The position numbers were made by a program, and so were the translations under genes. A stretch of DNA of 64,000 nucleotides from Geothrix edaphica (lineage in GTDB: Bacteria; Acidobacteriota; Holophagae; Holophagales; Holophagaceae): positions 310,001 through 374,000 of the forward strand of contig NZ_BSDC01000001.1 in NCBI RefSeq assembly GCF_030268045.1, given 5' to 3'. Below are positions 1 to 64,000 of the stretch, piece after piece. How positions within the stretch are numbered: the stretch's first letter is position 1; each line of letters opens with the position of its first letter. Under the pieces are notes generated by a model. It saw only the letters and a program-made list of their open reading frames with translations, had not been told where the DNA came from and searched no databases.

Positions 1-268
1 TGGGCACGCCCGCCGCCCGGCCGGCGATGGCGGCATCCAGGGCCGCGGCGCTGGCGTCGATCTCGCCGGCCACGATGGCCGGGTTGATGTCGATGCCCTT
101 GGCGAACATCCGCTCATCGACCCGCAGGTTGTACTTCGGTGCCAGCTCCTTCATGTAGGACACGGCCCCGTAATGCGCGAACTTCAGGTTGCCGAGACGG
201 ACCACATCCTGGGCCAGCAGACTCAGGGAGGACAGGGCGAGCAGGAAGGCCAAAGGCTTCATTCGCAT
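1..268 (-). CDS. ABC transporter substrate-binding protein, N-terminal part (cut by window start)
   Basis: Periplasmic solute-binding protein, seen only from its start to about residue 89. The N-terminus is a clear signal peptide (MRMKPLAFLLALSSLSLLAQ) with probable cleavage after AQ. The mature part (VVRLGNLKFAHYGAVSYMKE, then a stretch ending in VAGEIDASAAALDAAIAGRA) has the layout of NitT/TauT/SsuA-type binding proteins: a first beta strand, then 'pick up the small molecule, ask what the binding proteins contain'. Start ATG at 268 is preceded by GGAG six bases upstream; an ATG two codons later is an alternative. The substrate cannot be told. It reads out of the window, so permease and ATPase genes would be expected beyond position 1. 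Confidence 0.7.
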   Translation of the reverse strand, partial: MRMKPLAFLLALSSLSLLAQDVVRLGNLKFAHYGAVSYMKELAPKYNLRVDERMFAKGIDINPAIVAGEIDASAAALDAAIAGRAAGVP

Positions 269-324
269 GGGGTACTCCGGGGGTTTGGACCATTCTAGGC
301 CAACGGTTCCCGGAGATGCACCGG

Positions 325-921
325 TCAATCCTGCCGGCGCCTCGCCACCAGCAGGAACTCCCGCCCCAGGCGGCGCGGATGGCTGTTTGTTGCGTGCGCA
401 AGATGCAGGATCTCGAAGCGGGCTTCCGCAAGAAGGCGCATCTCCGACATGGAAACGGCATGTGGAGGTCCCGGCCGTCCGTTCACGTCATGGAAGACCA
501 CGGCCATCCAGAGGCCGCCAGGCCGGAGGTGGTGCGCGCAGGCATCCACATAGGCTGGCCGCCGGGCGGGATCCATGGCCACGAAGCAGGTGTGGTCGAA
601 GATCGCGTCCCAGGGCCCGAGCTGGGTGCTGAACCAGTCCGCCTGCGACCACGCGACTCGGTCTCCATAGCGCTTCATGGCGCCCTGGATGGCCAGGGGC
701 GCGAAGTCCAGACCCGTGACCGCGAAACCCCGCGCGTCCAGTTCCACGGCATCGTGGCCATAGCCGCAGCCCGGCACCACCAGGTCGCTGCCCGGGCGCA
801 GGCCCAGGGGAAGGGCCAGATCCAGCATGTCGCGCACCAGTGGCGTGGCGCCGTCCATGTCCCAGCCAGGGCGGCCCTGCTCTTCGTAGAGGCGGTTCCA
901 GTAGTCGGGGTGGTCGGTCAT
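325..921 (-). CDS. SAM-dependent methyltransferase, TPMT/TehB-like
   Basis: A 198-residue class I methyltransferase. It opens MTDHPDYWNRLYEEQGRPGW, and 'WxxLYxxxxxPGWD' is typical of the thiopurine S-methyltransferase-like family. The SAM-binding glycine motif is VVPGCGYGHDAVELDARGF, followed by an acidic residue ending strand 2 (GLDFAP) and the motif DAIFDHTCFVAMDP. The start is chosen because ATG at 921 overlaps the stop of the upstream ycaQ-like gene by four bases (ATGA), implying translational coupling; reading further upstream gives only a shadow of that gene. The true substrate is unknown: members act on thiols, halides, tellurite or small acids. Confidence 0.85.
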   Translation of the reverse strand: MTDHPDYWNRLYEEQGRPGWDMDGATPLVRDMLDLALPLGLRPGSDLVVPGCGYGHDAVELDARGFAVTGLDFAPLAIQGAMKRYGDRVAWSQADWFSTQLGPWDAIFDHTCFVAMDPARRPAYVDACAHHLRPGGLWMAVVFHDVNGRPGPPHAVSMSEMRLLAEARFEILHLAHATNSHPRRLGREFLLVARRRQD

Positions 922-2111
922 GGCAGCTGGATCTCGTCTGCGCCCACGAACCCTGCCAGCCGCTCCAGGGCCTCGTCCAGACCGCGCTTCCGGGCCTTCG
1001 TGGCCTTGACGCCGGGCTCCCACCAGAGGCCCTTGATCTCCAGCAGGCCGCGGTCGCGGTGCAGCTTGGGATCGAGGCGGCCCACCAGGCGGTCGCCCTC
1101 GAGGATGGGCAGCACGAAGTAGCCGTACTGGCGCTTCGGCCCAGGCACGAAGGCCTCGAAGCGGTAGTCGAAGCCGAAGCGGCGCAGGGCGCGGGCGCGG
1201 TCGCGGAGGATGGGATCGAAGGGGCAGAGCAGGCGCGTGCGGTCCGGCGGATCGGGCAGCTTCGCCAGGCGCGCCTCCCAGTCCGCCAGGGCGAAGGCGG
1301 GGCGGACCTCGCCATCGGCCCCCTCCACCTCCACGGGGACGAGGCGCCCTGCCTTCGCCGCGGCGGCGCACCAGGCCCTGGCTTCGGCGGCCTCGATGCC
1401 CGCCCAGAACTCCGCCAGTTCCTTCGGAGTGAACACCCAGAGCCGCTCGGCGGCGCTGGCGCAGGCCCACTCCTGGTGTTCCTGGGGATCGGGGCAGGGC
1501 CGCGCGTGGTGCTCCGGCAGCACGCGCTCGGTGAGGTCGTAGAGCTTCTGGAAGCCCTCGCGCCGGGGGACCATCAGCTCGCCGCTGCGCCAGAGGAAGT
1601 CCAGGGCGGCCTTCTGCGGCTTCCAGCCCCACCAGGGGCCGCGCTTCTCGGGGTGCTCGAAGTCCGAGGACTTCAGCGGTCCCTCGCGCTCGATGCGGGT
1701 CTTCACGTCCTGCACCACCCGGGCCCCGTCCGTGCCGCGGAAGTGGTGTTGCCACCAGGCGTGGGCGCGGATGCGCTCCCGGTCCCGCGCGAAGCGGGGT
1801 TTCCAGTGGGGGAAGAAGGCCGTGGGGATGGCGGAGGCGTCGTGGGTGAAGCCTTCAAACAGGCTCCGCCTGTCCTCCAGCAGCTTCCTCAGGTGCTCCG
1901 GCTTGTAGCCGTCCAGGCGGCTGAGGAGGGTGAGGTCGTGGGCCCGGGCCACCACGTTGATGGTGTCCATCTGGACGAAGCCCAGGCGCTCGAGGAGGCC
2001 CTGGACCGACGCCGCGGTGGCCCGGCGCGCAGGGTCATCCAGCAGGCCCTGGGCCCCCAGGAAGAGGCGCCGGGCGGCGGAGGCGGGAAGGAGAGGGAGG
2101 GAGCCGGGCAT
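918..2111 (-). CDS. ycaQ: YcaQ/AlkX-type winged-helix DNA glycosylase
   Basis: A 397-residue protein of the HTH_42 family (E. coli YcaQ/AlkX), which removes alkylated bases and unhooks DNA interstrand crosslinks. The family catalytic motif Q-x-D is present as GFVQMDTINVVARAHDL (Gln47, Asp49). Other family signatures are the conserved FEGFTHDASAIP stretch, a central winged-helix region, and a C-terminal domain containing CPFDPILRDR and YGYFVLPILEGDRLVGRLDPK. Length fits the family (about 400). ATG at 2111 directly follows the TGA of fadH with no gap, and the stop overlaps the methyltransferase start, so the three genes form one transcription unit. The role in this organism is by family, not by context. 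Confidence 0.9.
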   Translation of the reverse strand: MPGSLPLLPASAARRLFLGAQGLLDDPARRATAASVQGLLERLGFVQMDTINVVARAHDLTLLSRLDGYKPEHLRKLLEDRRSLFEGFTHDASAIPTAFFPHWKPRFARDRERIRAHAWWQHHFRGTDGARVVQDVKTRIEREGPLKSSDFEHPEKRGPWWGWKPQKAALDFLWRSGELMVPRREGFQKLYDLTERVLPEHHARPCPDPQEHQEWACASAAERLWVFTPKELAEFWAGIEAAEARAWCAAAAKAGRLVPVEVEGADGEVRPAFALADWEARLAKLPDPPDRTRLLCPFDPILRDRARALRRFGFDYRFEAFVPGPKRQYGYFVLPILEGDRLVGRLDPKLHRDRGLLEIKGLWWEPGVKATKARKRGLDEALERLAGFVGADEIQLP

Positions 2112-4435
<2,324 letters not shown>

Positions 4436-5257
4436 ATGAGCAACCTGCGGGGACTCCTCGAGAGCATCAGCATCACGGACGTGGTCCAGATGCTCCACCT
4501 GAACAAGAAGACCGGCCAGCTGCTCCTGCAGAACGGCCGCTTCCAGGGCGTCATCTACGTGAGCGGCGGGGCGGTGGTCCACGCGGAGACGGGCCGGACC
4601 ACCGGCGAATCCGCTGCCTTCGAGCTCCTGGCCTGGGAGCGGGGCGAGTTCGAGTTCCAGGCGGTCCCGGTCAAGCCCGTGGGGAGCATCCGGAGGAGCG
4701 TGCCCGATCTGCTCATGGAATCGGCCCGCACCCTGGACACCCGCCGGCGCCTGGGGGCCTACTTCCCCTCCCTGGACGCGGTGCCCTGGACCTTCCTGCC
4801 CGAGCCCGCTCTCACGGCGGGCCTGAAGCTGTCCGCCGACGCCCTGAAGGCCATCCCGCACTTCGATGGCTACCAGGACTTCCATCAGGTGATGACCACC
4901 ACCCAGCTGAACGAGACGGCGGTGCTTGAAGCCGCCTTCGCCCTCCTGCAGGCGGAGCGTCTCCAGGTCTTCGAACCTGCCGTCCCCCTGGCGGTGGAGA
5001 CCCTGAAGACCGGCCTCTTCAAGAAGGGCGACCACGTGGAGCTGGGTGTCATCCACGAGTCCCGCTGGCGGGGCCTCCAGCCCTACAGCCACGGCCTCAT
5101 CACCCAGGTGAGGATCCAGTGGCGCGGCGGCGTGGCCCACGAGGATGTGCGCTTCGTCCAGGGGCTCGCGGATGGCGTGCTCGCCGCGCCCGAGCCCTTC
5201 CTCCAGAGCTGGGGCGTCGGCCCCTCCGACATCGTGGTGGTCCGACCCGCCCCCTGA
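4436..5257 (+). CDS. DUF4388 domain protein (PatA N-terminus-like)
   Basis: A 273-residue protein whose first about 100 residues match the DUF4388 pattern: GLLESISITDVVQMLHLNKK, then TGQLLLQNGRFQGVIYVSGG and the acidic-aromatic stretch WERGEFEFQ. This domain is common in Acidobacteriota, Myxococcota and cyanobacteria, often beside gliding, pilus or response-regulator functions, but no biochemical role is established. The C-terminal part (from about residue 110) has no family I recognise; it ends in a small beta-rich region (GDHVELGVIHESRWRG...). The start has GGAG five bases before ATG. It lies 41 bases ahead of the acyl-CoA ligase and may be cotranscribed with it. Confidence 0.75.
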   Translation: MSNLRGLLESISITDVVQMLHLNKKTGQLLLQNGRFQGVIYVSGGAVVHAETGRTTGESAAFELLAWERGEFEFQAVPVKPVGSIRRSVPDLLMESARTLDTRRRLGAYFPSLDAVPWTFLPEPALTAGLKLSADALKAIPHFDGYQDFHQVMTTTQLNETAVLEAAFALLQAERLQVFEPAVPLAVETLKTGLFKKGDHVELGVIHESRWRGLQPYSHGLITQVRIQWRGGVAHEDVRFVQGLADGVLAAPEPFLQSWGVGPSDIVVVRPAP

Positions 5258-5298
5258 CCTTCCCTCCCCGGAGCACGTCCTTTCCCTTGGAGCCAGCC

Positions 5299-7098
5299 AT
5301 GGTCCAGACCATCGCCGACCTGTTCTACCAGGCCTGTTCCTTCCAGTCCCCGGATGCGCTGGCCTATCGGAAGGGGGGCGTCTATGTGCCCATCTCCCAC
5401 CAGGAGCTGCAGGCCAGGGTGGAGCGCCTGGCCCTGGCCCTGGAGGCCCGGGGCCTGAAGGCGGGCGAGCCCGTGGCGCTCATCTGCGAGAACCGGCCCG
5501 AGTGGGCCGTGGTGGACTACGCCTGCGCCATCTCCGGCCTGCCCACCGTCCCGCTCTATCCCACCCTGAACGCGCCCCAGAGCGCCTTCATCCTCCGGCA
5601 CTCGGAGGCCCGCATCGTCTTCTGCTCCACCGCCGACCAGGCCCGGAAGGCGCTCACCGCCAAGGGACCGGACTCGGCGCTGACCTGGGTGGTGCAGATG
5701 GACGGCATTCCCGCCGATCCCTCCGTGATCCCCTTCTCCAGCCTCATGGCCGAGGGCGAGGCCCTGGAGGCCCGGCGCCCCGAGGTGCGGGCCTGGGCCC
5801 GCCAGCGGAAGGCGGAGGAGCTGCTGACCATCATCTACACCTCCGGCACCACCGGCGATCCCAAGGGCGCCATGCTCACCCACGGGAACCTGGTGTCCAA
5901 CGTGGAGCGCACCCTCCAGCTGCTGCAGCTCAAGAAGGGCGACCGCTGCCTGTCCTTCCTGCCCCTCTCCCACATCCTGGAGCGCATGGCGGGCCACTAC
6001 TCGACCATGCGCATCGGCGCGAGCATCTACTACGCGGAGAGCATCGCCACCGTGGGCGATGACCTCCAGGCCACCAAGCCCACCATCATCATCAGCGTGC
6101 CCCGCATCTACGAGAAGATCTACGCCCGGGTCCGCGAGGGCGTGGCCTCCAGCAGCATCGTGAAGCGGTTCATCTTCCACTGGGCCATGTGGGCCGGGGA
6201 CATGTCCGTGCCCTACCTGTACGAGAAGCAGAAGATCCCCCTCTGGCTCCAGTTCCAGCTCTGGTGGAGCCGCCACCTGGTCTTCCACAAGATCCTGGCC
6301 AAGACCGGCGGGAACATCCGCTTCGCCATCAGCGGCGGCGCGCCCCTGGCGCCCAAGGTCATGGCCTTCTTCTGGGCCATCGGCCTGCCCATCACCGAAG
6401 GCTACGGCCTCACGGAAACCAGCCCCGTGGTCTCCTTCAACCGCTTCGGCGAGGTGGTGCCGGGCAAGGTGGGGCGGCCCATCTACGACAGCTGGGAGGG
6501 CAAGCCCTACGTGAAGATCGCCGAGGACGGCGAGATCCTCGTCCAGGGCCCCAACGTGATGAAGGGCTACTGGAAGAACCCCGAGGGCACGGCGGAGGCC
6601 TTCGACAAGGACGGCTACTTCCGCACCGGCGACATCGGCGAGCTCAGCGCCCGGGGCCTCCTCAAGATCACCGACCGCAAGAAGGAGATCATCGTCACCA
6701 GTGGCGGCAAGAAGGTGGCGCCCCAACCCATCGAGGAACTGCTCAAGACCGACAAGTTCATCACCCAGGCCGTCCTGCTGGGCGACCGGCGCAACTTCAT
6801 CTCGGCCCTGCTCATCCCCAACTTCGACAGCCTCCACCGCTGGGCCCACCAGAAGAAGGTCCCCTTCTCCAACAACCGCGACCTGGTGGCCCGTCCCGAG
6901 GTGCACCAGCTGATGATGGAGCGGGTGGAGCAGATCAACCAGCAGCTCTCCAACTTCGAGCGGATCAAGAAGGTGGCCATCCTCGATCACGAGCTGAGCC
7001 TGGAGACCGGCCAGCTCACCCCCAGCCTCAAGGTGAAGCGCCGGGTGGTGAACGAGATGTACGCCACCCTCATCGAATCGCTCTACAAGGGGGCCTGA
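5299..7098 (+). CDS. Long-chain fatty acid--CoA ligase (AMP-forming)
   Basis: A 599-residue member of the ANL superfamily of the long-chain type (FadD15/FAA-like), making acyl-CoA from fatty acid, ATP and CoA via an acyl-adenylate. Motifs in order: P-loop YTSGTTGDPKGAMLTHGNL near residue 180, the GGAPLAPKVMAFF stretch, the adenine-binding EGYGLTETSPVVSFN, the hinge region DGYFRTGDIGEL and TDRKKEIIVTSGGKKVAPQP. The insert typical of long-chain enzymes (FHWAMWAGDMSVPYLYEKQK) is present. ATG at 5299 has TTGGAG seven bases upstream; the reading frame continues upstream but without family similarity. With fadH nearby it points to fatty-acid use. Transcription ends at the strong hairpin right after the stop. 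Confidence 0.9.
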   Translation: MVQTIADLFYQACSFQSPDALAYRKGGVYVPISHQELQARVERLALALEARGLKAGEPVALICENRPEWAVVDYACAISGLPTVPLYPTLNAPQSAFILRHSEARIVFCSTADQARKALTAKGPDSALTWVVQMDGIPADPSVIPFSSLMAEGEALEARRPEVRAWARQRKAEELLTIIYTSGTTGDPKGAMLTHGNLVSNVERTLQLLQLKKGDRCLSFLPLSHILERMAGHYSTMRIGASIYYAESIATVGDDLQATKPTIIISVPRIYEKIYARVREGVASSSIVKRFIFHWAMWAGDMSVPYLYEKQKIPLWLQFQLWWSRHLVFHKILAKTGGNIRFAISGGAPLAPKVMAFFWAIGLPITEGYGLTETSPVVSFNRFGEVVPGKVGRPIYDSWEGKPYVKIAEDGEILVQGPNVMKGYWKNPEGTAEAFDKDGYFRTGDIGELSARGLLKITDRKKEIIVTSGGKKVAPQPIEELLKTDKFITQAVLLGDRRNFISALLIPNFDSLHRWAHQKKVPFSNNRDLVARPEVHQLMMERVEQINQQLSNFERIKKVAILDHELSLETGQLTPSLKVKRRVVNEMYATLIESLYKGA

Positions 7099-7110
7099 AT
7101 CAGGCAGAGA

Positions 7111-7151
7111 AGAAGGGCCCCCGGAGCGCCAGGCGCCCCGGGGGCCCTTCT
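7111..7151. terminator. Bidirectional hairpin terminator
   Basis: A perfect 14-bp inverted repeat (AGAAGGGCCCCCGG at 7111-7124 with its complement at 7138-7151), whose 13-base loop can itself pair (GCGCC/GGCGC). It lies between the convergent acyl-CoA ligase and the beta-barrel gene and can serve both. There is no long T-run. Confidence 0.75.
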
Positions 7152-7161
7152 CCTGCGTGTG

Positions 7162-7785
7162 CTAGAAGCGGATGCCTGCGTAGAGTCCGAACTGGCTCTT
7201 GGGCGCCATGGCCTTGAGCGCGTCCGCGCTGCTGGCACTGGGATCCACTCCGCTGCTCTTGGTGGTGAGGGGGAAGGCGACCTCGAGGCCCACGAAGGGC
7301 TTCACCACGGGCGAGGGGATGGCGAACCCGGCGTTCACCCGGGCCCACACGCGGTTGTAGGTGGTGCTGTCACCGGCACCGGAGAAGCTGGCGGAGAGCC
7401 GCTCCGAGCGGAACTCCAAGCCGGCGCCCACGGCCACGAAGGCCTTGAAGTTGAACATGGCGCCCGCGGACCAGTGGTTCTCCTTGAACTCGCCGACGTC
7501 CACCGCGGGGGTCCCCGGCAGCGAGGCCTTGACCGTGGCCTTGGACTCGGGCTGGTAGCCGGCGGTGAGCTGGAACTGGGCGGGGCCCAGGTCCACCACC
7601 GAGTAGCCGAACCGGACCGCAAAGACGGTCTTGTTGTCAGTCTCCATCCGCAGGGTGGTGCCCGGCGCCACGTCGGTGTGGATCGACGGGTACTGCTGCT
7701 GTCCGGCGAAGAGGCCCAGCTCGAAGGTCTGGGCCGCCAGGGGCGCGCCGAGGAGCAGGGCAAGGGCGATGGTTGTTTTTTTCAT
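7162..7785 (-). CDS. Outer-membrane beta-barrel protein
   Basis: A 207-residue protein with a signal peptide (MKKTTIALALLLGAPLAAQ) and alternating strand pattern typical of small eight-stranded barrels: FELGLFAGQQQYPS, FAVRFGYSVVDLG, FQLTAGYQPE, NHWSAGAMFNFKAFVAVGAG, VWARVNAGFAIPS, and the terminal SQFGLYAGIRF ending in Phe, the BAM recognition residue. ATG at 7785 is preceded by GGAGGTAACC, a near-perfect ribosome site; earlier codons in frame are not plausible. No specific ligand or function can be read. It is transcribed alone toward the shared terminator. Confidence 0.8.
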   Translation of the reverse strand: MKKTTIALALLLGAPLAAQTFELGLFAGQQQYPSIHTDVAPGTTLRMETDNKTVFAVRFGYSVVDLGPAQFQLTAGYQPESKATVKASLPGTPAVDVGEFKENHWSAGAMFNFKAFVAVGAGLEFRSERLSASFSGAGDSTTYNRVWARVNAGFAIPSPVVKPFVGLEVAFPLTTKSSGVDPSASSADALKAMAPKSQFGLYAGIRF

Positions 7786-7903
7786 GGTTACCTCCAGTTG
7801 GGAAAAGGGAAGACGGTCCATCCTTCCATGACCTAACTGGAGAGTCAAGGGAGCCACCGGTCATGAATCGCGCCGAGTCCGGCGCTTCCGGCCAGGGGCC
7901 GGC

Positions 7904-8170
7904 TCAGTCCGGATCCACCTTTTCCACTGCGATCACCATGCGGGTGGCCACCGCGGCCAGGGCGCCCACGGCGGCGAACACCGGCAGCAGGGCGGCACCC
8001 ACCAGGCCCAGCGTGAGGGGGATCTCGATGAGGGTCTTCCCCTCCTCGTTCTTCAGGATGATCCGGCGGATGTTCCCCTCGTGGATCAGCTCCTTGATCT
8101 TGTCGAGGACCTTGCCGCCATCGAGCTTGAATTCCTCGGTGCGCGTGCGGTTCTGCGTATCGGCGGACAT
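7904..8170 (-). CDS. DUF4342 domain protein
   Basis: An 88-residue protein. The first half (RTEEFKLDGGKVLDKIKELIHEGNIRRIILKNEEGKTLIEIP) matches the DUF4342 pattern, an HTH-like leader plus two strands; the second half is one hydrophobic segment ([20 protein letters not shown]), so it is probably membrane anchored. It sits 21 bases downstream of the membrane sensor-domain gene, a pairing I know from other genomes, and the two are likely cotranscribed. No function is established. Confidence 0.8.
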   Translation of the reverse strand: MSADTQNRTRTEEFKLDGGKVLDKIKELIHEGNIRRIILKNEEGKTLIEIPLTLGLVGAALLPVFAAVGALAAVATRMVIAVEKVDPD

Positions 8171-8191
8171 GGTGGATTCCTTTTGGCGGGG

Positions 8192-8833
8192 TCAGGCGCG
8201 GATCAGCAGGTGCCGGGCGAGCCAGACCTGGAAGCGGCCCAGCAGCAGGGCCAGATGGAAGGTGAGGGGCAGGAGGGCGAGGCCCGCCAGGCCGCAGAGG
8301 GCCACCGCCAGGCCGGGGTGGGCGGTGACCCAGGCGACGCCGCCCAGGTCCCCGGTGAAGCTGGCGCCGAGGTGGAGCAGGCGCAGCACCGGCACCGCCA
8401 GCAGGGCCAGGCCCGTGGTGAGGAGGGTGACGAGCAGCGTGAAGTAGGCGATGCCCAGGGGCAGGAGCAGCAGGAAGTAGAGGAGGCTGGTCCAGGTGCG
8501 GCGGTCGGTGACCAGGGCCTTCAGGCGCGCCAGCCAGCCTTCCCCGGCGGGCAGCAGGGTGGGGGCCTCGGAGCCCTCGGCGCCCACCAGGGCCTTCAGC
8601 AGGTGCACCTCGGCCACGGACAGCAGGCGGGTGCCGGCCAGGAAGGCCGCGGCCACGGGGAGGCCGATGATGAGGATGGCCAGGCCCAGGCTCAGGGACA
8701 GCCCGGTCACCGCGTAGGTGAAGGTGAGGATGCCCGTGACCATGGAGCACAGCAGGTAGAGCAGGGTCGTGTAGGCGCGGCGGGTGGCCAGGACCTCGAA
8801 GAAGCCGGGGTGGGGCGGGGACAGCAGGGGCAT
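8192..8833 (-). CDS. Membrane protein with putative sensor domain (PF13796-like)
   Basis: A 213-residue integral membrane protein with four clear hydrophobic helices in two pairs: one pair near residues 20-70 (YTTLLYLLCSMVTGILTFTY, LAILIIGLPVAAAFLAGTRL), then a cytoplasmic stretch (about residues 70-110), then a second pair (TSLLYFLLLLPLGIAYFTLL and the final GLAGLALLPLTFHLALLLGR). This 2+2 layout is that of the putative sensor domain often fused to histidine kinases; here no kinase follows. ATG at 8833 is preceded by GGAGGTTCC. It leads the DUF4342 gene. What it senses is unknown. Confidence 0.7.
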   Translation of the reverse strand: MPLLSPPHPGFFEVLATRRAYTTLLYLLCSMVTGILTFTYAVTGLSLSLGLAILIIGLPVAAAFLAGTRLLSVAEVHLLKALVGAEGSEAPTLLPAGEGWLARLKALVTDRRTWTSLLYFLLLLPLGIAYFTLLVTLLTTGLALLAVPVLRLLHLGASFTGDLGGVAWVTAHPGLAVALCGLAGLALLPLTFHLALLLGRFQVWLARHLLIRA

Positions 8834-8953
8834 GGAACCTCCATGGATGTTCCAATCTACGGATCGGGCGGGCCTTCCGGCGGGGGAAACCGGCGAACGG
8901 AGGGCGGGGGTCGGCGAAGGCACGGCTGGGCGCGGGCGAGCCCGGGCCCGGCC

Positions 8954-9310
8954 TCAGTCGTCGTAGCAGGGGCCGATCTCCCGCACCTCGACGGTGGCCC
9001 ATTCCGCAGCGGGGCAGGTCGATGCGATGGCGATGGCTTCCTCCCGGGTCTGGCAATCCAGGAGGAAGAATCCCCCCACCATCTCCTTGGATTCGGAGAA
9101 GGGGCCGTCCAGGAGGGTGCGCCGGCCCTCGCGCACCTGCACCCGGACGCCCTCCCGATCGGACCGGAGCGAGTTGGTGGCCATCAGCAGGCCGCGGGCC
9201 TGCAGGTCCTCCGAAAAGCGCACCATTCGGTCGTAGACGGCATGCCCCTCTTCCAGGGTCCGGCTCGGGCGCTGGGCCCGCGATTCCAGGATCAGCAGCA
9301 TGTAGGGCAT
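8954..9310 (-). CDS. YCII/DGPF-domain protein, last gene of ECF42 operon
   Basis: A 118-residue protein of the YCII-related (DGPF) family. The name-giving motif is seen at residues 68-71 within TLLDGPFSESKEMVGGFFLL. Members have a ferredoxin-like dimeric fold; a conserved His/Asp pair suggests an enzyme, but no reaction is known. GGAG lies five bases before ATG. It lies 40 bases downstream of the ECF42 sigma factor; genomic pairing of ECF42 sigma factors with several DGPF proteins is the defining feature of that group. Confidence 0.88.
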   Translation of the reverse strand: MPYMLLILESRAQRPSRTLEEGHAVYDRMVRFSEDLQARGLLMATNSLRSDREGVRVQVREGRRTLLDGPFSESKEMVGGFFLLDCQTREEAIAIASTCPAAEWATVEVREIGPCYDD

Positions 9311-9350
9311 GGGGATCTCCTTTCGAGTGAAATGTGGGGCCTGGGCATGC

Positions 9351-10616
9351 TCAGCCGCGCTCGCAGGCGGCGGCCCGATCCAGGAGCAGCTTCCGCTCCC
9401 GGACGTTCCGCGCGAGGCCGGCTGCCCGCTGGAACTCGGCCCGGGCTTCCCTGGCGCGGCCCAGCTTCGCGAGGAGGTCGCCACGGATGCTCGGAAGCAG
9501 GTGGTACTCCCTGAGCGAGGGTTCGGAGGCCAGTGCATCGACGAGCTCAAGGCCCGCCGCGGGGCCGGAGGCCATGCCCAGCGCCACGGCGCGGTTGAGT
9601 TCCACCACCGGAGATGGGCTGATCCGGGCGAGCTCTCCATAGAGGGCCGCGATGCGCGTCCAGTCCGTATCCGCGGCGGTGCGGGCACGGGCATGGCAGC
9701 TGGCGATGGCCGCCTGCAGTACGTAGGGCCCGGGGGCGCCGCCCAGCTTCTCGGCCCGGTCGAGGGCGGCGAGCCCCCGGCCAATGAGGAGCTGATCCCA
9801 CTTTCCGCGGTTCTGATCGAGCAGCAGGATCGGATCCCCAGTGGGCCCCACCCGCGCATGGAGCCGCGAGGCCTGGATCTCCATGAGAGCGACGAGGCCG
9901 TGGATTTCAGGTTCCCAGGGCGCAAGCTCCGCCAGGATGCGGCCCAAGCGCAGGGCCTCCTCGCAGAGCGCGGGCCGGATCCAGTCCTCGCCGGCGGTGG
10001 CCGAGTAGCCTTCGTTGAAGATCAGGTAGATCACTTCCAGCACCGAGGCCAGGCGGTCGCGGAGCTCGGCCCTGCCGGGCCCCTCGAAGGGAACCCGTGC
10101 CTCGGCCAGGGTCCGCTTGGCCCGGACGATGCGCTGGGCGATGGTGGGCTCCGGCACGAGGAAGGCGCGGGCGATCTCCCCGGTCGTCAGGCCCCCCAGC
10201 AGCCGCAGGGTGAGTGCGGTCCTGGCCTCGGGCGAGAGCCGCGGATGGCAGGCGATGAACATGAGCCGCAGCAGGTCGTCCCCGATGGGATCGTCCAGCT
10301 CGGCGTCGAAGGCCTCCATGGCCGTCTCCTGCTGGGCCTCGAGCTCCCGGCCCAGTTCCTCGTGCTTCCGCTCCGCCAGCTTGATCCGCCGCAGCCGGTC
10401 GATGGCCCGGCGCTTGGCCGTGGCCATGAGCCAGGCCCCGGGGTTCTCGGGGATTCCCGCTCCGGGCCACTGCTCGAGGGCGATGACGAGGGCATCCTGG
10501 GCAAGCTCCTCCGCCAGGTCCAGATCGCTCACCATCCGCAGGAGGCCCCCGATGAGCCGGGCGGATTCCATCCGCCAGACGGTGTCGATGGCTCGATGGG
10601 CGTCGGTTGTCGTCAC
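9351..10616 (-). CDS. ECF42-type RNA polymerase sigma factor with C-terminal extension
   Basis: A 421-residue sigma factor. Residues 1-100 hold region 2 (LAEELAQDALVIALEQWP, the RAIDRLRRIKLAE helix); region 4 follows near residues 120-180 (LGGLTTGEIARAFLVPEPTI, then AQRIVRAKRTLAEA). After that comes a long C-terminal extension of about 230 residues (DUF6596 type: VLEVIYLIFNEGYSATAGED, RGLAALDRAEKLGGAPGPYV, then TPR-like helices), which in this group is needed for activity. There is no anti-sigma gene nearby, as usual for ECF42. The start is GTG at 10616 with only a weak ribosome site, so it may depend on coupling. It probably drives its own operon from the TGTCGA/CGAC promoter at 13182-13208. 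Confidence 0.92.
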   Translation of the reverse strand: MTTTDAHRAIDTVWRMESARLIGGLLRMVSDLDLAEELAQDALVIALEQWPGAGIPENPGAWLMATAKRRAIDRLRRIKLAERKHEELGRELEAQQETAMEAFDAELDDPIGDDLLRLMFIACHPRLSPEARTALTLRLLGGLTTGEIARAFLVPEPTIAQRIVRAKRTLAEARVPFEGPGRAELRDRLASVLEVIYLIFNEGYSATAGEDWIRPALCEEALRLGRILAELAPWEPEIHGLVALMEIQASRLHARVGPTGDPILLLDQNRGKWDQLLIGRGLAALDRAEKLGGAPGPYVLQAAIASCHARARTAADTDWTRIAALYGELARISPSPVVELNRAVALGMASGPAAGLELVDALASEPSLREYHLLPSIRGDLLAKLGRAREARAEFQRAAGLARNVRERKLLLDRAAACERG

Positions 10617-10686
10617 ATGGGAATCAGACCAGCTTCAGGGGCGGGCCGCAACCTCCGGGACGATCGCGCCTGCCGGAAGGTGGCGA

Positions 10687-11160
10687 TCAGCCTCGGATCG
10701 CCGCTTCGATGGAGGCGATGTCGATTTTCCCCATGGGCATCATGGCCTCGAAGGCGCGCTTCGCGACTGGTCCGCCCCTGGCCATCACGTCGGTCAGGAT
10801 GCGGGGCGTGATCTGCCAGCTGATGCCCCACTTGTCTTTGCACCAGCCGCATTGGCTTTCCTGGCCGCCGTTTCCGACAATCGCGTTCCAGTACCGGTCC
10901 GTTTCCTCCTGGTCCTCCGTCGCGATCTGGAATGAAAAGGCTTCGCTGTGCTTGAACTGAGGCCCGCCGTTCAATCCAATGCACGGGATTCCGGCGACGA
11001 CAAACTCCACCACCAGGGTGTCGCCAGCGCTTCCATCCGGATAGTCGGAAGGGGCCTTGTGGATGGCTCCGAGACGGCTCTGCGGGAAGGTCTCCGTGTA
11101 GAAGCGTGCAGCCTCTTCTGCGTCACGCTCAAACCAGAGACAGATCGTGTTCTTGCTCAT
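10687..11160 (-). CDS. VOC-superfamily protein, PhnB-like
   Basis: A 157-residue protein of the PhnB/3-demethylubiquinone methyltransferase-like group of the VOC fold. Family landmarks are ICLWFERDAEEAARFYTETF at the start, the central GIPCIGLNGGPQFKHSEAFS, CGWCKDKWGISWQITPR and the terminal KRAFEAMMPMGKIDI. These proteins often have no proven reaction and commonly accompany ECF sigma factors. The start ATG overlaps the stop of the upstream reductase-like gene by four bases (ATGA), so they are translationally coupled. Confidence 0.88.
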   Translation of the reverse strand: MSKNTICLWFERDAEEAARFYTETFPQSRLGAIHKAPSDYPDGSAGDTLVVEFVVAGIPCIGLNGGPQFKHSEAFSFQIATEDQEETDRYWNAIVGNGGQESQCGWCKDKWGISWQITPRILTDVMARGGPVAKRAFEAMMPMGKIDIASIEAAIRG

Positions 11161-11771
11161 TTGGAAGCCTCCTGTGGATCGTGATGGTCGGAGAAGGGCT
11201 TCAAGGGCCCAGCGACCTTGTAGGTCGTGAAGAGGATGCCGGACGGGAATGCATGCGTGCTGACAAGCTCGAGTGAACGTGGCGGGGTTCCCTCCGCAAA
11301 GAGGCGCTTCCCCGTGCCCAGCAGGACCGGGTAGACGGCCAGCAGGACTTCATCCGCGAGCCCATGCCCGAGCAGCGTCGATGTCAGCGTGGAGCTGCCC
11401 GAGAGGATGAGGTCCGGGCCGTCCTGGGCCTTGATGCGGCGAAGGCCGCCGAGAAAGTCCGGCCCGAGGTTCTCGAACGGGCCCCACTCAAGGCTTTCCG
11501 GACGGTGGGTCGCAATGTATTTCATGGCCGCATTGAGGCGGTCAGCCATCGGGCTGCCCGGCGCCTTGGGCCAGTAGCCCGACCAGAGGTCGTAGGTGCG
11601 ACGGCCCAGCAACAGATCGAAGCTCCCGCCGTACGCCGCCAGCATGGCCTCCCGGCCAGCGGGTGTCCGATATGGCACGGTCCAGTCGCTGTGGCGGAAA
11701 CCGTCATCATCGGTGGAGTGCTGGATCACGCCGTCCAGGGACAAGTGTTCGATGATTCGGAGTTTTCTCAT
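11157..11771 (-). CDS. Dihydrofolate-reductase-like protein (RibD C-terminal fold)
   Basis: A 204-residue member of the RibD_C/DHFR-like family. Start MRKLRIIEHLSLDGVIQHST is the typical first strand and loop; FDLLLGRRTYDLWSGYWP and the nucleotide-binding stretch DLILSGSSTLTSTLLGHGLA followed by DEVLLAVYPVLLGTGKRLF are all family landmarks. It is expected to bind NADPH and reduce a pterin-like or other carbonyl substrate, but members in ECF operons are uncharacterised. It overlaps both neighbours by four bases. Confidence 0.88.
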   Translation of the reverse strand: MRKLRIIEHLSLDGVIQHSTDDDGFRHSDWTVPYRTPAGREAMLAAYGGSFDLLLGRRTYDLWSGYWPKAPGSPMADRLNAAMKYIATHRPESLEWGPFENLGPDFLGGLRRIKAQDGPDLILSGSSTLTSTLLGHGLADEVLLAVYPVLLGTGKRLFAEGTPPRSLELVSTHAFPSGILFTTYKVAGPLKPFSDHHDPQEASK

Positions 11772-12187
11772 CTGGGCGGGTTCTCATGGGGGATCGCGGC
11801 CGGATCCATCCACACCGCCTCCCAGACGTGGCCGTCAGGATCGGTGAACTCGCGGGCGTACATGAAACCCAGATCCTGGATGGGGTTGACGTCGGACACC
11901 CCGCCACTCGCGGCGGCCGCGGTGTTCATCGCATCCACCGCCTCTCGGCTCTCGCAGGAGACGGCGAGCATCACCTCGCTGGAGGTGGGCTGGGGAATGG
12001 CCCGCGTGGTGAACGTGCGCCACTTGGCATGGGTCAGGAGCATCACGTAGATGGCCTCGCTCCAGACCATGCAGGCCGCCGTCTCGTCCGAGAACGCGGG
12101 ATTGTTGGTGAAGCCGATGGCGGCGTAGAACGCCATGGACGCCTTGAGGTCAGTGACGGGCAGGTTCACGAAAATTTGTTTGTGCAT
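11768..12187 (-). CDS. VOC-superfamily (glyoxalase-like) protein
   Basis: A 139-residue VOC protein: MHKQIFVNLPVTDLKASMAF, YAAIGFTNNPAFSDETAAC, and the metal-site strand GFMYAREFTDPDGHVWEAVW with the late Glu ligand (VWEAVW). The family includes glyoxalases, ring-cleaving dioxygenases and antibiotic-binding proteins; the metal and substrate are not evident here. AAGGAG lies nine bases before the ATG. It is in the middle of the ECF42 operon. Confidence 0.88.
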   Translation of the reverse strand: MHKQIFVNLPVTDLKASMAFYAAIGFTNNPAFSDETAACMVWSEAIYVMLLTHAKWRTFTTRAIPQPTSSEVMLAVSCESREAVDAMNTAAAASGGVSDVNPIQDLGFMYAREFTDPDGHVWEAVWMDPAAIPHENPPR

Positions 12188-12223
12188 CGGTTGCTCTCCT
12201 TGTCGGCGTGGCTGATGTGGGGG

Positions 12224-12649
12224 CTAGGCCTTCCCGGCGATCTGGGCGCGCAGGCGCTCCTCCTGCTCCCGCAGTTCGGGTGTGAACTGGGGTCCAAAAT
12301 CCTCGGCTTCAAAGACCTGGCGGAGCTCGATTTCGGCCGTTTCCCCCGTGGGATTGGGGCAGCGCTTGATCCATTCGACGGCCTCGTCCATCGACCGGAC
12401 CTGCCAGAGCCAGAAGCCGGCGATCAGCTCCTTCGTCTCGGTGAAGGGCCCGTCGATCACGGTCCGCGTCGCGCCGGAGAAGCTCACCCGCACGCCCTTG
12501 GAGCTGGGGTGGAGCCCCTCTCCCGCGAGCATCACGCCGGCCTTCACCAGCTCATCGTTGTAGCGGCCCATGTCGGCCAGCAGCTTCTCGTCAGGGAGGA
12601 CGCCGGCCTCCGTGTGCTGGGTCGCCTTGATCATGACCATGACGCGCAT
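12224..12649 (-). CDS. YCII/DGPF-domain protein, second gene of ECF42 operon
   Basis: A 141-residue DGPF protein: MRVMVMIKATQHTEAGVLPD, then TVIDGPFTETKELIAGFWLW (DGPF at residues 66-69) and DEAVEWIKRCPNPTGE. It has a longer C-terminal tail than the other DGPF protein in the operon (about 20 charged residues). Two ATGs are possible: the one at 12655 sits only one base after AAGGAGG, whereas ATG at 12649 is seven bases from it, so I chose 12649. That also leaves it just beyond the stop of the DoxX-like gene. Confidence 0.86.
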   Translation of the reverse strand: MRVMVMIKATQHTEAGVLPDEKLLADMGRYNDELVKAGVMLAGEGLHPSSKGVRVSFSGATRTVIDGPFTETKELIAGFWLWQVRSMDEAVEWIKRCPNPTGETAEIELRQVFEAEDFGPQFTPELREQEERLRAQIAGKA

Positions 12650-12651
12650 TG

Positions 12652-13095
12652 TCATGCCTCCTTGGAAGGGGTGGGGTTGGAAAGGCCGATCGTCCGGAAG
12701 GGGAGCAGCACCCCGAGCCGCGCATCGCGCAGGTACAGCCCTCCCCACACCAGCGCGGCCACATAGGTCGGGAAGAGGATGTGGGAGAACAGGGGATCGC
12801 CGACCCGCACATGGGTGGCCACCGCGCCGCCCAGGTAGCCCGTGAGCAGGATGGCTCCCAGCACGGAGGTCCTGGGAACCGCGTAGAGCACGACGCAGGT
12901 GAGCAGGGTGATGCCGAGGGGACCCGCGACGTTTTCCGAGTAGCCGAGCTTGGCGCAGGCCTCGAGGACCGGCGGCAGCCGCATCAGCTTGGCGACGGCG
13001 TCGAAGGCCAGGAACAGCACCGGCAGGACGCTGAGGGTGCGGCCCGCCCAGAGCCGTCTGGCCGGGATGGGGGCGGGTGGGGTGTTGGTTGGCAT
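12652..13095 (-). CDS. DoxX-like membrane protein, first gene of ECF42 operon
   Basis: A 147-residue protein with four hydrophobic helices (LSVLPVLFLAFDAVAKLMRL, then GPLGITLLTCVVLYAVPR, TSVLGAILLTGYLGGAVATH, FPTYVAALVWGGLYLRD). The pattern ending LLTGYLGGAVATHVRVGDP is typical of DoxX-like family proteins, quinone-linked membrane proteins of unclear function. ATG at 13095 is seven bases from GGAGG; the frame upstream is not plausible coding. It begins the seven-gene operon downstream of the candidate ECF42 promoter. Confidence 0.85.
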   Translation of the reverse strand: MPTNTPPAPIPARRLWAGRTLSVLPVLFLAFDAVAKLMRLPPVLEACAKLGYSENVAGPLGITLLTCVVLYAVPRTSVLGAILLTGYLGGAVATHVRVGDPLFSHILFPTYVAALVWGGLYLRDARLGVLLPFRTIGLSNPTPSKEA

Positions 13096-13181
13096 GGGTG
13101 CCTCCTCCAGGTGCGCTGCAGATGTGAACCGTGGGGTGGCTTCCGCGCGAGGTGGCGGCAGGTCCCGGATTCTACTCATGC

Positions 13182-13208
13182 GTCGAGTGGGAGGCGGCGG
13201 AATCGACA
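13182..13208 (-). promoter_or_regulatory. Candidate ECF42 sigma-factor promoter
   Basis: Read on the minus strand: TGTCGA at 13208-13203, a 17-base spacer, then CGAC at 13185-13182, about 87 bases ahead of the first operon gene. From memory, the ECF42 signature worked out in Streptomyces venezuelae is TGTCGA at -35 and CGA/TC at -10, which fits. I saw no TGTCGA directly ahead of the downstream genes, consistent with one autoregulated transcript. Confidence 0.65.
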
Positions 13209-13335
13209 GGCTTTGAAACTTTTTTTGAGATGAATCGTTAAGATTAGTATTCGTAAGGTTAACCAGGCCGACGGCCCGGGCCGCCCCGATGCCTGGGCGA
13301 CCTTGGCAGGCGGGGGGCCTGGTGTCGGGAGGGCC

Positions 13336-14868
13336 TCAGCCCAGGGCGGGCACCCGCCACAGGGCCAGTTCCTCGCCCAGGGCCGGAAGGGGCAGCAGGC
13401 CGTTCTCCACGGCACCGTCATCGCTCTCCGCCTCGCAGAGGTAGGCGGCGATGGCGCCCAGCGGCTGATCCGTGGGCACCAGGGACCAGCCCATGGGCGC
13501 CTTCCGGGGCACCCGGCGCCAGGAGACGGCCAGCTCGCCCACGGCGGCGGCCTCCAGGATGGCCCGGCCGCCCTCGGTTTCCAGGGCCTCCACCACGGGC
13601 ACCTCCACCTCGAAGGCGCCCAGGGCCTCCTGCAGGGTGAGGCCATGGAGGCGCAGGTGGGCGGCCACGGAGGGCGGCACCAGGTAGGCCGCCGGGCGCT
13701 CCACCACCTTGGTGCCCACGAACCGGCCCAGGTGGGGCAGGGTCACGGTCGAGGGCGCGCCCTCCAGGGTGCGGGGCGTGCGTGTGAGGATCTCCACAGG
13801 CTGCGGGAAGGCCTTCAGGTCGTAGCGCACGGCGATGCGGTTCCGCGGCGTGCGGCTCTCGGCCACGGTCTGCACCACCTCATCCCGGTGGGCGGCCACG
13901 TACTTGAGCGTCTCCAGCATGAAGGCGTAGGCGGTGCGGACGCGCTCGGCGAAGGAGATGTACGAGTAGCACTCCAGCAGCAGGTCCATGCGGCTGGTGA
14001 GGCCCCGGTAGTTGCTGCCGAAGCGCGGGTGGTGCGGGTAGGTCATCCAGCCCTCGCGCACGGGGGCGCCGGGCTCCGCGTCGCGGTCGGCGTCCAGGGC
14101 CCGCTCGTCCTCCACGAAGTTGCCGTACCAGCCCGCGTCCAGGCCGTGGTTGGCCTTCAGGGCCGCGGTGACGGGGGGCAGCAGCCGGTTCCGCATGTAC
14201 TCGATGGGCTCGCCCCGGCCGCTCTCCACGGTGTGGGGAATGTCGTAGGTCATGGAGAAGCGGTGCACCGAACCGTTCGTGGTGTGGTTGTCGATGGTGA
14301 GGTCCGCCGCCCAGGGCTGGCACACGCGGGTCTGCAGCAGGCGCATCTCCGCGCCTTCGTACCGCAGGTAGTCGCGGTTCAGGTTGATCTTGGCGGCGTT
14401 CACGCGGGTGCCCACGCCGCTGTCCGGGCCCAGCTGGCCCGTGAGCTTGGGCAGGTGCAGCTTGCGGTTGCCCGGGTCGATGGCGTCATTGCCGTCAGGA
14501 TTGAAGAGCGGCACCACCACCAGCGTGAGGCTCTCGAGGATCTGGCCCGCATCCAGCCCCGGCTTCCCGTCGAGCAGGTCGCGCACCAGCATCAGGCAGC
14601 CCTCCTTGCCCTCCACCTCGCCCGCGTGGATGCCGCTGATGACCAGCACCACGGGCAGGCCCAGGCTGCGGGCCTCCTCGGGGGTGGTCACGCCATGGGC
14701 CGACAGCACCAGCAGGGGCAGCTCCCGGCCCTGGGGACTCGTGCCGAAGGAGGTGACGTGCAACAGCTTGTCGCCCTTGGCCTGAAGGCCGGCCACGAAG
14801 GCCATCACATCGGCGTGGCGGCTGGTCTCCTCGTAGCGGGTGGCTTCGGCGCGGGTGAGCAGGGACAT
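13336..14868 (-). CDS. M14-family zinc metallocarboxypeptidase
   Basis: A 510-residue protein with an M14 peptidase domain in its first about 330 residues. Zinc ligands are visible: H81-x-x-E84 in VISGIHAGEVEGKEG and H195 in LTIDNHTTNGS. The substrate-carboxylate Arg165 lies in INLNRDYLRY, and the catalytic Glu is Glu299 in LLLECYSY. No signal peptide is seen, so it is probably cytoplasmic. The C-terminal about 170 residues form a separate beta-rich domain of unknown role. ATG at 14868 follows GGAGAAGCC. It ends a short minus-strand run: DUF2164, HpaF, small helix-turn-helix protein, peptidase. Confidence 0.88.
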   Translation of the reverse strand: MSLLTRAEATRYEETSRHADVMAFVAGLQAKGDKLLHVTSFGTSPQGRELPLLVLSAHGVTTPEEARSLGLPVVLVISGIHAGEVEGKEGCLMLVRDLLDGKPGLDAGQILESLTLVVVPLFNPDGNDAIDPGNRKLHLPKLTGQLGPDSGVGTRVNAAKINLNRDYLRYEGAEMRLLQTRVCQPWAADLTIDNHTTNGSVHRFSMTYDIPHTVESGRGEPIEYMRNRLLPPVTAALKANHGLDAGWYGNFVEDERALDADRDAEPGAPVREGWMTYPHHPRFGSNYRGLTSRMDLLLECYSYISFAERVRTAYAFMLETLKYVAAHRDEVVQTVAESRTPRNRIAVRYDLKAFPQPVEILTRTPRTLEGAPSTVTLPHLGRFVGTKVVERPAAYLVPPSVAAHLRLHGLTLQEALGAFEVEVPVVEALETEGGRAILEAAAVGELAVSWRRVPRKAPMGWSLVPTDQPLGAIAAYLCEAESDDGAVENGLLPLPALGEELALWRVPALG

Positions 14869-14890
14869 GGCTTCTCCTTCCGGATGGGAT

Positions 14891-15097
14891 TCACAGGCTC
14901 CGCTTCAGCACTTCCAGGCCCATGTGGGACACGCGGTAGCGCCCGATGGCCCGCTCGCGGATGAGGTCGTGGCGTTCCAGGTAGGCCAGGTCCGCGTCCG
15001 TGGCGCCGGCCTTGACCAGGTGGTCCCGGGCCACGTCGGGATGCTTGGCCACCACCTGGAGCAGGGTGAGCTGGCGGGAGGAGATGGCATCGACCAC
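14891..15097 (-). CDS. Small winged-helix-like protein
   Basis: A 68-residue protein of unknown function. Its helices (SSRQLTLLQVVAKHPDVARD, then ATDADLAYLERHDLIRERAI) followed by a short beta-hairpin-like GRYRVSHMGLEVLKRSL look like a winged-helix DNA- or RNA-binding fold. I start it at GTG 15097 because GGAG lies five bases upstream and the frame upstream runs into the 3' end of the hpaF-like gene. It is eight bases downstream of that gene and 22 bases ahead of the peptidase gene. Confidence 0.55.
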   Translation of the reverse strand: MVDAISSRQLTLLQVVAKHPDVARDHLVKAGATDADLAYLERHDLIRERAIGRYRVSHMGLEVLKRSL

Positions 15098-15105
15098 GGG
15101 GGCTC

Positions 15106-15471
15106 CTAGTAGCTGATCTGGCGGCGGTAGCTGGGGCGGTGGATGTCCGTGATCTGGACGGTGAGGCTGCACTTCATCTGGGCGAAGGTGCGGGGGAAGG
15201 CCCGCGCCAGCTCCTGGAGCAGGGCCTCGCTGATCTCGGCCTTCACCTCGTCCGTGCGGCCGCCGAGAATCTGCACGTTCAGGGTGACGAAGGCCTGGTC
15301 CGCCGAACCATCGCCGATGACGAACCGGCCGTGCTGGATGGCCCGGCTCTTGATGTCCGCCTGGGTGAAGAGCCCCGTGGCCACCAGGGCCCGGTTGATC
15401 TTCCGCAGCACCTCCGTCCAGTCCGGCTGGTCCAGGAGGTTGTCCGAGGTTTCGAGGATGCAGTGGGGCAT
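15106..15471 (-). CDS. hpaF: 5-carboxymethyl-2-hydroxymuconate delta-isomerase (CHMI/HpaF)
   Basis: A 121-residue protein matching HpaF/CHMI, a tautomerase-superfamily enzyme that isomerises 5-carboxymethyl-2-hydroxymuconate in homoprotocatechuate breakdown. It starts MPHCILETSDNLLD, so after Met removal Pro1 is the catalytic base, as in the family. Further landmarks: LFTQADIKSRAIQHGRFVIG and FVTLNVQILGGRTDEVKAEI. No other homoprotocatechuate genes are nearby, so it may act on something else here. Confidence 0.85.
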   Translation of the reverse strand: MPHCILETSDNLLDQPDWTEVLRKINRALVATGLFTQADIKSRAIQHGRFVIGDGSADQAFVTLNVQILGGRTDEVKAEISEALLQELARAFPRTFAQMKCSLTVQITDIHRPSYRRQISY

Positions 15472-15506
15472 GGCGGGTCCGGGGCTCCGAGGGCAGGTAC
15501 CGGATG

Positions 15507-15797
15507 CTACCGCCGATGGTCCGGTCGGCGCTGGATCCGTTTCGCCCCGCCCTTGTCCCAGTAGCTGGTCTCCTCCGCGAAGCAGATGTTCTCCAGGTCC
15601 GTCACGCGCTCCTGGAGGCAGGCCTGGGCGTCGGCCACGGCCTGGTTGTAGATGGCCGGGCCGATCTCCTTGAGGCAGAAGGTGAGGAAGGTGCCCGCCC
15701 CCAGCTCGCCCAGGCTCTCGCCGTACTCCTCGGCCACGAAGCGCTGGATGGCGCCGTGCAGGCGCTTCTCGGTGTCGGGGGAGAGCTTGATGTCCAT
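15507..15797 (-). CDS. DUF2164 family protein
   Basis: A 96-residue protein: MDIKLSPDTEKRLHGAIQRF, EEYGESLGELGAGTFLTFCL and KEIGPAIYNQAVADAQACLQ are the DUF2164 landmarks. It is all helical, with no known activity. It is the first gene of the minus-strand run toward hpaF (35-base gap). Its start lies 62 bases from the divergent MFS gene, so the short spacer should hold both promoters. Confidence 0.85.
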   Translation of the reverse strand: MDIKLSPDTEKRLHGAIQRFVAEEYGESLGELGAGTFLTFCLKEIGPAIYNQAVADAQACLQERVTDLENICFAEETSYWDKGGAKRIQRRPDHRR

Positions 15798-15859
15798 GGG
15801 CGACCTTGTGCCGGCAGGCGGCCGGGCAAGTGTACAGTGGGGGCTCTCCGGGAGGTCCC

Positions 15860-17089
15860 ATGCCCTCGAATGCCCGCCTGGACGCCGACGGCCGCCTGCT
15901 CTTCGTGACGCGGGCGGCGCGGATGTTCTCGTACGGGTTCCTGTCCGTGGTGCTGGTGCTCTACCTGGCGGGCCTGGGCTTCAGCGAGGGGCGCATCGGC
16001 CTGCTGCTCACGCTCACGCTGGTGGGCGACACGCTCATCTCGCTCTGGATCACCCTCCACGCCGACCGCCTGGGCCGGAAGAAGATGCTGCTGGTGGGCG
16101 CGGGCCTCATGGTGCTGGCGGGAATCCCCTTCGCCCTCAGCGGCGACTTCACCGTGCTGGTGCTGGCGGCCACCTTCGGGGTCATCAGCCCCTCGGGCAA
16201 CGAGGTGGGCCCCTTCCTGGCCATCGAGCAGGCCGCCCTCTCCCAGGTGCTGCCGGAGCGCCGCCGCACGGGCGTCTTCGCCTGGTACAACCTGACGGGC
16301 TCCTTCGCCACCGCCCTCGGGGCCCTGGCCGGGGGCTGGACGGCCCAGGCCCTCCAGGCCGCGGGTCACACCCCCGTGGCCAGCTACCGGGTGCTGGTCT
16401 TCGCCTACGCCGGCGTGGGGCTGCTCCTCGCCGCGCTGTTCACGCGCATGTCCCCGGCCGTGGAGGCGCCGCCCGCCGCCGCCCACGCCAGCCGCTGGGG
16501 CCTGCATGCCTCCAAGGGCGTGGTGCTGCGGCTGTCGGCGCTGTTCTCGCTGGACGCCTTCGCCGGGGGCTTCGTCATCCAGAGCATCGTGGCCTACTGG
16601 TTCCACGTGAAGTTCGGCGTGGCGCCGGGGGCCCTGGGCTCGATCTTCTTCGCGGCCAACATCCTGGCCGGGCTCTCCAGCCTCTACGCCGTGAAGCTGG
16701 CGGCGAAGATCGGGCTTATCCGCACCATGGTCTTCACCCACATCCCCTCGAATGTGCTGCTGATCCTGGTGCCGCTCATGCCGAACTTGCCCCTGGCTGT
16801 GGCCATGCTGCTGCTGCGGTTCAGCATTTCGCAGATGGACGTGCCCACCCGCCAGGCCTACACCATGGCGGTGGTGGCGCCGGACGAGCGCTCCGCCGCC
16901 GCCGGAGTCACCGGCATCGCCCGCACCACCGGGGCCGCCATCTCCCCCGTGCTGGCGGGGCCCCTGCTGGCCGTGCCCGCCCTGGCCGGCGCGCCCTTCC
17001 TCATCGCGGGCGGCCTGAAGATCCTCTACGACCTGCTGCTGTACCGGAGCTTCCGCTCGTCGGACGTCGGCAAGTCACAGGGCGGATGA
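15860..17089 (+). CDS. MFS transporter
   Basis: A 409-residue major facilitator with about 12 hydrophobic segments in two halves. The loop 2-3 signature is present as DRLGRKKMLLVGAG, and the second half has AFLWxx-like segments such as SIFFAANILAGLSSLYAVKL. It resembles the Bcr/YqcE-type drug or sugar-phosphate exporter group, but the substrate is unknown. ATG at 15860 lies right after GGAGGTCCC; the upstream in-frame Met is less likely. The stop overlaps a possible ATG of the next gene. Confidence 0.85.
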   Translation: MPSNARLDADGRLLFVTRAARMFSYGFLSVVLVLYLAGLGFSEGRIGLLLTLTLVGDTLISLWITLHADRLGRKKMLLVGAGLMVLAGIPFALSGDFTVLVLAATFGVISPSGNEVGPFLAIEQAALSQVLPERRRTGVFAWYNLTGSFATALGALAGGWTAQALQAAGHTPVASYRVLVFAYAGVGLLLAALFTRMSPAVEAPPAAAHASRWGLHASKGVVLRLSALFSLDAFAGGFVIQSIVAYWFHVKFGVAPGALGSIFFAANILAGLSSLYAVKLAAKIGLIRTMVFTHIPSNVLLILVPLMPNLPLAVAMLLLRFSISQMDVPTRQAYTMAVVAPDERSAAAGVTGIARTTGAAISPVLAGPLLAVPALAGAPFLIAGGLKILYDLLLYRSFRSSDVGKSQGG

Positions 17090-17151
17090 ACTGGACAGGG
17101 GCTGTCCATCGGATGGGGAAAGACTGGACTGTGCCCATCCCTGGAGGCCCC

Positions 17152-17763
17152 GTGACCGCGCTCATCCTGGACTACTTCGGCGACTGGCGGACCCGCCCGC
17201 TCGTGTGCCCCACCTGCGGCTGGACGGGCACCTTCGAGGAGGGCTGGACCGAGCTCTATGAGGCCCTGCAGGACTGCCAGTGCCCCGGCGAGCACGGCTC
17301 CGGGCCTCGCCCCATGCTGGCGGTGCTGCCCTATCCCACGCTCCAGCAATGGCAGGCCCATGCGGGCCGATTGTCGCCGGGAGAGCGGGCCTACATCGGC
17401 CAGATCGAGAACGGCCGCGACCGCTTCAACCGCCTGAAGCTGCGGATGGCCAGCCAGCTGCCCGACCTGCCGGATCCGGTGCTGGACCTGCTCTGGGACC
17501 AGGAGGCCGAGGACCTGGTGATCCGCCTGGGCGCCCGCGAGGTCTGGCGCGAGCCGGTCCGCTACGAGGCCCTGTGGCGCTACGAGCAGGTCCTGGCCCT
17601 GCTCCAGGCGAAGTACGGCCCCCGGCTGCGGGACCTGGCGCCCACGCCGGCCGCCGAGTACCACCTCTACGGCGACCAGACCGCCCATCCCGCCGCCGTC
17701 CAGCGCCTGCGGGGGCGGCTCCGCCAGGCCTGGGAGGCCGCGGGAACCCGACAGCCATGCTAG
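17152..17763 (+). CDS. Hypothetical protein with N-terminal Cys pairs
   Basis: A 203-residue protein I do not recognise. Near its start it has CPTCGWTGTFEEGWTELYEA followed by DCQCPGE, giving Cys-x2-Cys and Cys-x-Cys pairs about 22 residues apart, a plausible zinc ribbon. The rest is helical and charged (RDRFNRLKLRMASQLPDLPD, LWRYEQVLALLQAKYGPRLR). The GTG at 17152 is preceded by GGAGGCCCC and starts the conserved-looking part (VTALILDYFGDWRTRPLVCP). An alternative ATG at 17086 overlaps the MFS stop but has no ribosome site of its own. Probably cotranscribed with the MFS gene. Confidence 0.6.
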   Translation: MTALILDYFGDWRTRPLVCPTCGWTGTFEEGWTELYEALQDCQCPGEHGSGPRPMLAVLPYPTLQQWQAHAGRLSPGERAYIGQIENGRDRFNRLKLRMASQLPDLPDPVLDLLWDQEAEDLVIRLGAREVWREPVRYEALWRYEQVLALLQAKYGPRLRDLAPTPAAEYHLYGDQTAHPAAVQRLRGRLRQAWEAAGTRQPC

Positions 17764-17786
17764 CTACCACCTGGTTTTCAATTGGA

Positions 17787-17800
17787 TTAAACAGGTTTAA
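17787..17800. promoter_or_regulatory. A+T-rich promoter region with TTAAAC-AG-GTTTAA dyad
   Basis: The 120 bases before the gene at 17885 include a sharply A+T-rich stretch (17775-17830). Inside it is a perfect 6-bp inverted repeat, TTAAAC and GTTTAA with a 2-base centre. A -10-like TACTAG follows at 17824. This is a plausible operator and promoter for the next gene; the boxes themselves are not certain. Confidence 0.4.
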
Positions 17801-17884
17801 TGATGATGTTACAACATAAAAAATACTAGGTATGGACAATGGAGGAGGGCTACTCTCGGGACCGCCCTCTGGAGGTGGGCTTCC

Positions 17885-18751
17885 ATGAAGCATTCCCTCT
17901 TCTCCCCGTCCTCGGCCTTCCGGCTGGCTCTCCTTGTGGCCCCGGCCCTGCTGGCGCCGGGCTTCACGGCCCTGCGGGCCCAGGGCGGCCCCCAGCCGCC
18001 GCCGCCCCTCATGATGTTCTACCGCGAGGAGGTCAAGCCGGGCCACGGCGCGGCCCACGCGGCCACGGAAGCCGCCTGGGGCCGCATCCTCGCCAAGGGC
18101 AAGGCCACGGAGCACTACCTGGGCATGAGCTCGCTGACCGGACCCTCGGAGGCCTGGTTCATCATGGGCTACGGCTCGTATGCGGACTGGGAGGCGAAGC
18201 ACAACGAGGGGGACAGCAATCCGGCCCTCAAGAAGGAGATCGACGCCATCTCCCTGAAGGACGGCGACCACCTCGCCGGCACCCGCAGCTTCCTGGGCAC
18301 CCTCCGCAAGGACCTGAGCTACGGTCCGCCCCTGGAGATCGGCAAGATGCGGTACATGCGGGTGCGCACCTTCCGCGTCAAGCAGGGCATGGGCGCGGCC
18401 TTCGAGGAGGGCGTGAAGATGGCCCTCGCCGCCTACGAGAAGAGCCACTTCCCCGCCTCCTTCGCGTTCTACGAGGTGGAGGCCGGCACCTGGTCGCCCA
18501 CCTTCGTGGTGCTGCGCCCCATGAAGTCCCTGGCGGACATGGATGCCATGGATACCGCCAACAAGGCCTTCCTGGACGCCCTGGGCGAGGAGGGCCGCAA
18601 GGCCATGCAGAAGACGTTCATGGATACGGTCAACGGCGTGGAGAACCAGCTCTTCGCCTTCAGCCCCAAGCTCAGCTACCCCAACTCCGACGTCATCGCC
18701 AGCGACCCGGCCTTCTGGGCCCCCAAGCCCCCGAAGGAGCCCGCGAAGTAG
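17885..18751 (+). CDS. Secreted hypothetical protein with NIPSNAP/ABM-like repeats
   Basis: A 288-residue protein with a signal peptide (about 33 residues, LALLVAPALLAPGFTALRAQ). The mature part seems to contain two copies of a dimeric alpha/beta-barrel-like unit: MMFYREEVKPGHGAAHAATE ... WFIMGYGSYADWEAKHNEGD, and YMRVRTFRVKQGMGAAFEEG ... FAFYEVEAGTWSPTFVVLRP. That suggests a fused pair of ABM/NIPSNAP-like domains, but no activity can be assigned. GGAGG is nine bases from ATG. It has its own A+T-rich promoter region. Confidence 0.6.
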   Translation: MKHSLFSPSSAFRLALLVAPALLAPGFTALRAQGGPQPPPPLMMFYREEVKPGHGAAHAATEAAWGRILAKGKATEHYLGMSSLTGPSEAWFIMGYGSYADWEAKHNEGDSNPALKKEIDAISLKDGDHLAGTRSFLGTLRKDLSYGPPLEIGKMRYMRVRTFRVKQGMGAAFEEGVKMALAAYEKSHFPASFAFYEVEAGTWSPTFVVLRPMKSLADMDAMDTANKAFLDALGEEGRKAMQKTFMDTVNGVENQLFAFSPKLSYPNSDVIASDPAFWAPKPPKEPAK

Positions 18752-18761
18752 GGCGCGGTCC

Positions 18762-19316
18762 TCAGCGTTCGTCGATGTCCCGCGGCGGCTCCTGCTGCTC
18801 CGCCGCGGGCTTCGCGAACCGCTGCGCCCGCAGGTGGAAGTCGTCGGTGAAGGTGCGGCGCACGGGCGGGAGCGGGGCGGCGTCGGCCACCTGCTTCGCC
18901 TTGCGCACGCGCCACAGGCCCCAGGCGGCGGGCAGGAGCAGGAGCGCCGGGTACTCCAGCAGCACGCGCAGCAGCGTCAGGCGGAACTGCGTGGGGCGCA
19001 GGCCGTCCACGTACCAGGCGTCGAGGATCCACACCTCGTCGTCCGCGCGCAGCTCGCCGGCCTCGGCCTTGGCCAGGCGCAGCACCCGCTCCGCGTCGCC
19101 GTGCTTCACGGTGACGAAGTCGGTGATCTGGCTGTCGGCGTCCCGGTCCACGCTGCGCACCTGCACGTGGGCCGCGCCCGGCGCCTGCAGGTGGCAGAAG
19201 GGATTCAGGGCCAAGAGGAAGACCTGCACCAGCAGGATCCACAGCACTGCCCCCACCAGCGCCCAGAGCCCGATGAGGACGGACCAGCGAAAGGCGGGGC
19301 GGGAGAGGGGCGGCAT
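18762..19316 (-). CDS. Hypothetical two-helix membrane protein
   Basis: A 184-residue protein with one N-terminal hydrophobic segment (VLIGLWALVGAVLWILLVQV) and a second near residue 125 (LEYPALLLLPAAWGLWRV). Between them is a soluble, probably periplasmic domain with beta character (HVQVRSVDRDADSQITDFVT, VWILDAWYVDGLRPTQFRLT). The tail is charged and cytoplasmic. I recognise no family. It is convergent with the gene at 17885 and lies 12 bases downstream of the hydrolase gene. Confidence 0.55.
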   Translation of the reverse strand: MPPLSRPAFRWSVLIGLWALVGAVLWILLVQVFLLALNPFCHLQAPGAAHVQVRSVDRDADSQITDFVTVKHGDAERVLRLAKAEAGELRADDEVWILDAWYVDGLRPTQFRLTLLRVLLEYPALLLLPAAWGLWRVRKAKQVADAAPLPPVRRTFTDDFHLRAQRFAKPAAEQQEPPRDIDER

Positions 19317-19328
19317 GGGGCGAGTATC

Positions 19329-20114
19329 CTACGTTGACGGGTCCGTCTCCACCGCCACCAGGGGTTCCGGCTCTACCTCTGTGCCCTTCGGCAGGCGTTC
19401 CAGGAAGGCCTCGATGGCCTTTACCGCGGCGTCGGGGCGGGTCTGGAGGAGCCAGTGGGGGCCCTGGAGCCGCGCGATGTCCAGGTTGGGGAGATGGGCG
19501 CGGAGCCACTCGGTGGCCACCGGGGGCACCAGCCGGTCCTGGGCCCCGACGAGGGCCAGGGTGGGCACGCGGAGGCGGGCCAGCAGGGGCGTCTCGTCCA
19601 CGGCCACCACCGACCGCAGGCGGCTCTTCAGCGTGCCGGCGGGCACCTGGGGGAGCAGGGCCTGCACCCGCGCCAGCAGCGGCTCCGTGGCCCAGCGGCC
19701 CAGCAGCAGGAAGCGGATCAGGAACAGCGGCAGGCGGCTGGGCAGGATGCCGAGCAGCGACGCCGCCCAGGCCAGGCCCGGCCGGGGGTTCCGCGCGAAG
19801 GTGCCGCAGAGCACCAGGCCGACCAGGTTCTCCGGCGCCTCCGCGGCCAGGGCCACGGCCACGGGGCCCGAGAAGGATTCCCCCAGCAGGAGGAAGGGCC
19901 GGTCCCGGGGCAGCAGCGTCCGGGCGTGATGGATGCAGGCCGGGTAAGACGTCAGGGCCGCCGGGTAGCGCATCACCCGCGCCTCGAAGCCGGAGTGGCC
20001 GAGGGCCGCCACGAACGGCTCGAACATCAGCCCCGTGCCGTCCATGCCGGGCAGCAGGACCAGCAGCGGGCGGTCCGCGGGGGTGCGCTGGAGGACGGGG
20101 GCCGGGGGTGGCAT
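19329..20114 (-). CDS. Alpha/beta hydrolase
   Basis: A 261-residue alpha/beta hydrolase. Oxyanion region is LLVLLPGMDGTGLMF; the nucleophile elbow is GESFSG (Ser80); the acid is the Asp in LALVGAQDRLVPP; the base is the His in LQGPHWLLQT. A hydrophobic cap insert lies near residues 110-140 (LAWAASLLGILPSRLPLFLI). No signal peptide. Substrate unknown: esterases, haloperoxidase-like and thioesterase members share this layout. Transcribed with the downstream membrane protein. Confidence 0.82.
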   Translation of the reverse strand: MPPPAPVLQRTPADRPLLVLLPGMDGTGLMFEPFVAALGHSGFEARVMRYPAALTSYPACIHHARTLLPRDRPFLLLGESFSGPVAVALAAEAPENLVGLVLCGTFARNPRPGLAWAASLLGILPSRLPLFLIRFLLLGRWATEPLLARVQALLPQVPAGTLKSRLRSVVAVDETPLLARLRVPTLALVGAQDRLVPPVATEWLRAHLPNLDIARLQGPHWLLQTRPDAAVKAIEAFLERLPKGTEVEPEPLVAVETDPST

Positions 20115-20378
20115 GGGGGGAGTATCCCAGCTTCAGAAGAAACCGTGCCCTCGGGGAATCCGGCTCTGGTCCTCCCTCGCCTCGCGCCGGCGACGGGCTG
20201 GCGCGCGGGAGATCCCGCCCTTCCCAGGTCGTCCGATCGGTCCTGGAGCCGGGGAAACCGCTCACGCCACGAGGATATCTGCCGATAGGCGATGAAAGGT
20301 TTTCACTCCCTGTCCCGACACGCTCTGCCCCATCGCCTTTCCATCACACCCTGCAACCCGTCCGAGGAGGAATCGCCC

Positions 20379-20858
20379 GTGCTGAGGAGTCTCTGTACCT
20401 GGATCGCCCTGCTTGGACTTGGAGGAGCCGCGCTGGCGGCCCATGGGTCGCCCGACACGGACCGGGCGCCGGTCCACCGGAACGCCGCCGCCCAGGATTC
20501 GAAGCAGCTGCCCTTCAGCCTGCCCAAGGCCTTCGAGCGGGAGCGCGGCGTGTCCTGGGACGGGCGGATCGGCTGGAAGACCCCGGAGCGGGCCTGGCTG
20601 TTCGCCGCGGCCCTGGAAAGCTCGCTGGAGGGCCTCCTCCGCCCCGACAGCCCGTACCGTCTGAGCGTCACGGTGATGCGGGCCGAGCCGGGCGCGCGGA
20701 CCTTCGTCGTCGAGTTCGCCATCCAGGACGCCTCGGGGGAAAGCCTGGAGCTGCTCCAGGAGGAAGGTAGCGGCCCCCGCGAGGGGTCGGCCGATGACGT
20801 CTACCCCGCCGTGGCGGGACAGATCGTCACCACCTTCAAGAAGAGCGTGCTCCAGTAG
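20379..20858 (+). CDS. Small secreted hypothetical protein
   Basis: A 159-residue protein of no recognised family. With the GTG start at 20379 it opens with a signal peptide (VLRSLCTWIALLGLGGAALA) and the start is preceded by GAGGAGGAAT, a good ribosome site; longer in-frame versions lack both. The mature region (WDGRIGWKTPERAWLFAAAL ... YRLSVTVMRAEPGARTFVVE ... ASGESLELLQEEGSG) looks like a compact alpha+beta domain. The 260 bases upstream hold no clear promoter boxes. Confidence 0.55.
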   Translation: MLRSLCTWIALLGLGGAALAAHGSPDTDRAPVHRNAAAQDSKQLPFSLPKAFERERGVSWDGRIGWKTPERAWLFAAALESSLEGLLRPDSPYRLSVTVMRAEPGARTFVVEFAIQDASGESLELLQEEGSGPREGSADDVYPAVAGQIVTTFKKSVLQ

Positions 20859-20870
20859 GTCCCGCCGCCG

Positions 20871-21623
20871 TCAGGACTTCCCGGCGGTGTAGCCGCCGTC
20901 CACCATCAGCAGGGCGCCGGTGATGAAGCTGGCTTCGCTGCTCAGCAGGAAGGCCACGGCGTTGGCGACTTCGTCCGCACGGCCCAGGCGGCCGAGGGGA
21001 TGCAGGTCGATGAGGGCCTGGCGGGCCTCGGCATCCAGGGCCGCCAGCAGGGGCGTGTCGATGTAGCCGGGGCCGACGGCGTTGACGCGCACGCCCTTGC
21101 TCGCAGCTTCGAGCGCCAGCGTGCGCGTGAGGTTCACCACGCCGCCCTTGGCCGTGGAGTAGGCCGCCGTCAGGGTCTGGCCGAACACGCCCAGGATGGA
21201 GGCGCAGTTGACGATGCTGCCGCTGCCCTGCAGGTACATCTGGCGCAGGGCCGCCCGGGCCACGCGGAACACGCCGGTCAGGTTGATGTCGAGCACCCGC
21301 AGGAAGGCTTCGTCGGAATACTGGTCGGCGGGACACAGGCCGCCGATGCCCGCGTTGTTGAAGACGCCATCCAGGCGGCCCAGCTGCGCGACCGTATCGG
21401 CGATCAGCCGGTCCACCTGGTTGGTGGACGTGACATCCACTGGCAGGAAGAGGCAGCGGCCGGGGTGGCGCGCGTCCAGCTCCTTGGCGCGCTGGGCGCC
21501 CTTGGAGTCGGACAGATCCGCCAGGACGACGTGCGCATCCTCCTGCAGGCAGCGCTCCACCGTGGCCAGCCCGATGCCGCTGGCGCCGCCGGTGATGAGA
21601 ATGGTCTTGCCCTTCAGGCGCAT
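20871..21623 (-). CDS. Short-chain dehydrogenase/reductase
   Basis: A 250-residue classical SDR. The NAD(P) motif TGGASGIG is at residues 11-18; Asp in VVLADLSDSK at the end of strand 2 favours NAD; NNAGIGG is present; the catalytic Tyr-x3-Lys is in AAYSTAKGG, and the region after it is VRVNAVGPGYIDTPLL, followed by the C-terminal SSEASFITGALLMVDGGYTA. ATG at 21623 follows GAGGAGGTTGCC. The substrate (sugar, steroid, acyl or other alcohol) cannot be told. Convergent with the gene at 20379. Confidence 0.88.
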   Translation of the reverse strand: MRLKGKTILITGGASGIGLATVERCLQEDAHVVLADLSDSKGAQRAKELDARHPGRCLFLPVDVTSTNQVDRLIADTVAQLGRLDGVFNNAGIGGLCPADQYSDEAFLRVLDINLTGVFRVARAALRQMYLQGSGSIVNCASILGVFGQTLTAAYSTAKGGVVNLTRTLALEAASKGVRVNAVGPGYIDTPLLAALDAEARQALIDLHPLGRLGRADEVANAVAFLLSSEASFITGALLMVDGGYTAGKS

Positions 21624-21857
21624 GGCAACCTCCTCGGTGGCGCGGCAGGGCAACGTCCCGGGAAGGCCTTTCCCGGCGGAAAACGTCTGGGGATGGCGGA
21701 AAAGCTGGTTTCCCGCCCTCGGCCTGCCGCGGCCCCATTCTTCGCTTCGGCGGGCGTCATGGCCACTGTTTTTTCCAGCAAAGCCCTATCGGACACGAGG
21801 ATCCAGGCGCCGATGGCGCGCCACCTCGTGGTGTTTGGGTCGCGGACGCAGCCGGCC

Positions 21858-22313
21858 CTACATGTCCACGAGCATCGGGTGGGCCAGGCGCTCGAAGTCC
21901 TTGTAGGCCATGCGGATCAGCTCGGTGTGGGTGCCGGCGTTGAAGGCGATCTCCGGGTCGGCCGCCAGGTGCGGCTCCACGTAGACCGGCATGCCGTACA
22001 GGTTGCCGAAGGGCGGCATGGCGCCGGGCTCGCAGCCGGGGAAGTCGCCGCTGAACTCGCGCTCGTCGGCCAGCTCGGCGGTCACGGATCCGGTGGCCTG
22101 GCGCAGGCGCTCCAGGTCCACCTTCCGGTCGGCGGGCACCACGGCCATGGCCAGGTGGCCGTCGAGGTTCACCACCACGGTCTTGGCCATCTCCTTCCCG
22201 CGGATGTGCGCGGCCCCCGCCACCGAAGTGGCCGTGAAGGCCAGCGCGTGGGGGATGACCTGGTGGGCCACCCCGTTCTTGTTGAGGAATTCCTCGAGCC
22301 TGGTCATGGGCAT
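21858..22313 (-). CDS. YbaK/EbsC-type aminoacyl-tRNA deacylase
   Basis: A 151-residue YbaK-domain protein, of the family that clears misacylated tRNAs. Landmarks: LEEFLNKNGVAHQVIPHALA, the conserved KTVVVNLDGHLAMAVVPADR with the catalytic Lys, and GAMPPFGNLYGMPVYVEPHL with PPFG. ATG at 22313 follows GGAGGCTGCC. The exact tRNA specificity (Cys-tRNA-Pro, Ala-tRNA-Pro or other) is not readable from sequence. Confidence 0.85.
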   Translation of the reverse strand: MPMTRLEEFLNKNGVAHQVIPHALAFTATSVAGAAHIRGKEMAKTVVVNLDGHLAMAVVPADRKVDLERLRQATGSVTAELADEREFSGDFPGCEPGAMPPFGNLYGMPVYVEPHLAADPEIAFNAGTHTELIRMAYKDFERLAHPMLVDM

Positions 22314-22442
22314 GGCAGCCTCCTTGGACCGAACGCGGAGCAAGGATGGGTCCCGGGGGAAAGGTTGGCCACGGATGGACACGGATTCACACGGATTCTT
22401 TAACCAGCGTGGCGCGCGGTGGTCGGGCTGAAAAGCATCCAT

Positions 22443-22541
22443 AAGCGGAGGGAAGCGGAGCGGCAGAGGAGAGCGGAGAAAAGAAGGTAACGAATTCTTC
22501 TTTCTCCGCTTTCCTCAGCTCCTCCGTTGTCCTCCGCTTCA
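22443..22541. repeat. Long imperfect hairpin of GCGGAG repeats
   Basis: The left arm (about 22443-22487) is a purine-rich run of GCGGAG-type words; the right arm (about 22497-22541) is largely its complement, with a few mismatches and indels. The centre (AACGAATTC) is unpaired. It would fold into a stem of about 40 bp as RNA or single-stranded DNA. Confidence 0.65.
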
Positions 22542-22714
22542 TCTGATCTTTTGTCCCTGGGCCCCGCTGTGGGCCGGGGAGCAAGGCGTGGCTACAGATC
22601 GTCTGGTGCGCCACCAGTCCGCAGTTGGCCGGTGTGGGCGGCGTCACCTGCCAACTGCTTTTCGCCACCGATTTCGGTGATTTCAGTGATTTGCTGCGAC
22701 GAGGCAGCCTGGGT

Positions 22715-22791
22715 GGAGCCGGGGGCGCCGCCGCCGGGCCTTATGGGAGCGCAGCCACGGCGCCCCCGGCTCCCTTCCGGCCAGGCCGGAA
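22715..22791. repeat. Two adjacent perfect hairpins
   Basis: First hairpin: GGAGCCGGGGGCGCCG at 22715-22730 pairs perfectly with 22758-22773 across a 27-base loop. Second hairpin: TTCCGGCC at 22775-22782 pairs with GGCCGGAA at 22784-22791. They sit inside the gene-free repeat segment. Confidence 0.7.
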
Positions 22792-22907
22792 GCCGCCTCC
22801 GGCGGGCCCATGCGGGAAACCCTCGACACGCCTTCCCCGTTTATCTCCGTGCATCACCGGCTGAATCTTTTTTAATCCGTGTCCATCCGTGTGAATCCGT
22901 GGCCCAT

Positions 22908-23423
22908 TCAGCTTTTCGTCTTGGATGCAGCGGCGAGCTGTTCTTCGGTGAGGCCGAAGAGGGAGGCGACGGGGCGGCCGCGGAGGCTGGCCATGAGGTA
23001 GAGCTGGCCGCGGTGGTGGGCCTCGTGCTCGGCCATGGCCCTCAGCCATTTCCATGTGGCCATAGAAGCCCCGGCGGGGTTCACGCAGGGGGCCAGCAGG
23101 TCCGCGTCCGTGAGCGTGCCGAAGAGGGCCAGGGATTCCGCGTGGCAGCGGTCCAGGTAGGCGCGCACCCCGTCCAGGCCCGCGGCCAGCCCCCCTGAGA
23201 GTTCAACCCCGTGGCCCGGGTAGGCGCTGGGGCGGCCCCGCACGTTCTCCGCGTACATGAAGCGCTCCAGCCCAGCCAGGTGGCGGAACAGGTCGCCGAA
23301 GGTGAAGGCCCCCGGCACCGGCGCCCACTCCAGGTCCTCGGGCGCCAGCGCCTCCAGCACCCGCACCGTGCGGGACCGGGCGTTGCGCCAGTAGGCGAGG
23401 AAGGAAGGAGTGTCCTGGAGCAT
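22908..23423 (-). CDS. DinB-family protein
   Basis: A 171-residue DinB/YfiT-like four-helix protein. The metal-site histidines are visible in FGDLFRHLAGLERFM and in RAMAEHEAHHRGQLYLMASL (His-x3-His). Members are metal-dependent thiol S-transferases or have no known role. The start at ATG 23423 gives the family's usual length but has no ribosome site. GATAAT six bases before the ATG could be a -10 box, so it may be made as a leaderless message. Beyond its start the sequence becomes A+T-rich and foreign. Confidence 0.82.
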   Translation of the reverse strand: MLQDTPSFLAYWRNARSRTVRVLEALAPEDLEWAPVPGAFTFGDLFRHLAGLERFMYAENVRGRPSAYPGHGVELSGGLAAGLDGVRAYLDRCHAESLALFGTLTDADLLAPCVNPAGASMATWKWLRAMAEHEAHHRGQLYLMASLRGRPVASLFGLTEEQLAAASKTKS

Positions 23424-23587
23424 GGATGTATTATCCCGGGGCGCCTGAAATCGTAGATGAAGCTCGATCAATCATAATTAAAGCATTGTGGCCAAAATAT
23501 CATTGAGAGTTGCCAGATAAACAATAATGATTATGATTACACGAAATCAATTGATTTACCGTATCAATGCAGTAAGTGCTTAATGCA

Positions 23588-26326
23588 CTAAAATCCATAT
23601 TTCAATTTTCTAAGATGAAATGCCTCTTGGCCTCCATCAAGTATTTCTAATATGGCATTTCTAATTTTAGGTTGTTCTATTGCTCCTTTTGATGAAACCC
23701 AACCTTGCTCTGCATTGGCTTCAAAATAAAGCACTTGATCTGCGTCGCCATTCACGACAATATTCGCATTGTGGGTGGCAAAGATTATTTGTCTTCTATC
23801 CTTCCGCATGCGGAGTGCGGGGAGAACTTTGTCCCATAGGAATCTATTATTTAAATCATCTTCAGGCTGATCAATTACTAATGGTCGATTGTCATCGCTA
23901 TCAAGTAAAAGAGTCAGAAGAACACTTGTACGTTCTCCTCCCGAGAGTTTTTCCAGCCCACGCCATTCTCCATTTTCTAGCTCCTTTTCGATCAGGACTA
24001 GATCAGGGCACCAAATGGATCGAAGTCGCCATAAAAACTCTCCCTGAAGTTTCTCCCAAAGTGTGCTCTTAGTTGTATCTCCTAGCTCTAAACCTGAATA
24101 ATTGCTTGAATTTCTTGCAAATTTACAAAGTAAATCATGCATATTCTCGATTGGTTTGGTGCGCCGTTCGTTCCACCAGCGTGTAATTCCAACCTGCGCA
24201 AATGAAGTTAGAAATTCTCCTAATTCGTCCTGATTTCCTTGGGGTATAAATCGAATCCGGATATCCCTATACCTAGATTGTACCGTTTTGCCAACTTCTG
24301 TTAATGATTCTCGATATTTTTCTCGAAGCTCTAACCGCGAGTTCTCTGTTTGGGTTAGTATATTATCTAATTCTTCAAGTTCTTTTTTGGTTCGTTCATA
24401 TGATGATTTCAAATTTTCGTAATCCCTGGCAGACCGAGAGAGGGCGTCAAATTGGTCAAGATCTTCGGGCCGACCACCTTGTTGAACAAGCATTACAGCC
24501 AGTTGGTGCTTTAGTTCCCGCTCATGTGTTTCACCGACATCAACCGCTCGTTGTATACGATCATGAATTAATTTCTTGGTTTCTTGAATGTCATGGACGC
24601 TCGCTCCAAATTTATTAAAATCTTCGATTAGAGAACCATTATCGTCCGTCAGTAATTTAACCAATGTTGGTTCACTTATTTCTGGCATAACGAGATTTCT
24701 AACAGACTCGCTGAGGCCATAAATATTGGATTCCATACCCACAATGAATGATTGAAGATTCCTAAGACGTGAAGTATCACGTTGAATATTATGAAGATCG
24801 GCAATCCCAAGATCCTCGAATCGAACAAGAGCTAATTTGGCATTATTTGAAATGTTGAATGCCGACTCTTCCTCGGTAAGTCTTGAAAAAATACCAGTGC
24901 GTTTTTCAGAAAGTTCTTTCAGTTGATGGTTTTTTCCCCTTATTTCAGATAAGAGAGTGTCAAGTTTGGGCTTTTGATCAGGATCCAAACCATGGATGAC
25001 TTCAGCACGACCGAAGTCATCACCTGCAAGTGTCTTCAATTCACCCTGTGTAAAGAACCAAGCAGGCCAGTTTTCTTTGGTGGGTCGCGATGCGGATTCA
25101 TATGTGTCAGGCGGAACCGAAACTGAAATACTCCCTTCCATCCCGGCAAATCTATGCTGCCCACGCTCCAACACCTCACTGGATAACCGTCTGTCGGAAG
25201 GCATAGGTAATTGACAATTTGACCTCAAGCCATCTAAGAAGGTGGATTTTCCAGTCATACTTCCACCAATGATACAATTGAAATATGGACTAAAGTGGAA
25301 GGTTTCTCCTCCGGTTTTAGAAAAAAATGAAGTACTTGATTTGATTTCTACCCATCTCATCCATGGATGGGTCGGTACACCTGGATCGGGTAGGGATGGA
25401 AGTAAGCCGTAGCTGCCATCTTCCCGATCCCCAAATGCCAACCGTATTCGTGAGTCATTAGCTAGGAACGCTTGTTTCAAGGCGGCGACGGTTGGCTCAG
25501 CCAGCTTGATTAAACTCCATCGATTTCCAATGTCCTCGACGCTATATGCATCGCTTCCATGAAAAAAACCATGGCGAAGTTTCTGAGCCGCTGGGAGTAG
25601 CCATTGGCGAGTAGATAGGGTCGTCTCCAGGCTTTTATCATCGCCTAGTTCAATTCCGTGGAGGCAGTGTTTGGCCGACTGTTGTAGAACTTGGCTTTTT
25701 TGCTCTTGAAAAAAACCGTGATTCGAAAATGCATGAGGGGCTAGAACAATAAAATCCCAACCACCTTCAGCTTGTTTTAAGTTTTGGAGTCCATCATAGG
25801 TTTCATCAAATTTTTTGGGAGACATCTTAAGGCTGTTGCCTTCATGATATGGGGCAATCCCGCCCATTGAAGCATTATATGCTCGTGTGTATCTTTCTCT
25901 CCCGATCTCCGGATCGAACAGGAATAAAAAATGAACTCCAGCGGCTCCATCGCTTAAATTGGGTTCAAACCCAGGAAAGACTGCGAATATTTTTTCGCGA
26001 AATGGTATCTCATCATCATCGATACCCGAGTTCCATTCCTCGACAATCTCCCAAACTAAGGATAATTGAGGAGTTGCAAATGGATTATGAGGAGTCAAGC
26101 CAAGTACATGGATTCCCTTCTTGATAGATTTTTGCAGAAAGACACGTGCGTAGATTTTGGGGTCGAACCGCGCATCTATTGGACTGATTCCGACTTCCGA
26201 GGGTACCTTGGTCCGACCTCCTAGGTGGTCATCGAGCGTATGTAGGTGAAGGTCTGATCGATACCACCTTACCCCGGGAATAAGCCCGCCCCAACTTGGA
26301 GCTAGCTGCCGAATAAAGGGGCTCAC
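23588..26326 (-). CDS. PHP-domain / SMC-like ATPase fusion (TrlF-like), probable defence protein
   Basis: A 912-residue protein. Residues about 20-300 are a PHP phosphoesterase domain: metal-site D25-L-H27-L-H29 in YRSDLHLHTLDDH, GLTPHNPFATP (usual TDHN read as TPHN), FIVLAPHAFSNHG and HGSDAYSVEDIG. An ABC/SMC-type ATPase follows, split by a long coiled coil: Walker A CIIGGSMTGKST near 355, signature KLSGGERTS near 795, Walker B PLVIDQPEDDLNN near 820, and H-loop IIFATHNANI near 850. The GTG start follows AGGGAGGATTT. Codon use and base content (two sampled lines 35-38 % G+C) differ sharply from all neighbours: recent transfer. Related PHP-ATPases (TrlF) and the similar RloC/PrrC ATPase-nucleases suggest phage-triggered nucleic-acid cleavage, which is inference. 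Confidence 0.85.
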   Translation of the reverse strand: MSPFIRQLAPSWGGLIPGVRWYRSDLHLHTLDDHLGGRTKVPSEVGISPIDARFDPKIYARVFLQKSIKKGIHVLGLTPHNPFATPQLSLVWEIVEEWNSGIDDDEIPFREKIFAVFPGFEPNLSDGAAGVHFLFLFDPEIGRERYTRAYNASMGGIAPYHEGNSLKMSPKKFDETYDGLQNLKQAEGGWDFIVLAPHAFSNHGFFQEQKSQVLQQSAKHCLHGIELGDDKSLETTLSTRQWLLPAAQKLRHGFFHGSDAYSVEDIGNRWSLIKLAEPTVAALKQAFLANDSRIRLAFGDREDGSYGLLPSLPDPGVPTHPWMRWVEIKSSTSFFSKTGGETFHFSPYFNCIIGGSMTGKSTFLDGLRSNCQLPMPSDRRLSSEVLERGQHRFAGMEGSISVSVPPDTYESASRPTKENWPAWFFTQGELKTLAGDDFGRAEVIHGLDPDQKPKLDTLLSEIRGKNHQLKELSEKRTGIFSRLTEEESAFNISNNAKLALVRFEDLGIADLHNIQRDTSRLRNLQSFIVGMESNIYGLSESVRNLVMPEISEPTLVKLLTDDNGSLIEDFNKFGASVHDIQETKKLIHDRIQRAVDVGETHERELKHQLAVMLVQQGGRPEDLDQFDALSRSARDYENLKSSYERTKKELEELDNILTQTENSRLELREKYRESLTEVGKTVQSRYRDIRIRFIPQGNQDELGEFLTSFAQVGITRWWNERRTKPIENMHDLLCKFARNSSNYSGLELGDTTKSTLWEKLQGEFLWRLRSIWCPDLVLIEKELENGEWRGLEKLSGGERTSVLLTLLLDSDDNRPLVIDQPEDDLNNRFLWDKVLPALRMRKDRRQIIFATHNANIVVNGDADQVLYFEANAEQGWVSSKGAIEQPKIRNAILEILDGGQEAFHLRKLKYGF

Positions 26327-26407
26327 AAATCCTCCCTAATCAGAAATCTAATCTAGGGATATAGCACGGGCCTGATTGCCAGGCTGAATTTATCTGAAAA
26401 AAGGACG

Positions 26408-26502
26408 ATGAAAAATACAATTTGTGACTTGCAATTAGAATGGGCGACTGGAGATCAAATTGGAAAACTACTCAGTACTGAAGTAAAGACATTACGAATG
26501 CT
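26408..26502 (+). pseudogene. Cut-off start of a second foreign gene
   Basis: Within the same A+T-rich island, ATG at 26408 is preceded by AAAAGGACG and opens a reading frame with coding-like composition for about 31 codons (MKNTICDLQLEWATGDQIGK, then LLSTEVKTLRML). It then runs straight into the reverse complement of the last codons of topA, where base composition jumps back to host. This looks like the first part of a gene truncated by the event that placed the island here. It is too short to assign. Confidence 0.4.
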
Positions 26503-29037
26503 CTACCCCATCGGCTCCTCATGCCCGCACTTGGGGCAGATGAGTACCTGGATGGGGTCCTTGCCCCGGGGCTTGCGGGTCTTCTCGCCCATGCTGGGGT
26601 TCTTGCAAGCGGGGCAGGTGACGGGGACGGGCTTGTCCCAGGCGGTGAAGTCGCACTTGGGGTAGTTGGTGCAGCCGTAGAAGACCTTGCCGAAGCGGGT
26701 CTTGCGGGGGCTGAGGCCGCCGCCGCACTTGGGGCAGGGCACGGCCAGGATCTCCTTCTTCACCGTCTTGCAGGTCGGGTAGTCGATGCAGCAGATGAAT
26801 TCGCCGTAGCGGCCGTGGCGCTTCACGAAGTCCTTGCCGCAGTTGGGGCACTTCTCCCCGATGGGCTCGTCCGGCGGCACGGGGATGCCCTTGGGATCGG
26901 CCTTCACGATGCCCTTGCACTTGGGGTAGTTGGGGCAGGCCCAGAAGGGGCCCCACTGGCCCTTGCGCAGGTTCATGGGCGTGGTGCCGCAGAGCGGGCA
27001 CTCCGGCGCGTCCTCGGGCTCCTCCATCTTCTCCAGGTCCGCCGTGTAGTCGCACTTGTCCTTCTCGGCCTCGGCGCTGTAGTTGGTGCAGCCCACGAAG
27101 AGCCCGTTGCGGCCGATGCGCTTGAGCAGCACGCCCGGGTGCTTCTTCCGGTCGCCGCACTTGGGGCACTTCTCGCCCGTGGGCACGCCGGCCTTCAGGT
27201 TCTGCATGTCCTGCCCGGCAGCGGCCAGGGCCTGCTCGAAGGGGCCGTAGAAGTCGGTCATGGCCTTCTTGAAGGTGAGCTTGCCGTCCTCGATGAGGTC
27301 GAGGTTGCCCTCCATGCCCGAGGTGTACTTGCTGTCCAGCAGGCGCGGGAAGCCCTGGATGAGCAGCTCGGTGACCACCATGCCCAGCTCCGTGGGCTTG
27401 AAGCGGCCCTCGTGCTTCTTCACGTAGTCCCGGTCCTGGATGGTGCTGATGATGCTGGCGTAGGTGGAGGGGCGGCCGATGCCGTCCTCCTCCAGTTCCT
27501 TCACCAGGGTGGCTTCGTTGAAGCGGGCGGGGGGCTTGGTGAACTGCTGGTCGGCGTCGAGCTGCTCCAGCTTCAGGGCCTCGCCCAGCTTGAGGGCCGG
27601 TAGCAGGGCCTCGTCCTCGTCCTCCTCGTCGCCCTTGGTGGCGTCGGCGATGGACTCGGCCTCGGTCTCCGTCTTCTCGGCGCGGTAGACCGCCAGCCAG
27701 CCGGGGAAGCGCTCGATCTCGCCCTTGGCCTCGAAGAGCGCCGTCTCCTTGCCGACTTCCGCTTCCGTCTGCACCACCGTCTCGTCGAAGCGCGCGGCCT
27801 CCATCTGCGAGGCCATGGTGCGCCGCCAGATGAGGGCGTAGAGGCGGAACTGATCCGGTTCGAGGTGCCCGCGCAGGGACTCGGGCGTGCGGGTGATGTC
27901 CGTGGGGCGGATGGCCTCGTGGGCGTCCTGGGCGCCGGCCTTGCCGGTGTAGACCCGGGCCTTGGCGGGCAGGTACTCCTTGCCGTACTTCTTCGCGATG
28001 AACTCGCGGGTGGCGTCGATGGCCTCGGGGGCCATGCGGGGCGAATCCGTGCGCATGTAGGTGATGAGGCCCACGGGGCCCTCGCCGAAGTCCACGCCCT
28101 CGTACAGCCGCTGGGCGTTCTGCATGGTGCGGCTCACGCTCATCTTCAGCTTCTGGGCCGATTCCTGCTGCAGCTTGGCGGTGGTGAAGGGGGCGGCGGG
28201 GTTCCGCTTCTTCTCCTTGGTCTCCAGGCTGGTGACCGTGTAGGTGGCCTTCTCCAGCTTGGCCTTCAGGTCCTTGGCCTGGACGGCGTCCGCCACGCGA
28301 CGCTTGGTCTCCTTGTTGCCCAGCTGCAGGGCCTCGCCGCCCACCTTCACCAGCTTCATCCAGAAGCTGGGGGGCAGCTTGGCGGCGAACCGGCCCTTCA
28401 GCACCCAGTACTCGACGGGGTTGAAGGCCAGGATCTCCTTCTCGCGGTCCACGATGATGCGCACGGCCACGCTCTGGACGCGGCCGGCCGAGAGGCCCCG
28501 GCGCACCTTGTCCCAGAGCACCTGGCTCACCTTGTAGCCCACCAGGCGGTCCAGCACGCGGCGGGCCCGCTGGGCGTCCACCAGCTTCTTATTAATGACC
28601 GTGGGCGCGGCCATGGCCTTCTGGATGCCCGCCGGGGTGATCTCGTTAAACAGGACCCGGCTCACCGGCAGGCTCTTGGGCGGCTTGATGGCCTCCAGCA
28701 GGTGCCAGCTGATGGCCTCCCCCTCGCGGTCGGGGTCGGTGGCGAGCACGAGCTCGGAGGCGGACTTGGCGGCGGTGCGCAGCTCCCGGACCACCTTCTC
28801 CTTGGCCGGGCTGATCTCGTATTCCTCCTGGAACCCGTTCTCGATGTCCACGCCCAGCTTGCGGGGCAGATCCCGGATGTGGCCCACGGAGGCCATGACC
28901 TTGTACCCCTTGCCCAGGTACTTGGTGATGGTCTTGGCCTTGGAGGGGCTTTCGACGATCACGAGCTTCGAGCCCTTCACGGTGGGCTCGGCGGGGCTTG
29001 GTGCACCGGCATCGTCTTGCTTCAGCTTCCTGGCCAC
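26503..29037 (-). CDS. topA: DNA topoisomerase I
   Basis: An 844-residue type IA topoisomerase that relaxes negative supercoils. The Toprim domain is at the start (KLVIVESPSKAKTITKYLGK and ATDPDREGEAISWHL with its DxDxEG-like acid cluster); the active-site Tyr is in GLITYMRTDSPR near residue 330; HEAIRPTDI follows. The C-terminus has at least five Cys4 zinc ribbons (CPKCGDRKKHPG, CPLCGTTPMNLR, CPNCGKDFVKRHG, CPKCGGGLSPRK, CPACKNPSMGEK, last pair CPKCGH), more than in E. coli. An acidic linker (EEDEDEALL) is seen near residue 480. Its 3' end marks the edge of the foreign island. Possibly cotranscribed after dprA (48-base gap). Confidence 0.96.
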   Translation of the reverse strand: MARKLKQDDAGAPSPAEPTVKGSKLVIVESPSKAKTITKYLGKGYKVMASVGHIRDLPRKLGVDIENGFQEEYEISPAKEKVVRELRTAAKSASELVLATDPDREGEAISWHLLEAIKPPKSLPVSRVLFNEITPAGIQKAMAAPTVINKKLVDAQRARRVLDRLVGYKVSQVLWDKVRRGLSAGRVQSVAVRIIVDREKEILAFNPVEYWVLKGRFAAKLPPSFWMKLVKVGGEALQLGNKETKRRVADAVQAKDLKAKLEKATYTVTSLETKEKKRNPAAPFTTAKLQQESAQKLKMSVSRTMQNAQRLYEGVDFGEGPVGLITYMRTDSPRMAPEAIDATREFIAKKYGKEYLPAKARVYTGKAGAQDAHEAIRPTDITRTPESLRGHLEPDQFRLYALIWRRTMASQMEAARFDETVVQTEAEVGKETALFEAKGEIERFPGWLAVYRAEKTETEAESIADATKGDEEDEDEALLPALKLGEALKLEQLDADQQFTKPPARFNEATLVKELEEDGIGRPSTYASIISTIQDRDYVKKHEGRFKPTELGMVVTELLIQGFPRLLDSKYTSGMEGNLDLIEDGKLTFKKAMTDFYGPFEQALAAAGQDMQNLKAGVPTGEKCPKCGDRKKHPGVLLKRIGRNGLFVGCTNYSAEAEKDKCDYTADLEKMEEPEDAPECPLCGTTPMNLRKGQWGPFWACPNYPKCKGIVKADPKGIPVPPDEPIGEKCPNCGKDFVKRHGRYGEFICCIDYPTCKTVKKEILAVPCPKCGGGLSPRKTRFGKVFYGCTNYPKCDFTAWDKPVPVTCPACKNPSMGEKTRKPRGKDPIQVLICPKCGHEEPMG

Positions 29038-29085
29038 GGCGGAACTCCTAGGGGCCTAAGGATGGAACCTAAGGGCGGAGGTTTG

Positions 29086-29943
29086 TCAAGTGACTGGGGT
29101 GGGGCCGAGGTCCTCCAGGAGGTCGGCAGGCGATAGGCAAATGCGTGCGGCGCCTTCCCTTAGCAAGGCATTGGGGCCCTCGGCGGAAGGATCTTCCGGC
29201 GCCCCGGGGCAGACCCAGAGCTCCCGGCCCAGGTCGAGGGCGAGGCGGGCGGTGACCAGGGAGCCGGACTTCAGGCGGGCCTCGGTGACCAGGACGCCGT
29301 CCGACCAGGCCGCCAGCAGCCAGTTGCGCCGGGGGAAGTGCCATTTCCGGGGCGGGGCCTCGGGCGGGAAGGGGGTGATGACCCCGCCCCCGGCCGCCAC
29401 CATGCGGTCCATGAGGTCGCGGTGCTCCGGCGGGTAGGGGTGGTCCAGGCCCGAGCCCATGACGCCCCAGGTGGCGGCCAGGCCCGACTCGGCTTCGAGG
29501 GCCCCCGTGTGGGCGGCCCCGTCGATGCCCCGGGCCAGGCCCGAGATCACGGCCACGCCCGCCTCTGTGAGTGCCTTCGCCCAGGCCCGCGTGCGCTCCC
29601 GCCCGCGGCGACTGGCCACGCGGCTGCCCACGATGGCGATGCGCCGGGCCCCGCTCGAGGAGGGCGGCGGCAGCGTCCCCCGCACCCACAGGGCCACGGG
29701 GTAGGGCAGGGGCGCCTGGAGGGTGTCCACGCCCGGATCCCCCGGCAGCAGCAGGCGGGCGCCCTGGTCCTGGGCCTCCTGGCGGCGGCGGGGCAGGTCG
29801 TCCGCCAGGTGGGCCAGGGTGTCGGCCTGCGTGGCGGTCAGGCTGGGCTCGACCCCGGCCTGGAGGGCCTCCCAGGCCTCGGCCTTCCAGCGTTCCGGCC
29901 AGTCCAGCACGGTGAAGGCGAGGGCCCAGAGGGCGAGGTCCAT
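29086..29943 (-). CDS. dprA: DNA-processing protein DprA
   Basis: A 285-residue DprA/Smf protein, which binds incoming single-stranded DNA and loads RecA during natural transformation. The Rossmann core has IAIVGSRVASRRGRERTRAW, AVISGLARGIDGAAHTGALE (GLARGID motif), the TWGVMGSGLDHPYPPEH loop, and the SGSLVTARLALDLGRELWVC region. A poorly conserved 95-residue N-terminal helical segment precedes it. ATG at 29943 has a weak site (GGAACACCCC); a GTG 12 codons upstream is an alternative. The dprA-topA order is a classic arrangement. Confidence 0.9.
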   Translation of the reverse strand: MDLALWALAFTVLDWPERWKAEAWEALQAGVEPSLTATQADTLAHLADDLPRRRQEAQDQGARLLLPGDPGVDTLQAPLPYPVALWVRGTLPPPSSSGARRIAIVGSRVASRRGRERTRAWAKALTEAGVAVISGLARGIDGAAHTGALEAESGLAATWGVMGSGLDHPYPPEHRDLMDRMVAAGGGVITPFPPEAPPRKWHFPRRNWLLAAWSDGVLVTEARLKSGSLVTARLALDLGRELWVCPGAPEDPSAEGPNALLREGAARICLSPADLLEDLGPTPVT

Positions 29944-30009
29944 GGGGTGTTCCGGTAGGATGGAGGCTATCGTGGCCACCTGAAGTAGTGGAGCGCAAGG
30001 GCTTTCCCC

Positions 30010-30037
30010 TTGCGTTCCCTCCGTACATGGCTACACT
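30010..30037 (+). promoter_or_regulatory. Candidate promoter of rpmB
   Basis: TTGCGT (30010-30015), a 16-base spacer and TACACT (30032-30037) make a reasonable sigma-70 promoter 40 bases ahead of rpmB. The spacer is one base short of ideal. Confidence 0.4.
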
Positions 30038-30078
30038 GGTTCTCTTGGCTGTTTTCACTTCTGGCTCGTGAGGTTCCC

Positions 30079-30270
30079 ATGTCCCGTCAGTGCGAAGTCT
30101 GTGGCAAGAAGCCCCAGTTCGGGAACAACGTCTCCCATTCCAACAACGTCACCAAGCGCCGCTGGAACCCGAACATCCAGCGCGTGCGCGCCCTGGTGGG
30201 CGGCGCCCCCAAGCGCCTGCGCGTCTGCACCTCCTGCATCCAGGCCGGCAAGGTCCTGAAGGCGGTCTAA
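30079..30270 (+). CDS. rpmB: 50S ribosomal protein L28
   Basis: A 63-residue L28: [20 protein letters not shown], then [19 protein letters not shown] and a C-terminal [16 protein letters not shown]. It is the zinc-binding (C+) form: Cys-x2-Cys near the start and Cys-x2-Cys near the end form the zinc site. ATG at 30079 is chosen by homology; AGGTTCCC lies just before it. It is followed by a strong hairpin terminator. Confidence 0.95.
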
Positions 30271-30286
30271 GGTTCAGGCACAACCT

Positions 30287-30316
30287 CGAAGCGGCGGCCG
30301 GACGGCCGCCGCTTCG
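30287..30316 (+). terminator. Hairpin terminator after rpmB
   Basis: A perfect 14-bp inverted repeat, CGAAGCGGCGGCCG at 30287-30300 and its complement at 30303-30316 with a minimal loop, begins 17 bases after the rpmB stop. No T-run follows. Confidence 0.65.
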
Positions 30317-30350
30317 CGTTCGGTCCGGGCCCGCCTGTCACACTGACCTC

Positions 30351-31052
30351 ATGCTCCTCGCCCTCGACACCACCACGGAGATCCTGCACCTGGCGCTGAT
30401 CCGGGGCGAGCGGGCGTGGGCGCGGCGGGTGCTGTCGGGCGTGGGGCGGGGGCACAGCGAGCGCCTGATCCCCACCCTGGACGAGCTCATGGCCGAGGCG
30501 GGCGCGCGGCCCGCGGACCTGACCGGCGTGGCCGCCTGCCTGGGGCCCGGGGGTTTCACCAGCCTGCGCATCGGCGTGGCCACGGCCGAGGGCTTCGGCC
30601 TCACGGGCCTGCCCACCTGGGGCTTCTCCGCCTTCGCCCTGCGGGCCGAGGCGCTGCGCCGGACGGGTGTGGCCGGACCCTTCTGGATCCTCCTGGACGG
30701 CCAGCGCAGCGAGGCCTTCCACCAGCGCTGGACCGACGACGGTCCCACGGAACCCGCCGCCAAGCACCCCCTGGCCACGCTGCCGGAGCGAGTGGGCGCC
30801 GAGCCCTGGTGGGCCCCGGAGGCCTTCGCCCCCAAGGTGGAGGCCCTGCTGCCCGCGGCCCAGCGCATCCCCCTGGCGGACGAGGGCGAGGCCACCCTGG
30901 CGGGCCTGGCGACCCTGGCGCGGCGGGTCTCCCAGGGGCCTCCCGAGGCGCCCCTGGTGCCCTTCTACCTGCGGGAGACCGATGCGGAAGTGAACTTCCC
31001 CCACGCCGCCGCCCACCTGCCCGAGGCCCTGCGGAAGGGCGTGGCGCGATGA
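30351..31052 (+). CDS. tsaB: tRNA t6A synthesis protein TsaB
   Basis: A 233-residue ASKHA-fold protein, the partner that organises TsaD and TsaE for N6-threonylcarbamoyladenosine formation on tRNAs reading ANN codons. Family landmarks: MLLALDTTTEILHLALIRGE at the start, GRGHSERLIPTLDELMAEAG, and the conserved GVAACLGPGGFTSLRIGVAT. The C-terminal half is more divergent, as usual. The stop overlaps the start of rimI by four bases, the common tsaB-rimI pairing. Confidence 0.93.
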   Translation: MLLALDTTTEILHLALIRGERAWARRVLSGVGRGHSERLIPTLDELMAEAGARPADLTGVAACLGPGGFTSLRIGVATAEGFGLTGLPTWGFSAFALRAEALRRTGVAGPFWILLDGQRSEAFHQRWTDDGPTEPAAKHPLATLPERVGAEPWWAPEAFAPKVEALLPAAQRIPLADEGEATLAGLATLARRVSQGPPEAPLVPFYLRETDAEVNFPHAAAHLPEALRKGVAR

Positions 31053-31477
31053 GAAGGCGCCCGGAGGTGGAGGTGCTGAGGCTGGCGGAGGCGGCGCCCC
31101 TGCCGGAGTGGGTCTCGCGGCTGGACCGGCTGGCCTTCGGCGCGGCCTGGACCAGCCTGGCCCCCCACGAGGCCCTGTGGGTCATTCCCGAGCTGGCCTT
31201 CGCCCGGTGGTCCCGGGTGCCCGCGGCCGGGGAGGCGGAGCTGCTGCGCATCGCCGTGGCACCGGAGGCCCGGGGGCAGGGCCTGGGCCTTGTCCTGTTG
31301 GAGGCCTGCCAGCGCGACCTGGCCGGGGAGGGCCTGGTCCATCTCTTCCTGGAGGTGCGGCCCTCCAACGACCATGCCATCCGCCTCTACGAAGCCTGCG
31401 GCTGGGAGACCTGCGGCCGCCGCCACCGGTACTACACCGACGGCGAGGACGCGCTGCTGTTCCAGCGGATGGGCTGA
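31049..31477 (+). CDS. rimI: GNAT N-acetyltransferase, RimI-like
   Basis: A 142-residue GNAT acetyltransferase. The acetyl-CoA-binding motif A is ELLRIAVAPEARGQGLGLVL with R-G-Q-G-L-G, and the following HLFLEVRPSNDHAIRLYEAC is the RimI signature (EVRxSNxxAxxLYxxxGF-like, here GWETCGRRHRYY). RimI acetylates the N-terminal alanine of ribosomal protein S18 in E. coli. The ATGA overlap with tsaB supports the start and the assignment. The N-terminus is somewhat longer and divergent. Confidence 0.88.
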   Translation: MRRRPEVEVLRLAEAAPLPEWVSRLDRLAFGAAWTSLAPHEALWVIPELAFARWSRVPAAGEAELLRIAVAPEARGQGLGLVLLEACQRDLAGEGLVHLFLEVRPSNDHAIRLYEACGWETCGRRHRYYTDGEDALLFQRMG

Positions 31478-31545
31478 GCGCCACGGGGTTTGGACCGGTG
31501 GATTCAGGCTACGCATGAATCCGTTAAATTGACGACCAAAGGGTA

Positions 31546-31581
31546 TTGACCAAGATGACGGTGGAGGTAATGTTATCTCCA
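31546..31581 (+). promoter_or_regulatory. Promoter and candidate Rrf2 operator
   Basis: TTGACC (31546-31551), a 16-base spacer, and TAATGT (31568-31573) form a probable promoter. Lying over the -10 box is an imperfect dyad, TGGAGGTAATGTTATCTCCA (31562-31581), in which 8 of 10 base pairs match. It is 20 bases from the rrf2 start, the expected site for autorepression. Confidence 0.55.
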
Positions 31582-31600
31582 AGGTCACCTTCGAGGTCCC

Positions 31601-32077
31601 ATGGTCGGCATCTCCAGACAGACAGATTACGCGGCACGGCTGGTGCTCCACCTGGCTTCGCTGCCGGAGGGGACCCGGGCCTCCATCGCGGAGATCGCCG
31701 CGGCCCGCCTCCTGCCCGCGCCCTTCGTCCGCCGCCTCATCGGCGGCCTCGCCAAGGCGGGCATCCTCCAGACGGCCCGGGGCACGGGCGGCGGCATCGC
31801 CCTGGCCCGCCCCGCCTCGGAGATCTCCCTCCTGGACGTGGTGACCGCCCTCGAAGGCCCCATCGTCCTCAACCAGTGCCTGGACGGACACCACCACTGC
31901 CCGCTGGCGCATGGCTGCCCCATCCAGACGGCCTGGGCCGAGGCCGCCCGCACCCTTGAGACCCACCTGGCCGGCGTGCGCTTCGATGCGCTGGCCCGCA
32001 CCCCGGAGACCCACCTCGCCGCCCACCTGCGCTGCCATTCGGCGCTCAGGACCCAGGCGGCGTCGAACTGTTCCTGA
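31601..32077 (+). CDS. Rrf2-family transcription regulator, probable Fe-S sensor
   Basis: A 158-residue Rrf2 protein. The winged helix covers residues 1-70 (MVGISRQTDYAARLVLHLAS, IGGLAKAGILQTARGTGGGI). Three cysteines, Cys93, Cys100 and Cys106 (NQCLDGHHHCPLAHGC), are spaced like the cluster ligands of NsrR-type sensors, so it should bind an iron-sulfur cluster and respond to nitric oxide, oxygen or iron. ATG has GAGGT upstream. It lies 43 bases ahead of cydA with no visible promoter between, so it very likely controls its own transcript and cydAB, which fits an NO- or oxygen-sensing job. Confidence 0.87.
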   Translation: MVGISRQTDYAARLVLHLASLPEGTRASIAEIAAARLLPAPFVRRLIGGLAKAGILQTARGTGGGIALARPASEISLLDVVTALEGPIVLNQCLDGHHHCPLAHGCPIQTAWAEAARTLETHLAGVRFDALARTPETHLAAHLRCHSALRTQAASNCS

Positions 32078-32120
32078 TCCCCTAACCCCCATCCCCAACC
32101 CAGACCTGTAGGAGGAGTCC

Positions 32121-33440
32121 GTGGACGCCTTGACCTTGTCGCGCCTGCAATTCGCGGTGGCGACCTATTTCCACTTCCTGTTCGTGCCCTTGACGCTGGG
32201 GCTCTCGATGCTCGTCGCCATCATGGAGACGCAGTACGTGCGCACCGGCGACGAGGACTACAAGCGCATGACGAAGTTCTGGGGAAAGCTCTTCCTCATC
32301 AACTTCGCCGTGGGCATCGTCACGGGCCTCACGCTGGAGTTCCAGTTCGGCACGAACTGGTCGCGCTACTCCGCCTACGTGGGCGACATCTTCGGCTCGC
32401 TGCTGGCCATCGAGGCCACGGCGGCCTTCTTCCTGGAATCCACCTTCATCGCGGTGTGGTACTTCGGCTGGGACAAGCTCTCGAGGAAGGCCCACGCGGT
32501 GACGATCTGGCTGGTGGCCATCGCCTCGAACATCTCGGCCTTCTGGATCCTGGTGGCCAACGCCTGGATGCAGCACCCCGTGGGCTACGCGCTGCGCCAC
32601 GGTCGGGCCGAGCTGGCGGACTTTTTCGCCGTCATCACCCAGCGCTTCGCCATCCTCGAGTTCATCCACACTCTGGGCGGAGCCTACCTCACGGCGGGTT
32701 TCTTCGTGCTGGGCATCTCGGCGTGGCACATGCTCCGCAAGCAGGAGGTGGCCTTCTTCAAGAAGTCCTTCCGCATCGCCGCCGCCTGGACGCTGATCTT
32801 CGCCCTGTTCGAGATCGCCCAGGGCCACATGAACGCCGAGATCCTGGGCCAGGCCCAGCCCACCAAGCTCGCGGCCATGGAAGCCCACTGGGAGACGGGC
32901 CGGAACGTGCCCATGAACCTCGTCGCCTGGCCCGACGCGAAGCATGAACGCAACACGGTGCAGAGCCTGTCCGTGCCCAGCGGCCTCAGCCTGATGGCCA
33001 CCTACTCCACTGCCGGCGAGGTGAAGGGGTTGAAGGACTACCCCGCTTCCGAGCGCCCGCCGGTGCTGCCGGTGTTCCTCAGCTTCCGCGCCATGGTGGG
33101 CCTGGCCTTCCTCTTCCTGGCCGTGGGTCTTTACGCCTGGCTGAAGCGGGAGTGCATCGAGGACCGCCAAGGCTTCCTCCGCATCCTGCCCTGGCTGATC
33201 CCGCTGCCCTACCTGGCCAACGAACTGGGCTGGACCCTCGCGGAGCTGGGCCGCCAACCATGGATCGTCTACGGCCTGATGAAGACCACGGATGCGGTCT
33301 CGCCCATCGCCGTGTCCCAGGTGGGCACGTCGCTGGTGGCCTTCTTTCTCGTCTACGCGCTGCTGGGCGCCGTGGACTTCTACCTGCTGTTCAAGTTCGC
33401 CCGCAAGGGCCCTGAAGCCGCGCCCGCGGCCGTGAAGTGA
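32121..33440 (+). CDS. cydA: Cytochrome bd ubiquinol oxidase subunit I
   Basis: A 439-residue membrane protein, the catalytic subunit that takes electrons from quinol to reduce oxygen with high affinity. The N-terminus LSRLQFAVATYFHFLFVPLT includes His18, the expected heme b595 ligand. AVWYFGWDKLSRKAH, ANAWMQHPVGYAL and ILEFIHTLGGAYLTAGFFVL are core family segments, and ELGRQPWIVYGLMKTTDAVS is the late GRQPW motif. The Q-loop is short (short-Q type, as in many non-proteobacteria). GTG start with GGAGGAGTCC. First enzyme gene after the Rrf2 regulator. Confidence 0.95.
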   Translation: MDALTLSRLQFAVATYFHFLFVPLTLGLSMLVAIMETQYVRTGDEDYKRMTKFWGKLFLINFAVGIVTGLTLEFQFGTNWSRYSAYVGDIFGSLLAIEATAAFFLESTFIAVWYFGWDKLSRKAHAVTIWLVAIASNISAFWILVANAWMQHPVGYALRHGRAELADFFAVITQRFAILEFIHTLGGAYLTAGFFVLGISAWHMLRKQEVAFFKKSFRIAAAWTLIFALFEIAQGHMNAEILGQAQPTKLAAMEAHWETGRNVPMNLVAWPDAKHERNTVQSLSVPSGLSLMATYSTAGEVKGLKDYPASERPPVLPVFLSFRAMVGLAFLFLAVGLYAWLKRECIEDRQGFLRILPWLIPLPYLANELGWTLAELGRQPWIVYGLMKTTDAVSPIAVSQVGTSLVAFFLVYALLGAVDFYLLFKFARKGPEAAPAAVK

Positions 33441-33451
33441 GGGAGGCGATC

Positions 33452-34477
33452 ATGCTCGAGACCATCTGGTTCGTGATCTGGGGAGTGGCCTGGGCCGTCT
33501 ACTTCATGCTCGACGGCTTCGACCTGGGCCTGGGGACCCTCTTCCCCTTCCTGGCGAAAAATGAAGCCGAGAAGCGGATCCTCGTGAACGCCATGGGCCC
33601 CTTCTGGGATGGCAACGAGGTGTGGCTCATCACGGCGGGCGGCGTGACCTTCGCGGCCTTCCCCCGGGCCTACGCCATCATGTTCTCCGGCCTCTACACG
33701 CCGCTGATGCTGCTGCTCTTCGCGCTCATTTTGCGGGGCGTGGCCTTCGAGTTCCGGGGCAAGGAGGACAGCCAGGCCTGGCGCACGACCTGGGACGCCT
33801 GCCTGGTGGTGGGCTCGTTCCTCCCGGCCCTGCTGCTGGGCGTGGCCTTCGCCAACATCTTCGCGGGCCTGCCGCTGGATGCCGGAGGCCTCTTCCACGG
33901 CAACCTGTTCACCCTGCTGAACCCCTACGGCCTGCTGGGGGGCGTGCTCTTCGTGTTGATCTTCGCCGTGCATGGCGCCCTGTGGCTGACCACCCGCACC
34001 GAGGGTGAGCTACAGGCCCGCGCCGGGCACCTCGCCACGTCGCTGTGGCTGGTGGAAGCCGTGGTGGCCGTGGCCTTCCTGACCATGACGTGGTTCAGCA
34101 CCCGGCTTTGGCAGAACGTCCTGGCCAAGCCCCTGCTGCTGATCCTGCCGCTCCTCGCGGTGGCGGGCCTGCTGTCACTGAGGGTGTTCGTGGCCAAGGG
34201 CGCCTGGTGGAAGGCCTGGTTCGCGTCTTCCGTCCTCATCCTGGGCGCGGTGCTCTTTGGTGTGGCGGGGCTGTTCCCCAACCTGCTGCCTTCCAGCCTG
34301 GACCCCACGGCCTCGGTGACCGCCTTCAATGCCGCCTCCAGTCCGCTGACGTTGAAGATCATGCTGGGCGTGGTGCTCTGCTTCCTGCCCGTGGTGATCG
34401 GCTACCAGCTGTGGGTCTACCTGAAGTTCCGGGACACGCTCACCGCCGAGAGCATCTCCCGCGGCCCTTCCTACTGA
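33452..34477 (+). CDS. cydB: Cytochrome bd ubiquinol oxidase subunit II
   Basis: A 341-residue subunit II with eight or nine hydrophobic helices. Landmarks: ETIWFVIWGVAWAVYFMLDG followed by FDLGLG (the family GFDLGxG), and NAMGPFWDGNEVWLITAGG with the conserved FWDGNEVWL. ATG at 33452 follows GGGAGGCGATC, 11 bases after cydA. No small CydX-like ORF is evident after it. Transcription ends at the adjacent hairpin. No cydDC genes lie in this window. Confidence 0.95.
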   Translation: MLETIWFVIWGVAWAVYFMLDGFDLGLGTLFPFLAKNEAEKRILVNAMGPFWDGNEVWLITAGGVTFAAFPRAYAIMFSGLYTPLMLLLFALILRGVAFEFRGKEDSQAWRTTWDACLVVGSFLPALLLGVAFANIFAGLPLDAGGLFHGNLFTLLNPYGLLGGVLFVLIFAVHGALWLTTRTEGELQARAGHLATSLWLVEAVVAVAFLTMTWFSTRLWQNVLAKPLLLILPLLAVAGLLSLRVFVAKGAWWKAWFASSVLILGAVLFGVAGLFPNLLPSSLDPTASVTAFNAASSPLTLKIMLGVVLCFLPVVIGYQLWVYLKFRDTLTAESISRGPSY

Positions 34478-34499
34478 CCTGATCCATCGCGTGTGAACC

Positions 34500-34535
34500 G
34501 GCTCCCCGTCCCATGGCGGGGTGGGGAGCCTTTGT
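34500..34535 (+). terminator. Terminator after cydB
   Basis: GGCTCCCC at 34500-34507 pairs with GGGGAGCC at 34523-34530, with an inner CCC/GGG pairing, followed by TTTGTGT. It lies 22 bases after the cydB stop and ends the rrf2-cydAB operon. Confidence 0.8.
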
Positions 34536-34577
34536 GTCCCATGCCCCGCTTCCGGGGCGATGCCAAGGAGATGTCCC

Positions 34578-35192
34578 ATGAAGTCCCTCATCCTGCCGGT
34601 GGCCCTGACCGCCGGGTTGCTGAGTCCTGCCTCGCTCCAGGCCCAGGAGGGCCCGTGGATGGTGCGCCTGCGCGCCGTCTCCCTCCAGCCCGCCGACAAG
34701 TCCGACGCGGCCTCCGGCCTCCCTGCCGACGCCATCCACGTCAGCTCGAAGACCATCCCCGAAGTGGACTTCAGCTACTTCTTCAGCCCGAACCTGGCCG
34801 CGGAACTGGTGCTCACGGTGCCCCAGAAGCATGATGTCACCCTGTCGGGCACGAAGATCGGCACCTTCAAGGAGCTGCCGCCCACCCTCACGGCCCAGTG
34901 GCACTTCCTTCCCGCCCGGACTGTGAATCCCTACGTCGGCGCGGGCCTGAACCTGACCCTCATCTCCGACGTGAAGCTGGCGGGCGGGGCGCTGGACCTG
35001 GACAAGAGCAGCGTGGGTCTGGCCGCCCAGGCTGGCGTGGACTTCCGGGTGGCCAGGAACTGCTTCATCAACCTCGACGTGAAATACGTGCAGATCCGGA
35101 GCGATGTGAAGGTCGCCGCGACCGGCGCCAAGGTCACGACCGTGAAGGTGGATCCCATGCTCTACGGTGTGGGTGTCGGTTACCGGTTTTAA
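34578..35192 (+). CDS. ompW: OmpW-family outer-membrane protein
   Basis: A 204-residue eight-stranded barrel with a signal peptide (MKSLILPVALTAGLLSPASL, cleaved after LQAQ). OmpW landmarks: WMVRLRAVSLQPADKSDAAS at the start, then the hallmark IPEVDFSYFFSPNLAAELVL and LPPTLTAQWHFLPARTVNPY-VGAGLN, ending in VGVGYRF with terminal Phe. AAGGAG precedes ATG by seven bases. OmpW proteins form narrow hydrophobic channels for small apolar compounds. Confidence 0.9.
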   Translation: MKSLILPVALTAGLLSPASLQAQEGPWMVRLRAVSLQPADKSDAASGLPADAIHVSSKTIPEVDFSYFFSPNLAAELVLTVPQKHDVTLSGTKIGTFKELPPTLTAQWHFLPARTVNPYVGAGLNLTLISDVKLAGGALDLDKSSVGLAAQAGVDFRVARNCFINLDVKYVQIRSDVKVAATGAKVTTVKVDPMLYGVGVGYRF

Positions 35193-35198
35193 TCCTGT

Positions 35199-35238
35199 CC
35201 GCAGGTCCCTGCCACGCAGGCGTGGCAGGGACCTGCGG
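35199..35238. terminator. Bidirectional hairpin terminator
   Basis: A perfect 18-bp inverted repeat (CCGCAGGTCCCTGCCACG at 35199-35216 with its complement at 35221-35238, 4-base loop) lies between the convergent ompW and metallo-beta-lactamase-fold genes. Confidence 0.75.
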
Positions 35239-35256
35239 GCGCGCTGCGCCTCCGTG

Positions 35257-35982
35257 TCAGCGGACGCCCGTGGGCTCCGCCAGGGTCGCGGAGAGGGCCT
35301 CCAGCAGGGAGGCGCCGTCGCCGCGGAAGGAGCTGCCGTGCATGGTGGCGAGGGTCTCGGGCCGCAGCTCCGCCAGGCGCGCCAGGGTGGTCCGGGCCTT
35401 GTCCCGGCAGGCGTAGTAGTCCATGCCCGCGAGCATGGCCTCGCTGGGGCCGAGGATGTCGCCTTCGGTGATCGGGGGCAGCTCCGCGCCGGGCTGGGTG
35501 AACAGGTCGCCGCAGAGGAGGGTGCGGGCGGTGGAGACCCAGAGGAGGCCCGCGTCCCACCCGTGGGGCACGTGGGGCGTATCCACCCACTGGACCCGAT
35601 GGCGCCCCAGATCCAGCTCCTCGCCATCGCCCAGGGCGCGGGGCGGCCGGTCGGCCATGTCCCCCATGGACACCAGGGCGCCCACCCGGCTGCACAAGGG
35701 GACGGCGGCGGGTGCCACCGCGAGGAAGTCATTCATGGCGCCGCACTCGTCCGCTTCGACGTGGGAGTAGCCCAGGTAGCGGATCGAGGCGACCGGCAGC
35801 ACCCGCTCGATGGCGGCCCGGGTGACGTTGAAGAGGCTGCGCAGGCCCGTATGGAACAGCAGGGGCGCCGCGTCCCGGATGAGGATCTGGTTGAAGGTGA
35901 AGCCGCCGGGGACGGCGGGGATGGGGACCGACGTGCTGATGCGGAAGATCCCGTCGGCGATTTCGTCCACGCAGGTGGTCAT
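35257..35982 (-). CDS. Metallo-beta-lactamase-fold protein, ODP (oxygen-binding diiron) type
   Basis: A 241-residue MBL-fold protein. In place of the classical HxHxDH it has YSHVEADECGAMNDFLAVAP, the H-x-E-x-D motif of flavodiiron-protein-like domains, and further ligands in WVDTPHVPHGWDAG (His), LCGDLFTQPG (Asp) and ATMHGSSFRGDG (His). This fits the stand-alone ODP group that binds a diiron centre and senses or reduces oxygen or NO. No flavodoxin domain is attached. The start ATG at 35982 is preceded by GGAG-type sequence. Next to cydAB/ompW this suits an oxygen-related role, but that is inference. Confidence 0.8.
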   Translation of the reverse strand: MTTCVDEIADGIFRISTSVPIPAVPGGFTFNQILIRDAAPLLFHTGLRSLFNVTRAAIERVLPVASIRYLGYSHVEADECGAMNDFLAVAPAAVPLCSRVGALVSMGDMADRPPRALGDGEELDLGRHRVQWVDTPHVPHGWDAGLLWVSTARTLLCGDLFTQPGAELPPITEGDILGPSEAMLAGMDYYACRDKARTTLARLAELRPETLATMHGSSFRGDGASLLEALSATLAEPTGVR

Positions 35983-36047
35983 GGGGACCTCGGAGCTCCG
36001 ATGGAACGACCGGAATAGACTGGCGCGGAACCGGCCTGTGTCTCCGC

Positions 36048-36500
36048 CTAGGGTCTGGGCGCTTCGGGCACCACGTCCCACTTCCCGCGGACGTCCACGG
36101 AGAGCACGCAGTCGGCGCCGGGCACGCACTTGGTGATGTGCTCCTTCTTCCCCTTGAACACGAAGAAGGAACCTGCCGGCAGCAGGGTCTCCTTGCCATC
36201 GACGGTGAAGGACATGGTTCCCGAGAGCACCGTGGCGAAGTGGTCGGAGGAATGATGGTGCAGCGGCGTGACGAACCCGTCCTTGAGCTTGATCAGGAAG
36301 TGGCCCGCCCCCTTGGCGGGATCCCCTTCGAGGACCGCCATCTGCACGCCCGGGAAATCAGGCACGTCGGTCCACTTGAGGTCCTCGGCGGGAATCAGGA
36401 TGGCGGTGCCGGCCTTCTTGCCATCCTTGGCGAGGGCGGGCGGCGCGAAGGCGGCAAGGGCCAGCGCCAGTGCGGAAACGGCCAGAGTGCGTGTCTTCAT
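36048..36500 (-). CDS. Secreted cupin-domain protein
   Basis: A 150-residue protein with a signal peptide (MKTRTLAVSALALALAAFAP, cleaved near ALA). The cupin metal site is visible: LHHHSSDHFATVLSGTM with three His and a later acidic position, and the second motif LLPAGSFFVFKGKKEHITKC. It resembles the DUF4437/ChrR-cupin group. ATG follows AGGAGGGTTAG, an excellent ribosome site. Function is unknown; a periplasmic metal-dependent enzyme or sensor is likely. Confidence 0.82.
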   Translation of the reverse strand: MKTRTLAVSALALALAAFAPPALAKDGKKAGTAILIPAEDLKWTDVPDFPGVQMAVLEGDPAKGAGHFLIKLKDGFVTPLHHHSSDHFATVLSGTMSFTVDGKETLLPAGSFFVFKGKKEHITKCVPGADCVLSVDVRGKWDVVPEAPRP

Positions 36501-36643
36501 CTAACCCTCCTTGTGGCTGCGGTGAGCCGGTACCTCGAAGGGCGCGGCCCCTCCAGGCGTTGCGCCCGGCTGCCGGCCCACCCAGGGGCGCGGCGAAGTC
36601 CCGCCCATGGGCGGTCATCCAACATGGGCCCCCGGAGCTTGGA

Positions 36644-36690
36644 GTCAATGCGTCAAAAAAATTTCTATGCGTTTATTTTACCAAATCGAT
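36644..36690. repeat. A+T-rich direct repeat, copy 1
   Basis: Begins GTCAATGCGTCAAAAAAATT and runs through TATGC, GTTT and TTTTACC. The same pattern, in the same orientation, occurs at 39901-39950. Read on the minus strand it gives a T7 run and TTGAC boxes, so it could act as a terminator, a promoter or a recombination site. Confidence 0.6.
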
Positions 36691-36719
36691 CCATCAACCA
36701 CGCACCTCGGTGCCGGTCA

Positions 36720-38477
36720 TCATGTGACGCTGGCCGGGAGCGGAACCTCGCCCGCGAGACGCGCGAGATGGGCCTCCAGAGTGGCCCGGAAGGCGGCCAC
36801 GGCGTCGTCGGCGTAGGCGCGGAAGTCCTTGGGCAGGCGCTGGTACCGGGCCTGCGTCTGGCTCAGCGCCTGGTCCCGAAGGACCTTCAGCTCGGCGAGC
36901 CGCTGCGGGAAGTCCAGAGGCGTGGCGGCCTGCAGGCGCCCCTCGAAGGTCCTGGCCAATTCCTGGAGGCTGGCCTTGAAGCGCTCCAGCTCCAGCAGGC
37001 TCCGGGTCATCTTGAAGAAGTGGTGGCCCTTCACGGCCAGGGTGACGGTCTCCGGCACCATGAGGGGCCGCGCGAGGAAGCCCTGCACGAGGAAGCGCCA
37101 GTAGGTCCAGCCGTAGCGCGAGAAGGTCTGGACGACGAGGGACCGGACGAAGGCCCGGAGCTCCATGAGGTGAAGCTTCCGGCGCGAGGTGAGGGGCGGC
37201 TTCATGGTCTTCAGGAGCTTCAGGCAGCGCTCGAAGTAGCGGTCCGGCCGGTAGATCTCAGCCAGGATGCGCTTGTAGCCGTCGATGAGCTTCCGGGTGT
37301 CCATCCTCGGCAGGAAGTTGAGGCGCAGGTCGTGGGTGTTGTTGCCCCCGCCGGAATCGCCCGTGAGGCGGCCCTCCGCCTCGAGGCGGCGGTGCAGGCG
37401 GGTGCGGGGGAGGGCGGTGAGCAGGCCCACCATGGCCGTGGGGATGGCGGCCTCCTGGATGAACCGGACCTGGCGCTCGAAGATGTCGCCGCCGTCGCTG
37501 TCGAAGCCCACGATGAAGCCGCCGGAGACCTCCAGGCCCTTGCGCTGGATCTTCCGGATGCTGGCGAGCATGTCGGCCTTGAGGTTCTGCCGCTTCCCGG
37601 CGGCCTGCAGGGCGCAGAGATCGGGCGTCTCGATGCCCAGGAACACCATGTTGAACCCGGCCTGGGCCATCTGGTCCAGCAGCGGCTCGTCACTGGCCAG
37701 GTCGAGGCTGGCCTCCGTGAAGAAGGTGAAAGGATGGTGCCGCTGCTGCTGCCAGGGGATCAGCTCGGCCAGCAGGGCGCGGACTTCGCGGCGGTTCCCG
37801 ATGAAGTTGTCATCCACCAGGAAGAGGGGGCCGCGCCAGCCTTCCGCGTAGAGGAGGTCCATCTCGTGGAGGAACTGGGCCGGGGTCTTGGTGCGGGGCC
37901 GGCGGCCGAACAGCTCGATGATGTCGCAGAACTCGCAGTCATACGGACAGCCGCGGGAGAACTGCAGGGCCATCTCCGCGTAGTCCTTCCGCCGCACCAG
38001 GTCGAAGCGCGGCGCGGGTGTGCGCGTGAGGTCGGGTCGTTCCGTGCTGGCGTACAGGGGCTTGGCCCGCCCCAGGGCGTAGTCGTGGAGGAACAGCGGC
38101 AGCGTGACCTCCGCCTCGTTCAGCACGAAGTGGTCCACGCCGGCGATCTGGTCGTGGCAGCTGGTGGGGTAGGGGCCGCCGGCCACCACCGGCTTGCCCA
38201 GCCGGTTGCAGAGCTGGACGACCTGCGCCATGGACTCCTTCTGGACGATCATGGCGGAGATGAAGACGAGGTCGGCCCGGGCCACGGCGGCTTCCGTCAG
38301 CGGCTCCACGTTCAGGTCCACCAGGGAGACCTCGAAGCCCTCCGGCAGCATGGCGGCCACGGTGAGCAGGCCCAGGGGCGGGAAGACCGCCTTCTTGCCG
38401 ATGAAGGGCAGGGCGTACCGCATGCTCCAGTAGGTGGGGGGCATTTCCGGATAGACCAGCAGGACTCTGCGTCCCAA
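36720..38477 (-). CDS. B12-binding-domain radical SAM protein, HpnP-like class B
   Basis: A 585-residue protein: an N-terminal B12-binding-like domain (residues 1-135, RVLLVYPEMPPTYWSMRYAL, PPLGLLTVAAMLPEGFEVSL, PVVAGGPYPTS), then a radical SAM core with the 4Fe-4S motif Cys177-x3-Cys181-x2-Cys184 (SRGCPYDCEFCDIIELFG), and a C-terminal DUF4070-type region with extra helices. The layout and FVGxEx-like segment MVFLGIETPDLCALQAAGKR resemble cobalamin-dependent radical SAM methylases such as HpnP, the hopanoid C-2 methylase. Substrate is not certain. It starts at TTG (38477) after GGGGGAGGAA. A methyltransferase gene lies 66 bases upstream in the same direction. Confidence 0.85.
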   Translation of the reverse strand: MGRRVLLVYPEMPPTYWSMRYALPFIGKKAVFPPLGLLTVAAMLPEGFEVSLVDLNVEPLTEAAVARADLVFISAMIVQKESMAQVVQLCNRLGKPVVAGGPYPTSCHDQIAGVDHFVLNEAEVTLPLFLHDYALGRAKPLYASTERPDLTRTPAPRFDLVRRKDYAEMALQFSRGCPYDCEFCDIIELFGRRPRTKTPAQFLHEMDLLYAEGWRGPLFLVDDNFIGNRREVRALLAELIPWQQQRHHPFTFFTEASLDLASDEPLLDQMAQAGFNMVFLGIETPDLCALQAAGKRQNLKADMLASIRKIQRKGLEVSGGFIVGFDSDGGDIFERQVRFIQEAAIPTAMVGLLTALPRTRLHRRLEAEGRLTGDSGGGNNTHDLRLNFLPRMDTRKLIDGYKRILAEIYRPDRYFERCLKLLKTMKPPLTSRRKLHLMELRAFVRSLVVQTFSRYGWTYWRFLVQGFLARPLMVPETVTLAVKGHHFFKMTRSLLELERFKASLQELARTFEGRLQAATPLDFPQRLAELKVLRDQALSQTQARYQRLPKDFRAYADDAVAAFRATLEAHLARLAGEVPLPASVT

Positions 38478-38543
38478 TTCCTCCCCCTTTCTGGTTGGGC
38501 GACCGGGACAAGGGTCGGTTCCCCCTGGGGCCGGGCAAGGTCC

Positions 38544-39380
38544 CTAGCTGCGGACCGCCACCACCTCGAGATACTCCGCCTCGACCCGGGTCGAGCCGTC
38601 CCGGGCGTGGTTGTGGTCGGCCCAGAGCTGTTCGAGGTCCTCATGCAGGGCCTTCTGCCCCTCCGCATCCAGTGAGGCGAAGGCGCGGTTCGTGGGGCCG
38701 TAGTAGCGCTCGAAGAAGGTCACCACATCCCCCGGCGGGAAGGGGTAGTGCATGGGGTAGAAGTGCTTCCGGGTGGCCACCTTCGAGACCCCGTCCTTCA
38801 GCCGCTCGCGGACGGTCGGCTCGTCCCCCCACTTCACCGGGGAGGCCATGAGGGGGTGCGGCGGGACGTGCTTGCCGAGGACCTTGAACATCTGGCCGAC
38901 AAAGCCCTCGGGGGTCCAGTTCGCCATGGCGATGCGGCCCCCGGGCCGGCACACGCGGACCAGCTCAGCGGCGACCCGCTCGGGCCGCGGCGCGAACATG
39001 GCGCCGATGAGGCTCACCACCAGGTCGAACGCGCCATCCTCATAGGCGAGCGACTCCGCGTCGCCCTCCTCGAACTGGGCCTCGAGACCCTCGGCCTGGG
39101 CGCGCCTCCGCGCGGTCTCGATGGAGTTGGTGGCGATGTCGATCCCCGTCACGCGCACCCCCGCGCGGGCGGCGGGGATCGCGATCTGGCCCGCCCCGCA
39201 GCCCACGTCCAGCATCTGCATGCCGGGTTCGGGCCCGAGGCGGTTCAGGAACGCCAGGGCGCCGGGCTCCAGGTAGGTGGCGAAATGCGCATAGTCGCCG
39301 GCCATCCAGGTGGCCTTGAGGCGGACCTTGAGGGTGGCCATCTCCGGGGTCAGGGCGGGCGTGGGGTGCGGGGTGGTCAT
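38544..39380 (-). CDS. Class I SAM-dependent methyltransferase
   Basis: A 278-residue methyltransferase of the UbiE/Methyltransf_11 type: [20 protein letters not shown] (motif I), [40 protein letters not shown] and [20 protein letters not shown] (motifs II-III). Such proteins methylate small molecules or lipids. ATG at 39380 follows AGGAGCGACC. It is bracketed together with the radical SAM protein and the small ABM-like protein by the two A+T-rich direct repeats. Confidence 0.88.
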
Positions 39381-39443
39381 GGTCGCTCCTCCAGGCAGGT
39401 GGCAGGGGGGCTTCGAGAGGCTTCGGCAGGGGACCTGGTCCCC

Positions 39444-39746
39444 TCAGGCCATGGCGTGGGCCTTGCTGAACTGGAACGTCACTTCGCCCTCCACGATCCG
39501 GGGCGGCTGGATCCTCAGGGCCGGCCGGTTCCGGCCCAGCCAGACCGTCGCCCGCTTCGTGGATTCATCGCAGCTGTGGCGGTCCTGGCAGATCGTGATG
39601 GACATGGCGCCATCGTCGGTCCTGATGAGGTAGTAGGCGATGAAGCCGGGCACGGAACCGATCACGGCCTCGATGTCCTGGCTGCACTCCAGCAATTCGT
39701 CGGCAATTTCCTTACTGCCGGCATAGCCGCGGATGACGGTGTGCAT
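39444..39746 (-). CDS. Small dimeric alpha/beta-barrel (ABM-like) protein
   Basis: A 100-residue protein: MHTVIRGYAGSKEIADELLE, then IEAVIGSVPGFIAYYLIRTD, DGAMSITICQDRHSCDESTK and RATVWLGRNRPALRIQPPRI. The strand-helix-strand layout with PGF and a DESxxRA-like segment is that of antibiotic-biosynthesis-monooxygenase-like proteins. No catalytic residues can be named. GGGGGAGGCTCC precedes ATG. First gene of the methyltransferase/radical SAM set. Confidence 0.75.
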   Translation of the reverse strand: MHTVIRGYAGSKEIADELLECSQDIEAVIGSVPGFIAYYLIRTDDGAMSITICQDRHSCDESTKRATVWLGRNRPALRIQPPRIVEGEVTFQFSKAHAMA

Positions 39747-39900
39747 GGAGCCTCCCCCGGGGAGGAGTCCTCTCTCCCCGATCCAGACCCTGGTCGCGCG
39801 CCGGCACAGGCAGGCGAGCGTGGAATTCCTCAGGGCGTCAACCCCAGAAACCCCGGAAGGCCAGGGTCAGGACCCCAAGAATGGGATCTTCTGAAGCTGC

Positions 39901-39950
39901 GTCAATGAATCAAAAAAATATTTATGCCTGTTTTTACCCATTGCAAACCA
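39901..39950. repeat. A+T-rich direct repeat, copy 2
   Basis: GTCAATGAATCAAAAAAATA, then TTATGCC, TGTTTTTACC: the same pattern as 36644-36690 with a few changes. It lies upstream of the three-gene set, while copy 1 lies downstream of it. Confidence 0.6.
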
Positions 39951-39988
39951 ACACCATGCTTGGCCTCGGGTGCCATCCTGTCCGGCGC

Positions 39989-41212
39989 TCAGGCCTTCTC
40001 GAAGAGCACGATGCGGTTGCTGTTGGTGCCCTTGCCGTTGTTGTCCACGCCCCAGATGTGGGCGGTCTTGGTGAAGACCTGGGTGTTCACCAGCACGCCG
40101 TGGGCGCGGAAGCCCGCGGCCAAGCCCAGGGGCAGGGCGACCTCGTCCAGCTTCAGCTTGCCGCCGCGCACCTCGCCCACCTCGAAGGCCACGAAGCCGC
40201 CGGGCCGTGTGACGCGGAACAGCTCGGCAAAGACCTCGCTCATGGCCTGGGACCAGGCCGCCACCGTGCGGTGGGTGCTGAGGCCGCGGCCGATGGCCTC
40301 GGCGTCCAGACCGTTGAACCAGCAGCGCAGCCAGTTGTCGCCCACGTAGTCCACCACGTCGAGGAAGGGCGGCGAGGTCACAGTGAGGGCCACGGAGCCG
40401 TCCTCCAGGCCGGGCGTGGCCCGGGCCTCGCCCGTGAGGAAGACCGCGTCCCCGGCCGCCGTCGCCAGGTTCCGGAGGGCCAGGGGCTCCAGGCCCGTCA
40501 GCAGCTGCCGGGTCTTCTTCAGGATGAGGGCATGCGTGTCGCGGTAGGGCGGGACCTGGTTCCGCTTCGCATTGATCAGGCGCTGCTTGTCGGCGCTGAC
40601 GGCCTGGTTGGGGGGCAGGGTGTAGACCGAGAAGAAGCCGGGGCTGTGGCCCGTGAGCCGGTTCGTGGCCACCATGCGGATCCAGGTGTCGAGCGCATCG
40701 AGCTCGCCGCTCCGCTCGCGGGCCAGGCACCAGTCCCGCAGGCCGCGGATCTCGGCCTCGGTGTCCGGGTGGAAGAACATGGCGAGATCCAGACCATCCG
40801 AGGGCGCCGTGCGCGGAATCTCCGTCAGGCGCCGGGCCACGTCGGCGGGAGCGGGCGGGGTGAGCCGGGGCTCCGCCAGCATGCGCGAGAGGGGATTGAG
40901 GTCGTTGGCGGCCACCCGGCGCCCCATGAGCGCCGCCTCCAGGGCCGTGGTGCCCCGGCCGCTGAAGGGGTCGTACACGCGCTCGCCGGGCAGGGTGAGG
41001 CGCTCGATGAAGTGGCGGGGCAGCTGGGGCTTGTAGCAGGCCCGGTACGAGATCTCGTGGAGGTTGGCGGCCTGCCGCTGGCGGGAGGTCCAGAACTCCG
41101 CCGACAGCCGGGGGCGGCGGCCGGAGGCGGTCTCCACCTCGTCCCAGGCCGCGTCCTCCACCGGCGCGAGGTCGGCCAGGAAGGCCCTGCTCGCGGCTGA
41201 ATCCGTCTCCAT
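39989..41212 (-). CDS. DNA (N4-cytosine or N6-adenine) methyltransferase, apparently orphan
   Basis: A 407-residue DNA amino-methyltransferase. Motif I (SAM binding) is VYDPFSGRGTTALEAALMG at residues 80-98; motif IV is LTVTSPPFLDVVDYVGDN (T-S-P-P-F at 279-283); S-P-P-F/Y is more usual in N4-cytosine enzymes. Motif I comes before IV, with about 180 residues between that may hold the target-recognition part (alpha-like order). ATG at 41212 has GGAAGG at a good distance. No restriction endonuclease is recognisable beside it, so it may be an orphan (epigenetic or protective) enzyme. Divergent from the NtrY kinase over 39 bases. Confidence 0.85.
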   Translation of the reverse strand: METDSAASRAFLADLAPVEDAAWDEVETASGRRPRLSAEFWTSRQRQAANLHEISYRACYKPQLPRHFIERLTLPGERVYDPFSGRGTTALEAALMGRRVAANDLNPLSRMLAEPRLTPPAPADVARRLTEIPRTAPSDGLDLAMFFHPDTEAEIRGLRDWCLARERSGELDALDTWIRMVATNRLTGHSPGFFSVYTLPPNQAVSADKQRLINAKRNQVPPYRDTHALILKKTRQLLTGLEPLALRNLATAAGDAVFLTGEARATPGLEDGSVALTVTSPPFLDVVDYVGDNWLRCWFNGLDAEAIGRGLSTHRTVAAWSQAMSEVFAELFRVTRPGGFVAFEVGEVRGGKLKLDEVALPLGLAAGFRAHGVLVNTQVFTKTAHIWGVDNNGKGTNSNRIVLFEKA

Positions 41213-41251
41213 CCCTGCCCTTCCCAGATCATCCAGGATAGCCTGCTGGGG

Positions 41252-43336
41252 ATGCCCGCCCCCCATCCCAAACGCCACCCCGAGCTGACCCGCCTCTACG
41301 TGGCGGTGGGGCTGGTCGTGCTGATCCTCATGATCATCCTGGCCTACAAGACCGTGGGCAACCGCATCGCGGAAGGGGGGCTGGACGCGCCCTCGCGCTG
41401 GGCCCTGATCGCCCTGGGCCTGGCCAACGTGCTGGCCATCGGGACGCTGCTCTTCATCGTGGCGCGCAGCCTGGCCAAGCTCTACTTCGAGCGCAAGAGC
41501 GGCATCCTGGGCTCCCGCCTCCGCACCCGCATGGTGCTCACGCTCTTCGTCGTGGGCATCGTGCCCAGCCTGATCCTCTTCCTGGTGGGCCGGAATTTCA
41601 TCAACAAGAACGTGGAGCGCTGGTTCAGCCCCGAAACGGAGGTGGCCATCCGCGATGGCCAGAAGGTGGCGGGGGATCTCCGCGCCGCCGCCAGGGCCCG
41701 CCTGGACTTCGGCGCGGGCCGCCTGCTGGACTCGCCCTCGGCGGAGGCCTCCGCCATCCGGGCCGCGTCGGATCTCGACCTGGTGGCCTTCCTGGGGACG
41801 AGGGCCGGCGAGGGCGTGAAGGCCATGGACCTGCGCGCGGGCCTGGAGCCGCCGGACCTGTCCGGCCTGGGGACCGAGGACGCCCAGGAGACCGGGGAGG
41901 GCCTCTGGCTGCTCCGCCGCGTGCCCCGGGGGGACGGGGTCTGGGCCGTGGGCACCCTCATGCCCCGGGAGACCTTCGACCGCGTGCTGGCCCTGGAGCA
42001 GCGCTACCGGGAGAGCCAGCAGATCCGGTCCGCCCGGGACACGCTCCAGACCCTGCCCCAGAGCACCTTCCTCTTCCTCACCCTGCTGACCCTCTTCTTC
42101 GCCGTGTGGTCGGGCCTGGCCCTGGCCCGGTCCCTCAGCGAGCCCATCCGGGCCCTGGCCAAGGCCGCCCAGCGCGTGGGCAGCGGCGACCTGGAGGTGC
42201 AGCTGCCCGAGATGGGCGAGGACGAGCTGGCCTTCCTGGCCCGCACCTTCAACGCCATGACGCAGGACCTCAAGACCAACCGCGCGGCCATCGAGGCCCA
42301 GGCCAGCCGCCTGGAGCAGCAGCGGGCCTACCTGGGCCAGATCCTGGCGGCCCTGCCCGTGGGCGTCATGAGCTGGCGGGCGGATGGCGAGCTGCGCACC
42401 TTCAACGCCGCGGCCAAGGCCTGGATGGGCCTCGAGTCCTTCGACCCCGCGGAGGACAGCTGGGGTTCCGTCGAGGCCCTGCCGCGGCTGGGCCGCCTGC
42501 CGGAGCTGCTGGCCGCTGTGCGGGAATCCGGCCGGGGCGTGCAGGAGGAGCTGCGCCTGGGCGGCGAGGGCGAGGGCCGTCCCGTGCGGGCCATCCTCGA
42601 GCCGCTCCAGGGCGGCGGCGTGCTGGCCGTGCTGGAGGATCTGTCCCTGCTGGCCCAGGCCGAGAAGCGCGCCGCCTGGCAGGAGGTGGCCCGGCGCATG
42701 GCCCACGAGGTGAAGAACCCCCTCACGCCCATCCAGCTCACGGCCCAGCGCCTGCTGCGCCGCACCCGCGAGGGGCGCCTGGACCTGGCGGCAGTGCAGG
42801 AGGGCGCCGAGACCATCCTCACCGAAGTGGCCAGCCTCTCGCGCCTGGTGGACAGCTTCAGCCGCTTCGCCCGGCTGCCCTCGCCCCAGTTCTCCCCCTG
42901 CGATCCCGCGGAGCTGCTGCGCCAGGTGCTGGCCCTCTACGAGCCGAACCATCCGGGCATCAAGTGGTCCATCCGCTTCCAGCTGGAGCCGCTGGGCGCC
43001 GTCTGGGACGGGGACATGGTGAAGCGCGCCCTCATCAACCTCGTGGACAACGCCGTGGCTGCGGTGGACGGCCAGGGCGCCGTATCCCTCTCGCTCACGG
43101 GCGAGGACGGGAACCTGCGCTTCGACGTGGAGGACGACGGCACGGGCGTGCCCGAGGGGGATCGCGACCGGCTCTTCGAGCCCTACTTCTCCACCAAGTG
43201 GAAGGGCACAGGCCTGGGCCTGGCCATCGTCCGCCGCATCGCCCAGGACCACGGCGGCGACGCCCGCTACCAGCCCCTGGCGCGCGGCAGCCGCTTCACC
43301 CTCACCCTGCCGAGGGCAACGGACTCCAGGCGGTAG
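41252..43336 (+). CDS. NtrY-family sensor histidine kinase
   Basis: A 694-residue membrane kinase. Two N-terminal helices (YVAVGLVVLILMIILAYKTV, ALIALGLANVLAIGTLLFIV) and a third after the RMVLTLFVVGIVPSLILFLV region give the NtrY layout; an extracytoplasmic domain, another helix, then HAMP (ARSLSEPIRALAKAAQRVGS), a PAS-like domain, the phosphoacceptor in RRMAHEVKNPLTPIQLTAQR (His near residue 484) and the ATPase motifs NLVDNAVAAVDG, DDGTGVP and TGLGLAIVRRI. NtrY kinases respond to nitrogen or envelope signals with an NtrX regulator; no regulator gene adjoins here. Confidence 0.88.
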   Translation: MPAPHPKRHPELTRLYVAVGLVVLILMIILAYKTVGNRIAEGGLDAPSRWALIALGLANVLAIGTLLFIVARSLAKLYFERKSGILGSRLRTRMVLTLFVVGIVPSLILFLVGRNFINKNVERWFSPETEVAIRDGQKVAGDLRAAARARLDFGAGRLLDSPSAEASAIRAASDLDLVAFLGTRAGEGVKAMDLRAGLEPPDLSGLGTEDAQETGEGLWLLRRVPRGDGVWAVGTLMPRETFDRVLALEQRYRESQQIRSARDTLQTLPQSTFLFLTLLTLFFAVWSGLALARSLSEPIRALAKAAQRVGSGDLEVQLPEMGEDELAFLARTFNAMTQDLKTNRAAIEAQASRLEQQRAYLGQILAALPVGVMSWRADGELRTFNAAAKAWMGLESFDPAEDSWGSVEALPRLGRLPELLAAVRESGRGVQEELRLGGEGEGRPVRAILEPLQGGGVLAVLEDLSLLAQAEKRAAWQEVARRMAHEVKNPLTPIQLTAQRLLRRTREGRLDLAAVQEGAETILTEVASLSRLVDSFSRFARLPSPQFSPCDPAELLRQVLALYEPNHPGIKWSIRFQLEPLGAVWDGDMVKRALINLVDNAVAAVDGQGAVSLSLTGEDGNLRFDVEDDGTGVPEGDRDRLFEPYFSTKWKGTGLGLAIVRRIAQDHGGDARYQPLARGSRFTLTLPRATDSRR

Positions 43337-43427
43337 GAAGGGGCCGCGAGGCAGGCGGATGGAGCCCGTTTGCTGGTTGTATCCATCGGGGGCGCCACCT
43401 CGTCTCAAGGGATGAAAGGAGGACGCC

Positions 43428-43715
43428 ATGTCCCAGCCCTCATCCCTCATGACCGAGGCCGTCGCCGAATTGGTGGCCATCGGGGCCGCCATCGCCGCCA
43501 GCTGCGAACCTTGCTTCCGGCACCACTTCGACTCAGCCCGCAAACTGGGCGTTTCCAGGGAGGACATGCGGGAAGCCGTCAATGTCGCCCTGGCCGTCAA
43601 GGCCACGCCCCATCGGAAAGTCGTGGAGGCCGCAGACCACTGCCTGGCCGAGGCTGGGCCGGAAGCGACAGGCAAGGGCCGGGCCGCCGCCTGCGGTTCC
43701 GGCGGCTGCTGCTGA
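43428..43715 (+). CDS. Carboxymuconolactone decarboxylase-like (AhpD-type) protein
   Basis: A 95-residue CMD-like protein. The helix carrying Cys26-x2-Cys29-x2-His (ASCEPCFRHHFDSARKLG) is the redox/CMD motif seen in AhpD-type proteins, and REDMREAVNVALAVKATPHR is the other family segment. Unusually, the C-terminus ends in CGSGGCC, an extra cysteine cluster that could hold a metal. AAAGGAGGACGCC precedes ATG. It is 16 bases ahead of the small ORF and ECF sigma factor that follow, probably the same transcript. Confidence 0.82.
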   Translation: MSQPSSLMTEAVAELVAIGAAIAASCEPCFRHHFDSARKLGVSREDMREAVNVALAVKATPHRKVVEAADHCLAEAGPEATGKGRAAACGSGGCC

Positions 43716-43731
43716 ATCCGGGAGGGAGGTC

Positions 43732-43821
43732 ATGGCCAAGTCCCTGAGGAAAGGCCGCCCGCTCGCCGTATCCGCTCCACTGGCGCCGCCCGCGGGTCAA
43801 ACTAGGGGAATGGTGCGATGA
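43732..43821 (+). CDS. Small 29-codon ORF coupled to the sigma-factor gene
   Basis: ATG at 43732 lies after GGGAGGGAGGTC, a very strong ribosome site. The frame (MAKSLRKGRPLAVSAPLAPP and nine more residues) ends in TGA overlapping the ATG of the ECF sigma gene by four bases. The product is basic and proline-rich with no family. It could be a real leader peptide setting sigma-factor output by translational coupling, or chance. Confidence 0.4.
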   Translation: MAKSLRKGRPLAVSAPLAPPAGQTRGMVR

Positions 43822-44396
43822 CGGTCATGGCCTCCCAACCCACCCCCTTCGAGACCCTGGAAGCGGCCACCAGGCCGAAGGTTTTGAGCTACCTCAGCCG
43901 CTTCGTGGGGCCCACCGAGGCGGAGGATCTCGCCCAGGAGGTCTTCCTCAAAGTCCACCAGGGACTGGGCGGCTATCGCGGGGAGGCCAAACCGGCCACC
44001 TGGGTCTTCCAGGTGGCCACCCATGCGGCCCTGGATCGCCTGAAGAGCGCCTCCTACCGGGCCTCCCGGGCTCAGCTGCCCGAGACCGTGCTCGACAGCA
44101 CGGGCCTTCACGCGGCCCCGGACCATGGCCAGGAGCCCCTGAAAGAGGAGATGTGCCGCTGCATCCGGGACCTGGTGGACACCCTCCCCCTGGACTACCG
44201 CACGATCATCTACCTCAGCGAGCTGAAGGAGCTTCGCATCGGAGAGGTGGCGGAGGTCCTCGGCATCAGTCCCGGTTCCGCCAAGATGCGCCTCCACCGT
44301 GCCCGCCGGATGCTGCGGGCCCAGATGGAACAGGACTGCCGGATCCTCCTGGATGAACAGGCGGAGCTCCAATGCGATCGCAAGGAACGACCCTGA
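43818..44396 (+). CDS. ECF sigma-70 factor
   Basis: A 192-residue ECF sigma factor. Region 2: LSYLSRFVGPTEAEDLAQEV and FLKVHQGLGGYRGEAKPATW, VFQVATHAALDRLKSASYRA; region 4: LVDTLPLDYRTIIYLSELKE, LRIGEVAEVLGISPGSAKMR, LHRARRMLRAQ. The C-terminal tail (EQDCRILLDEQAELQCDRKE) has two Cys, sometimes linked with metal or redox sensing. ATG overlaps the small ORF; MTVMAS has an alternative Met four codons in. No anti-sigma gene is recognisable next to it; the upstream CMD-like protein is the obvious functional partner. Confidence 0.88.
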   Translation: MTVMASQPTPFETLEAATRPKVLSYLSRFVGPTEAEDLAQEVFLKVHQGLGGYRGEAKPATWVFQVATHAALDRLKSASYRASRAQLPETVLDSTGLHAAPDHGQEPLKEEMCRCIRDLVDTLPLDYRTIIYLSELKELRIGEVAEVLGISPGSAKMRLHRARRMLRAQMEQDCRILLDEQAELQCDRKERP

Positions 44397-44417
44397 CTGC
44401 CGCCCGCAGCCAGGACC

Positions 44418-44510
44418 CTAGGTTCTGTCCCGCCGTCGCCGCCGCAGCCAGAGTCCCACCGGCCCCAGCACCAGCCAGGCCAGCAGCACCATCTTGACCA
44501 GCGGGGACAC
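44418..44510 (-). CDS. Very small membrane protein
   Basis: A 30-codon frame on the minus strand, GTG at 44510 with GGAG five bases before it. The product (MSPLVKMVLLAWLVLGPVGL followed by WLRRRRRDRT) is one hydrophobic helix with a strongly basic end, the composition of genuine small membrane proteins. It lies tail to tail with the sigma-factor gene. No family is known to me. Confidence 0.45.
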   Translation of the reverse strand: MSPLVKMVLLAWLVLGPVGLWLRRRRRDRT

Positions 44511-44597
44511 GGGAACTCCGGCAGGGCCCGGGGCCCCGAGGACAGCCTCTCATGGCGGGCTTATGCTGGTCCCATGGAGACCCGGGAGGGGGCAACG

Positions 44598-45482
44598 ATG
44601 GGCACCTGCCTGATCGCGGGCTGCGGCTACACCGGAGCGCGGCTGGCCAGGCGCCTGGCGGGCTCGGGTCCTGTGCTCGCCTGGACGCGGTCCCCGGCGC
44701 ACGCCGAGGCCCTGGCCGCCACGGGCATTCCGGCGCGGGCCGTCGACTTCGACGGGCCAGTGCCCCCCGAGGTGCCGGCGCTCGCGTCCGTCCTGTACCT
44801 GGCGCCTCCACCCGCCACTGGGGAGGCCGATTCGCGGCTGGGGCGGTTCCTGGACAGCCTGGCCGGGGCCCGGCCCGAGGTGCTGGTCTACCTGAGCACC
44901 ACCGGCGTGTACGGGAATGCGGGGGGCCGGGCCGTGGACGAGGCCACGCCTCCCGCACCCGGGGACGGCGCCGGTCGTCGCCGCCTGGCCGCGGAGCGGG
45001 CGGCCTTCGCCTGGTGCGCGGAGCGCGGGGTCCGCTGCGTGGCGCTCCGCGTGTCCGGAATCTACGGGCCCCAGCGCCTGCCCCTGGACCGCCTGCGGGC
45101 CGGGGAGCCGGTCCTGCGGCCCGAGGACTCGGGCCCGGGCAACCGGATCCACGTGGACGACTTGGTGGCGGCCTGCGTCGCGGCGCTGGGCCGGCCCGTG
45201 TCCGGCGTGGTCAACGTGGCGGATGGGGATCACCGCAGCATGGGCGCCTTCCTGGAACTGGTGGCGCGGCTGGCGGGCCTCCCCGCGCCCCGCCGGGTGA
45301 CGCTGGCGGAAGCGCGCCAGGAACTGAGTCCCGGCATGCTGGCCTACGCGACCGCCAACCGCCGCGTGCTCAACCGGCGCCTGGTGGAGGACCTGGGCGT
45401 GCGCCTGCGCTACGCGGACCCGGAAGGGGGCGTGCGGGCGAGCTTGGTGGAGATGGGACTGATCAGTACCGCAGCACGCTGA
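44598..45482 (+). CDS. NAD-dependent epimerase/dehydratase-like protein (YeeZ type)
   Basis: A 294-residue extended SDR-like protein. It opens MGTCLIAGCGYTGARLARRL with an altered dinucleotide motif (GCGYTG) as in the YeeZ/Gmd-like group, followed by VLVYLSTTGVYGNAGGRAVD (a [ST]-T-G-V-Y motif) and VALRVSGIYGPQRLPLDRLR with GIYGP. ATG at 44598 is used because GGGAGG lies eight bases upstream; ATG at 44574 is possible. The 3' end overlaps the convergent apt gene by 20 bases. Substrate unknown. Confidence 0.8.
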   Translation: MGTCLIAGCGYTGARLARRLAGSGPVLAWTRSPAHAEALAATGIPARAVDFDGPVPPEVPALASVLYLAPPPATGEADSRLGRFLDSLAGARPEVLVYLSTTGVYGNAGGRAVDEATPPAPGDGAGRRRLAAERAAFAWCAERGVRCVALRVSGIYGPQRLPLDRLRAGEPVLRPEDSGPGNRIHVDDLVAACVAALGRPVSGVVNVADGDHRSMGAFLELVARLAGLPAPRRVTLAEARQELSPGMLAYATANRRVLNRRLVEDLGVRLRYADPEGGVRASLVEMGLISTAAR

Positions 45483-45987
45483 ACACCGGCAGCCCCTCGA
45501 CCTTCTCGCGGCCGGGCAGGGAGGTCAGCTCGATGAAGACGGTGAGGGCCACGGCTTGGGCGCCGGTCTTCTGCACGAGCCGCTGGGCGGCGGCGGCGGT
45601 GCCGCCGGTGGCCATGACGTCATCCACGATGAGCACCCGGTCGCCGGGGCCGAAGGCGTCCGTGTGGATCTCCAGGGCATCGCTGCCGTACTCGAGGCCG
45701 TAGGCCTCCTTGTGGGTGGGCATGGGCAGCTTGCCGGGCTTGCGGGCGGGCACGAAGCCCACGCCCAGCTTCTGGGCCAGGGCGCTGCCGAAGATGAAGC
45801 CGCGGGATTCCAGGCCCAGCACATGGGTGGGCTGGAGGGTGAGCACGGGCTGGGCCATGGCCTCCACGGCTTCGCCGAAGGCCTCGGCGTGGGAGAGCAG
45901 GGGCGTGATGTCCCGGAAGAGGATCCCGGCTTTCGGAAAGTCCGGCACGTCGCGGACGAAGGCGCTGAGGGGAGTGGTGAGGGTCAT
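45463..45987 (-). CDS. apt: Adenine phosphoribosyltransferase
   Basis: A 174-residue APRT, salvaging adenine to AMP with PRPP. Landmarks: VPDFPKAGILFRDITPLLSH, HVLGLESRGFIFGSALAQKL, GVGFVPARKPGKLPMPTHKE and the PRPP motif VLIVDDVMATGGTAAAAQRL. ATG at 45987 starts two bases after the acylphosphatase stop. Last gene of the surE-acyP-apt set; its 3' end overlaps the convergent epimerase gene. Confidence 0.95.
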   Translation of the reverse strand: MTLTTPLSAFVRDVPDFPKAGILFRDITPLLSHAEAFGEAVEAMAQPVLTLQPTHVLGLESRGFIFGSALAQKLGVGFVPARKPGKLPMPTHKEAYGLEYGSDALEIHTDAFGPGDRVLIVDDVMATGGTAAAAQRLVQKTGAQAVALTVFIELTSLPGREKVEGLPVFSVLRY

Positions 45988-45989
45988 GG

Positions 45990-46262
45990 CTACCTGAGGA
46001 TCTGGAAAGGAAAGGGAAGCGAGGATCGCACATCCAGGGGCTCCCAGTCCAGCCGTCTCACGGCCGCGAAGGACGGACCCTCCGCCAGCCGGGGTCGGAG
46101 GGCCGCCAGGGCGGCCGCGGGACCTTCCACCTCGCCGGAGACCGAGCCGTCCGGCTCGTTGCGCACCCAGCCCGCCAGCTCGAGCGCCCGGGCCTCCCGC
46201 TCCACAAACCGGCGGTAGCCCACCCCCTGGACGGCGCCGTGGACGTGGAAGCGCACCGGCAC
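45990..46262 (-). CDS. acyP: Acylphosphatase
   Basis: A 90-residue acylphosphatase hydrolysing acyl phosphates. The active site is visible: HGAVQGVGYRRFVEREARAL with the catalytic Arg in GVGYRRF and Asn in GWVRNEPDGSVSGEVEGPAA. I start it at GTG 46262, four bases after the surE stop, which gives the family's usual length; a second GTG two codons later is possible. Nothing longer fits. Confidence 0.9.
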   Translation of the reverse strand: MPVRFHVHGAVQGVGYRRFVEREARALELAGWVRNEPDGSVSGEVEGPAAALAALRPRLAEGPSFAAVRRLDWEPLDVRSSLPFPFQILR

Positions 46263-46266
46263 CGGA

Positions 46267-47028
46267 CTAGGCCCCGGTCGGCCCGTTGAAGGCCGAGTCG
46301 AAGTCGGCCTGCCGGGCCAGGGTCTCGGGGCAGCCCAGGTCCAGGCGCAGGGGCGTGACGCTGGCGAAGCCCTCGAACACGGCTCCGGCGTCGCTGCCGG
46401 GGGCCTTGACATAGGTGGGGCCCGCGTCGCCGCCGATCCAGAAGTAGGGCGTGTTCCGGGGATCCGCCCGGCGCTCCACCAGGTCGTGGTAGGCGCGGCT
46501 GTCCTGGCCCGTGAGGCGGAAGCCCTTGGGCTCGCCCTGGGGGAAGTTCACGTTCCAGATGCGGTTGCCGGGCAGGTCCATGGCCTCCCAGCGCTCCAGG
46601 AAGCGGCCGATCCAGGGCTCCGCCTGCTCCAGCGAGCCCTGGGGGTGGATGGAGAAGGCCGCGGCGCGGGCGCCCTGGAGCCGGCCCTCGAAGGCCGCGC
46701 CCACGGTGCCCGAATAGAACACGTCCTCGCCCAGGTTGAAGCCGTGGTTGATGCCGGAGAGCACCCAGTCCGGCCGGCGGTCCAGCACCTCGCAGACGCC
46801 CAGCAGCACGCAGTCCACGGGAGTGCCGTCGCAGGCGTGGCGGTCGGGGCCGATCTCGTGCAGGCGGAGGATGTTGTGCAGGCTGAGGGCCGAGGAGATG
46901 GCCGAGCGGTTGCGGTCCGGCGCCACGGTGACCACCCGGCCGAAGCGGGAGGCCACCCGGGCCAGGGCCGCCAGGCCCGGGGCCCAGAGGCCGTCGTCGT
47001 TGGTGAGCAGGATCAGGCGTTCGGGCAT
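46267..47028 (-). CDS. surE: 5'/3'-nucleotidase SurE
   Basis: A 253-residue SurE, a metal-dependent nucleotidase/exopolyphosphatase. Metal site: LILLTNDDGLWAPGLAALAR (Asp-Asp), then VVTVAPDRNRSAISSALSLH (Ser) and LSGINHGFNLGEDVFYSGTV (Asn). The product is in the usual length range. It lies 28 bases after the GGDEF-hemerythrin gene and is followed closely by acyP and apt. Confidence 0.94.
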   Translation of the reverse strand: MPERLILLTNDDGLWAPGLAALARVASRFGRVVTVAPDRNRSAISSALSLHNILRLHEIGPDRHACDGTPVDCVLLGVCEVLDRRPDWVLSGINHGFNLGEDVFYSGTVGAAFEGRLQGARAAAFSIHPQGSLEQAEPWIGRFLERWEAMDLPGNRIWNVNFPQGEPKGFRLTGQDSRAYHDLVERRADPRNTPYFWIGGDAGPTYVKAPGSDAGAVFEGFASVTPLRLDLGCPETLARQADFDSAFNGPTGA

Positions 47029-47056
47029 GGCACCAGTGTATCTGCCCCGCCCAGGA

Positions 47057-48184
47057 TCAATCCTGGGCCAGGTCCCCGAAGAAGCGCCGGTCCCAGACCA
47101 TGATGTGGCCCTTCACGAGGTCCAGGGCCAGGAAGCCGAGGATGGCGGGCAGGTCCGTGCTCACGCCGCCCATCTCCTGCTGGAGGATCTTGGCCTTGGC
47201 GACGAGGCGGTTGTGCTCCTGGGCATGCGCGGGCAGGTCCGGGTGGCCCACCCGGGCGAGGATGGCCTCCTCGTCGTGGAAATGCTGGGCCACGTGGGCG
47301 ATGAGCAGCTGCATCCGGAGCTTCGCCTCTTCGGGATAGCGGCCGCTGGTGATGGCGGACAGCAGGCTGTTGGAGAGGCTGTAGAGCTGCTGGTGCTGGT
47401 GGTCGATCTCCGGATGGCCGCATTCCAGGCGGGGATCCCAGGTGAGGGCGAGGATGGAGGCTTCGCCCTCACCGTGGGGCTCTGCCGCTGTCAGGGAGGC
47501 CTCGGTGCGGTTCCGGCCCCGCTCCTTGGCCCGGTAGAGCGCCTCGTCCGCCCGGCCGACCCAGGCGTCGAGCTCTTCCAGCCCCTGGTGCTGCGCCACC
47601 CCCAGGCTGATGGTCACCATGCCCACCTGGGGGATGGAGCGGGCCTCCACCGCCTTCCGGATCTTCTCCGCCAGGATCGTGGCCCCGGCCAGGGTCGTGG
47701 CGGGGCAGAGCACGACGAACTCCTCGCCGCCCCAGCGCGCCAGGGCGTCCGAGGCCCGGAGCTGGCCGCGGACGGTGCCCGTGATGGATTTCAGCACTTC
47801 GTCCCCCACCCCGTGGCCGAAGGTGTCGTTGACGTGCTTGAACAGGTCCAGGTCGAGCATGATGAGGCTCAGGGCCGCGTCCCCGCGACCGGACAGGGCG
47901 ATGAGCTGGGCTGCGCTGTCCTCGAACCAGCGGCGGTTCCAGGCGCCGGTGAGGGGGTCGGTTCCGGCGACCTGCTCCATCTGGTCCAGGGCCCGGCGGA
48001 GCTCTGAGTTCGCGAGCTCGCTGGCCGCCTGGGCCCGGGTGAGGTCCTCCAGCCGGCGCCGGAGCTCGGGATCCGGCCCGGCGGCCCGGAGGCGCCGGAT
48101 CCAGTGCCCGAGGGCCGCGCCGGCCGCGAGGCCAAGGGCGAAAGCCGCGGGGAGCGCCAGGGGGTTCGTCGCGTCCAGGGTCAT
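47057..48184 (-). CDS. Diguanylate cyclase with C-terminal bacteriohemerythrin domain
   Basis: A 375-residue protein: one N-terminal transmembrane helix (LPAAFALGLAAGAALGHWIR), a short coiled linker, a GGDEF domain with GGEEF at residues 152-156 and an inhibitory RxxD site (RASD, 143-146), then a hemerythrin domain. Its diiron ligands are visible: His264 (DHQHQQLY), His301 and Glu305 (HFHDEE), His320 and His324 (HAQEH), His360 and Asp365 (GHIMVWD). It should make c-di-GMP under control of oxygen or NO bound at the diiron site. The hemerythrin follows rather than precedes GGDEF, the less common order. It may lead the surE cluster. Confidence 0.9.
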   Translation of the reverse strand: MTLDATNPLALPAAFALGLAAGAALGHWIRRLRAAGPDPELRRRLEDLTRAQAASELANSELRRALDQMEQVAGTDPLTGAWNRRWFEDSAAQLIALSGRGDAALSLIMLDLDLFKHVNDTFGHGVGDEVLKSITGTVRGQLRASDALARWGGEEFVVLCPATTLAGATILAEKIRKAVEARSIPQVGMVTISLGVAQHQGLEELDAWVGRADEALYRAKERGRNRTEASLTAAEPHGEGEASILALTWDPRLECGHPEIDHQHQQLYSLSNSLLSAITSGRYPEEAKLRMQLLIAHVAQHFHDEEAILARVGHPDLPAHAQEHNRLVAKAKILQQEMGGVSTDLPAILGFLALDLVKGHIMVWDRRFFGDLAQD

Positions 48185-48286
48185 GGGCAGCCTCGGCTTC
48201 CGTCCACCCTACCCGTTCAGCGCCCGGAACCTGGATGATTCTGGGCCGCCCGGTTCCTGCCAGGATGGAACCCACCCGACCGGCCC

Positions 48287-48892
48287 ATGGATCCCGACCT
48301 CTCGCTGACCTCCGCCCTCCCGATCCCCGAAGGGGAGGGTGGGGCCGCAGGTGTTTCGGCGGGTCGTCTCGAGGTTCTGGCCCGGCTCCGTGAAAGGATC
48401 GTGGCCTTCGCGGCATCCCGGGGTGCAGGCGCCCATGCGGAGGACCTGGCGCAGGAGGTGCTGGTGCTGCTCCATACGAAGTACGGCCATCTGGAACGGG
48501 CGGAGGACCTGGTCCCCCTGGCCTTCCAGATCCTGCGCTTCAAGCTGGCGGCCCACCGCCGCCGCGCCGCCCGCCGCGGCGAGTACGACGCCGTGGACCT
48601 GGACGCCTTCCCGCCGCCCTCGGACGCGCCGGACCCGGCCATGGTGCTGGAGCGCAAGGAGCTGCTGGCCCGGCTCATGGGGGGCATCGCCCAGATGGGG
48701 GAGCGCTGCCGGGAGCTGTTCCGCCTCAAGCTCCAGGGCCGCACCTTCGCGGAGATCCAGGGCCTCCTGGGCGCAGCCAGCCTCAATACGGTCTACACCT
48801 GGGACCACCGCTGCCGGAAGCAGCTGCTCGACACGCTGGGCGGGCGCTGGGAAGGCGTCGGAAGCGGACCGGGCGGAAGGGGGGCGCCATGA
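48287..48892 (+). CDS. ECF-like RNA polymerase sigma factor
   Basis: A 201-residue sigma factor. Region 2: LRERIVAFAASRGAGAHAED, LAQEVLVLLHTKYGHLERAE, PLAFQILRFKLAAHRRRAAR; region 4: GIAQMGERCRELFRLKLQGR, TFAEIQGLLGAASLNTVYTW, DHRCRKQLLDTL. ATG at 48287 lacks a strong ribosome site; its reading frame is divergent from the GGDEF gene. It overlaps the next gene by four bases. The pair plus the VIT/VWA gene forms one plausible operon. Confidence 0.82.
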   Translation: MDPDLSLTSALPIPEGEGGAAGVSAGRLEVLARLRERIVAFAASRGAGAHAEDLAQEVLVLLHTKYGHLERAEDLVPLAFQILRFKLAAHRRRAARRGEYDAVDLDAFPPPSDAPDPAMVLERKELLARLMGGIAQMGERCRELFRLKLQGRTFAEIQGLLGAASLNTVYTWDHRCRKQLLDTLGGRWEGVGSGPGGRGAP

Positions 48893-49890
48893 AGCGCGCC
48901 GAGGCCGAGAAGCTGCTGGGCGGCCATGCCGCCGGGATCCTCACCGAGGCCGAGCGGCGCGCGCTGTTTGAGGCGGCCCTGGAGCATCAGGGCCTGTTCG
49001 ATGCCCTCATGGACGAGGAGGCCCTGCGGGAGCTGCTGGCGGATCCCGCGGCCCGGGTCCAGGTGCTGGCGGCCCTGGCGCCCTCCGCAGCCGCGCCCCC
49101 CAGGCTCGTGCCCTTCTGGCGGCGCCCGGGCGTGATCGGCGCCGCGGCCGGGATCCTCGTGGCCACCACCGCGGGCCTGGCGATCCTGCGCAGTCCCGAG
49201 GCCCAGCCGCCGGCGGCGAAGGTGGCCCCTGCGCCTGCCCCGGCCACGGCACCGGCACCGGCACAGGCCACCAACCCCGCGCCCGAGGCCCAGGCGATCG
49301 CGGCCCCGCCGCCGAAGGCGGCCCGGCGGACGGTGGGGATCGAGGCCCCCCGGACTCTGGACACCCCGGCCGCTCCGGCTCCGGCACCCCCGGCTCCGGC
49401 CCAGGTCGCCGGTGCCGTCGCGCCCCGGGAAGAGGCCCGGGCCCAGGCGGCGGAGGTGAAGCAACTGGAGGTCCGGGACCAGGTGTCCAGGAAGGCGGAG
49501 GCGGCGGGGATGAACCGGGCCGCCCTGCTGGAGGCGCGGGATTCCGGGTCGGCCCCGGCGCCCCGCGTGGCCGCGAAGGCAGCCGCGCCCGCGCCCCAGG
49601 CCGCGGCGCCGGTGTGGACCCTCGACACCCTGCCGGACGGGTCCACCCGCGTGACCGTGAGCGCCCCCCGGGCCGCCCATGTGGTGCTGCTCCGCCGCGG
49701 CAGCTCGGGGGTCGAGGTCATCCGGCCCGCGGCCGGGCCGGAGCCCTGGCTGTTCCAGCTCCGCCTGGCGCCCGGCGACGTCCTGGACCTCTACGTGCTG
49801 AGCGGCCCCGCGGCCGACGCGGCGAGGCTGCCGGAAACCGGCCCCGTGGACGGGTTCCGGGCCCGGATCCACCCGCCCGCGAAAAAATAA
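48889..49890 (+). CDS. Anti-sigma-like membrane protein with Pro/Ala-rich linker
   Basis: A 333-residue protein. N-terminal about 80 residues (MKRAEAEKLLGGHAAGILTE, AERRALFEAALEHQGLFDAL) resemble the cytosolic zf-HC2-free anti-sigma fold; a transmembrane helix follows (GVIGAAAGILVATTAGLAIL, near residue 100); then a long Ala/Pro-rich spacer (residues 108-240) and a compact C-terminal beta domain (WTLDTLPDGSTRVTVSAPRA, HVVLLRRGSSGVEVIRPAAG). The layout and the ATGA overlap with the sigma gene suggest an anti-sigma factor with a periplasmic sensor part. The start and domain reading are inference; no CxxC is present. Confidence 0.7.
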   Translation: MKRAEAEKLLGGHAAGILTEAERRALFEAALEHQGLFDALMDEEALRELLADPAARVQVLAALAPSAAAPPRLVPFWRRPGVIGAAAGILVATTAGLAILRSPEAQPPAAKVAPAPAPATAPAPAQATNPAPEAQAIAAPPPKAARRTVGIEAPRTLDTPAAPAPAPPAPAQVAGAVAPREEARAQAAEVKQLEVRDQVSRKAEAAGMNRAALLEARDSGSAPAPRVAAKAAAPAPQAAAPVWTLDTLPDGSTRVTVSAPRAAHVVLLRRGSSGVEVIRPAAGPEPWLFQLRLAPGDVLDLYVLSGPAADAARLPETGPVDGFRARIHPPAKK

Positions 49891-49974
49891 TCCGCTCCCT
49901 TGAAAGGGGCGCCCTCCCGGCGGCATTCCCTCCTGAACCGCGCCCTGCCGGCGCGGCCCCTCCGGGAGGAACCC

Positions 49975-52350
49975 ATGCCGCTGCGCCGGTCCACCACTGC
50001 CCTGTTCGCCTGCTGTGCAGGTCTCGCCGTGTCCTTCACCGGGGACGTCCAGGCCCGGAGCCGGCCCGGAACCAACCCCAGGCTCCAGGCCCCCGGCGGC
50101 GAGTCCGCGGACGCCACCCTGTCGCCCTACTTCTTCGTGAAGGGCGGGGACGCCTCGGTGGACCAGCTGCCCCTGAAGTCCACCTCCGCCAAGGTGGCCA
50201 TCGCCGGCGTCATCGCCGACGTGACCGTGACCCAGGTCTACCGCAATACCGGAAGCAAGCCCCTGGAGGCTCTCTACGTGTTCCCGGGCTCCACGCGGTC
50301 GGCGGTCTACGGGATGACCATGCGCATCGGCGAGCGGGTGCTCAAGGCCCAGATCAAGGAGCGCGGCCAGGCCCGGGCCGACTACGAGCAGGCGAAGCAG
50401 CAGGGCCGCAGCGCCTCGCTGCTGGAGCAGCACCGGCCCAACGTGTTCCAGATGAACGTGGCCAACATCCTGCCCGGCGATGAGATCCGCGTGGAGCTCC
50501 GCTACACCGAGCTGCTGGTCCCCACGGAGGGCACGTACAGCTTCGTCTATCCCGCGGTGGTGGGCCCGCGCTACGCCGGCAAGGCAGGCACGGAGTCCAG
50601 CACGGGCGAGACCTGGGTGGCCAACCCCTATACCCACGCCGGGGAGAAGCCCGCCACCACCTTCGACCTGGAGGTGAAGCTGTCCGCGGGCCTGCCCATC
50701 CAGCGCATGGCCTGCGACACGCACAAGACGTCCATCGCCTACGACGGCAAGACGGACGCCACGCTGCGGCTGGACCCCAGCGAAGCCCACGGCGGCAACC
50801 GCGATGTCATCGTGAAGTACCAGCTGGCCGGGAACGCTGTGCAGTCGGGGCTGCTGCTGGACCAGGGCAAGGACGGGAACACCTTCCTGCTCATGGCCCA
50901 GCCGCCCAAGCGCGTCACGCCGAAGGATCTGCCGCCCCGCGAGTTCGTCTTCATCATGGATGTCTCCGGCAGCCAGATGGGCTTCCCCATCGAGGTGTCC
51001 AAGGTGCTCATGAAGGAGATGATCCAGGGCCTGCGGCCCCAGGACCTCTTCAACGTGATGGTCTTCGAGGGCACCTCGGCCTTCTGGTCGCCCAGCGGGT
51101 CCCAGCACGCCACGCCTGAGGCCACGCAGCAGGCCCTGGCCTTCGTGGGCTCGCAGCACGGGGGCGGCGGGACGGAGCTGGGCAGTGCGCTGCGCAAGGC
51201 CCTGGGCCTGCCCCGGGTGCCCGGCATCTCCCGCACCTTCGTGGTCTCCACGGATGGCTACATCAGCGCCGACGGCCAGGTCTTCGATCTCATCCGCAAG
51301 AACCTGGGCGCCGCCAACCTCTTCGCCTTCGGCATCGGCAGCTCCGTGAACCGCCACCTCATCGAGGGCATGGCCCACGCGGGGCAGGGCGAGGCCTTCG
51401 TCATCACCAAGCCCGAGCAGGCCGCCCTTGAGGCCGAGCGCTTCCGCGCCTATGTGTCCTCGCCCGTGCTGACCAACGTGAAGCTCACCACGAACGGCTT
51501 CCACGTCCAGGACCTGGAGCCCCTGCAGCTGCCGGACGTGCTGGCGGAGCGGCCGGTCATCTGCCTCGGCAAGTGGACGGGCGAAGCCAAGGGCACGGTC
51601 ACGCTCTCGGGCATGACCGCCGCCGGCCCCTGGAGCCAGACCTTCGAGGTGGGGAAGGTGAGGGACCGCGACCACGGCGCCCTGCGCCAGCTCTGGGCCC
51701 GCCAGCGCATCCAGGCCCTGTCGGACTACGACCAGTTCGGCGCGGATGAGGGCCGCACGGCGGAAGTGACGCGCCTGGGCCTCGCCTACCACCTGCTGAC
51801 GGCCTACACCTCCTTCGTGGCGGTGGACACCCAGGTGCGGAACGCGGGCGGCGGAAGCACAACCGTCACCCAGCCCCTGCCCCTGCCCGAAGGCGTGTCC
51901 GACGCGGCGGTGGGCGGCCTGGCCAGCCAGTCCGTGGCCTATGCGCCGGCCCCGATGCAGCGGAAATACACCGCGTCCCCCGCCGCCGCCGGAGAAGCCC
52001 TGGCCGAGGACCGGGCAGCCCGCCGGGAGGTCCGCCAGGCGGAGCCCAAGGCCCGCCCCACGCTGCGCATCCTCGCCTTCTCGGGGATCACCGGCACCTC
52101 CGACCCGGCCTCCCTCCGCCGTGAGCTTGAGGCCCGCCTGAAGGACCCGGCCCTGGTGGCGGCGCTGGCCAGCCTGCCCGCCGGCACGGACCTGGCCCTC
52201 CAGGTGGACGCCTCCGGCCAGGTGGTGGCGGCGACCTTCAGCCGGGCCTTCCCCGGGGCTGCCCAGGCCAAGGCCCTGATCCTGGTCTGGCGCCTGCGGA
52301 GCTGGACGGGCCGCATGGCGGGGCAGCTCGACCTCACCCTGGGTATTTAG
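49975..52350 (+). CDS. VIT and von Willebrand A domain protein, secreted
   Basis: A 791-residue protein with a signal peptide (about 27 residues). After it comes a VIT domain (VAIAGVIADVTVTQVYRNTG, KPLEALYVFPGSTRSAVYGM, KQQGRSASLLEQHRPNVFQM), then a vWA domain whose metal site reads EFVFIMDVSGSQMGFPIEVS near residue 329 (D-x-S-x-S), and a long C-terminal region. This is the inter-alpha-trypsin-inhibitor layout. ATG at 49975 follows GGGAGGAACCC. It is the probable third gene of the sigma/anti-sigma set, so an envelope-stress role is plausible. Confidence 0.88.
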   Translation: MPLRRSTTALFACCAGLAVSFTGDVQARSRPGTNPRLQAPGGESADATLSPYFFVKGGDASVDQLPLKSTSAKVAIAGVIADVTVTQVYRNTGSKPLEALYVFPGSTRSAVYGMTMRIGERVLKAQIKERGQARADYEQAKQQGRSASLLEQHRPNVFQMNVANILPGDEIRVELRYTELLVPTEGTYSFVYPAVVGPRYAGKAGTESSTGETWVANPYTHAGEKPATTFDLEVKLSAGLPIQRMACDTHKTSIAYDGKTDATLRLDPSEAHGGNRDVIVKYQLAGNAVQSGLLLDQGKDGNTFLLMAQPPKRVTPKDLPPREFVFIMDVSGSQMGFPIEVSKVLMKEMIQGLRPQDLFNVMVFEGTSAFWSPSGSQHATPEATQQALAFVGSQHGGGGTELGSALRKALGLPRVPGISRTFVVSTDGYISADGQVFDLIRKNLGAANLFAFGIGSSVNRHLIEGMAHAGQGEAFVITKPEQAALEAERFRAYVSSPVLTNVKLTTNGFHVQDLEPLQLPDVLAERPVICLGKWTGEAKGTVTLSGMTAAGPWSQTFEVGKVRDRDHGALRQLWARQRIQALSDYDQFGADEGRTAEVTRLGLAYHLLTAYTSFVAVDTQVRNAGGGSTTVTQPLPLPEGVSDAAVGGLASQSVAYAPAPMQRKYTASPAAAGEALAEDRAARREVRQAEPKARPTLRILAFSGITGTSDPASLRRELEARLKDPALVAALASLPAGTDLALQVDASGQVVAATFSRAFPGAAQAKALILVWRLRSWTGRMAGQLDLTLGI

Positions 52351-52374
52351 CTCTGAGTTCAATCATTTGCCCTA

Positions 52375-52404
52375 CGCGGATCCCTGGCTTGCCAGGGATC
52401 CGCG
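52375..52404 (+). terminator. Hairpin terminator after VIT/VWA gene
   Basis: A perfect 14-bp inverted repeat (CGCGGATCCCTGGC at 52375-52388 with its complement at 52391-52404, TT loop) lies 25 bases after the stop. No T-run. Confidence 0.6.
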
Positions 52405-52440
52405 CTGGCGGGAAGCCGTGTACGGGGTACCTTCGTACCC

Positions 52441-53169
52441 ATGCGAAGGCACCTGGGAGTGGCCTTGATGCTGACCCTTGGGGGCTGCAACCCGGAACCC
52501 GCCCGACCCGCCGCCCCTCCCCCGGTGGTGGAGCCGGTGCTTGCCGAGGCCAGGATGCACATGGTGCGGGACCAGATCGTGGCCCGGGGCATCACGGATC
52601 CCCGGGTGCTCGAGGCCATGACCCGGGTGCCCCGGCACGAGTTCGTCCCCGCGGCGCAGCGCGGGGAGGCCTACGAGGACTGGCCCCTGCCCATCGGCTA
52701 CGGCCAGACCATCTCCCAGCCCTACATCGTGGCCTTCATGACCGCCGCCCTGGGGCCCGGGCCCGGGGACCGCGTGCTGGAGATCGGCACCGGCTCGGGC
52801 TACCAGGCCGCCGTGCTGTCCTGCCTGGTGGCCGAGGTCTACACCGTGGAGATCGTGGACCCCCTGGCCCGGCGCGCCGAGGCGGACCTGAAGCGGCTCG
52901 GCTACGCCAATGTGAAGGTCCGCGCCGGGGATGGCCACCACGGCTGGCCCGAGGCCGCCCCCTTCGACGCCATCATCGTCACCTGTGCCCCCGAGCAGGT
53001 CCCCCAGGCCCTGGTGGAGCAGCTCAGGGAGGGGGGCCGCATGATCATCCCCGTGGGCTCCCAGTGGGGGGCCCAGGAGCTGTACCTGCTGCGGAAGACG
53101 CCCACGGGGATGCAGCGGCAGGGGGTGCTGCCCGTGCGGTTCGTGCCCATGGTGAAGGGCCGTTCCTGA
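52441..53169 (+). CDS. pcm: Protein-L-isoaspartate O-methyltransferase with a lipoprotein signal
   Basis: A 242-residue protein. From about residue 38 it is a PIMT: MVRDQIVARGITDPRVLEAM, LPIGYGQTISQPYIVAFMTA, RVLEIGTGSGYQAAVLSCLV, PFDAIIVTCAPEQVPQALVE and PVRFVPMVKG. It methylates and so repairs isoaspartyl residues. The first 16 residues, MRRHLGVALMLTLGGC, form a lipobox with Cys16, so as read it would be exported and lipid-anchored, where SAM should be scarce. ATG at 52558 (MHMVRDQI) would make a cytosolic form. A GGGTAC-CTTC-GTACCC hairpin abuts the first ATG and there is no good ribosome site, so the start is unsure. Confidence 0.88.
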   Translation: MRRHLGVALMLTLGGCNPEPARPAAPPPVVEPVLAEARMHMVRDQIVARGITDPRVLEAMTRVPRHEFVPAAQRGEAYEDWPLPIGYGQTISQPYIVAFMTAALGPGPGDRVLEIGTGSGYQAAVLSCLVAEVYTVEIVDPLARRAEADLKRLGYANVKVRAGDGHHGWPEAAPFDAIIVTCAPEQVPQALVEQLREGGRMIIPVGSQWGAQELYLLRKTPTGMQRQGVLPVRFVPMVKGRS

Positions 53170-53209
53170 CGCAGAAGCGCCCGCGAAGCGGGCGCTTCTG
53201 CGTCAGGAA
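53163..53209. terminator. Strong bidirectional terminator
   Basis: A perfect 22-bp inverted repeat (TTCCTGACGCAGAAGCGCCC and two more bases at 53163-53184, complement at 53188-53209, GAA loop). It contains the pcm stop codon and lies between the convergent pcm and efflux genes. Confidence 0.8.
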
Positions 53210-53216
53210 AGACCGC

Positions 53217-54635
53217 TCAGGACGCCTTCCAGCCGCCCCCCAGGACCTTGTAGAGGCCGATCAGGTTGCCGATCCTGGCCTGGCGGAGGGCGATGAGGCC
53301 CTGCTGCGCGGCATAGAGGGAGCGCTGGGCGTCGAGCACGCTGAGGTAGCTGTCGATGCCCGCCCCATAGCGGGCCTGGGCGAGGCGGTAGGCCCCCTCC
53401 AGGGCCTGGGTGAGCGCCTCCTGGGAGGCCAGCTGCTCATCGAGGGTGCCGCGTTGGGCCAGGGCATCGGCGACTTCCCGGAAGGCCACCTGGATGGCCT
53501 TCTCGTACTGGGCCAGGGCGATGTCCCGGTTGGCGTGGGCGACCTTGAGGTTCGCGCGCCGCGCGCCCGTGTCGAAGATCGGGAGGACGATCTGGGGCGA
53601 GAAGGCCCAGGTCTCGGATCCGGACTTGAACAGCCCCGAGAGCTCGCTGCCCATGGTGCCGAGGCTCGTCGTGAGCGAGATCCGGGGGAAGAAGGCCGCC
53701 CGCGCGGCGCCGATGTTGGCGTTGGCGGCCTTGAGCTGGCTCTCGGCCATCCGGATGTCCGGGCGTCGCGTCAGCACTTCGGAGGGCAGCCCCGGGGCGA
53801 AGTCCTTCAGCGGGGCCAGGGCGCCGAGCGCCTCCGGCAGCCACTCCGCTGGCACCGGGGAACCGACCAGGAGGCGGAGGGCATTCTCGTCCATGGCCAC
53901 GGTGCGGGTGTACCGGGCCGCATCCGCCCGGGCCGTCTCCACGGTGACCTGGGCGCGATAGGAGTCGAGCTCGGAGGAGGCCCCGACCTCGAAGCGGCGG
54001 TGGACGAGCTTGTAGGCCGCCTCCTGGTTCACGAGGGTGTCCTGGGCCAGCTTCAGGGCTTCGCGATCGGCGGCGAGGGCGAGGTACACGTTCGCGACCT
54101 CGGCCAGCAGGGAGACCTGCACGCTGTCGCGCGCCTGTTCCGAGGCGAGGTACTGCTCCAGGGCCTGGTTCTTCAGGCTCCGGACGCGCCCGAAGAAATC
54201 CAGCTCCCAGGCGCTGATCCCCACGCCGACCACGTCCTGCTCGACCACGAGGGCCTGGCCGGTCCCGGAGACGCTGGCGGGCAGGCGCTGCTTGGTCCCC
54301 TGGGCGAAGGCATTGACCTTGGGCAGCAGGTCGGCCCGCTGGATCCGGTAGTAGGCTCTGGCCTTCTCCGCGTTCAGCGCCGCGATCCGGAGATCCCGGT
54401 TGTTGCGGAGCGCGAGGTCGAGGACCTTCCGCAGCCGCTCATCGAGGTAGAACTCCTGCCAGGCGGTGTCGGCGGCCGGCTGCCCGGTGGGGCCGGTGGC
54501 GGCCCGGTACGAAGGCCCTTCGGGCCAGGCCTTGGGCACCGGCGGCTCAGGGGTGCGGTACTTCGGCGCCATGGAGACGCAGCCGGTCAGCGCCAGGGCG
54601 AGGGGAAGGGTGGACCAGGCTTTGAGCGGCGTCAT
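53217..54635 (-). CDS. Efflux outer-membrane factor, OprM/NodT type
   Basis: A 472-residue TolC-like lipoprotein of the RND outer-membrane factor family. The signal ends in the lipobox LALALTGC (Cys19). Two repeats of the TolC fold can be followed: [60 protein letters not shown] in the first half, [20 protein letters not shown] and [20 protein letters not shown] in the second. It overlaps the pump gene by four bases. It completes the tripartite efflux system with the two upstream genes. Confidence 0.92.
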
Positions 54636-57600
54636 GGCTGCCCCTCCTCGGAAACCGGGGCATGCGCCGGGGCGGGCTCCTGGGCCTTCTTCCTGAACAG
54701 CTGGCTCACCAGGACGAAGGACAGGGGGATGTAGAAGATGGCGATGAAGGTGGCCGTCAGCATGCCGCCCACCACGCCGGTGCCGATGGCGTTCTGGGCC
54801 GCGGCGCCGGCGCCCCGGGTGAGGGCCATGGGCAGCACGCCGAAGGTGAAGGCCAGGGAGGTCATCAGGATGGGGCGGAGGCGGAGGCGGGAGGCTTCCA
54901 TGGCCGCTTCGAGGAGGCCGGCGCCCTGGGCCATCTGCTCCTCGGCGAACTGCACGATGAGGATGGCGTTCTTGGCGGTGAGGCCCAGCGTGGTCAGCAG
55001 GCCGATCTGGAAGTAGACATCGCTGGACAGGCCCCGGCCCCAGGTGGCCAGGACGGCGCCGAAGACGCCCACCGGGAGCACCAGGAGGATCGAGAAGGGG
55101 ATGGTCCAGCTCTCGTAGAGGGCCGCGAGGCACAGGAAGATCACCAGGATGGATACGGCGTAGAGCGCCGGGGCCTGGGCGCCGGCCTGCCGTTCCTGGT
55201 AGGAGAGTCCCGTCCACTCGAAGCCGATGCCGGAGGGGAGCTTCTTGGCGAGGTCCTCCATCGCCAGCATGGCGTCGCCGGTGCTCTTGCCGGCGGCGGG
55301 CTCACCCTGGATGTTCACGGAGGGGAAGCTGTTGTAGCGCTGGAGATTGGGAGAGCCGTAGCTCCACTCTCCGGCGGAGAAGGCGGAGAAGGGGACCATG
55401 GCGCCGGCGGTGTTCCGCACATAGAGCTTGTTCAGGTCCTCCAGCTGCATGCGGAAGGGCGCGTCGGCCTGCATGTAGACGCGCTTGACCCGGCCGCGGT
55501 TGATGAAGTCGTTCACGTAGGAGCCGCCCCAGGCGCTGGCGAGGGTATCGCTGATGGCCGGCAGGGGGATGCCCAGCGCGCCGGCCCGGTCCTGGTTCAG
55601 CCGGACGTTGTACTCGGGCTGGTCATCCAGGCCGTTGGGGCGCACGGCCTTGAGGTTGGCGTTCTGGGCCGCCAGGCCCAGCAGCTGGTTGCGGGCCTCC
55701 ATGAGCTTGGCGTGCCCCACGCCGGCGCGGTCCTGCAGCTGGAAGTCGAAGCCCGTCGCATTGCCGAGCTCCAGGATGGCGGGCGGGGCCACGGCGAAGA
55801 CCATGGCATCCCGGCGCGAGGAGAAGGTGCGCATGGCCCGGCGGATGACCGCCTCGGCCTTCAGTTCGGAGCGGTCCCGGAGGTGCCAGTCCTTGAGCTT
55901 GACGAAGGCCATGCCGTTGTTCTGGCCGCGTCCGGCCACGCTGAATCCGCCCACCGTCAGGCAGGAGGCCACCGCCTCCTTCTCATCGTCCTGGAAGTAG
56001 TGCTGCACTTCCGACATGACCTTCTGGGTCTGCTCCATGGTGGACCCGGCGGGGAGCTGGACGAGGGTCATGATGATGCCCTGGTCCTCCTCGGGCAGGA
56101 AGGCGGTGGGCAGCCGCAGGAACAGCACCCCCATGCCGACCACGATCGCGCCGTAGATGACGGCGTAGCGGCCCCACTTGGAGAGCACGCGTTCCAGCTG
56201 GCCCACGAAGATGTGGTTGATCTTGGTGTAGAACCGGTCGAACCACAGGAAGAAGGGGCGCGTGACCTTCCACCCCTTCTCGGCGGCCTCGTGGCCCTTC
56301 TCGATGGGCTTCAGGAACGTGACGCAGAGGGAGGGCGTGAGGACCAGGGCCACCACCACGGACAGCATCATGGCGGTGATGAGGGTGAAGGAGAACTGCC
56401 GGAAGATGATGCCCGTGGACCCGCCGAAGAAGGCCATGGGGCCGAACACCGCGGACAGTACCAGGCCGATGCCCACCAGGGCGCTGGTGATCTGGCCCAT
56501 GGACTTCCGGGTGGCCTCCAGCGGCGACAGGCCCTCCTCGTGCATGATGCGCTCGACGTTCTCGACCACGACGATGGCATCGTCCACCAGGAGGCCGATG
56601 GCCAGCACCATGGCGAACATGGTGAGCATGTTGATGGACATGCCCACGTACTGCAGGATCGCGAAGGTGCCCAGGAGCACCACGGGGACGGCGATGGTCG
56701 GGATCAGGGTGGCGCGGAAGTTCCCGAGGAAGAGGAGCATGACCAGGAAGACGAGGATCACGGCCTCGATGAGGGTCTTCACCACCTCTTCGATGGCCAC
56801 GGATACGAAGGGGGTCGTCTCATAGGGGTAGTCGACCCGGACGCCTGGCGGGAAATAGGGGGCGAGCTCATTGAGTTTGCCCTTCACGAGCTTGGAGGTG
56901 TCGAGGGCATTGGCGCCCGAGGCCAGGCGGATGAGCATGCCGGCGGCCGGCTGCCCGTTGAGCTTCGTGTCGCTTTCGTAGGACTCCGTTCCCAGCTCGG
57001 TGCGGGCCACGTCCCGCAGGCGGATGGTGGAGCCGTCGGGGTTGATGCGCAGGGGGATGGCCCCGAACTGTTCCGGCGTCTGCAGGAGCTCCTGCACGTT
57101 CACGGTCACGTTCAGCCGCTGGTTCTTGACGGCCGGAAGGCCGCCCGCCTGGCCGGCGGAGATCTGGGCGTTGTAGGCCCGCACCGCCTGGCGGATGTCG
57201 TCGGGGGTGATGCGGTAGCCCACCATCTTGTCGGGGTTGAGCCAGATCCGCATGGCGTACTGGGTGCCGAAGGACAGGACCTCGCCGACGCCCTCCACGC
57301 GGCTGATGACGTTCTCCACGCTCGAGGCCAGGTAGTCGCGCAGGTCCTCGGCGTTCATGCTGCCGTCCGTCGAGGTGATGGACAGGATCATGAAGATGTT
57401 CTTGGTGGATTTCGTGACGGCGATGCCCATCTGCTGCACGACCTGGGGCATCAGGGGCTTGGCCAGCTCCAGCTTGTTCTGGACCTTGGCCCAGGCGGCG
57501 TCGGGATCCGTGCCGGGCTGGAAGGTGAGCGTGACGCTGCCGTGGCCCGCCGAGTCGCTGGAGGCGGACATGTAGAGCAGGCGGTCCAGGCCCGTCATCT

Positions 57601-57802
57601 TCTGCTCGATGATCTGGGTGACGGTGTTCTCCACGGTCTTCGCGGAGGCGCCCGGGTAGAAGGCGTCCACGGAGATGGAGGGCGGGGCCACGGGCGGGTA
57701 CTGGGAGATGGGCAGCGTCTTGATGGCCAGGAGGCCGGCCAGCATCATGACGATGGCGACCACCCAGGCGAAGATGGGCCGATCGATGAAGAAATTGACC
57801 AT
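54632..57802 (-). CDS. acrB: RND multidrug efflux permease (HAE1, AcrB-like)
   Basis: A 1056-residue RND pump with the full AcrB length. It opens [20 protein letters not shown]; motif D is [20 protein letters not shown]; proton-relay Asp pair lies in [20 protein letters not shown] (AcrB D407, D408), with the Lys/Thr region in the second half; [18 protein letters not shown] is the docking-domain GRVKxVYxQ motif. It should export drugs or hydrophobic compounds by proton-driven antiport. ATG has AGAGGAG upstream; second structural gene of the tetR-acrA-acrB-oprM operon. Confidence 0.95.
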
Positions 57803-57818
57803 GGGGCGGCTCCTCTGC

Positions 57819-58976
57819 CTACTTCGCGGCCGCGGGGGCGGGCTTCGCCCCGAAGGGCACGACCTTCACGGCCACGCCGGGCCGGACTTTCTGGAGACCT
57901 TCCAGGATCACGCGGTCCCCGGCGTGGAGCCCTTCGAGGACCAGCCACTTCGGGCCGATGGCGCGGTCCACCTTGAGCGTCCGCTGCTCCACCTTGTCGG
58001 AGCCGTCCACGACCATGGCGATGGCGTTGCCCTTGGGGTCGCGGGTGACGCCCTGCTGCGGCACCAGGATGGCCTGCTCGGCCACGCCCTCCTCCACGAT
58101 GGCCCGCACATACATGCCCGGCAGCAGGATGTGCCGCGGGTTCGGGAACACCATGCGGAGGATCTGCGAGCCGGTGCTGGGGTCCACGGTGACATCGGAG
58201 AACTTCAGGATGCCCTGCAGGGGATAGGGGGTGCCGTCCTCCAGGAGGAGCTTCACCTTGGCCTGGTCGGCGCTGCCCTTGATCCGGTTCGCGGCCAGGT
58301 TCCGCTGGATCCCCAGCAGGATGGCGCTGGACTGAGGGGAATCCACGTAGACCTGGTCCAGCTGCTGGATGGTGGTGAAGGCGGGGCCCTGGTAGGCCGC
58401 GGCCAGGGCGCCGGGCGTCACGCTGGACTTGCCGATGCGGCCCGAGATGGGCGCCGTGAGGCGGGTGTAGCCGAGGTTGATGCGGGCGGACTCGGCCCCG
58501 GCCTTCAGGGCCTGGACTTCGGCCTCGGCCTGCTTGGCGCCGGCGGCCGCGTCCTCGTAGTCCTGCTGGCCCACGGCGTTGACGGCGAGCAGCTCCTTGA
58601 ACCGCTCGGCCCGCTTCCGGATGGCGGGGAGGTTGGCCTCGGCCCGGGCCAGGGCGGCGGCGGCCGTGTCGTAGGCGGCCTGGTAGGGCCTGGGATCGAT
58701 CTGGTAGAGGACGTCGCCCTGCTTCACGTCGCTCCCCTCCGTGAAGAGCCGCTGCTGGACGATGCCGTTCACCTGGGGATGGACCTCGGCCATGAGGAAG
58801 GCGGAGGTGCGTCCGGGCAGCTCGGAGGTGATGGCCACCCGCTCGGGCTGCAGGGTCACCACGGCGACTTCGGGCGTGGCCTTCGCCTGTTCCTTCTTGC
58901 CGCAACCGACAGTCAGCACCATTGCCACCAGGGCAGCGGCGAGGAAGACCATTCCGCCTCGATAGGGGGTCTGCAT
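57819..58976 (-). CDS. acrA: RND efflux periplasmic adaptor (AcrA-like)
   Basis: A 385-residue membrane-fusion lipoprotein. The signal ends in LTVGC (Cys25). Then come the strand [20 protein letters not shown], the lipoyl half [20 protein letters not shown], a helical hairpin ([20 protein letters not shown]), and [20 protein letters not shown], the typical AcrA TAPxxGRIG motif, and a C-terminal membrane-proximal domain. ATG at 58976 follows GGAGTGCTCCC. It lies 74 bases after the tetR stop and 16 before acrB. Confidence 0.93.
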
Positions 58977-59050
58977 GGGAGCACTCCAAGAAGGGGCCTG
59001 AGAAAAATCTGCTTTCGGCACGCGGGGAAGAAGGCGTCGGACGGTAAGTA

Positions 59051-59722
59051 TCAATGCTGTCGAAGGCCGTGATAAGTGAAATCAGTCAGGCGCTCCGCCA
59101 TGGCGTCGAGGGCCAGGGACGGGTCGGCCGCCGTCCAGGCCAGGCAGTGGATCTCGCTCATCAGCGCGTGGTGGATGCAGCTGCCGTGGAGGGTGATGCC
59201 CCAGAAGTCGACCTCTGCGGGGGACAAGTCCGGGCGGATGGCCCGGAGGCAGGCGCGGGCCTCACGGACGAAGGGTTCCATGCGCGCCTGCAGAAGGTCC
59301 TTGACCTCGTGCCGGGGGGACTGGAGCTCGCTCAGCCAGAGCCGCGAGGCCGGCACCCGCAGGGGATCCGAGGTGTCGAAGTGGGCATCCAGCTCGCGGA
59401 GGAGCCGCCGGATGTGGGTGCGGAGCCGCGCCCGGCCATCCCCGTCCCCATCTTTGGAATCGTCTGAGGCCCGGTCCGCCTCCAGGGCATCCCTTTCACC
59501 GGTCTTGGCGGCGAAATGGGCCAGCAGGTAGCGGAAGACCTCCCGGTACAGCCCCTCCTTCCCCTTGAAGTAGTAGGAGATCAGGGAGGAGTTCTTGCCC
59601 GCCATGGAGGCCACCAGCCGGATGGAGGTGGCGTCGTAGCCGTACTTGGCGAAGCAGGCCAGGGCCGCCTCGAGCAGTGCGTCGCGGGTGTCGGGGCAGG
59701 GTGGGACGGCGGAGGGGTTCAT
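59051..59722 (-). CDS. TetR-family repressor of the efflux operon, CecR-like
   Basis: A 223-residue TetR regulator. The helix-turn-helix is DALLEAALACFAKYGYDATS, IRLVASMAGKNSSLISYYFK and GKEGLYREVFRYL. The C-terminal ligand domain resembles CecR/DUF1956 (RLWLSELQSPRHEVKDLLQA, FWGITLHGSCIHHALMSEIH). Its gene precedes acrA in the same direction and a dyad lies directly upstream, the standard arrangement for autorepression and control of the pump. There is no clear ribosome site before ATG. Confidence 0.88.
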   Translation of the reverse strand: MNPSAVPPCPDTRDALLEAALACFAKYGYDATSIRLVASMAGKNSSLISYYFKGKEGLYREVFRYLLAHFAAKTGERDALEADRASDDSKDGDGDGRARLRTHIRRLLRELDAHFDTSDPLRVPASRLWLSELQSPRHEVKDLLQARMEPFVREARACLRAIRPDLSPAEVDFWGITLHGSCIHHALMSEIHCLAWTAADPSLALDAMAERLTDFTYHGLRQH

Positions 59723-59742
59723 GGGCGGATAGGCGATTTAGT

Positions 59743-59777
59743 CGTTCGACCGATCAATAGAATTAATCGTTTGAACG
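59743..59777. promoter_or_regulatory. Candidate TetR operator of the efflux operon
   Basis: CGTTCGACCGAT (59743-59754) and ATCGTTTGAACG (59766-59777) form an inverted repeat with 10 of 12 pairs matching and an 11-base centre, 21 bases before the tetR start. The half-site core TCGACCGAT recurs at 59919-59927, in the leader of the divergent beta-barrel gene. Confidence 0.6.
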
Positions 59778-59868
59778 GCTCTGGCAAGATGTTTTTTAAA
59801 TCGGTTAAATTTTTATTAAATAGATTAAATAAATAAAAATAATTTATAAAATAAATCATATTTTGATT

Positions 59869-59898
59869 ATTGACATAGGTCAATCGTCCTATTAAATT
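59869..59898 (+). promoter_or_regulatory. Near-consensus promoter with embedded dyad
   Basis: TTGACA (59870-59875), a 17-base spacer and TAAATT (59893-59898) make a very good sigma-70 promoter in a strongly A+T-rich stretch (59800-59900). ATTGAC-ATAG-GTCAAT (59869-59884), a perfect 6-bp dyad, lies across the -35 box and is a plausible repressor site. The promoter drives the gene at 60000. Confidence 0.75.
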
Positions 59899-59999
59899 GC
59901 ATTTGATCATGGGTCACTCGACCGATGCATCGTTCTTGGCCACGCCGGCCGGAAGCCTTTCCCATCTTGTTCTGCCCGCCCGGGCACAAGGAGATCCCC

Positions 60000-60554
60000 A
60001 TGAAATCAAGCCTAAGCCTGGCTTTCTGCCTCACGGCCGCCCTGCTGGCCAGCGGTCCGCTCTCCGCCCAGGAGATCAAGTTCGGCCTTCAGGGCACGCT
60101 GGCCTATCCCACGAGCGATCTGGGCGACCGGGACCTGCTGGACCACTCGCTGGGCTACGGCCTCGGCGCCCACATGGTGATCGGGTTCCCCGGTGGCCAC
60201 GCCATCGTGCCGCGGCTGGACTACACCCACTTCGAGAAGGACCACCGCAAGGTCCAGCTGCTCCAGCTCGGGGCCGACTACAACTACTTCTTCTCGCAGC
60301 AGGTGAACCGCGGCGCCTACCTCGGGGCCGGCCTCGGCTTCGGCCTGGCGAAGTTCGAGATGGACCTGCCCGGAATGCGCGCCGACGACACTCCGAACGC
60401 GGTGCACGGCTCGGTCTCCGCGGGCTACATGTTCACTCCGAACCTGGGTGCGGAGCTCCGGTACGTCCACACGAAGTACGAGCCCGAGCTCTTCGGCACG
60501 AAGCCGGAGATCACCTCGCCCACCCTCAACGCGAGCTTCATCTACCGCTTCTGA
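60000..60554 (+). CDS. Outer-membrane beta-barrel protein
   Basis: A 184-residue protein with a signal peptide (MKSSLSLAFCLTAALLASGP, cleaved after LSAQ) and barrel-like strands: IKFGLQGTLAYPTSDL, YGLGAHMVIGFPGGHAIVPR, LLQLGADYNYFFSQ, GAYLGAGLGFGLAKFEM, AVHGSVSAGYMFTP and a final LNASFIYRF ending in Phe. AAGGAGATCCCC precedes ATG. The strong, apparently repressible promoter and the shared half-site with the efflux operator suggest joint control with the efflux pump. Confidence 0.8.
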   Translation: MKSSLSLAFCLTAALLASGPLSAQEIKFGLQGTLAYPTSDLGDRDLLDHSLGYGLGAHMVIGFPGGHAIVPRLDYTHFEKDHRKVQLLQLGADYNYFFSQQVNRGAYLGAGLGFGLAKFEMDLPGMRADDTPNAVHGSVSAGYMFTPNLGAELRYVHTKYEPELFGTKPEITSPTLNASFIYRF

Positions 60555-60622
60555 GGGGCCGGCGCATGCCTGCCGCCGGGCGTTTCCCGGACCGGGGGGG
60601 TGCACCTCCCCGGCCTGCGGGT

Positions 60623-61309
60623 CTAGCCCTCGTGCGGGGCCGGCAGGTCGGTCCGCAGGCCCTGCAGGCAGAACTCCACGAGCAGCTCCGCCTCCTGGAA
60701 ATGGCTGCCGAAGGGCGGGTACTCGCCCCACAGCACCTTGTTGAGGCCCGACATCGTCCCGTGGCCCGCCACCTGGCCCATGATCGTGGCGCTGAGGAAG
60801 GCCACCTGCGCGGCGTTCAGTTCGGGGCGGAGCACCCCGATGCATTTGCGGATCAGGTCCGCCGTCGGGCTGAGGTACTCGTGGATGATCGGATGGAGGC
60901 TGGCGCGGGGGGAGCGGAACTCCCGCACCCAGAGCCGGGCCCGGTGGTCCTGGAAGGGCCGGGCCTGGGCCGCGTCCGGAGCGGCCTGCTGGTACATGAA
61001 GTGGATCTGCTCGCGCAGCAGGCGGACGGCCCCCTGCCGGTCCCGCGGATCCAGGTCCAGGCCCGGCGCGGGGTGTGGCGACTGCGGCGTCGACGTCTCG
61101 AAGATGTACTTGAACACCTCGAGATACAGCCCCTCCTTGTTCCCGAAGTAGTGGGACAGGAGCGAAAGGGGCCGCCCGGCCTTCTCCGCGATCATCCGCA
61201 TGCTCGTGCCGTCGAATCCATGGTCGGCAAAACACACCAGGGCGGCCTGGAGCAGCGACGTGCGTGTGTCTGGGGCTTTGGGTTCCATGCTGGATCCCAG
61301 GATAGCCAT
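60623..61309 (-). CDS. TetR-family regulator, CecR-like
   Basis: A 228-residue TetR regulator similar in layout to the one at 59051: TSLLQAALVCFADHGFDGTS, MRMIAEKAGRPLSLLSHYFG, NKEGLYLEVFKYIFETS. Its C-terminal domain (LWVREFRSPRASLHPIIHEY, AFLSATIMGQVAGHGTMSGL) has the CecR-type pattern, so the pair may be a duplication. Start ATG at 61309 follows GGAGGGAAGT. It is divergent from the DUF3187 gene with 77 bases between. Confidence 0.88.
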   Translation of the reverse strand: MAILGSSMEPKAPDTRTSLLQAALVCFADHGFDGTSMRMIAEKAGRPLSLLSHYFGNKEGLYLEVFKYIFETSTPQSPHPAPGLDLDPRDRQGAVRLLREQIHFMYQQAAPDAAQARPFQDHRARLWVREFRSPRASLHPIIHEYLSPTADLIRKCIGVLRPELNAAQVAFLSATIMGQVAGHGTMSGLNKVLWGEYPPFGSHFQEAELLVEFCLQGLRTDLPAPHEG

Positions 61310-61386
61310 ACTTCCCTCCGATCCGCGGGCCGGACTGGCCAGGCACCCGCGGCCCCGCCGGCCGTCGCACCCACCCGGGCAGGGAC

Positions 61387-62472
61387 ATGATCCGAAGCAG
61401 CGCTGCAGGCCTCATCCTCGCTCTGGCCCTCCCCCTTGTCGCGAAGCCGGAGGAGGCCTGGCCCGACCCGGGCCCGCCCTCCAGCCGGGATCTCTTCCCG
61501 TTGAACCTGGTCCCGCTGACCTACTGGCCCGTGGGGGCGCAGACTGTGGGTCAGGGACGATGGCGGTTCTCGTTCCAGGTGACCCGCTCGAACACCTTCG
61601 AGTTCTCGGATCTGATCAAGGAGCGCCTGCGGCGGGATGCCTCCGGTCGCTTCACCGTGGATCGGGCGGGAGCGGAGGCGTTCGCCGCCTCCCTGGCGGA
61701 CGAGCCGCTGATCTACTACTTCGACGCGGAGGTCCAGCGCACGGAGCTCAGCTTCCGGTACGGCCTGAGTCCGGAGACCGACCTGGCGCTGACCCTGGGC
61801 TGGCAGAGCGTCGACGGCGGCTTCATGGACGGGCTGATCGAGGGGGTCCACCGGCTCGGGTTCGAACAGGCGGGGCGGGAGGCCATCGCGCGGGACCAGG
61901 TCACCTCCGTCATCATCCAGAACGGCCAGGTGGTCTTCTTCTCGCAGACGGCGATCCGCCTCCACCCCGTGGATCCCGTGGTCGCCGTCATCCACCGCCT
62001 CCACGAGAGTCCCGGGCTGACCGTCAGCTTCCTGGGGGCGCTGCAGGTGCCCGCCACCCGGTTCGCCGGGCAGTTCCGCTCGGACTGGGACTCGAGCGCC
62101 GGTCTGGGTTTCCAGTGGCGTCCCGCGGGGAACCTGGTCGTCAACGGGGGGGCGGCCTACCTGCGCCGCGGCCTCAAGGGCGGAGCGGCCCCGAACCCCT
62201 TCCTGATCAAGGACCAGATCGCCGGCCACCTGGGCTGGGAGTGGCGCGGGTGGACCCGGGTGCGGCCATTCCTCGTCCTCCTCTACCACGATGCGCTCAC
62301 CTCCCAGGGGCCGGGGGCCACCCTGGACAAGCCCTCCGTGATCCACGACGTCGGCGTGCATGTCCGCCTGGGCCCCCGCACCGCCCTGACCTTCAGCTAC
62401 ATCAACAACATCACGAACCACGAGAACACCGCGGACATGGGGCTGGCGCTGAGGCTGGCGGTGCGGCCGTAG
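61387..62472 (+). CDS. DUF3187 family outer-membrane protein
   Basis: A 361-residue protein with a signal peptide and beta-barrel-like strands. DUF3187 landmarks: FPLNLVPLTYWPVGAQTVGQ near the start, RWRFSFQVTRSNTFEFSD, YYFDAEVQRTELSFRYGLSP and LAVRP at the end. Typical members are about 330-360 residues and predicted to be outer-membrane barrels of no known function. The adjacent divergent TetR is a likely regulator. It is followed by the repeat region. Confidence 0.78.
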   Translation: MIRSSAAGLILALALPLVAKPEEAWPDPGPPSSRDLFPLNLVPLTYWPVGAQTVGQGRWRFSFQVTRSNTFEFSDLIKERLRRDASGRFTVDRAGAEAFAASLADEPLIYYFDAEVQRTELSFRYGLSPETDLALTLGWQSVDGGFMDGLIEGVHRLGFEQAGREAIARDQVTSVIIQNGQVVFFSQTAIRLHPVDPVVAVIHRLHESPGLTVSFLGALQVPATRFAGQFRSDWDSSAGLGFQWRPAGNLVVNGGAAYLRRGLKGGAAPNPFLIKDQIAGHLGWEWRGWTRVRPFLVLLYHDALTSQGPGATLDKPSVIHDVGVHVRLGPRTALTFSYINNITNHENTADMGLALRLAVRP

Positions 62473-62480
62473 GGCGGAAA

Positions 62481-62739
62481 TCCCACTCGGAGGTTGGCCG
62501 TGCTCCATATTTGGGATCGACCCACCAGAGCGGGATTCGAACTGTGTCTGGCTGCGCCAGCCGCCGGTCCCCGCTCCCGACAGTGCACCGCGCTGTCTCC
62601 GCGGTCCCACTCGGAGGTTGGCCGTGCTCCGTATTTGGTGCCGACCCACCAGAGCGGGATTCGAACTGCGTCTGGCTGCGCCAGCCGCCGGTCTCGCTTC
62701 GGCGTGCCATCAAGGCACGCCTCGGGCGATCCCACTCGG
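62481..62739. repeat. 89-bp tandem repeats with variable hairpin spacers
   Basis: Two near-identical 89-base units at 62481-62569 and 62605-62693 differ at only a few positions, and the first ten bases (TCCCACTCGG) recur at 62730, giving a 124-125 base period. The two spacers (35 and 36 bases) differ in sequence but each contains a hairpin (GACAG...CTGTC; GCGTGCC...GGCACGC). Each unit carries GGATTCGAACT, like the complement of a tRNA T-arm, and the short hairpin CTGGC-TGC-GCCAG. Confidence 0.75.
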
Positions 62740-62807
62740 CCGAAGGCCAAAGGGGGTGGTGAGTGCAGGCGCCCGGGCGGCGCCTGCCGAACCGGGCACC
62801 CCCGGCC

Positions 62808-62832
62808 TGAGGTTCGAATCCTCTCGTCCCGA
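62808..62832 (+). pseudogene. tRNA-Pro-like 3' end, fragment
   Basis: T-arm TGAGG-TTCGAAT-CCTCT (four of five pairs) followed by acceptor strand CGTCCCG and discriminator A. G72 and A73 suit tRNA-Pro. The 5' acceptor partner CGGGACG and the rest of the tRNA are absent upstream, and no CCA is encoded. A 9-bp hairpin (62765-62787) lies where the body would be. Confidence 0.5.
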
Positions 62833-62837
62833 ATGGT

Positions 62838-62883
62838 CAAAACACCAGAAGGGCCCTCTTTCGAGGGCCCCTCTGGTGTTTTG
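62838..62883. terminator. Large hairpin terminator between two tRNA fragments
   Basis: Arms of 21 bases (62838-62858 and 62863-62883, one mismatch, TTTC loop) with a GTTTTG end on each strand, an effective terminator in both directions of the kind found after tRNA genes. Confidence 0.75.
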
Positions 62884-62909
62884 GTCGGCGCGAGAGGATT
62901 CGAACCAAT
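62882..62909 (-). pseudogene. tRNA-like 3' end with encoded CCA, fragment
   Basis: Read on the minus strand: TTCGAAT-CCTCT, acceptor strand CGCGCCG, discriminator A, then CCA. The proximal T-stem strand (ATTGG) pairs at only two positions and no 5' acceptor CGGCGCG exists upstream, so only the 3' part of a tRNA is present, joined to unrelated sequence. It faces the fragment at 62808-62832. Confidence 0.5.
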
Positions 62910-63109
62910 GGATGACGATCGAACATGCGGCCAGGTGCTGCATGTTAATTGTTGATAATAATATTTTTGTAAAGACTGCGAGATTAAGGCCCCTCCCGTC
63001 AGATGGCGACAAAGTGGGCCGAGTAAGTTGTCTGATATCAATGGGGCTATCCCTTCCTGTGCTGCGATGTGTGCAGCAGAAACTGGGGTCCGGAGGGGAC
63101 CTTCTGCAG

Positions 63110-63185
63110 CACATCGATGTGTCGGCGGAAGCACGTCGGTGTGCTCCGGGCAGCACACAGATGTGCCATGCGACACATCGCTGTG
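63110..63185. promoter_or_regulatory. Array of four CACA-N4-TGTG dyads
   Basis: Four 12-bp sites: CACATCGATGTG (63110), CACGTCGGTGTG (63132), CACACAGATGTG (63154) and CACATCGCTGTG (63174). Their starts are 22, 22 and 20 bases apart, about two helical turns. Three keep both half-sites exactly; the second has one change. This regularity points to cooperative binding by a dimeric protein. It lies about 120 bases ahead of the exonuclease-like gene. Confidence 0.6.
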
Positions 63186-63302
63186 ATGAGGGTAGAACCT
63201 CCTTCTATCCGCAGGCGCGATAGGCACTTCGGCGAAGTGAGAAGCGCGGCGGGGCCGGCTTTGCTGGAGCCGCACCCGTTGGTGCTCACCAGGAGCATGT
63301 CC

Positions 63303-64000
63303 ATGTCTACCCCTTCACTCATCTTGAAAGCAGTTCGGGACGCCGTCATGGAAGAGTGTCACCCGGATACGGGGCTTCCGGGAGCTTCCGTCATCGATCT
63401 CCTCGCCATGGCTGGCCTCACGCTGGAGCAGGCTTCGCACAGGCTTGGGATCTGTAAAGAGGATCTGTACCGTGTCTGTTGGCGAATGTGCTGGGACCCT
63501 CGAGTCATGGCCGAGATCAACGGTCTGATCCGGGGCTTCGGCTTCGACCACACCGTGATCTGGGGACGGAATCCGTCGGCAGCGTTCGATGGTCCGAAGA
63601 CCCCCACTGCCTTCGAGGGTGTGCCTGCGTTCCAGGGGAAGCTTGACCTCAGCCGCCACGGCTTGCTGCTGCTGGCGGACTGCGAAACCAGCGGGCCCGA
63701 CGCCGAGCGCCATCGGGCCGTGGAGGTGGCGCTTCTGAAGGTCGTGGTGGATCGCCGGCCCCAAGGGGGTTCCCGGCTCCTTGGCGCCTTGGACGCCTAT
63801 CAGGGACTCCAGGATCCGGGGCCTCACCCCGTCAACCTCTTCTCGATGAGGGTCCACCGCATCCCCCTGGGGCACCTGCTGGGGCAGGTCCTGGACGAAG
63901 GTGCGCTCGACCGTGTGCTGTCTGGAGTCAGGATCGTGGTCGCGCACAATGCCTCGTTCGACAGGCGCTTTCTCACCAAGGCCATCCCCGCGCTCAAGGG
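63303..64000 (+). CDS. DnaQ-like (DEDDh) 3'-5' exonuclease, cut by window end
   Basis: The frame is open from ATG 63303 to the window end, 232 residues seen. ATG at 63303 is seven bases after AGGAG; the ATG two codons earlier is too close. Residues 1-115 form an unrecognised helical N-terminal domain with several Cys (LDLLAMAGLT-like region, RLGICKEDLYRVCWRMCWDP). The exonuclease domain begins near 120: LLLLADCETSGPDAERHRAV holds the D-x-E motif, and IVVAHNASFDRRFL near the end holds the H-N-x2-F-D motif. The late catalytic His/Asp lie outside the window. Such nucleases serve in proofreading, repair or mobile-element biology. Confidence 0.7.
   Translation, partial: MSTPSLILKAVRDAVMEECHPDTGLPGASVIDLLAMAGLTLEQASHRLGICKEDLYRVCWRMCWDPRVMAEINGLIRGFGFDHTVIWGRNPSAAFDGPKTPTAFEGVPAFQGKLDLSRHGLLLLADCETSGPDAERHRAVEVALLKVVVDRRPQGGSRLLGALDAYQGLQDPGPHPVNLFSMRVHRIPLGHLLGQVLDEGALDRVLSGVRIVVAHNASFDRRFLTKAIPALK

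Follow-up and report, generated by a model that had tools for sequence, protein, structure and literature searches.

A putative stand-alone TrlF anti-phage gene in a variable slot downstream of topA in Geothrix edaphica

Between topA and a gene of the DinB_2 superfamily, the genome of Geothrix edaphica carries a single A+T-rich gene, and the question raised by this locus is where the gene comes from, what its product does and whether that product can act alone. In the window (the whole stretch of 64 kb of DNA that was analysed), an earlier note had described an A+T-rich island whose gene has its own GTG start and ribosome site, and both descriptions held (Table 1). The G+C content of the gene is 39-48% against 65-77% in its surroundings (500-bp steps), its third-position G+C (GC3) is 0.36 against 0.97 for the adjoining topA, and it forms the sole dip of the window, no other 1-kb bin being nearly so low in G+C. 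The ORF analysis of the window gave an intact frame of 912 codons, and the edges of the A+T-rich stretch lie at most about 50 bp from the topA stop codon and the DinB start. The neighbour that had been named dinB encodes a DinB_2-superfamily protein (PF12867) and not DNA polymerase IV. Vertical conservation of the gene between DinB and topA was tested as a refutation, and its absence from all 46 congeners searched favours the foreign reading; taken together, the GC3 and this absence support a foreign and recently acquired gene. An Rfam scan of positions 22600-27000 gave no RNA family, scans for promoters and terminators yielded nothing beyond the level of shuffled sequence, no intact tRNA was found in the window, and no direct repeats usable as att sites were found around the island.

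Table 1. Features of the locus, in positions of the window
Feature	Position	Strand	Description
TrlF-family gene	23588..26326	-	912 aa, GTG start; PHP domain and SMC/Rad50-like ATPase split by a coiled coil
Ribosome-binding site	26327..26336	-	GGGAGG, then ATTT before GTG (sequence); 4 bases upstream of GTG
PHP phosphoesterase domain	25427..26275	-	about residues 18-300; alignment and Foldseek
First ATPase lobe	25237..25347	-	residues 327-363; Walker A GGSMTGKST at 354-362
Long antiparallel coiled coil	24262..24975	-	about residues 451-688; AlphaFold model
Second ATPase lobe	23720..24018	-	residues 770-869; LSGGER, VIDQPED, ATHNAN; Pfam AAA_21/SMC_N and alignment
Non-coding stretch at the trlG position of relatives	23425..23587	-	163 bp; no trlG remnant
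topA	26503..29037	-	conserved flank; stop codon (26503) is the slot edge
DinB_2-superfamily gene (PF12867)	22908..23424	-	other flank; start codon at about 23424
Variable A+T-rich slot	23425..26502	.	topA stop codon to DinB start; contents differ in every congener examined

The 912-residue protein matches the NCBIfam equivalog model TrlF_fam_ATP (NF045780) with 365 bits, residues 18-911 aligning with positions 2-944 of the 944 in the model. The margin over the curated cut-off of 350 bits is small, and this end-to-end match above the cut-off confirms the membership of the TrlF family that had been suggested from the sequence. The NCBIfam models of Ppl and Spaf_1101 also match, each below its own cut-off. 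Pfam finds the C-terminal ATPase only (AAA_21/SMC_N), the PHP domain not being above its cut-off there; the expected PHP profile match therefore fails with Pfam alone, and the domain is present according to the full-length TrlF profile match, the conserved metal-ligand positions and the predicted structure. The PHP residues named previously (D25-L-H27-L-H29, TPHN at 78-81 and HGSDAYS at 256-262) are all in place, and the split ABC/SMC ATPase is complete as claimed, with the Walker A in the first lobe and the signature (LSGGER), Walker B (VIDQPED) and H-loop (ATHNAN) in the second. In an hmmsearch against the PDB, SMC and Rad50 heads match the protein. An AlphaFold model of middling quality (pLDDT 70, pTM 0.47), built from 11 clade sequences, places the coiled-coil helices at 452-504, 508-544, 566-615 and 636-685. 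With this model, Foldseek retrieved the PHP phosphoesterases 3o0f/3e0f for the N-terminus (probability 1.00); for the ATPase it gave SMC heads and two defence complexes, JetABC and LmuAB. Normalisation to the whole query yields low TM-scores, which is to be expected of a model with several domains, and these matches are therefore taken as domain assignments only. The protein has TPH and DAY in place of the canonical TDH and DxH motifs of the bulk of the TrlF family, two motifs that are not part of the curated NF045780 definition.

A profile-guided scan, with one genome per species, returned ten relatives at 34-38% identity, hosted by Acidobacteriota, Chromatiaceae, Arenicellales, Oligoflexia and one deltaproteobacterium. 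The gene under study and its close relatives form one supported group in the tree (SH-aLRT 100), taken here as a clade of 12 members comprising the gene itself and 11 distinct relatives (L132-L141 and G258; L122 is identical to L141). No relative of this clade was found in the viral contigs searched. The protein shares with the TrlF family the full-length profile match above the cut-off and the combination of a PHP domain with a split ATPase, but it belongs to a divergent, low-scoring clade: of the other Acidobacteriota TrlFs that pass the cut-off, most score about 420-700 bits, compared with 365 here. The markers of the clade are TPH for TDH, DxY/I/V for DxH and a Walker A of the form GGSM(T/S)GKS; the gene under study differs from the family by TPH, DxY, GGSMTGKS and the lack of trlG. 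In the alignment, H27, H29, D33, H80, E121, H198 and D259 are invariant in all 12 members, residue 79 is always Pro and residue 261 is never His. Since TPH occurs in all 12 members, TPHN is a character of the clade and not damage. The loss of the last-motif His (DxH to DxY/I/V) and of the TDH Asp may weaken one metal site. We take the changed DxH His to be a ligand of the third PHP metal site, and two-metal catalysis by the PHP domain of the clade is therefore plausible. Outside the clade, the PHP domain of some TrlFs is degenerate or absent in the alignment, which indicates that PHP catalysis is not required in every TrlF; no link between the presence of trlG and the integrity of the PHP domain was visible in the alignment by eye.

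The comparison of the slot was performed on congeners with topA on a usable contig. Over the 1.2 kb compared, topA is 89-98% identical among congeners, whereas the sequence 3' of its stop codon is different in 30 of the 30 congeners compared and the stop codon itself varies. A+T-rich cargo lies in the topA-DinB interval of 20 of the 37 genomes of the genus with readable sequence (source genome included), and in 14 fetched regions of 14-16 kb, 71 of the 120 bins within the interval are low in G+C, but only 4 of the 591 beyond it. All-against-all BLASTP of the cargos gave one related pair, the rest being mutually unrelated. In sister species the cargos with family matches are GmrSD_N/NsnA with RiboL-PSP-HEPN (G056, G017), a NACHT protein (G018), an N6-methylase with a specificity domain (G013), PIN (G024), a Sll1717-type ATPase with a weak TIR match (G040), STAND-TIR (G030), PD-Lambda-5 A+B (G041), a retron III-A-like RT with PRTase adjoining topA (G025, L093), PDC-M70A (G027) and, at normal G+C, PDC-M04A with a DNA methylase-like ORF (G039). 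The topA-DinB interval is a defence hotspot, with conserved flanks and varied defence systems across related genomes. Non-defence cargo occurs too, that of G037 matching a putative phage structural family, and the A+T-rich cargos of G011, G020, G042 and G044 (L045, L084, L086, L090) have no, weak or uninformative family matches. Such unmatched cargos are candidates for new defence genes and make the slot a practical lead toward new defence systems.

Beyond the genus, the sequence that follows topA mostly has ordinary G+C, so the hotspot looks restricted to the genus level. Like the core defence hotspots cDHS1/2 of P. aeruginosa (PMC10250203), it has defence systems of lower G+C exchanged between fixed core flanks and no one mobile element, but it holds one cargo of 1-4 kb per species, starts directly at the topA stop and belongs to another phylum. 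The slot ORF lists were read by eye, and no integrase-like ORF was conspicuous in them. In three genomes (G012, G014, G028; L056, L057, L068) the 3' half of tRNA-Thr(CGT), about 50 nt long, directly follows the topA stop and is probably the scar of a past site-specific integration. A candidate for such a scar at the slot edge of the genome under study was rejected, being a 9-base match only (p 0.012 by shuffling, with 37 sites tried). How defence genes are exchanged without visible integrases is a testable question raised by the abrupt boundary at the topA stop codon. No description of a topA hotspot was found in the literature searched, and the slot may be an undescribed one.

The neighbours of homologues were surveyed as well. 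One close relative (L133, 38% identity) lies inside a BREX system in the order PglX-trlF-trlG-PglZ-BrxL, with retron-like DRT genes alongside, and more distant TrlFs occur on an IncC plasmid within a type I R-M operon of the order hsdM-hsdS-trlF-trlG-hsdR, in a P2-like phage where the replication and portal genes are the neighbours on either side, and on an archaeal plasmid beside DUF1156, DUF262 and DUF499 genes. Both the contexts of the relatives and the contents of the slot make defence the best reading of the TrlF gene. A defence function is well supported by context, and the anti-phage role proposed in the earlier note is strengthened by the defence systems of the sister species and by the BREX, R-M plasmid and P2-like phage settings.

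The locus nevertheless departs from its relatives in one respect. In the 11 distinct close relatives, trlF is directly followed, usually within about 10 bp, by trlG, a gene for a protein of about 400 residues; a domain scan of one such downstream protein (P0002) gave SLFN_AlbA_2 and HATPase_c_4, the same two domains as in the TrlG of Photorhabdus (PMC7554251), a study beyond which the literature searched gave nothing on TrlF. By its TrlF the gene under study groups with TrlF-TrlG operons (PHP-ATPase plus Schlafen AlbA_2/HATPase, an arrangement also known inside BREX and type I R-M loci), whereas here trlG was searched for and is absent from both the locus and the whole genome. Three points go beyond the earlier reading: the two-gene arrangement across the clade, the lack of trlG in this case, and the topA hotspot. 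A TrlF on its own may be incomplete, given the pairing in each of the 11 distinct close relatives, and since TrlG, a Schlafen-type RNase, may be the main effector in the relatives, its absence is our chief doubt. In a wider sample, trlG adjoins 14 of 28 other TrlFs (within the 1.5 kb searched), so that a solitary TrlF is unusual in this clade only and not in the family.

The gene could accordingly be an orphaned sensor half, TrlF being an ATPase regulator and TrlG the effector, in which case it would be inactive, decaying or a regulator only. Besides the constant pairing in the relatives, this reading draws on Photorhabdus, where the growth-restricting mutations are all in trlG and none in trlF (PMC7554251), on the several other TrlFs with a degenerate or absent PHP domain, and on BREX loci, in which Schlafen-type proteins bearing a kinase-like domain at the C-terminus are described as RNase effectors (PMC12839542). 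However, the 912-codon reading frame is unbroken and retains every ATPase motif together with seven PHP ligand positions, TrlFs without an adjoining trlG are frequent elsewhere in the family, and the tree fits either a loss of trlG in the lineage under study or a branching of this lineage before the trlG-bearing relatives. We hold an orphaned half, although the leading alternative, to be rather unlikely.

The account that we consider probable, with clear room for doubt, is that of a horizontally acquired stand-alone TrlF anti-phage system in a genus-specific defence slot downstream of topA. The protein has the plan of Ppl (NF042955, PADLOC PDLC02208), in which a single gene encodes a PHP domain followed by an ATPase with a coiled coil, and the profile match to Ppl is significant and best over the C-terminal ATPase; at 145 bits against a cut-off of 1000, however, the gene under study is not a Ppl. 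Since TrlF has the plan of Ppl but lies outside its family, we propose by analogy, and with moderate confidence, that TrlF may be an ATPase-gated PHP nuclease resembling Ppl, whose own activity is that of an NTP-inhibited ssDNA 3'-5' exonuclease. How the protein works, and that it suffices by itself, we infer as follows. The two ATPase lobes would pair in ATP-dependent dimers, and the coiled coils and heads would sense an abnormal nucleic-acid state in the infected cell, for example free DNA ends or a drop of the nucleotide pool as reported for Ppl. Sensing would release the PHP domain to degrade nucleic acid, by which either the phage or its infected host would be stopped; since trlG is missing, no effector other than this domain would be left. 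Defence by the lone protein, if true, would separate the roles of TrlF and TrlG and mean that a PHP domain can be the effector. A more specific scenario, in which the topA stop of the genus would be an exchange point holding one small defence cassette per species, replaced by a site-directed mechanism linked to tRNA-Thr(CGT), and the TrlF cassette a former TrlFG that became self-sufficient and PHP-reliant once its Schlafen partner was lost, is conjectural and in our view unlikely.

The earlier likening to RloC/PrrC stands at the level of the ATPase only, Ppl being the better functional comparison. An ABC-ATPase-linked RNase of this type, cutting tRNA anticodons, would share with RloC the SMC/Rad50-like ATPase with a coiled coil and with prrC the association with type I R-M, inside an operon of which a TrlFG is found, and RNA is conceivable as a substrate given that the PHP exoribonuclease RNase AM is also among the Foldseek matches (E 0.03). 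Yet no PrrC or RloC family match was obtained in Pfam, NCBIfam or PADLOC, and the recognisable catalytic domain is a PHP domain, different from the anticodon-nuclease domain and at the other end of the protein, which makes this activity improbable. A non-defence regulator of growth or stress is quite improbable too: the temperature-restriction locus that gave TrlF its name, the Photorhabdus TRL operon, does limit growth at high temperature and is induced by a temperature up-shift (PMC7554251), but its phenotype maps to trlG, absent here, growth arrest is compatible with an abortive defence system, sister species carry known defence systems in this slot, and relatives occur in BREX, R-M and phage contexts. 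That the gene is a selfish or decaying passenger, beside topA by chance in a coincidental hotspot, would agree with its recent acquisition and with the absence of mobility genes seen in the slot, but the concentration of low-G+C bins there and the fact that complete known systems have settled in it time and again make a placement by chance, and with it this reading, very unlikely.

Some minor features were recorded beside these results. Fragments of the 5' end of the DinB gene (L040, L043, L048, L051, L052) are duplicated beside a full copy in G019, G013 and G039 and stand alone in G017 and G027, as if the DinB end had been repeatedly broken. A dispersed repeat resembling 'atccgtgtccatccgtgtgaatccgtgg' lies at about 22443-22539 and 22830-22912 of the window and occurs near the slot in congeners too. 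In G258 (C1:111426-118368; L188/L112), two different TrlF-TrlG pairs stand in tandem.

Follow-up and report, generated by a model that had tools for sequence, protein, structure and literature searches.

The window, i.e. the whole 64,000-nucleotide stretch of DNA analysed here, contains a locus that likely represents an ECF sigma/anti-sigma switch. Judging from sequence comparison, this switch would drive a VIT/VWA protein gene, a DUF4139 protein gene and, from a promoter within the sigma reading frame, its own anti-sigma gene. What chiefly emerges as new is a DNA element of fixed form, TGAAAGR-N15-NCAT, which is the candidate promoter sequence of the switch. Gene order, homology, the element with its fixed spacing, the fixation of rare codons and the covariation with the sigma/anti-sigma pair were all computed. 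A predicted sigma factor, its inhibitor, a promoter sequence and a three-site regulon are offered for a family from Acidobacteriota and Nitrospirota. VIT/VWA and DUF4139 proteins, both exported families of unclear bacterial function, would be tied to one envelope switch.

In the proposed mechanism, the membrane protein would hold the sigma factor via the helical domain at its cytoplasmic N-terminus. On the other side of the membrane, a variable domain at the end of the long Ala/Pro tether is presumably the part that senses an envelope signal, and this signal would free the sigma factor from the membrane. Freed sigma factor would then read TGAAAGR-N15-NCAT promoters and initiate transcription there. 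The putative targets in the own genome are the adjacent VIT/VWA gene, the distant DUF4139 gene and the site inside the sigma reading frame. Transcription of the anti-sigma gene from the latter would act as negative feedback and restore inhibition while no more full-length sigma factor is made. Basal sigma factor may be produced from a housekeeping-type promoter further upstream. The products of the VIT/VWA and DUF4139 genes are predicted to be exported based on their N-terminal sequences. By analogy, the pair would work like other membrane anti-sigma/ECF sigma pairs.

Gene order and the sigma factor gene

The first-pass annotation had placed a sigma factor gene, a membrane protein gene and a VIT/VWA gene in tandem, and all three reading frames are in place on the plus strand (Table 1). 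The end of the sigma gene and the start of the membrane protein gene share an ATGA overlap. A PCMT gene follows the VIT/VWA gene.

Table 1. Positions of genes, domains and candidate regulatory sequences in the window.
Feature	Position	Strand	Remark
Conserved block TGCCAGGATGGAA	48258..48270	+	possible housekeeping -10, from alignment
ECF sigma factor gene	48287..48892	+	201 aa
TGAAAGG-N15-GCAT, codons E36 to S44	48391..48416	+	within sigma ORF; candidate promoter for anti-sigma gene
Membrane protein gene	48889..49890	+	333 aa; proposed anti-sigma factor
N-terminal helical domain, residues 1-67	48889..49089	+	anti-sigma-domain-like, most conserved part
Single TM helix, residues 80-101	49126..49191	+	Arg-rich on N-terminal side
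Ala/Pro-rich spacer, residues 102-240	49192..49608	+	mostly low model confidence
C-terminal seven-strand beta sandwich, residues 241-333	49609..49887	+	Ig-like
TGAAAGG-N15-GCAT	49901..49926	+	candidate sigma-dependent promoter of VIT/VWA gene
Leader between element and VIT/VWA start	49927..49974	+	G+C-rich hairpin and ribosome site
VIT/VWA protein gene	49975..52350	+	791 aa; intact MIDAS residues; export predicted
VIT domain, residues 67-177	50173..50505	+	124.8 bits, 2e-36
VWA domain, residues 323-483	50941..51423	+	VWA_3 73.7 bits, 2e-20

Relatives were gathered in a scan of genome contigs using the N-terminal domain of the membrane protein alone as query, and the best 80 of 150 were kept (loci L121-L200, family labels assigned by hand). 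They belong to Holophagaceae, Bryobacterales, Solibacteraceae and Nitrospira/Nitrospirales, together with two MAGs with odd labels. In each of these 80 loci the gene immediately preceding that of the membrane protein encodes a homologue of the window's sigma factor. VIT/VWA neighbours were counted if they had the same orientation and lay no more than 5 kb away, in loci with at least 1.5 kb of downstream sequence or with a VWA found; 14 of the 80 loci are too short downstream and were excluded from these counts. The neighbourhood of the three genes, as supposed in the annotation, is frequent in Holophagaceae (27/33 loci) but only partly found elsewhere (13/33). A recurring module of sigma factor, anti-sigma-like membrane protein and VIT/VWA protein is seen across Acidobacteriota and Nitrospirota, and the gene arrangement is kept far beyond chance. 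Among 77 genomes of Holophagaceae, matches were obtained for the VWA protein in 45, for the membrane protein in 47 and for the sigma factor in 58, the last count taking in weak matches to other ECF sigma factors. In the phylum scan, where up to 29 candidates were scored in each genome, the membrane protein was detected in at least 17 of 197 genomes.

The sigma factor scores 47.0 bits with the curated model TIGR02937 (sigma70-ECF, cut-off 42.9). Regions 2 and 4 are both detected by Pfam, each below the gathering score, and a region 3 is absent. The profile of the sigma family matches solved ECF sigma factors (E 4e-6) and no other solved relatives at E <= 1e-3. By these profile matches the gene product is an ECF sigma factor.

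Upstream of the sigma gene, CAGGATGG is found in 22 of 37 Holophagaceae loci, and the TGCCAGGATGGAA/CAGGATGG block has one exact copy in the own genome. TATGAT-like words precede the sigma gene in Bryobacterales. The block possibly resembles a housekeeping -10 region. Autoregulation from a site in front of the sigma gene was considered and discarded: a TGAAAG element is absent there, and the conserved block looks housekeeping-type instead. A generic scan for promoters and terminators returned nothing.

The membrane protein as candidate anti-sigma factor

The 333 aa membrane protein matches neither Pfam nor NCBIfam. A structure model was built from 35 relatives. In it, an N-terminal helical domain is followed by one TM helix, a long spacer and a C-terminal sandwich. 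The pLDDT is about 91 for the N-terminal helical domain and about 95 for the beta sandwich. The spacer is mostly disordered in the model; it comprises about 140 residues, 74 of which are Ala or Pro, and would in principle be long enough to cross the peptidoglycan and reach the VIT/VWA protein, as the annotation suggested. Its length differs between relatives.

Conservation is by far highest in the cytoplasmic part; up to and including the TM helix, sequences from different lineages align with 53% identity. The extracytoplasmic parts do not align between lineages, and weak DUF4384-like matches were observed there in one relative of another family and one Nitrospira relative. Taken together, domain layout and conservation are as should be expected of a sensor-type anti-sigma factor, so far as alignment and model can tell.

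The N-terminal domain was modelled separately from 72 rows. Using Foldseek, 13 of its 22 PDB matches are RslA, MucA or RsiW chains from sigma complexes, with E values of 1.1 or worse. In VIA-align the top five rows are all anti-sigma entries with Z from 6.7 to 3.9, i.e. below 8, and unrelated rows reach at most 3.7. The matched chains were taken as anti-sigma from chain length and entry titles. Individually these structural matches are weak; it is their agreement that points to an anti-sigma-like fold of the modelled domain. The whole membrane protein gave no Foldseek match at E <= 1e-3, and the best rows are mostly Ig-like folds (E >= 5e-3).

Sequence searches against solved anti-sigma factors found no match. 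A search with RskA_N yielded three sub-threshold matches and none in the own genome. Four distant family members (L158, L165, L172 and L180) touch zf-HC2 in Pfam with E 0.02-0.48, all below the cut-off. The N-terminal model also gave a weak profile match to an RskA-type protein encoded next to a sigma-like gene (G131); this match spans model positions 40-75 only and was set aside. The ZAS subgroup of anti-sigma factors is characterised by a zinc-binding H-x3-C-x2-C motif. Since cysteine is absent from the N-terminal domain, we did not file the membrane protein as ZAS. The gene beside an ECF sigma gene in 80/80 loci, among the best 80 of 150 relatives, and the anti-sigma domains as best structural matches lead us to regard the membrane protein as very probably the anti-sigma factor of the sigma factor encoded upstream.

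The element upstream of the VIT/VWA and DUF4139 genes

In the VIT/VWA protein both domains score above their gathering scores, and the MIDAS residues (DxSxS, Thr400 and Asp427) are invariant in 28 rows. The program-listed start is a TTG at 49900; the alignment of relatives better supports the ATG given in Table 1, which is preceded by a GGGAGG ribosome site. The hairpin in the leader was rejected as a conserved structure: it folds strongly, but few pair changes occur among relatives.

VIT followed by VWA is also the domain order of the TIGR03788 sortase/exosortase targets, which are found with two-component regulators and carry a C-terminal sorting signal. Among other Acidobacteriota, the closest relatives of the window VWA protein belong to this kind, and several are encoded next to exosortase Q-/K-like genes, a histidine kinase and a response regulator. 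The window protein in contrast stays below the TIGR03788 cut-off (400.7 vs 551.65 bits), lacks an LPXTG motif and is associated with a sigma pair instead. Its highest 19-residue hydropathy mean is 1.46 (residues 726-744). Neighbouring genes that were checked, GGDEF-hemerythrin and PCMT, encode neither a sortase nor an exosortase. By its profile scores it is related to the TIGR03788 targets and not a member.

A DNA alignment of 33 Holophagaceae rows, one of which is a second copy of the window, revealed a block TGAAAGG...GCATTCCC in front of the VWA gene. The element stays with the VWA gene where other genes separate it from the membrane protein. An identical core with identical 15-base spacing is found upstream in the other VWA lineage (see below). 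Altogether TGAAAGR-N15-NCAT precedes the linked VWA gene in 32/32 distinct Holophagaceae rows and in 13/14 other linked loci, the exception being L148. Unlinked VWA genes do not carry it within 1 kb (0/18). Across 100 loci (L121-L220, 1.22 Mb) the pattern occurs 105 times. With the spacing altered in four ways the counts are 1-10, and with the core scrambled 0-2.

The phylogeny of the VWA proteins was evaluated with 44 VIT/VWA proteins, whereby the 26 linked rows were constrained to one clade. This constraint is rejected (p-AU 2.3e-9). The linked VWAs of Holophagaceae branch within a group that includes several proteins encoded beside exosortase Q-/K-like genes and two-component regulators. 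Those of Bryobacterales, Nitrospirales and others are located across a very long branch. With two deep clades and a single clade rejected, the link between sigma factor and VWA was therefore made or remade at least twice. Since one sigma/anti-sigma family resides beside two VWA lineages, these trees argue for a functional tie between the pair and the VWA protein.

The three genes had been regarded as one unit. The sigma/membrane protein pair is indeed obligatory, but VIT/VWA does not hold as a fixed third part. In some genomes extra genes are inserted between membrane protein and VWA, others do not contain the VWA, and the pair is found without a nearby VWA in 20 of the 33 non-Holophagaceae loci as well as in G047 and G048. 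In a tree of sigma factors and N-terminal domains the VWA neighbour was gained or lost repeatedly. Because it is often absent or separated and has its own promoter-like element, VIT/VWA looks like a target of the sigma factor rather than a fixed component. It may also be, though we consider this doubtful, that VIT/VWA is an extracytoplasmic partner: docked to the beta domain that terminates the spacer, it would control how sigma is released, with all three proteins in one signalling complex. The two distant VWA lineages beside the membrane protein would suit such a partner, as would an in-frame fusion in MAG G041 that joins the first 204 residues of the membrane protein to the VWA C-terminal domain. 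The loci in which the pair persists without a VWA speak against it, and so do the extracytoplasmic domains that fail to align between lineages. A partner role is compatible with the switch, as a single protein could serve both as target and as feedback sensor.

Within the own genome, TGAAAGR-N15-VCAT matches five times and the reversed control not at all. Two matches are the VIT/VWA site and the site inside the sigma gene. The end of a third match lies 43 bases upstream of the start of a DUF4139 gene, whose product scores 49.6 bits with PF13598 (cut-off 31.8) and is predicted to be exported. The remaining two, antisense inside reading frames, look like chance matches by their position. All three sites are present in each of six other genomes of the genus searched, which contain 36 matches in total, 18 at the three sites and 18 elsewhere (control 5).

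Among Holophagaceae, nearly all rows that contain the sigma/anti-sigma pair have the element before DUF4139 (37 of 39), whereas few of those lacking the pair do (2 of 22). Because independent pairs are few, the Fisher p of 8e-12 for this covariation stands without correction for the tree: 4-5 phylogenetically independent pairs on the DUF4139 tree agree and none oppose (sign test p about 0.06, above 0.05). Five genomes of the genus (G025, G031, G035, G043 and G045) have neither the pair nor the DUF4139 element. G023 and G009 (64% complete), likewise of the genus, carry the DUF4139 element with no sigma factor found, and G062 and G063 carry the sigma factor with the DUF4139 element absent. In G071 the pair adjoins a DUF4349 protein gene and a DUF4139-like gene, both with the element; the latter is named by its resemblance to the protein of the window genome, being a fragment with no Pfam match above cut-off.

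Rows were labelled sigma-plus by sigma and membrane protein matches (G027 by membrane protein and VWA matches, G062 by its sigma match). When the DUF4139 upstream regions were read, 2 of 30 loci had no anchor, of which G008 was then read separately and G026 omitted. The comparison also omits G015 (50 bases upstream), counts G065 as two rows and holds G071 outside the tree.

That another sigma factor reads the element or another regulator binds it, the neighbourhood being incidental, appears very improbable. Such a reading would fit G023, where the element is kept before DUF4139 and sigma and anti-sigma are not found. It does not fit the 18 unlinked VWA genes, which all lack the element within 1 kb, the covariation of the DUF4139 element with the pair, or the fixation of the element in this very sigma gene (85/85 rows, see below).

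The element within the sigma reading frame and related systems

Many of the 105 pattern matches in L121-L220 fall within the sigma reading frame. In the window this site covers the codons for RERIVAFAAS, about 470 bases upstream of the anti-sigma start. Sigma rows were gathered by protein profile, independently of the element, giving 89 distinct rows; 4 are gapped at the element and were set aside. GAAAGG-N15-NCAT is present in all 85 gap-free rows (43 Holophagaceae, 42 others), and the base preceding GAA is a T in 68 of them. Without exception among the 85, Glu is encoded by GAA, Arg by AGG, and the third site reads NCA. Elsewhere in these sigma genes GAA accounts for 33% of Glu, AGG for 7% of Arg and GCA for 6% of Ala; the corresponding codon shares in window genes are 0.159, 0.040 and 0.023. 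Where Ala at the third site is substituted by Thr or Ser, CA is retained in the DNA. Of 104 columns scored for codon bias, the top four are the three element codons and the preceding Arg. Rare codons are fixed and CA is kept across Ala, Thr and Ser; hence the constraint, as read from these alignments, is on the DNA.

We lean towards a promoter function of this site. Codons of a region 2 helix (RERIVAFAAS) would then have been frozen into the sigma factor's own promoter in Acidobacteriota and Nitrospirota, and active sigma factor would yield more anti-sigma without more full-length sigma, an autoregulatory loop in overlapping code. If true, it is a clear case, spanning two phyla, in which the promoter specificity of a protein constrains the very sequence that encodes it. 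Alternatively the element may bind the sigma-holoenzyme without being a productive anti-sigma promoter, either as a pause site or roadblock limiting sigma or to make an N-terminally shortened sigma factor. This seems unlikely to us. The position within a reading frame and at that distance from the anti-sigma start would be in line with it, and the discussion in PMC10771440 treats intragenic sigma sites as mostly inactive or causing pausing. Against it, spacing and core are identical to those of sites at promoter distance from two other genes, and the element is oriented toward the anti-sigma gene.

Sigma-type promoter sequences within coding regions resemble the site considered here as a candidate anti-sigma promoter. 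Intragenic sites are discussed for S. coelicolor sigma-E (PMC10771440), and the sigV promoter lies inside cabp (PMC13171946). In contrast to both, the window site is located within the reading frame of the very sigma factor that would recognise it, and across two phyla rare codons keep it fixed. The accessible portions of these two papers describe no site inside a sigma factor's own reading frame, and that of PMC3174227 holds nothing on a module of sigma factor, membrane protein and VIT/VWA. Our literature search, with most subscription papers outside it, found no ECF sigma factor described with VIT/VWA or DUF4139 genes as its regulon.

The pairs RskA-SigK, RsiW-SigW, MucA-AlgU and RslA-SigL share several features with the window pair: the overlap of two genes, a small sigma factor without region 3, and a membrane protein with an N-terminal helical domain, one TM helix and an extracytoplasmic C-terminus. 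Unlike these, the window protein has neither zinc ligands nor an RskA_N match, and possesses an Ala/Pro tether with a beta domain. Moreover, the element lies in the sigma reading frame, and the proposed targets are VIT/VWA and DUF4139.

Profile matches to the window VIT/VWA protein extend to vertebrate PARP4 (E 3e-30) and ITIH4 (E 1e-26). In contrast to vertebrate ITIH and PARP4, the window protein is bacterial, predicted to be exported and equipped with a different C-terminal domain.

Altered modules and likely alternative targets of the sigma/anti-sigma pair

In the compared Holophagaceae genome G071 (loci L109 and L132), the genes of the ECF sigma factor and the proposed membrane anti-sigma factor are adjoined by two genes, one coding for a DUF4349 protein and one for a DUF4139-like protein, and the TGAAAGR-N15-NCAT element precedes both. 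These two genes likely represent an alternative target set of the pair. In G047 (locus L105) the membrane protein gene is followed by the PCMT gene with no VIT/VWA gene between them; this genome still has the sigma/anti-sigma pair, as well as the element upstream of DUF4139. Residues 1-204 of the membrane protein are joined in frame to the VIT/VWA protein's C-terminal domain in a metagenome-assembled genome (loci L090, of G041, and L159), with the intervening parts absent. This fusion may reflect a real deletion or an assembly fault.

VIT/VWA relatives and the VIT/VWA leader

Exosortase Q- or K-like genes, three of which were scanned, adjoin VIT/VWA relatives in other Acidobacteriota (loci L203-L205, L209 and L211), and several of these loci also contain histidine kinase and response regulator genes. 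In these loci a protein of the kind seen in the window stands under a different kind of regulator. The VIT/VWA leader of the window is predicted to form a G+C-rich hairpin, whose CCTCC could pair with the ribosome site; in distant relatives, a hairpin that differs in sequence is retained.

Surroundings of the module

A presumed SurE homologue is encoded on the opposite side of the module from PCMT. The GGDEF-hemerythrin protein, encoded divergently from the sigma gene, is possibly an oxygen-linked second-messenger enzyme. PCMT exhibits a hydrophobic N-terminal stretch ending in LGGC and resembles an exported protein or lipoprotein, an odd feature for an S-adenosylmethionine enzyme. Further away, a stretch with 43% G+C, compared to ~70% across the remaining window, is possibly foreign DNA; the host codon model calls no gene at 23423-26503.

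Features of the window and of altered loci
Feature	Location	Positions	Strand
Low-G+C stretch	window	24001-26000	
SurE homologue (presumed)	window	46267-47028	minus
GGDEF diguanylate cyclase fused to hemerythrin domain	window	47057-48184	minus
VIT/VWA leader (with predicted hairpin)	window	49927-49974	
PCMT (protein repair methyltransferase)	window	52441-53169	
Membrane protein-VIT/VWA fusion	L090	2082-3038	
Membrane protein, then PCMT	L105	4540-6985

Follow-up and report, generated by a model that had tools for sequence, protein, structure and literature searches.

Tandem repressor operators are known in temperate phages and in ICEs, e.g., lambda OR/OL and the ImmR-type regulation of ICEBs1. 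Mu Ner is a small standalone protein. The locus considered here, an array of four CACA-N4-TGTG dyads upstream of an HTH-exonuclease gene (exo), belongs to a window of 64,000 nucleotides, i.e., the whole stretch of DNA that was analysed (contig C1:310001-374000). As in the lambda and ICE operators, several similar dyads of ~14-17 bp follow each other at steps of 20-24 bp in the control region of an element, and the structures closest to the HTH of exo include HTH proteins of the 434/ImmR/SinR fold. The differences are that (i) the array has no adjacent divergent repressor gene; (ii) the HTH next to it is part of a fusion with an exonuclease; (iii) the operator role is putative. The likeness to Mu Ner (HTH_35) consists of a weak match of the N-terminus of one exo homologue, in the related genome G039 (E 9.5e-4, under the Pfam cut-off), whereas the HTH is here joined to a DEDDh exonuclease and the island's own protein has no HTH_35 match.

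With the sites of phage 186 Apl and P2 Cox the array shares its multiplicity, its position near attP and an element carrying xis and int. Known excisionase (RDF) sites are direct repeats that follow each other at one helical turn (PMC7498355), whereas the array is composed of palindromes two turns apart; no direct repeats with the one-turn spacing of an Xis/Cox/Apl region are found in it. A type 1-like BREX system is encoded by the same island (BrxE, BrxA, BrxC, PglX, PglZ and BrxL), but the array is ~7.5 kb from the BREX genes and belongs to the integration end.

Table 1. Features of the island, of its array and of related loci. Positions are those of the window unless contig C1 or a locus number (L) is given.
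Feature	Position	Strand	Remarks
attL repeat, copy of tRNA-Pro 3' end	62879-62906	-	28 bp, 100% identical to attR copy
TGCTGCGATGTGTGCAGCA palindrome	63060-63078	.	GATGTG half-site; similar sequence 40-60 bp inside attR
Dyad 1, CACATCGATGTG	63110-63121	.	perfect half-sites
Dyad 2, CACGTCGGTGTG	63132-63143	.	one mismatch
Dyad 3, CACACAGATGTG	63154-63165	.	perfect half-sites
Dyad 4, CACATCGCTGTG	63174-63185	.	perfect half-sites
CTTCGGCGAAG, copy of conserved palindrome CTTCGNCGAAG	63227-63237	.	65 nt before exo start codon
exo, HTH-exonuclease gene	63303-64000, on to contig C1 ~374220	+	305 aa; RNase_T E 8.5e-8; DnaQ fold Z 16.5
N-terminal repressor-type HTH of exo	63381-63563	+	residues 27-87; AlphaFold pLDDT 87
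xis-like gene	C1:408530-408979		
int2 ORF	C1:410384-411115 (L008:384-1115)		behind integrase
attR repeat	C1:411291-411318		inside intact tRNA-Pro(ggg), C1:411294-411370
CTTCGNCGAAG sites	63227-63237; L007:17453-17463; L112:1491 and 3177; L111:6727	minus for L111	
TTTGCGCA array of G039	L111:6874-7041	minus	214-380 bp before exo start codon, upstream of CTTCGNCGAAG
Second exo copy of G046	L112:3236-4168		

The four dyads are genuine and far beyond chance. The preliminary description had reported them as four CACA-N4-TGTG repeats, three perfect, at steps of 22, 22 and 20 bp, in a gene-free stretch upstream of an exonuclease-like gene, and all of this is accurate: the fourth has a single mismatch, the stretch is apparently non-coding, and the start of exo lies 117 bp after the array. 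The helical phasing had also been called unlikely by chance. In simulations, the largest cluster in a comparable stretch contains 2 dyads vs. 4 observed (60 simulated 64-kb sequences, built with the 4-mer statistics of the window). The genome-wide search for clusters that had been proposed gives 18 copies of the perfect 12-mer in 3.16 Mb, 3 of them within the 76 bp of the array; pairs of perfect dyads 4-16 bp apart are found neither elsewhere in the genome nor in 76 other genomes of the order.

With at least three similar dyads about two helical turns apart, the array has the layout of a tandem operator. The symmetry continues beyond the 12-mers, and all four sites share the longer consensus AGCACATCGATGTGCT; CAC...GTG is invariant in 4/4 copies, while the linkers have diverged. 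Tandem Repeats Finder describes the array as a 22-bp unit in 2.7 copies with 71% match. Apart from the att repeats, neither the genome nor plasmids or phages contain a further copy of the region, and Rfam gives no credible match. The array is private to the island element.

The ~38.4 kb between the two att repeats are regarded as an integrated island because 28-bp tRNA-Pro repeats bound this DNA and relatives have the empty site, i.e., in G011, and in several more congeners, the left flank continues directly into an intact tRNA-Pro. The island has the marks of a tRNA-integrative element: a direct repeat of the tRNA 3' end is present at both ends, and a tyrosine integrase and an excisionase-like gene are found inside. 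The right end carries the xis-like gene, the tyrosine integrase (Phage_integrase, E 5.6e-13) and a degenerate second recombinase-like ORF (int2). The xis-like gene is related (51-54% over 35 aa) to excisionase-like genes of the genomes G039 and G046, which match Exc weakly. Relatives of the integrase at E below 1e-30 are absent from 395 other genomes of the phylum, and plasmids give three weak matches. As seen by eye, int2 apparently lacks the usual catalytic C-terminus; with PHROG giving no more than a weak integrase match (E 0.0012), it was not retained as a clear recombinase. The other products of the island are a HipA-like protein with a small HTH partner, a RES-domain protein, an ADP-ribosylglycohydrolase and a NUDIX/NrtR-like protein. 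Beside the integration site, window positions 62500-62832 contain repeated tRNA 3'-end-like pieces (GGGATTCGAACT; GGTTCGAATCC) that are common to relatives, and no tRNA gene is recognised there.

The exo product combines an N-terminal domain, predicted with good confidence to be a repressor-type HTH, with a DEDDh exonuclease domain that has the DnaQ/epsilon fold. HTH repressors make up many of the best Foldseek matches of the HTH, at weak E-values; none is below E 0.001, so that the fold class is assigned from weak hits with high probability. Within this search the HTH-exonuclease fusion is confined to four genomes of one genus, two-domain homologues being found only in G039, in G046 (two copies) and, truncated, in G019. 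Viral contigs contain no full-length relative, the matches being limited to the exonuclease domain. In G039 and G046 the gene order is exo, xis-like, int; the best reading is that exo is part of an integration module, because these homologues adjoin xis and int genes. In the second copy of G046 the DxE catalytic residues are gone (GCMTSG for DCETSG), but the HTH is retained.

Four exo genes (island, G039 and both copies of G046) and the island xis gene carry the palindrome CTTCGNCGAAG in their leaders, 63-67 nt ahead of the start codon. It is absent from the 14 kb examined for the G019 gene. Its longer form, CTCTTCGNCGAAGTNTGC, has exactly three zero-mismatch copies in 47 genomes of the genus, all in exo/xis leaders with CTTCGNCGAAG. 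The constant spacing and the variable centre fit a protein-binding site; a role in RNA may also be considered.

The exo gene of G039 has its own array, made of TTTGCGCA repeats (3.5 x 41 bp) unrelated in sequence to the island dyads and unique in the 47 genomes of the genus. Some of these repeats form TTTGCGCAAA palindromes. This array is less regular than that of the island and is in part a plain tandem duplication. No array is found upstream of the homologues of G046 (two copies) or G019, and arrays were rejected as a trait common to exo homologues in general. Taken with the island, an element-private array before exo thus recurs in two of four genomes and the palindrome is common to three. 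The second exo copy of G046 has an HTH nearly identical to that of G039, yet no TTTGCGCA site occurs in 30 kb; the exo HTH is therefore probably not the reader of the array, at least in the G046/G039 case. As far as the sequences indicate, it would be a better candidate for the shared CTTCGNCGAAG palindrome than for the arrays.

On balance, and with moderate confidence, the array can be considered as a private tandem operator controlling the exo promoter. Each ~16-bp dyad (consensus AGCACATCGATGTGCT) would be the binding site of an HTH repressor, dimeric and probably encoded by the element. With two turns between sites the dimers would sit on one face of the helix and could bind cooperatively; occupancy of the array would then control transcription of the HTH-exonuclease gene of the excision/integration module. 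We infer here the binding of a protein, its repressive effect and its identity, for which the candidates would be the HTH of exo itself, the xis-like protein, the HipB-like HTH or a host factor. Perhaps the array holds a secondary role near attP.

The operator is favoured because (i) the linkers have changed around conserved dyad cores; (ii) the array is private and separates attL from the first gene of the island, which also carries xis and int; (iii) the exo gene of G039 has a private array upstream of the same CTTCGNCGAAG and start codon; (iv) the dyads alone explain the folded structure discussed below; (v) the downstream protein has a repressor-like HTH. Against it are counted the homologues of G046 and G019 devoid of arrays, the HTH of the second G046 copy, the lack of a recognisable sigma-70-like promoter in 62780-63400 (the scan being limited to this type) and the fact that no regulator gene is encoded divergently from and next to the array. 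The preliminary description had considered an operator, a recombination region of a mobile element and a replication or partition site: the first fits best and the second was right as to location (attL end).

The main rival, itself rather unlikely, is that the dyads are accessory sites of the attP recombination complex (arm-type, Xis or architectural), serving excision and integration and not transcription. The array starts 204 bp from the att core, inside the left end of the island, and the gene order predicted for the circular form (xis, int, int2, attP, array, exo) would place it between int2 and exo, beside attP. The fifth-best match to the array 16-mer in 145 kb, AGCACATGGGTGTGCT, is 309 bp inside the other end (contig C1, 410967), but it falls within the int2 coding sequence. 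In the same way CTGTGCTGCG, common to TGCTGCGATGTGTGCAGCA and to the attR-side sequence, occurs in just these two places, i.e., on the two arms, within 145 kb, but the overall arm-to-arm similarity is marginal, 88 of 1500 random pieces scoring as high. Finally, the one-turn direct repeats described for excisionases (PMC7498355) do not agree with dyads two turns apart.

That the array is a decaying, functionless tandem duplication of a 22-bp palindromic unit is improbable. The unit is still recognisable, and other phyla have sporadic examples of palindromic tandem repeats (19-23 bp) built on this core; such decay does not account for the invariance of CAC...GTG in all copies despite the divergence of the linkers, nor for the array upstream of the homologous G039 gene. 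It is very improbable that the exo leader forms an RNA structure in which dyads 1:4 and 2:3 pair into a single long hairpin. The + strand of the 96-nt stretch does fold at -51 kcal/mol (z -4.9 vs. shuffles), but shuffles of the linkers only fold as well in 188/1000 cases, and in 482/1000 when the 14-mers are kept; moreover each dyad is itself palindromic, a property that no hairpin requires. A long RNA or DNA hairpin was thus rejected as a separate feature, since the dyads alone account for the fold; it is a by-product of several palindromes, and selection, if there is any, would act on the single dyad. It is also very improbable that the array serves a plasmid-like phase as its iteron or partition site. 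The regular helix spacing and the mobile element would suit this reading, but the island proteins scanned include no recognisable Rep, Par or relaxase family; a divergent rep or par gene nearby is still conceivable.

If the operator is real, the array identifies where a mobile island spreading a BREX phage-defence system is controlled, and the HTH-exonuclease-led integration module would have two short, testable signatures in its DNA, namely the private dyad array and the conserved palindrome. A more elaborate scheme, for which we see little chance, makes the HTH-exonuclease, in which a repressor HTH is joined to an exonuclease of the proofreading type, the element's own switch protein: it would read CTTCGNCGAAG before exo and xis, while the fast-evolving private array before exo would set immunity or specificity, so coupling excision control to DNA-end trimming. 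The CTTCGNCGAAG palindrome is possibly more interesting than the dyad array. The switch is of an ordinary kind with unusual neighbours, and the conserved palindrome with the HTH-exonuclease is the more interesting part.

A scan for the dyad-array pattern gives 59 stretches in 84,980 genomes and 4 in viral contigs. By inspection most of these consist of tandem repeats of 19-23 bp, perfect or nearly so, and many are within mechanical ORFs; showing no visible link to an exo/xis/int module, they were not retained as relatives of the array. Many unrelated bacteria have palindromic tandem units of 19-23 bp with a CACR-N4-YGTG core (L034-L096, e.g., L071, L074, L080 and L073), and several of these arrays, from Bacteroidota, reach up to 15 units with variable centres.
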